Shown here one piece after another: positions 1-15,419 of a DNA stretch of 15,419 bases (within the stretch, counting starts at the first letter, position 1; the number at the start of each line of letters is the position of its first letter). The notes beneath the pieces are model-generated. The model ran no database searches. It was not told where the DNA came from and saw nothing but the letters and a program-made list of their open reading frames with translations. The position numbers and the translations under genes were made by a program. Source of the DNA: Sphingobacteriales bacterium (lineage in GTDB: Bacteria > Bacteroidota > Bacteroidia > Chitinophagales > Chitinophagaceae); assembly GCA_023251215.1 (NCBI GenBank), contig JAHEZF010000012.1, positions 1 through 15,419 of the forward strand, given 5' to 3'.

Positions 1-287
1 TAGACGAGCAATTGTACAATATTGACCGGATGCTTTACCAGTTAAAAAGAAGTGGTAAATTTTCCAGATTAGCCGGATTAATTATCGGCGGCTTTACTGA
101 TATAAAAGACACTGAAAGACCTTTTGGCAAAACGGTGTATGAAATTATTCGTGATATTATTAAAGATTATGATTACCCGGTATGTTTTGATTTTCCAGTC
201 AGCCACACGGACAAAAATTATGCTTTGAAAATAGGAGTAGGGTATAAGTTGAAGGTTAGTAAAAGTAAAGTATTGCTGGAGGAATGA
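1..287 (+). CDS. LD-carboxypeptidase (peptidase family S66), C-terminal fragment
   Basis: The gene enters from the left edge; complete codons begin at base 3 and about 94 residues are visible before the TGA at 285-287. The segment DEQLYNIDRML followed by LKRSGKF and GLIIGGFTD matches the C-terminal half of S66 LD-carboxypeptidases (LdcA/MccF type), which usually read gExxYxIDRML...GlvlGgFtd. The motif FPVSHTDKN (codon CAC at 204-206) corresponds to the conserved region that supplies the catalytic histidine; most relatives have GH where this has SH. The catalytic serine, and probably the glutamate, lie outside the window. Known family role: cytoplasmic serine peptidase that removes the terminal D-alanine from muropeptide tetrapeptides during cell-wall recycling. 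It is convergent with the hydrolase gene, with only 47 bp between stop codons and no clear terminator there. The family call is fairly secure; the exact substrate is inference. Confidence 0.8.
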   Translation, partial: DEQLYNIDRMLYQLKRSGKFSRLAGLIIGGFTDIKDTERPFGKTVYEIIRDIIKDYDYPVCFDFPVSHTDKNYALKIGVGYKLKVSKSKVLLEE

Positions 288-334
288 CCAGTGATTCAGA
301 AAAAATGGTTTGCAATCGGATCAGTACGATAAAT

Positions 335-1123
335 CTAAGACTTCAATATATCCCGGATAAAATTATGATACTCATCAAAAGTGGGCAGGTTATTATGACG
401 TCCGCCATGAATGCGGATAAGAGTGATTTTCCGGGGATTCAGTTTCTGTAAAGCTTCGCTGTGGCGGATGGGAATAAGCCAGTCTTTAGTGCCGTGAATT
501 ATGTACGTATGACATTGCACTTTCAGGATCCATTTATCCGTTCGCAAATGAAAACGTAAAAATATTTGAACGGGAAGAATGGGTAAAAAACGTTCAATCA
601 CTTTCTTAAAATTAAAATAAGGAGCATCAAGAATAAGATACCTGGGATTATTATCCGAAGCGAGTTTGGTAGCGAAGCCGCTGCCCATACTGCGTCCGTA
701 CATGATAAGATGGTCTTCTGAATATTTTTCCTTCAAGCGGTCATAAATAAATTGCATGTCGTTCAGCATTTCTTTTTCACTTCTTTTTCCGGTGCTTTTG
801 CCAAAGCCGCGGTAATCAACCAGCAACACATCGTAATCATAGCGGTAAAAATCCCGGGCATATTTGGACCAGCCTTTTATACTTCTGGAGTTGCCATGTA
901 AATAGAGGATAAGGCCTTGGGGATTTTCACGGAAAAAATGAAGCGCATTGATACGGACACCCGGTTCCACATCAAAAAAATATTCTGTGAATGGAACATC
1001 ATATTTAAACTGGAAGTCCTGTTTGAGTTTTTCAGGTTTGAAAATAAATGTTTCCTGGAAAAAATAAATAAAAGCCGATAAGACAATTATTCCACCAATG
1101 ATATACCAGATGATGTTTGGCAA
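335..1123 (-). CDS. Membrane-anchored alpha/beta hydrolase (serine hydrolase)
   Basis: A 262-residue protein with an N-terminal hydrophobic segment (about residues 4-22) that probably anchors it in the inner membrane, followed by an alpha/beta-hydrolase fold. The oxyanion-type motif LYLHGN is at about 73-78, the nucleophile elbow GRSMG puts the serine at 145, HGTKD supplies a candidate acid at Asp214, and GGRH supplies a candidate histidine at 243. The order Ser-Asp-His and the VDYRGFGKS segment (102-110) fit the Bem46/ABHD13-like group of hydrolases. The substrate cannot be read from sequence. The start is TTG: the frame is open upstream to a stop at 1196-1198 without any ATG, and the next internal ATG is at residue 119, far inside the fold. 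It lies 78 bp downstream of kup on the same strand and may be cotranscribed with it. Confidence 0.8.
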   Translation of the reverse strand: MPNIIWYIIGGIIVLSAFIYFFQETFIFKPEKLKQDFQFKYDVPFTEYFFDVEPGVRINALHFFRENPQGLILYLHGNSRSIKGWSKYARDFYRYDYDVLLVDYRGFGKSTGKRSEKEMLNDMQFIYDRLKEKYSEDHLIMYGRSMGSGFATKLASDNNPRYLILDAPYFNFKKVIERFLPILPVQIFLRFHLRTDKWILKVQCHTYIIHGTKDWLIPIRHSEALQKLNPRKITLIRIHGGRHNNLPTFDEYHNFIRDILKS

Positions 1124-1201
1124 AGCAGATAATAGCTGAAAGCTGAAAGATGATAGTGAATGTACAAAACTCAGAAAACACTTACAACTATCATTTTATC
1201 A

Positions 1202-3175
1202 TTAGTCTTCTATCCGTTTTAATTTGAGACTGGTTACCGGAGCTACAATCAGGGGGAACTTTTCCACTGTAACGTTTGCTGTATCCAGGCCGAAGCCTTT
1301 TTCTTCTGAAAGACTTCTTTCTTTGAGCCAGAAATGGAATTTCATGATGATGCGTTCGAAAAAAGGAAGTTCGTTATCCTGGCTCAGATATTTTTCCATC
1401 ACCATGAATTGGAAGTCGCCAACTGTATTGCTGCTTGCCAGGCTCTCGTAACGGCTTGCAATGTTCACTTCTTTATTCGCAACGAGATCTTCTACCACTT
1501 TGCGGAACATCAGGTTGATACGTGGCTCCATGCGGAAACCCAGCCTGAAGTCAATCCGGATAATATCATTGGGAATGATATGTTCCACCTTGTACTCACA
1601 AGTATAGGGGTCGTCCAGTGTATCCACATGAACAAACCAGTAGATGTCGGATCGTTTCGGCTTTTTATTTAAAATGGAATAAATGATCTTATGCTCGATT
1701 TCTTTGGGATTATTGGCGCTGGTCAGGTAAACGAGGTGAGTAGCATATTTGGGAACGGATTTATCATTACTCAGTTCCTGAATTTTTGGGAGATAATGTT
1801 CCAGCCTCACAAACTCAACATAACGATTTTTAATCTTCCGGCTCCTGTACCAGATATACATGATCAGGAACATAAGCCCGCCAACAAGCAAAGTAATAAA
1901 ACCGCCGTGTACAAATTTTTTCATTAACGCTGCCAAAAAGCAGGTTTCAACAATGAAATAGACTGTCAGAAATATATATATCCAGAGGGAGCGAACACGG
2001 CGCAGTACCAGGTAATTGGCAAACAATATTGTAGTCATTAACATTGTTACAATAATAGCTAACCCATACGCTGCTTCCATATTGGAAGACTTACGAAAGA
2101 ACAAGACGATTCCTGTGCATCCAATAAACATTAAGACACTGATGGCAGGTACAAAAAGTTGGCCTTTTTCTTCAGAGGGGTACCTGATCTTTAATTTGGG
2201 CCATAAATTAAGTCGCATAGCTTCACTGATCAAAGTAAAAGCTCCGGAAACCATAGCCTGGCTTGCAATGATTGCAGCAGAAGTAGCTATAATAACTCCG
2301 GCAATTATGAACCAATGAGGCATGAGGTCAAAAAAAGCATTTATACCTAATGCCTTTTTGACCACATCGGTGATTTGAAGACCATTATGATGAGCCAATA
2401 AACTAGCTCCTTGTCCAAAATAATTGATCAGCAGGCAGGTTTTGACATATATCCATGAAATACGGATATTTCCACGGCCACAGTGTCCCAAATCACTGTA
2501 TAAGGCTTCTGCACCAGTGGTGCACAAAAAAACCGCTCCCAATAACCAAAAGCCCTGCGGATAATTTTTTAAAAATTCAATAGCATAATATGGGCTCAGT
2601 GCCTTAAAAATTGAAAGGTCATCAAGTAAATGGGCAGCGCCAAGTACTGCCAGCATTGTAAACCAGGTAAACATTATCGGACCGAACATTTTACCGATAG
2701 ATGCTGTACCAAACTGCTGCATGAAAAAGAAAATAGCAAGGATTGCAAGAACTATGATTACAATGGTATCAGTGGTCATGCCATGCAATACCGGTAATTC
2801 ATCCAAACCTTCAATTGCAGAAGTGATCGAAATCGGGGGAGTGATCATACCATCAGCGAGCAATGCACCGCCTCCAATCATGGCCGGTATCACCAGCCAT
2901 TTTTTTCTCCTCCTAACGAGGGCATATAAAGCAAATGTGCCCCCCTCACCACGGTTATCAGCCCTAAGGATAAGGATTATATATTTTATTGTGGTCTGTA
3001 AGGTAAGTGTCCAGATGATGCAGGATAAACTGCCAAGAATCAGTTCTTCACTGATAACTCTTCCGCCAATGATCGCATTGAAAACATAGAGTGGTGATGT
3101 GCCAATATCTCCGTAAATAATTCCCAGTGCTACTATCAGTCCAGCAATGGTGACTTTGTTCGTCGGTATTTTCAC
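1202..3175 (-). CDS. kup: KUP/HAK/KT-type potassium uptake transporter
   Basis: A 657-residue protein of typical Kup length (E. coli Kup is about 620). The family hallmark GIIYGDIGTSPLY lies at residues 18-30, with the conserved aspartate at position 23, GEGGTFALYAL at 76-86 and TPPISITSAIEGL at 112-124 with the conserved glutamate at 122. About twelve hydrophobic segments fill roughly residues 8-445, followed by a soluble C-terminal domain of about 200 residues facing the cytosol. Known role: secondary K+ uptake coupled to protons, in the inner membrane. The start is GTG at 3175: the upstream frame reaches a stop at 3206-3208 with no ATG, and the hallmark sits at the usual distance from the start. 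No Shine-Dalgarno sequence is evident. A Bacteroidota-type promoter and a palindrome-bearing leader of about 100 nt lie upstream. The hydrolase gene follows on the same strand. Confidence 0.95.
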   Translation of the reverse strand: MKIPTNKVTIAGLIVALGIIYGDIGTSPLYVFNAIIGGRVISEELILGSLSCIIWTLTLQTTIKYIILILRADNRGEGGTFALYALVRRRKKWLVIPAMIGGGALLADGMITPPISITSAIEGLDELPVLHGMTTDTIVIIVLAILAIFFFMQQFGTASIGKMFGPIMFTWFTMLAVLGAAHLLDDLSIFKALSPYYAIEFLKNYPQGFWLLGAVFLCTTGAEALYSDLGHCGRGNIRISWIYVKTCLLINYFGQGASLLAHHNGLQITDVVKKALGINAFFDLMPHWFIIAGVIIATSAAIIASQAMVSGAFTLISEAMRLNLWPKLKIRYPSEEKGQLFVPAISVLMFIGCTGIVLFFRKSSNMEAAYGLAIIVTMLMTTILFANYLVLRRVRSLWIYIFLTVYFIVETCFLAALMKKFVHGGFITLLVGGLMFLIMYIWYRSRKIKNRYVEFVRLEHYLPKIQELSNDKSVPKYATHLVYLTSANNPKEIEHKIIYSILNKKPKRSDIYWFVHVDTLDDPYTCEYKVEHIIPNDIIRIDFRLGFRMEPRINLMFRKVVEDLVANKEVNIASRYESLASSNTVGDFQFMVMEKYLSQDNELPFFERIIMKFHFWLKERSLSEEKGFGLDTANVTVEKFPLIVAPVTSLKLKRIED

Positions 3176-3216
3176 TTTTCTGGAAGTTGTGGTTTGTTTC
3201 CTGGCTTAGCCCGCCG

Positions 3217-3234
3217 TCCCAATAGCTATCGGGA
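3217..3234. repeat. Palindromic element copy in kup leader (one mismatch)
   Basis: TCCCAATAGCTATCGGGA, an 18-bp copy of the element found four times in uvrA, with one change (A for G at 3221). Read on the minus strand, which is the kup transcript, the change becomes a G.U pair, so the RNA can still fold along the whole element. It is flanked by TTAGC at 3206-3210 and again at 3235-3239, which might be a short target duplication but could be chance. Confidence 0.75.
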
Positions 3235-3281
3235 TTAGCAAAGGCGTGTACAGATTGTTTATTTCTGCAAAAGGTCGCCTG

Positions 3282-3309
3282 CAAAGGTATAAGCAAAATT
3301 CAATTACAA
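3282..3309 (-). promoter_or_regulatory. Candidate Bacteroidota-type promoter for kup
   Basis: On the minus strand TACCTTTG (3289-3282) matches the Bacteroidota -7 consensus TAnnTTTG exactly. A TTG -33 element (3309-3307) stands 17 bp upstream. Transcription would begin near 3275, giving a leader of about 100 nt that contains the 3217-3234 palindrome. Both motifs are seen directly; use in the cell is inferred. Confidence 0.5.
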
Positions 3310-3495
3310 CGAATATTCAGTAAAATCTTTGCCGTTCATCCATTTTGTCGTGGGGATTATTGGTGTTTGAAAGCAGCTATCATTGCTCTTGATAAGTCGT
3401 TAATATAATAACGCTGCCCGCAGCTTATGGGCAAAATAAAAAACAATTTTTTGGCAGGCAACTTGTAACTTTAATCAGCAAAAAGTTTAACTATT

Positions 3496-5019
3496 ATGGC
3501 TGGAAGAAAATGGATATTAGCTGTTTTAATGATTGCTGACAGTCTTTGTGCAGCAGCTCAAAAGATTGTTTATTCTGAGCCTGAAAAGGATGATACTCAC
3601 CGCCTGAATTTTGAAGTAATTGGAAAAATAGGGGGTAATTTTCTTATATATAAAAATATCAGGGATAAAAACTGGATCACTGTGCTGGATAATGACCTAA
3701 AACAGGTAAACAGGGTAGATCAGGATTATGTACCGGCCAATGACCGGATGATCAATGCTGATTTTTTCCCCTATAATGATTTCTGTTATATGATTTATCA
3801 ATACCAGAAAAAAAATGTGGTCTATTGCATGGCTTCCAGAATTGATGTAAATGGAAAAAAGACCGGCAATGTGGTTCAATTGGATACTACGCAGATTGGA
3901 TTTGCTGCCAGTAATAAGATATACACTGTACTAACAAGTGAAGACAAAAACAAAATCATTGTATTCAAGATCAACAGCAGAAATAAAAAATTATATATGC
4001 TAACTACCCTGCTGATGAATGATAAACTTGAACTTCAAAAGAAGAGCCGTTTGGCGATACCGATGGATGAATTTCATGGATACCTGAGCGAATTCCACCT
4101 GGACAATGATGGTGACCTTGTATTTTCTCAATTTTACAGGGGAAATAATGATAATATAAGCCAGGCAGCTTTGGTAGTGAAGTATGCACTGGCAGATTCT
4201 TTATCGGTGAAAGAATTACAAATTGAAAAGACCCAGTTAGACGAAATACATATTAAAATAGATAATTCCAATAAACGGTATTTTTTGACTTCGTTTTATT
4301 ATAAAGAACGAAAAGGTAATATTGAAGGATTTTATTTCTATATATGGGACAAGACAATGGTCCAGCCTGCTGTTGAAAGCACTTATATTCTCAATGATGA
4401 ACTTCGTAAAGATGCCAAAGGTGATGCTACTGTAAAAATGGCTTTCAATGATTATTTTATCCGTAATATCATTACCCGTAAGGATGGCGGTTTTATTATC
4501 GGGAGCGAGGCTTATTATACAACTTCCCGGTTCAATACCTGGAACCGGTGGGACTATCTGAATAACCCATATTATATGTCGCCGCTGAATAATTATTACT
4601 ATTCTCCATACTATAACAGTTATTGGTGGAATTCCCGCTGGAACAACAGCCAAACAGTACGGTACCATGCAGACAATATTGCAGTTCTTTCTTTTAATAA
4701 GGAAGCCAAGCTGGAATGGACCAATGTATTGAGCAAAGAACAATTTGATGACGAATCCGATGACTTTCTTTCGTACCAATTAGTGAACACCGGCGGCTTA
4801 CTCCATTTTCTTTTTAACCTGCAGGAAAGAAGAAATAACCTGCTTAATGATTTCAGCATTACACCAGGCGGGCAATTGACGCATAATCCTACTTTGAAGA
4901 ACCTGGACAGAGGGTATGAGTTCATGCCCAAATATGCAAAACAGGTAAGTGCCCGGCAAATGATTATACCCTGCCAGTACCGTAATTATATTTGTTTTGC
5001 AAAAATTGATTATAATTAA
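3496..5019 (+). CDS. Secreted protein of unknown function with a Tyr/Asn/Trp-rich insert
   Basis: I do not recognise this 507-residue protein. Residues 1-21 form a signal peptide (basic start, hydrophobic core WILAVLMIA, likely cut after CAAA), so it is exported to the periplasm or cell surface. The rest is predicted mainly beta-strand, with repeated short patterns of hydrophobic strands and polar turns (for example GGNFLIYKN, DGDLVFSQF, DGGFIIGSE, GGLLHFLFN), which suggests a propeller-like fold. Residues 346-391 are strikingly rich in Tyr, Asn and Trp (NNPYYMSPLNNYYYSPYYNS within it) and look like a low-complexity loop. There is no lipobox and no T9SS C-terminal domain. The start ATG has no Shine-Dalgarno sequence, which is common in this phylum. 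The gene lies 24 bp before the DUF6427-like gene and probably shares its transcript. No function is assigned. Confidence 0.75.
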   Translation: MAGRKWILAVLMIADSLCAAAQKIVYSEPEKDDTHRLNFEVIGKIGGNFLIYKNIRDKNWITVLDNDLKQVNRVDQDYVPANDRMINADFFPYNDFCYMIYQYQKKNVVYCMASRIDVNGKKTGNVVQLDTTQIGFAASNKIYTVLTSEDKNKIIVFKINSRNKKLYMLTTLLMNDKLELQKKSRLAIPMDEFHGYLSEFHLDNDGDLVFSQFYRGNNDNISQAALVVKYALADSLSVKELQIEKTQLDEIHIKIDNSNKRYFLTSFYYKERKGNIEGFYFYIWDKTMVQPAVESTYILNDELRKDAKGDATVKMAFNDYFIRNIITRKDGGFIIGSEAYYTTSRFNTWNRWDYLNNPYYMSPLNNYYYSPYYNSYWWNSRWNNSQTVRYHADNIAVLSFNKEAKLEWTNVLSKEQFDDESDDFLSYQLVNTGGLLHFLFNLQERRNNLLNDFSITPGGQLTHNPTLKNLDRGYEFMPKYAKQVSARQMIIPCQYRNYICFAKIDYN

Positions 5020-5043
5020 TTCCGATTATAACATCCTTTACCC

Positions 5044-6033
5044 GTGATAGGCATATTTAAACAGAAAAGCCCGGCCAATCTTTTACTGTTGCTGCTATTT
5101 GGCATATTGATCAAACTGCCCATGTTCCGGCGCCCGCATGTGATTGCCGCCCGCACTTCTGATAGTACTTTTTTTAAGTCTGTCATAGGATTTATTGAAC
5201 CCACAGTCAAATCATTCCCACTTGTTTATTCTTTTATAGCTTTTGGTTTATTGTTTTTGCAGGCCATCATGCTCACCCGGTTTATCAACAGGAATCGGAT
5301 GCTGAACCGGTCAACCTATTTACCGGGGATGGCCTATATGCTTATCACTTCATTATTGCCGGAATGGAATTATTTTTCAGCGCCACTTGTTGTCAATACT
5401 ATTTTATTATTTGTTCTTTCAGGGCTGTTTAAAATATATAATCAGCAAAACGCCAAAGGCATTATTTTTAATATCGGCCTGGCCTTGGGTATTGCTTCTT
5501 TTATTTTTTTTCCTTCACTCACATTTGTTGTTTGGATATTGCTGGCCCTGATGGTCATGCGTCCTTTCCGGATAAATGAATGGGTACTTTGTTTATTGGG
5601 CATCACAACTCCTTTTTATTTTTATTCTATTTATCTTCTTGTTACCGGTCAATGGAATTTGGATGCATTATGGCCTCATTTCTCGGTTAGTTTGCCCGCC
5701 ATCAGTCAATCAGTCTGGTTAGCCGGTAGTGCTTTTTTACTGGCAATTCCATTTTTCGCCGGTGGATATTATGTTCAGGATAGTCTTCGCCGGGTGTTGA
5801 TACAGGTTCGAAAAGGATGGAGCCTTCTGCTCCTGTATTTGCTGGGGGCCATCTTCATTCCTTTTGTAAACAACACCGATTCGTTTGAAAACTGGGTTAT
5901 TGCCGCAATTCCTTTTGCGGCTTTTCATGCATGTGCTTACCTGTATGCAACACTACGAATATTTCCTTTGCTTCTTTTCCTGATTAGTGTAGCTTTTGTT
6001 CTGGGTTATCAGTATTATGGTCCGGGTTGGTAA
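5044..6033 (+). CDS. Polytopic membrane protein, DUF6427-like
   Basis: A 329-residue integral membrane protein with roughly eight to ten hydrophobic segments, among them residues 11-25, 55-75, about 110-130, 140-175 and the final stretch LLLFLISVAFVLGYQYY. The layout of a short N-terminal helix beginning MIGIFKQKSPANLLLL, a LPGMAYMLITSLLPEW segment, FNIGLALGIASFIFFPSL and MVMRPFRINEWV resembles the Bacteroidota family DUF6427, whose function is unknown. The start is GTG at 5044; the first in-frame ATG (residue 27) would cut the first membrane helix. It follows the secreted-protein gene by 24 bp, which suggests cotranscription, and precedes purQ by 64 bp. The family assignment comes from recalled pattern rather than a search. 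Confidence 0.7.
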   Translation: MIGIFKQKSPANLLLLLLFGILIKLPMFRRPHVIAARTSDSTFFKSVIGFIEPTVKSFPLVYSFIAFGLLFLQAIMLTRFINRNRMLNRSTYLPGMAYMLITSLLPEWNYFSAPLVVNTILLFVLSGLFKIYNQQNAKGIIFNIGLALGIASFIFFPSLTFVVWILLALMVMRPFRINEWVLCLLGITTPFYFYSIYLLVTGQWNLDALWPHFSVSLPAISQSVWLAGSAFLLAIPFFAGGYYVQDSLRRVLIQVRKGWSLLLLYLLGAIFIPFVNNTDSFENWVIAAIPFAAFHACAYLYATLRIFPLLLFLISVAFVLGYQYYGPGW

Positions 6034-6063
6034 AAGGGCTGCAAGAAATTGTATTCCATGATT

Positions 6064-6071
6064 TATCTTTG
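6064..6071 (+). promoter_or_regulatory. Candidate -7 box for purQ
   Basis: TATCTTTG matches TAnnTTTG exactly and lies 26 bp before the purQ ATG, so transcription would start about 20 nt upstream of the gene. No good TTG -33 element stands 17-23 bp further upstream (the nearest TTG is 12 bp away at 6049-6051), so support rests on the -7 box alone. Confidence 0.4.
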
Positions 6072-6097
6072 CGCTTTATTTATTTGAAAGTCGTTTT

Positions 6098-6772
6098 ATG
6101 AAATTTGGAGTTGTTGTTTTCCCGGGTTCCAATTGCGACAGGGATATGCATGATGCCCTGAGCAATAACCTTGGACAGGAAGTGATCATGCTTTGGCATA
6201 AGGATAAAGATTTAAGTATGTTCAGGGCAGATGACTGCATCATTTTACCCGGCGGATTTTCGTATGGAGATTACTTACGCTGCGGAGCCATTGCAAGGTT
6301 TAGTCCAATGATGCAAAGTGTAATTGAGTTTGCTAATGAGGGAGGAAAGGTTTTTGGAGTGTGCAATGGCTTTCAGATACTCTGCGAGTCACATTTATTA
6401 CCGGGAGCATTATTGCGAAACATTCAACAGCAATTTGTGTGTAAAAATGTTTTTATTACCAACGAACCCGGAAAAATTTATAAGATACCGGTAGCTCATG
6501 GAGAAGGAAGATACTATGCGGATGAAAAGACACTGGATGAATTGCAGGAGAATGACCAAATCATCTTTTATTACTGCGATGAAAATGGAAATATAACAGA
6601 GGAGGCAAATCCCAATGGTGCTATCCGGAACATTGCTGGTATCTGCAATGTCAGCCGCAATGTATTTGGCATGATGCCACATCCTGAACGGGCTTGTTCC
6701 CCTGTCTTAGGCAATACGGATGGTCAGGAAATCCTGAAAAACCTGTTTATGGCAGAACAACTTGTTTATTGA
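6098..6772 (+). CDS. purQ: Phosphoribosylformylglycinamidine synthase subunit PurQ
   Basis: A 224-residue class I glutamine amidotransferase, the normal length for PurQ. It begins [16 protein letters not shown], typical of the family, has [17 protein letters not shown] at 50-66, the nucleophile Cys89 in GVCNGFQIL, and His195/Glu197 in MMPHPERA completing the triad. Known role: in cytosolic purine synthesis it releases ammonia from glutamine for the PurL subunit, which converts FGAR to FGAM; PurS is the third partner in such split systems. Neither purL nor purS is in this window, so the complex is encoded elsewhere. The gene has its own candidate promoter and is followed by a 151-bp gap before the redox genes, so it may be a single transcription unit. 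Confidence 0.95.
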
Positions 6773-6923
6773 ATGTGCCATCTTATCAATGAATAACCCC
6801 GGTTCGTCACATTCCTTACAAAACAAGAAACCTGAAGAACTTAATTTGCAGGGATTAAAAATTTTAACAGGTAATAACAGGAAAAAAGCGGGATTTTTGC
6901 TTCTGATAATTAATAAAGACCCA

Positions 6924-7376
6924 ATGAAGAAAATTTTTCTTTTTGCAGCATTTGTTATACTGGTTGTAGCTGTTAAGGCGCAAATCAATCCTGTCAGTTG
7001 GAACTTTACGGCCACAAAGATTGCTGATAAAACTTATGAGATTCACATGAAGGCGACCATGCAGGCAGGCTGGCACCTGTATTCGCAAAACCAACCGGAA
7101 GATGCAATTGCTATACCTACTTCCTTTACTATTAATAATAACCCATTGCTAAAGCTTGACGGGAAAATAAAAGAGATAGGTAAAATGGAGAAATTTCATG
7201 ATGCCAGGCTGGACCTGTCGGCCAACCAATATTCCAATACAGTGGATTTTGTACAGGTGGCAAAATTAAAAGCTAAGGCAAAAACAAATCTGAGTGGAAG
7301 CGTCGAGTACCAGACCTGTGACGATAAAAAGTGTCTGCCTCCCAAAACTGTTAATTTCAATATTGCGATAAAATAA
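6924..7376 (+). CDS. Free-standing periplasmic DsbD-alpha-like domain (DsbC/DsbD N-terminal type)
   Basis: A 150-residue exported protein. Residues 1-19 are a signal peptide (MKKIFLFAAFVILVVAVKA, cut before Q20). The rest matches the immunoglobulin-like N-terminal domain of DsbD: GWHLYSQNQ at 49-57, then VEYQTCDDKKCLPPKTV, with a CX4C pair at Cys132 and Cys137. In DsbD this cysteine pair takes electrons from the membrane domain and passes them to periplasmic partners. The frame stays open upstream to 6762, but the ATG at 6924 is chosen because it gives a clean signal peptide. It lies 71 bp before the full dsbD-like gene, whose own copy of this domain lacks the cysteines, so the two products probably work together. 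A hairpin with a T-rich tail lies between the genes. Confidence 0.85.
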   Translation: MKKIFLFAAFVILVVAVKAQINPVSWNFTATKIADKTYEIHMKATMQAGWHLYSQNQPEDAIAIPTSFTINNNPLLKLDGKIKEIGKMEKFHDARLDLSANQYSNTVDFVQVAKLKAKAKTNLSGSVEYQTCDDKKCLPPKTVNFNIAIK

Positions 7377-7398
7377 CCATGAAGTGATATTTTTACAT

Positions 7399-7433
7399 AA
7401 CGGGTTCTTTCCATAAGAACTCGTTTATTTTTA
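7399..7433 (+). terminator. Hairpin with T-rich tail between the two Dsb genes
   Basis: AACGGGTTCTT (7399-7409) and AAGAACTCGTT (7415-7425) pair over 11 bp, including one G.U pair, around the 5-nt loop TCCAT. The tract TATTTTTAT (7426-7433) follows. This has the form of an intrinsic terminator, though the stem is only moderately GC-rich, so it may be partial and leave dsbD at reduced expression from the upstream transcript. Confidence 0.55.
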
Positions 7434-7435
7434 TA

Positions 7436-7441
7436 AAGGAG
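7436..7441 (+). promoter_or_regulatory. Strong ribosome binding site of dsbD-like gene
   Basis: AAGGAG lies 6 nt before the ATG at 7448. Most other genes in this window lack a recognisable Shine-Dalgarno sequence, so this one stands out and fixes the start. Confidence 0.65.
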
Positions 7442-7447
7442 CCAACA

Positions 7448-9382
7448 ATGAAGCTGTTTACAATAATTTCTTTGGCAGGATTATTTTTTACATTTTCTGT
7501 ATCAGCACAGGATTTTACAAACGTTTATTCATGGGCATCCACTGCAAAAAAAATTGGTGAAAAAAAATATGAATTAACTTTTTCCACACAGGGAGCCAAT
7601 GGATGGCAGTTATATGCGCCTGATCAAACCATTGGCGGTGTGAAAACAGCCGAATTAGTTTTCAATGATTCCAGTATCCACCAGGAAAGCAGCTTTGCAG
7701 AAAAAGGGAAGATAAAAAAATTTGTAAGCCCTGTTTTTGAAAATAGTGTAGTTAGTGTTTATGAAGAAGCAACTGAATGGAAAGGGGTAATTTCTTTTGA
7801 TAATATTGTTCCGGCTCAGTTGCAGGGAAAATTGACCTTTAGCTATGGAAAAGCTGATGAATTTTACACGGCAGCATATTTATTTAAAGTACCATTGGAA
7901 GGAGGGGCCGCTTCTACCACAAGGATACTGATACCATCTATTGACATTAATAATCCGGTAAACGATTGCGGCGATAATGAGACAGGAGATAAAAGCCTTT
8001 GGAGCATTTTTATTCTCGGTTTATTAGGAGGATTTATTGGATTACTCACTCCTTGTGTATTTCCTTTGATTCCGCTTACGGTATCTTTTTTTACAAAAAG
8101 ATCAGGGGGCAAGGGTGTTGGTAATGCCATGTTATACGGGTTCTTTATTTTTCTCATTTACATTTTACTGAGTATTCCTTTTCATATTTTCAATGCCACA
8201 CCGGAAGTATTGAACATTATTTCAACAAATATCTGGGTGAATATTTCCTTCTTCGTCATCTTTTTATTTTTTGCCTTTTCTTTTTTTGGCTATTATGAAA
8301 TCACACTGCCGGGTGGCCTTGCCAATAAATTTGATTCCAGATCAGGAATTGGAAACTGGGGAGGAATATTTTTTATGGCGCTGACTTTAGCCATTGTTTC
8401 TTTCTCCTGTACAGGGCCTATCCTGGGCTCATTGCTGGTGGGTGCTATCAGTAATAATGGTGGTCCCATGCAATTGACATTCGGAATGGCCGGATTTGGG
8501 TTGGGATTGGCGCTTCCGTTTGCTGTCTTCGCTATGTTCCCCAAATGGCTGCATTCGCTGCCAAAGTCAGGGGGGTGGCTCAATTCGGTGAAAGTGGTTT
8601 TAGGTTTTCTGGAACTGGCAATGGCTGTGAAATTTATTTCGAATGCCGATCTTGTAGAACAATGGGGTATTTTAAAAAGAGAAATTTTCATGGCCATCTG
8701 GATCTTGATAAGTGCCGGTATCGTGATTTATTTATTTGGAGGGATACGTTTCCCGCATGATTCGCCACGTCAAAAGATCAGTAAAACCCGCTGGGCATTC
8801 ATTGCTTTGTTTACTGCTGTAACTATTTATTTAATACCCGGTGTAATCAATTCAAAAATGGCTAATCTCAAATTGATCAGCGGATTTCCACCACCCATGT
8901 GTTATAGTATTTACAAAGAACCCGTTAATTGCAAAAAAGGTTTTGAACCATTAAGAGATTATGATGTGGCCCTGAGTATTGCAAGAAAAGAAAATAAACC
9001 TGTTCTTATTGATTTCACAGGTTGGGCTTGTGTAAATTGTCGCAGGATGGAAGAAAATGTATGGACTGACCCATTTGTTGACAGCCTGATGCGAAACGAA
9101 TTTGTGGTTGTTTCTTTATATGTTGATGAACGAAAAAAATTACCACTGGTCAAACAATTGCAATACAAAACTAAAGCCGGCGATGAAAAATCTATTATTA
9201 CGGTAGGAGACAAATGGGCAACTTTCCAGTTTGAGAATTTCAACAGGGTATCACAACCACAATATGCAATCATCAGTACAGATGAAAAGGCGCTGACAAA
9301 AACAAAGACCTATACAGCAAACCCCGGCAATTTTGCCAACTGGCTCCAATGCGGGCTGGATGCTTTTAAAAAAGGCAAATGA
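7448..9382 (+). CDS. dsbD: DsbD-like protein-disulfide reductase (thiol-disulfide interchange protein)
   Basis: A 644-residue three-part protein. After a signal peptide (1-20) comes a DsbD-alpha-like domain (about 21-165) with GWQLYAPDQ at 52-60 but no cysteine at all; where relatives have the CxxxxC pair this protein reads SYGKADEFYTAAYLF (132-146). The membrane domain (about 185-465, eight or so helices) keeps the two redox cysteines, Cys203 in TPCVFPLIP and Cys321 in FSCTGP. The C-terminal thioredoxin-like domain (about 505-640) has the active site WACVNC (Cys528, Cys531). Two more cysteines, 485 and 495, lie in the linker before it. Known role: carry electrons from cytosolic thioredoxin across the inner membrane to periplasmic disulfide partners. 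The missing N-terminal cysteines are probably supplied by the small protein encoded just upstream. The family call is secure; the partnership is inference. Confidence 0.9.
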   Translation: MKLFTIISLAGLFFTFSVSAQDFTNVYSWASTAKKIGEKKYELTFSTQGANGWQLYAPDQTIGGVKTAELVFNDSSIHQESSFAEKGKIKKFVSPVFENSVVSVYEEATEWKGVISFDNIVPAQLQGKLTFSYGKADEFYTAAYLFKVPLEGGAASTTRILIPSIDINNPVNDCGDNETGDKSLWSIFILGLLGGFIGLLTPCVFPLIPLTVSFFTKRSGGKGVGNAMLYGFFIFLIYILLSIPFHIFNATPEVLNIISTNIWVNISFFVIFLFFAFSFFGYYEITLPGGLANKFDSRSGIGNWGGIFFMALTLAIVSFSCTGPILGSLLVGAISNNGGPMQLTFGMAGFGLGLALPFAVFAMFPKWLHSLPKSGGWLNSVKVVLGFLELAMAVKFISNADLVEQWGILKREIFMAIWILISAGIVIYLFGGIRFPHDSPRQKISKTRWAFIALFTAVTIYLIPGVINSKMANLKLISGFPPPMCYSIYKEPVNCKKGFEPLRDYDVALSIARKENKPVLIDFTGWACVNCRRMEENVWTDPFVDSLMRNEFVVVSLYVDERKKLPLVKQLQYKTKAGDEKSIITVGDKWATFQFENFNRVSQPQYAIISTDEKALTKTKTYTANPGNFANWLQCGLDAFKKGK

Positions 9383-9393
9383 AAATAATAAAA

Positions 9394-9420
9394 AACCGTC
9401 CCGGCTAAGCCGGGACGGTT
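9394..9420 (-). terminator. Intrinsic terminator, oriented for the minus strand
   Basis: A 12-bp perfect stem, AACCGTCCCGGC (9394-9405) and GCCGGGACGGTT (9409-9420), with a 3-nt loop. Read on the minus strand the stem is followed by a run of Ts (the A-run at 9383-9395), so it would stop transcripts of the sigma-factor gene. It starts only 12 bp after the dsbD stop codon and may also help end that transcript, although the plus-strand tail (CAATTTGG) is poor in T. Confidence 0.7.
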
Positions 9421-9428
9421 CAATTTGG

Positions 9429-9526
9429 TGTCATTCTGTTTCAACCTACAATCAGGCAAGCAAAGTAGAAAAATTCTTTTTCGAAGTAAGAACCTTTCCA
9501 GTTGATGTTGGAGATACAGAATGACA
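9429..9526. repeat. 98-bp element with 11-bp terminal inverted repeats
   Basis: TGTCATTCTGT at 9429-9439 is the exact reverse complement of ACAGAATGACA at 9516-9526, enclosing about 76 bp of non-coding sequence. Repeats with GTCATTCTG ends are common in Bacteroidota genomes, so this may be a small non-autonomous mobile or dispersed element. Only one copy is visible here, and no target duplication is obvious. Confidence 0.45.
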
Positions 9527-9535
9527 AGAACGGCC

Positions 9536-9570
9536 TCACCCCAACCCTCTCCATAAATGGAGAGGGGGTT
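9536..9570. repeat. REP-like inverted repeat of the CCTCACCCCAACCCTCTCC type
   Basis: The sequence runs CTCACCCCAACCCTCTCCA, then TAAA, then TGGAGAGGGGGTT. AACCCTCTCCA (9543-9553) pairs with TGGAGAGGGGGTT (9558-9570), leaving two bulged Gs. This C-rich pattern recurs as a dispersed repeat in many bacterial genomes; when mistranslated it gives peptides such as GEGWGEA. Its right end overlaps the stop codon of the sigma-factor gene (9569-9571). Confidence 0.6.
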
Positions 9571-10150
9571 AGAGAGCAATTTGTTTCTGTAACATCAGTT
9601 TTCGCAGGTTAATTAAACCATAACGCATACGACCCAAAGCAGTATTAATACTGCAGTTTGTAGCAGAAGCAATTTCTTTAAAACTCATATCTGCATAATG
9701 GCGCAGGATGATCACTTCCCGCTGATCTTCCGGCAAACGCTGCAGCATTTCACGAACACGGTCATGGCTCTGGCGTTTTATCATAATTGTTTCGGCGCTG
9801 TCATCAGCAAAATTCAGCACTTCAAAAATGTCTTTGTCTTCACCATTGCGGATGACAGGCGTACGTTTTACTTTTCTGAAATGATCCACACACAGATTAT
9901 GTGCAATACGCATTGCCCACGGAAGGAATTTTCCCTCCTCGGTATAGCGGCCACTACGCATGGTATCTATGATGCGGATAAAAACATCCTGAAAGATGTC
10001 CTCGGCAAGGTACTTGTCTTTAACAAGGAACAGGATTGACGTATACAATTTGTCCTTGTGACGAAGCACCAGGGTTTCCAGGGCGTCAAGATTTCCATCT
10101 GTAAAAAGATGGATTAATTCATGGTCGGTTTTTTTGTTAAAAGTTTTCAT
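9569..10150 (-). CDS. ECF-type RNA polymerase sigma factor
   Basis: A 193-residue sigma-70 family protein of group 4 size. Region 2 spans about residues 22-95, with AEDIFQDVFIRI (49-60) and FLPWAMRIAHNLCVDHFRK (75-93), the part that binds core polymerase and the -10-like box. Region 4 spans about 131-185, with LPEDQREVIILRHYADMSFKEIA followed by the recognition helix around NCSINTALGRMRYG. The start ATG has AGGAG at 10154-10158 (minus strand) just 3 nt upstream. No anti-sigma gene or TonB-type receptor gene adjoins it, unlike many Bacteroidota ECF loci, so it appears to stand alone. Its targets and signal are unknown. The last codons run into a C-rich inverted repeat, and a strong terminator lies about 150 bp downstream. 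Confidence 0.9.
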   Translation of the reverse strand: MKTFNKKTDHELIHLFTDGNLDALETLVLRHKDKLYTSILFLVKDKYLAEDIFQDVFIRIIDTMRSGRYTEEGKFLPWAMRIAHNLCVDHFRKVKRTPVIRNGEDKDIFEVLNFADDSAETIMIKRQSHDRVREMLQRLPEDQREVIILRHYADMSFKEIASATNCSINTALGRMRYGLINLRKLMLQKQIAL

Positions 10151-10421
10151 AAACTCCTACAGTTTAGGTTTATCCGCCGCAGGCATGCCCATGGCAGATG
10201 TTCATTGGATATTGGTTGCTTGGGTCAGTAAATGAGTCTAAAAAAATGTAGAAGTTCAGGCGATAGGCGGGTTGAGTTTTTGGTTATTCATTTGTTTTGA
10301 TATTGGACTCTAAAAATAGAATTTTTTGTGAGAATACCAAACATTAGTCAAAGCCTGTATCCGTCCATATTGCTAAAGAACTGTTAAGGATTTGACCTGA
10401 AGTTTACGTTGGATAAGGCTT
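10151..10421. other. Divergent upstream region between the sigma factor and uvrA
   Basis: About 290 bp separate the two divergent start codons. Apart from the sigma gene's ribosome binding site (10154-10158) and the uvrA -7 box at 10422-10429, I see no gene or strong repeat. No TAnnTTTG box is found on the minus strand, so the sigma gene may use another promoter class, possibly its own. Confidence 0.4.
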
Positions 10422-10429
10422 TACATTTG
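10422..10429 (+). promoter_or_regulatory. Candidate -7 box for uvrA
   Basis: TACATTTG matches TAnnTTTG exactly, 11 bp before the ATG at 10441. Transcription would begin near 10436, inside or after the possible GTG start at 10432, so the mRNA would be leaderless or nearly so and the ATG is favoured. No well-spaced TTG -33 element is visible (TTG at 10392-10394 is 27 bp away). Confidence 0.5.
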
Positions 10430-10440
10430 TTGTGCCTATA

Positions 10441-13353
10441 ATGGAAAAGACAATAAAAGGGAAGAATCCCGCTAAAAAAGAGACCGTAAATTCCGCAAAT
10501 GGCATTCTTATTAAGGGTGCCCGGATGCATAATCTGAAGAATATAACTGTGGAAATACCCCGGAATAAACTTGTCGTGGTGACAGGGGTATCAGGTTCCG
10601 GTAAATCATCACTAACCATTGACACCTTATATGCAGAAGGCCAGCGCCGCTACGCAGAAAGTTTAAGCGCCTATGCCAGGCAGTTCCTGAACAGGATGAA
10701 TAAGCCCGATGTAGATTATATCAAAGGCTTATGTCCTGCTATTGCCATTGAGCAACGTGTTATTTCAAGAACTCCCCGAAGCACGGTAGGCAGTATGACA
10801 GAGATCTATGATTATCTGCGATTGTTATTTGCCCGCATCGGTAAAACCATTTCACCGGTTTCGGGGAAGGAAGTAAAAAAAGATGATGTGACAGATGTGC
10901 TGGATGCTATTACTAAATTAAAAGAAGGTAATTCGGTTTACATTCTTGCTCTTTTTAAACAACATAAGAACAGAAACATTAAAGAAGATATGAATATCCT
11001 GCTGCAAAAAGGATTTAGCAGGATGTATGTGGATGGGGAGGTATTAAGAATAGAAGATGAATTGGCTAATGAAAAATCTGCAGCACATAAAAAGACCAAC
11101 TCGAAATATATCCTTATTGATAGAATTGTGATAAAAGCCCCGATAGCTATCGGGGTTGATGAGGATGACAAGCACAGGATTGCCGATTCAATCAGCACTG
11201 CCTTTTATGAGGGTGAAGGAGATGTTTACCTGGAAGTACAACCAGCTCCCGATAGCTATCGGGACAACAACCAGCTCCCGATAGCTATCGGGACAGCAAC
11301 CAGAAACCAGCAACTGCTTCACTTCAATAACCGGTTTGAAATGGATGGGATAAAGTTTGAAGAACCGGTTCCCAATCTTTTTTCATTCAATAATCCTTAC
11401 GGAGCCTGTCCCACTTGTGAAGGTTTTTCGCAGGTGCTGGGTATAGACAGCGACCTGGTAATTCCGGACAGGAGATTGAGTGTATATGAAGGCGCCGTGG
11501 CCCCATGGAAAGGAGAAAAACTTGATTGGTGGAGACAGCAGTTTGTTAAAGGGGCTAAGAAATTTAATTTCCCGATACATAAACCTATAGCTGACCTGAC
11601 CGACAAACAATATAAAACACTCTGGCAGGGGAGCGATGCGGTATATGGCATCAATGATTTTTTTAAAGATGTTGAACAACAGCTTTACAAAGTTCAGTAT
11701 CGTGTTTTACTGAGCCGTTACCGGGGTAGAACACAATGCCCCGATTGCAATGGGTATCGTTTACGCAAAGAAGCTTTATATGTAAAAATAAATGGCCGCC
11801 ATATTGGCGAACTTGGTGAATTACCGGTAAAAGATCTGATGAAATGGTTTAATACTTTGGAGAATAAACTAAGTGAACACGAAAAACAGGTAGCCAAAAG
11901 AATTCTTATTGAAATACATCTCAGGCTGAAAACATTGTTAAGTGTTGGCCTCGGTTATTTAACCCTGAGCCGGTTAGCCAATTCGCTCAGTGGAGGAGAA
12001 AGCCAGCGTATTCAACTCACACGGAGTCTGGGCAGCAATCTTACCAACTCACTGTATATACTTGATGAACCCTCTATCGGGTTACATTCAAGAGATACTG
12101 CCAATCTGATAAAGGTTTTAAAAGAATTAAGAGATCTGGGAAATACGGTTGTTGTTGTGGAGCATGATGAAATGATGATGCGGCAAGCCGATCATATCAT
12201 TGATATGGGCCCGCTGGCCTCTCATCTTGGCGGAGAAGTGGTAGCCGAAGGGAATTATGATGAGATTATTTCCAATCCTGAATCTCTTACCGGAAAATAT
12301 CTGAAAGGAGAACTGAAAATTGAACCACCGAAAATGGTTCGCAAATGGAACAGAGCTATCAGGGTGGAAGGAGCGAGGCAACATAACCTGAAAAATATTA
12401 CAATTGAATTTCCTTTAAATGTTTTGTGTGTGGTCAGCGGGGTAAGCGGCAGCGGCAAAACTACTTTGGTCAAACAAATTCTTTATCCTGCATTAAAAAA
12501 GATCAAAGGAGACCCGATAGCTATCGGGTTTGCTGATAAAGTAGGTATGCACAAAGTTGTTTCAGGTGATATTGAAAGTATTTCACAGATAGAAATGGTA
12601 GATCAAAATCCCATCGGCAAATCATCGAGAAGCAATCCTGTTACTTATATTAAAGCGTATGATGAAATAAGAGATCTTTTTGCCAGGCAACCATTGAGTA
12701 AAATGCGTGGCTTTCAGCCCAAACATTTTTCATTTAATGTGGATGGCGGACGATGCGATACCTGTAAAGGCGAGGGAGAACAGGTGGTTGAAATGCAGTT
12801 TTTGGCCGATGTACACCTGACCTGTGAAGTTTGTGGCGGAAAAAGATTCAAAGAAGAAGTGCTGGAAGTGCAGTACAGGGAAAAAAATATTTATGATGTG
12901 CTGGAGATGAGTGTGGATGAAGCCATTGTTTTCTTTTGGGATGAAAAAAACTTAGTAAAAGCTATCCAGCCTCTTAGCGATGTAGGATTAGGATACATTA
13001 AATTGGGACAATCATCTACAACACTTTCCGGCGGCGAAGCGCAGCGGGTTAAGCTTGCCTCTTTTCTCAGCAAAAGCAGAAGCACAGAAAAAATTCTTTT
13101 CATCTTTGATGAACCAACAACCGGCCTGCACTTTCATGATATAAAAAAACTGCTTATTTCTTTTAATGCACTTATCGAACAGGGACATTCCATCATCGTC
13201 ATAGAACACAATATGGAGATCATCCGAAGCGCTGATTGGGTGATAGACCTTGGCCCCGAAGCAGGGGATGGCGGCGGAAACCTTGTATATGCAGGAAAAC
13301 CTGAAGGGCTTAAAAAAGAAAAATTGAGCTGGACAGGGAAATTTTTTCGCTGA
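10441..13353 (+). CDS. uvrA: Excinuclease ABC subunit A (UvrA) with palindrome-encoded inserts
   Basis: A 970-residue UvrA from the ATG at 10441 (a GTG at 10432 would add three residues but probably precedes the transcript start). Walker A motifs GVSGSGKSS (49-57) and GVSGSGKTT (667-675), signatures LSGGESQ (516-522) and LSGGEAQ (862-868), and Walker B segments [10 protein letters not shown] and [10 protein letters not shown] show two intact ATPase modules. The second zinc module is complete (Cys772, 775, 795, 798). The first has only GACPTC (Cys323, 326); the preceding pair is replaced by a [12 protein letters not shown] stretch, as I recall for Bacteroidota UvrA. Known role: the UvrA dimer finds bulky DNA lesions and loads UvrB in nucleotide excision repair. 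Four copies of an 18-bp palindrome lie in frame, encoding APIAIGV (233-239), APDSYRD and LPIAIGT (within 267-291), and DPIAIGF (691-697). All fall near expected loops and leave the catalytic motifs intact. Confidence 0.95.
11138..11155. repeat. Palindromic element copy 1 in uvrA
   Basis: CCCCGATAGCTATCGGGG, a perfect 18-bp palindrome. Outside it the next two flanking pairs can also pair in RNA (G.U, then A-U). It is read in the PIAIG frame (APIAIGV). Confidence 0.9.
11247..11264. repeat. Palindromic element copy 2 in uvrA
   Basis: TCCCGATAGCTATCGGGA, a perfect 18-bp palindrome, read in the PDSYRD frame. First half of the 29-bp tandem duplication. Confidence 0.9.
11276..11293. repeat. Palindromic element copy 3 in uvrA
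   Basis: TCCCGATAGCTATCGGGA, identical to copy 2 and starting 29 bp after it, but read in the PIAIG frame (LPIAIGT). Confidence 0.9.
12512..12529. repeat. Palindromic element copy 4 in uvrA
   Basis: ACCCGATAGCTATCGGGT, a perfect 18-bp palindrome with the outermost pair A-T instead of T-A or C-G. Two further flanking pairs (G.U, A-U) extend the possible RNA stem. It is read as DPIAIGF, between the second Walker A motif and the second zinc module. Confidence 0.9.
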
Positions 13354-13477
13354 CAAAAGAATTATTAGGAGTTATTATTTTATTTCGGCAATTATCGGTG
13401 ACAAGTGCCGGTAGTAGCAGAGACAGGCGACAGGAAAAGCTGGCTGGAGGTGAATTAAAATATTTTAGAAAAAGAAA

Positions 13478-13495
13478 CCCCGGAATACTCCGGGG
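13478..13495 (-). terminator. Intrinsic terminator of the T9SS protein gene
   Basis: CCCCGGA (13478-13484) and TCCGGGG (13489-13495) form a 7-bp stem with a 4-nt loop. On the minus strand it is followed by TTTCTTTTTCT, a good T-rich tail, so it serves the minus-strand gene whose stop codon is at 13532. It may also help stop uvrA transcripts coming the other way. Confidence 0.7.
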
Positions 13496-13531
13496 CACTT
13501 AAGAATCCTAAAAAACCGAGACTCTTCAAAT

Positions 13532-15121
13532 CTATCTGGCTACTATTAATTTTTTTGTTTCAATAATTGTTCCGTCAGCGGCCACAAATCCTACTAAATA
13601 ACTTCCGGAAACTGTTAAGTTCATTTCAATAATGGTGCGGCCGTTTACATTTTCCTGCTTTATTTTTTGCCCTATTGCATTCCAAATAACAATTGCCTGC
13701 ACACGCAAAGCCGGGTCACAGCTAACATAGAATTTATCCGGCGTCGGGTTGGGCCAAAGCAGAATTAGTGGTCCGCCCGGTTTTCCTCCAACGGCAATAA
13801 TATTTGAATAAAAGAAAGTGGTATCGGTATTAACTGTCTTGAGGCGGTAAAAACTGATGCCGCTGTAACTGTTAGGGTCAATAAGAGAATAATTAAGTTC
13901 AGCAAGACTTATTCCGCCATTAACCTGTGAAGAAACGGTATCCATGTTAGTAAAGTCAGTTTCGTTGCTGAGTCTTCGCTGTACTATAAAGTATTGAACA
14001 TTTATTTCCGGTTTTGTTTTCCAATATACATCTACGGCGCTATAACCAGTACGGCGGGCATTGAACCAAACCATTGTCTGCAGCAATGAATCGCCATACC
14101 CGGTTAACTTGGTGAAATAAGAAGGGGACGATACGGTATTATAAAATACCCGGTTATTAACTCCGCTGTTTGTCAGTGGCGTTCCTGAAGTTAAATATCC
14201 GGGCGCCGGATAGCTTTGCGGAGATCCGAGATCCCATCCTGTGCCATTAAACCGGGACACATAAGCATTTCTTTTGTTAAGCGTAAAGAAGCTTCCTTCA
14301 TCGGCATTCAAATGTTGCAGAAAAATTTCAACATTGCCGGCATCAGGTTGAAATCGTTTTCCTATTTCCCACGTTTTATTGACACTTTCTTCAAATAAAT
14401 AATTTCCTATAGGCCGCTCTGCTTTCACACTGTCAAAAACATTTACATAATAATCATCACCCTGCAATGAATTACTTTTAATCGCAGCCGGTGTATAAGC
14501 ATCATCACGGCTGCCTACCGGAAAATCAATCCGGCCGTCAGCACTGCGGATATTTTCCCGTATTAAAAAACCAGCACCCCGTTTGTTGCCGGTTACAAAA
14601 TACCGGGAAGAATCGTAACCGCTTATTTTCCCAGGGTCGTTGTCGCCCACCGCCAATATATAATCCTTTAAATACACAAGCCCTTCAGAAAGCAAAATTT
14701 CTTTCCTGACTTTTGCACTGCTTTCAGTTAATTCAACCCCCAACGGGTTTTGAATTTGTAAATAACAAAATGCCGGGCCCGATTTAATAGCTGCATTATA
14801 TCCGCCTATCAATTGCTGACGAATACTATCAGAGAGAAAGCGAATCCAGCCGCCTGTTCCTGAAGCGCCGTTTCCCCCATTGCTTTCATCGGTGATCAGC
14901 GATAGCGGGGCATTTTCCCAAACCGGTGCTGTAAAATTTACAAATGCTTTTTTCCCCACACCAAAACTGCCATAATTAATTACATTGAAAAAAATGGTAG
15001 CGGTGTCGCCGTTAAAAAAAATTTTACCTGCCGTGGGAACATAAAAGCCGGGCTGTGCAATTGCCAAACGACTGCATAAAAAAAATCCTGCAACAATAAT
15101 ATATCTGGTAATTTTTCCCAT
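13532..15121 (-). CDS. Secreted surface protein with T9SS type A sorting domain
   Basis: A 529-residue exported protein. Residues 1-22 form a signal peptide (hydrophobic IIVAGFFL, cut after AIA). The middle is beta-rich with no catalytic motif I recognise; it includes GFLIRENIRSADGRIDFPVGSRDDAYTP-like text (about 188-215) seen in adhesin-like Bacteroidota surface proteins. Roughly residues 355-440 (beginning near VDVYWKTKPE, ending FYRLKTVNTD...YSNII) resemble a fibronectin type III-like domain. The final 75 residues (455-529) are a type A T9SS C-terminal signal: LWPNPTPDKFYV, IWNAIGQKI and the ending GSYLVGFVA...ETKKLIVAR. Known role of that signal: export through the outer membrane and attachment to, or release from, the cell surface. 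A terminator follows the gene. The binding target is unknown. Confidence 0.85.
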   Translation of the reverse strand: MGKITRYIIVAGFFLCSRLAIAQPGFYVPTAGKIFFNGDTATIFFNVINYGSFGVGKKAFVNFTAPVWENAPLSLITDESNGGNGASGTGGWIRFLSDSIRQQLIGGYNAAIKSGPAFCYLQIQNPLGVELTESSAKVRKEILLSEGLVYLKDYILAVGDNDPGKISGYDSSRYFVTGNKRGAGFLIRENIRSADGRIDFPVGSRDDAYTPAAIKSNSLQGDDYYVNVFDSVKAERPIGNYLFEESVNKTWEIGKRFQPDAGNVEIFLQHLNADEGSFFTLNKRNAYVSRFNGTGWDLGSPQSYPAPGYLTSGTPLTNSGVNNRVFYNTVSSPSYFTKLTGYGDSLLQTMVWFNARRTGYSAVDVYWKTKPEINVQYFIVQRRLSNETDFTNMDTVSSQVNGGISLAELNYSLIDPNSYSGISFYRLKTVNTDTTFFYSNIIAVGGKPGGPLILLWPNPTPDKFYVSCDPALRVQAIVIWNAIGQKIKQENVNGRTIIEMNLTVSGSYLVGFVAADGTIIETKKLIVAR

Positions 15122-15289
15122 TCATTTTAAAAAAATTGCCGGCATTATAAATTACTTTTTTACAATCGTTTTAATCAGGTTTATAATTCAACTACTGAAA
15201 TACTTATGTCTTTTACAGCAGCAGCGCCAATCGTTAGTATCATTTATATCCGAACTCAATAGATAAATCTTGTTCGTCAACTTATCAAA

Positions 15290-15419
15290 TTAAAAATTCT
15301 TGCCAAACACCGCAAAACCTGTTCCCGTGCTCATGTTTCCGCCGCCGGCGGTTCTCATTTCGATGGAGGTAATTTGAGCAGACGTATTAACCCATTCAAA
15401 TCCGCCGAACTGAAGTATG
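15290..15419 (-). CDS. C-terminal end of an unidentified protein (partial)
   Basis: On the minus strand a frame is open from the right edge to a TAA at 15290-15292, giving 42 visible residues that end TGTGFAVFGKNF. The amino-acid mix (ITSIEMRTAGGGNMSTGTG) is Gly/Thr-rich and beta-like, as in the last strands of surface or tail-type proteins. It is too short for a family call. It has the same strand as the T9SS gene, 168 bp upstream of that gene's start. No terminator or clear promoter is visible in the space between them. Confidence 0.5.
   Translation of the reverse strand, partial: ILQFGGFEWVNTSAQITSIEMRTAGGGNMSTGTGFAVFGKNF

Follow-up and report, generated by a model that had tools for sequence, protein, structure and literature searches.

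Tiny dispersed hairpins called SDR elements were reportedly described by Elhai et al. in 2008 in Nostoc-type cyanobacteria, where compensatory changes are said to keep the arms paired. These elements reportedly measure 21–27 nt, are often embedded in heptameric tandem repeats, and insert precisely. We know of no mover for them. Sections of PMC3116915 treat this cyanobacterial group, and sections of PMC4390886 report that SDR5 inserts precisely into HIP1, a highly iterated perfect palindrome of cyanobacteria (GCGATCGC). In excerpts of PMC3733652, Rickettsia palindromic elements (RPEs) are described as inserted palindromes that functional proteins carry and translate in frame, and both REPs and RPEs are reported inside genes. 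The same excerpts list REPs in two uvrA genes of O. terrae and in uvrA of Thioalkalivibrio, so that there is precedent for hosts among repair genes.

The palindromes analysed here were found in the window, that is, the whole stretch of 15,419 nucleotides under study, which contains the following features.

10432..13353, plus strand: uvrA ORF of 973 aa (from the ORF list), host of four copies
11138..11155, no strand: uvrA copy 1, 18-bp palindrome, outer pair C/G, reads APIAIGV, net +15 bp relative to 26 of 29 relatives
11247..11264, no strand: uvrA copy 2, 18-bp palindrome, outer pair T/A, reads PDSYRD
11276..11293, no strand: uvrA copy 3, 18-bp palindrome, outer pair T/A, reads LPIAIGT
12512..12529, no strand: uvrA copy 4, 18-bp palindrome, outer pair A/T, reads DPIAIGF
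11239..11319, plus strand: CAACCAG-type heptamer tract in uvrA, holding copies 2 and 3 (from sequence and alignment)
3217..3234, no strand: degenerate copy with one mismatch, lying 43 bp upstream of kup, a minus-strand ORF at 1202-3175

Exact 16-mers (CCCGATAGCTATCGGG) start at 11139, 11248, 11277 and 12513, all within uvrA, and the flanks there extend every one of them to an 18-bp palindrome with complementary outer pairs. This bears out the claim of the earlier note that four perfect 18-bp palindromes lie inside the gene. The fifth palindrome that it placed upstream of kup is present at 3218 (CCCAATAGCTATCGGG) but is not perfect, as it has one mismatch. By chance such sites are rare: with up to three mismatches allowed, the mean over dinucleotide shuffles was 0.03, and none of 200 shuffles gave five or more. 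All four uvrA copies are open in the uvrA frame, PIAIG being read three times and PDSYRD once, so that the claim of frame-keeping copies that add these peptides also held. Residues 23-972 of the UvrA ORF align with the UvrA structures 3pih and 2r6f, and the sites were located through this alignment. A search of plasmids with uvrA returned distant uvrA matches only.

At a hand-estimated 0.08 copies per uvrA-sized gene (from 55 copies in 2.02 Mb), four copies in one gene are striking. Two of the four share one heptamer tract, however, and if only three events are taken as independent and the gene number is assumed to be 1,700, the excess becomes modest. The region of this tract is variable among relatives in the alignment. 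The tract at 11239-11319 is itself translated and forms an addition to that variable region.

The host genome is a fragmented MAG of 2.02 Mb in 345 contigs, 72% complete. It holds 55 exact copies of the 16-mer and none of the reversed control, and the palindrome is therefore commoner than chance genome-wide, contrary to the first refuting outcome that the earlier note had named. The host DNA studied in detail comprised 121 contigs (796,081 bases) and covered 51 of the 55 copies, which fall within 61 of these contigs. Exact copies were found in 31 of 195 same-family genomes, the host included, with 1 to 55 copies each, and were absent from the other 164. Copy counts are unequal within genera, for example 37 and 0, or 1 and 10. 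A looser pattern (CCCGATNNNNATCGGG) matches 170 of 392 phylum genomes. Many of these have one match or two, about the background rate by hand estimate; high counts occur in a few genomes, such as 56 in G529 and 85 in the host. At least 117 stretches from named genomes carry the element, and among the matches listed in that scan, 79 of 80 titles name Bacteroidota taxa, with cultured Flavobacterium, Mucilaginibacter and Pedobacter among the carriers. A further 42 stretches from viral contigs also hold it. The identical exact 16-mer thus recurs across the phylum.

The repeated unit has the form B-CCCGAT-AGCT-ATCGGG-B', a perfect palindrome of 18 nt in which the loop varies, as does the outer pair, whose two bases are complementary. 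The outer pair is complementary in 217 of 226 copies (50/51 in the host set, 121/128 in the named set and 46/47 in the viral set) and occurs as T/A, C/G or A/T, while the next pair outwards shows no enrichment. Of 58 host palindromes with this 14-bp core, 47 end at 18 bp. Besides AGCT, loops such as AATT, AACT and AGCC were seen, among others. The host DNA studied contains 13 words with two changes, in 20 occurrences; four of these words, with 10 occurrences, are self-complementary, against about 1 in 45 expected by hand estimate for random double changes. The remaining 9 of the 13 are not self-complementary, some being altered in the loop only. Arm pairing is thus often kept through double changes. 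The outer pair also varies with context, in that all 13 host copies with an A/T pair lie in ORFs of at least 130 aa and T/A copies lie both inside and outside such ORFs. We observed that A/T-paired host copies often read D-PIAIG-W or D-PIAIG-F (e.g. L018, L041, L047 and 12512-12529 of the window), and that intergenic host copies almost always have a T/A pair.

Comparison of filled and empty sites showed that the element enters new sites and that relatives differ in whether a given site holds it. At UvrA site 11139, exactly five residues are missing in 26 of 29 same-family relatives, the other three lacking three or four; at site 12513, 26 of 29 again lack exactly five and the others three or four. 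This agrees with the proposal that a translated palindromic element was inserted repeatedly in uvrA. The tag peptides had been considered as possible conserved UvrA residues, which the 29 same-family relatives rule out: the second refuting outcome named in the earlier note, residues conserved without the palindrome, did not appear among them. In one relative, the empty form GGAGA-G-TTTGCTGATAAAGT corresponds at site 12513 to the filled form GGAGA-[16-mer]-TTTGCTGATAAAGT, one base having been swapped for sixteen.

Other proteins gave similar results. Among the best 120 of 8,000 scored GpmI proteins, the query included, five residues are missing at the site in 108, and the other 12, including the host protein, are full length, with peptides either intact or decayed (e.g. 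PMAIG, PIVTG). Because the carriers include decayed peptides, the GpmI insertion is old, and some copies of the element are accordingly old as well. In MqnC, 109 of 120 proteins are five residues shorter at the site. HisS proteins, whose stretch is variable here, are six residues shorter in 87 of 120, seven in 14 and five in 7. MurC has a five-residue gap relative to both PDB sequences shown, and the PDB alignments of GpmI and AroA have gaps five to seven long close to the site. NCBIfam assigns families to nine proteins carrying in-frame copies. Several of these host proteins are usually essential, and their conservation suggests that the palindrome-bearing proteins work. At the one intergenic orthologous site examined, in Flavobacterium, 9 of 10 relatives (of 114 matching genomes) are empty and one is filled. 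The filled relative has a compensated variant (TTCCGATAACTATCGGAA), with a net gain of 10 rather than 15.

To determine what is replaced, the joined flanks were compared by BLAST with the collected loci, which comprise 254 distinct sites, and 39 gave an empty match. The replaced length was 3 nt in 14 of the 39, the commonest value, with the other 25 ranging from -4 to 6. Where the best match lay in the same locus, 3 nt were replaced in 11 of 18 sites and other lengths in 7 of 18, as follows.

Same-locus sites with 3 nt replaced: L019, L197 (twice), L206, L208, L235, L238, L240, L269, L280, L292
Same-locus sites with other replaced lengths: L077, L080 (twice), L150, L160, L209, L403

A periodicity test that uses the flanks only, and is independent of reading frame, compared the bases across the insertion as if 3 nt had been lost. 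Flank bases match at distances 7, 14 and 21 (z 6.4, 6.1 and 8.2); since other distances reach up to 3.7, part of the background is shared composition. The peaks are found in the host (z 5.4, 5.8, 6.1) and the named set (3.4, 4.8, 4.7), and the viral set has no period-7 peak (2.1, -0.8, 1.8). Identity at period 7 reaches at least 65%, a threshold set without a control, at 12 of the 51 sites in the host and at 12 of the 128 in the named set. A 4-bp target-site duplication had been considered, and its signal is real; it is accounted for by heptamer tracts minus 3 nt, because period 7 less 3 nt gives 4. The element leaves no target-site duplication.

The commonest class is therefore a replacement of 3 nt by 18, a net gain of 15 bp, and the rule has exceptions. 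It explains the 29-bp spacing of uvrA copies 2 and 3 as 15 + 2 x 7, that is, 15 + 14. Another genus of the family has the same arrangement in its AnmK gene (anhydro-N-acetylmuramic acid kinase), where two in-frame copies, reading PDSYR then PIAIG, also lie 29 bp apart. With a net gain of 15 bp the reading frame survives by arithmetic; of the three phases, one contains TAG, and in the other two the ORF is kept in frame.

These properties allow a comparison with the described systems, among which the SDR group of cyanobacteria appears to be the nearest analogue. As in SDR elements, the hairpin is supported by compensatory changes and is embedded at some sites in heptamer tracts, here in both the host and named sets. 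It is set apart by description, being 18 nt long, fully self-complementary and in Bacteroidota rather than 21-27 nt long and cyanobacterial. It differs also in the many copies within conserved ORFs of this host and in the usual 3-to-18 replacement measured here. As with RPEs, a palindrome is inserted in frame in ORFs (UvrA, GpmI, MqnC, AnmK); unlike RPEs, it has its host in Bacteroidota and not in Rickettsiales, and the added peptide most often has five residues. The view of the earlier note that the element behaves like an RPE with a different sequence and a shorter length is consistent with this in-frame reading, the distinction being drawn from the descriptions of RPEs. The element appears to work like RPEs and SDR elements, and we do not claim membership in either. 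Its literal sequence, in four forms, was not found in the open-access PMC papers searched.

Copies differ in their surroundings. In the host, the share inside ORFs of at least 130 aa is 29 of 51 sites, versus 0.86 for random positions; in the named genomes it is 13 of 130, versus 0.78. Outside this host, in other Bacteroidota, the copies are thus mostly non-ORF. One RNase P RNA gene of Cyclobacteriaceae (L172:4440-4846; Rfam RF00010, 246 bits) has the palindrome near its 3' end. By reading of the sequence, partial tRNA copies with the palindrome in the D-arm part were seen at L019:7844-7910 (Leu), L052:3115-3160 (Leu), L235:6270-6350 (Arg) and L240:6070-6130 (Phe), and an intact tRNA of the same kind, without the palindrome, lies within about 0.6 kb of each fragment. 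A tRNA search of the flanks rejoined without the element detected two tRNA-Met genes only (viral sites L265 and L285); the fragments, which are recognised by their intact neighbours, went undetected. In L030, L020, L055, L160 and L197, copies stand amid other dispersed phrases, e.g. CCCTTCGACA...CAGGGTGAC; these phrases resemble additional short interspersed repeats of Bacteroidota.

Insertion into hairpin loops had been suggested by eye as a general rule, which the share of such sites rules out. A flanking stem scoring at least 6 was present at about 6% of host and named sites versus about 1% with re-paired flanks, and at 6% versus 3% in the viral set. As targets, then, hairpin loops are either preferred or at least tolerated, without being the rule.

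A patchy hairpin micro-element of Bacteroidota, located in genes and in non-coding DNA, is real and more widespread than the earlier note stated. We consider it probable that it is a non-autonomous mobile hairpin, a judgement that covers its mobility together with the usual +15 rule. An enzyme acting in trans, or a replication or repair reaction, would recognise the folded single strand (DNA or RNA), and the recognised hairpin would be written over a few target bases. Purifying selection may then clear most genic copies, sparing surface loops tolerant of PIAIG or PDSYR. We put forward the trans-acting single-strand step tentatively.

The alternatives that survive best concern the mover only and are compatible with mobility itself. 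Replication slippage or template switching between hairpins, without any dedicated mover, could overwrite short loops with the stem-loop of another copy, as a kind of hairpin gene conversion. The share of sites enclosed by a flanking stem, about 6% and above the re-paired control, would fit, as would the location of copies in heptamer tracts and tRNA fragments; the arms also remain complementary after double changes, an outcome expected of quasi-palindrome correction. However, a flanking hairpin to prime the exchange is absent at most sites, and the recurrence of the exact 16-mer across the phylum needs a sequence-specific step. We regard slippage as unlikely.

Somewhat less probable still is that the element belongs to the ordinary REPs and that a RAYT (a Y1 HUH transposase) of the same cell mobilises it in trans. 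The element is a short dispersed hairpin without target-site duplication, and the listing of REPs in other uvrA genes in the excerpts of PMC3733652 agrees with such an origin. The corresponding family PF01797 is found in 144 of 195 family genomes and, by hand tally, in 27 of the 31 carriers. Yet it had no match in the host genome (72% complete) or in G047, which has 32 copies and is 83% complete. The element is absent from all seven RAYT neighbourhoods (about 2.3-3.3 kb each) taken from copy-rich relatives, and three of the seven contain hairpins whose loops read CGTAG or CTACG. In G073 and G164, for which all copies are listed, two of three RAYT contigs have no copy and the only copy on the third is 17 kb away. 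In G079 the nearest copy, among the matches listed, is 6.5 kb from the RAYT. At least 117 named stretches hold the element, and the 117 examined contained no RAYT ORF. A GTAG or CGTC tag, on either strand within 8 nt, is present at 36 of 181 sites versus about 40 expected for random flanks by hand estimate.

By the neighbourhood and tag tests made, the element is not a RAYT-type REP. Judged by the excerpts of PMC3733652, it resembles GTAG/CGTC REPs in being a short palindrome with some copies in DNA-repair genes and, in the named genomes though not in this host, with most copies outside ORFs, and differs from them in showing no tag excess, in being shorter than 20-40 bp, and in that no RAYT association was found. 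The RAYT genes at L103, L109 and L418, which belong to this family, have other hairpins beside them, with CGTAG or CTACG as the loop; these are probably the RAYTs' own REPs. Eight or more PF01797 matches of equal score were seen in G188 and G115; these are probably active IS200-like elements.

A site that selection maintains for protein binding or methylation, in the manner of HIP1, would also be palindromic and far above chance. This reading is very improbable, because whole units are present or absent, most often with a net +15 bp, because the exact 16-mer is missing from 164 of 195 family genomes, and because copies lie inside translated conserved genes and RNase P RNA. Compared with HIP1 as portrayed in sections of PMC4390886, the element is longer, adds length by insertion and is patchy among relatives. 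Least credible of all is a minimal MITE, in which an insertion sequence has lost its interior and its terminal inverted repeats have fused: two such repeats joined head to head could form a perfect palindrome, and the half-site TCCCGATAG is over-represented (14 versus 2.7 in shuffled letters, in 0.8 Mb of host DNA), but 796 kb of host and 841 kb of named DNA contain no inverted 9- or 10-bp half-site pair within 3 kb and one 8-bp pair, and target-site duplication is absent.

We return to the reading of a non-autonomous mobile hairpin. Put in full, and with a confidence below even, it would mean that a self-spreading hairpin of 18 nt is shared among Bacteroidota, and that an undescribed reaction, specific for its sequence and acting on single strands, overwrites about three target bases with it. 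Because the carriers include the cultured genera named above, this could be tested in the laboratory. The usual net +15 bp explains how such units can lie inside the conserved UvrA, MurC, GpmI and MqnC genes and remain translated. The element offers a compact system in which to test how tiny bacterial repeats that lack a gene of their own move. If the reading is true, the 18-nt hairpin would be among the smallest mobile units known. Its usual net +15 bp would let it enter essential genes without breaking them, making it a natural source of five-residue loop insertions, and would give proteins a further way to acquire short surface loops.
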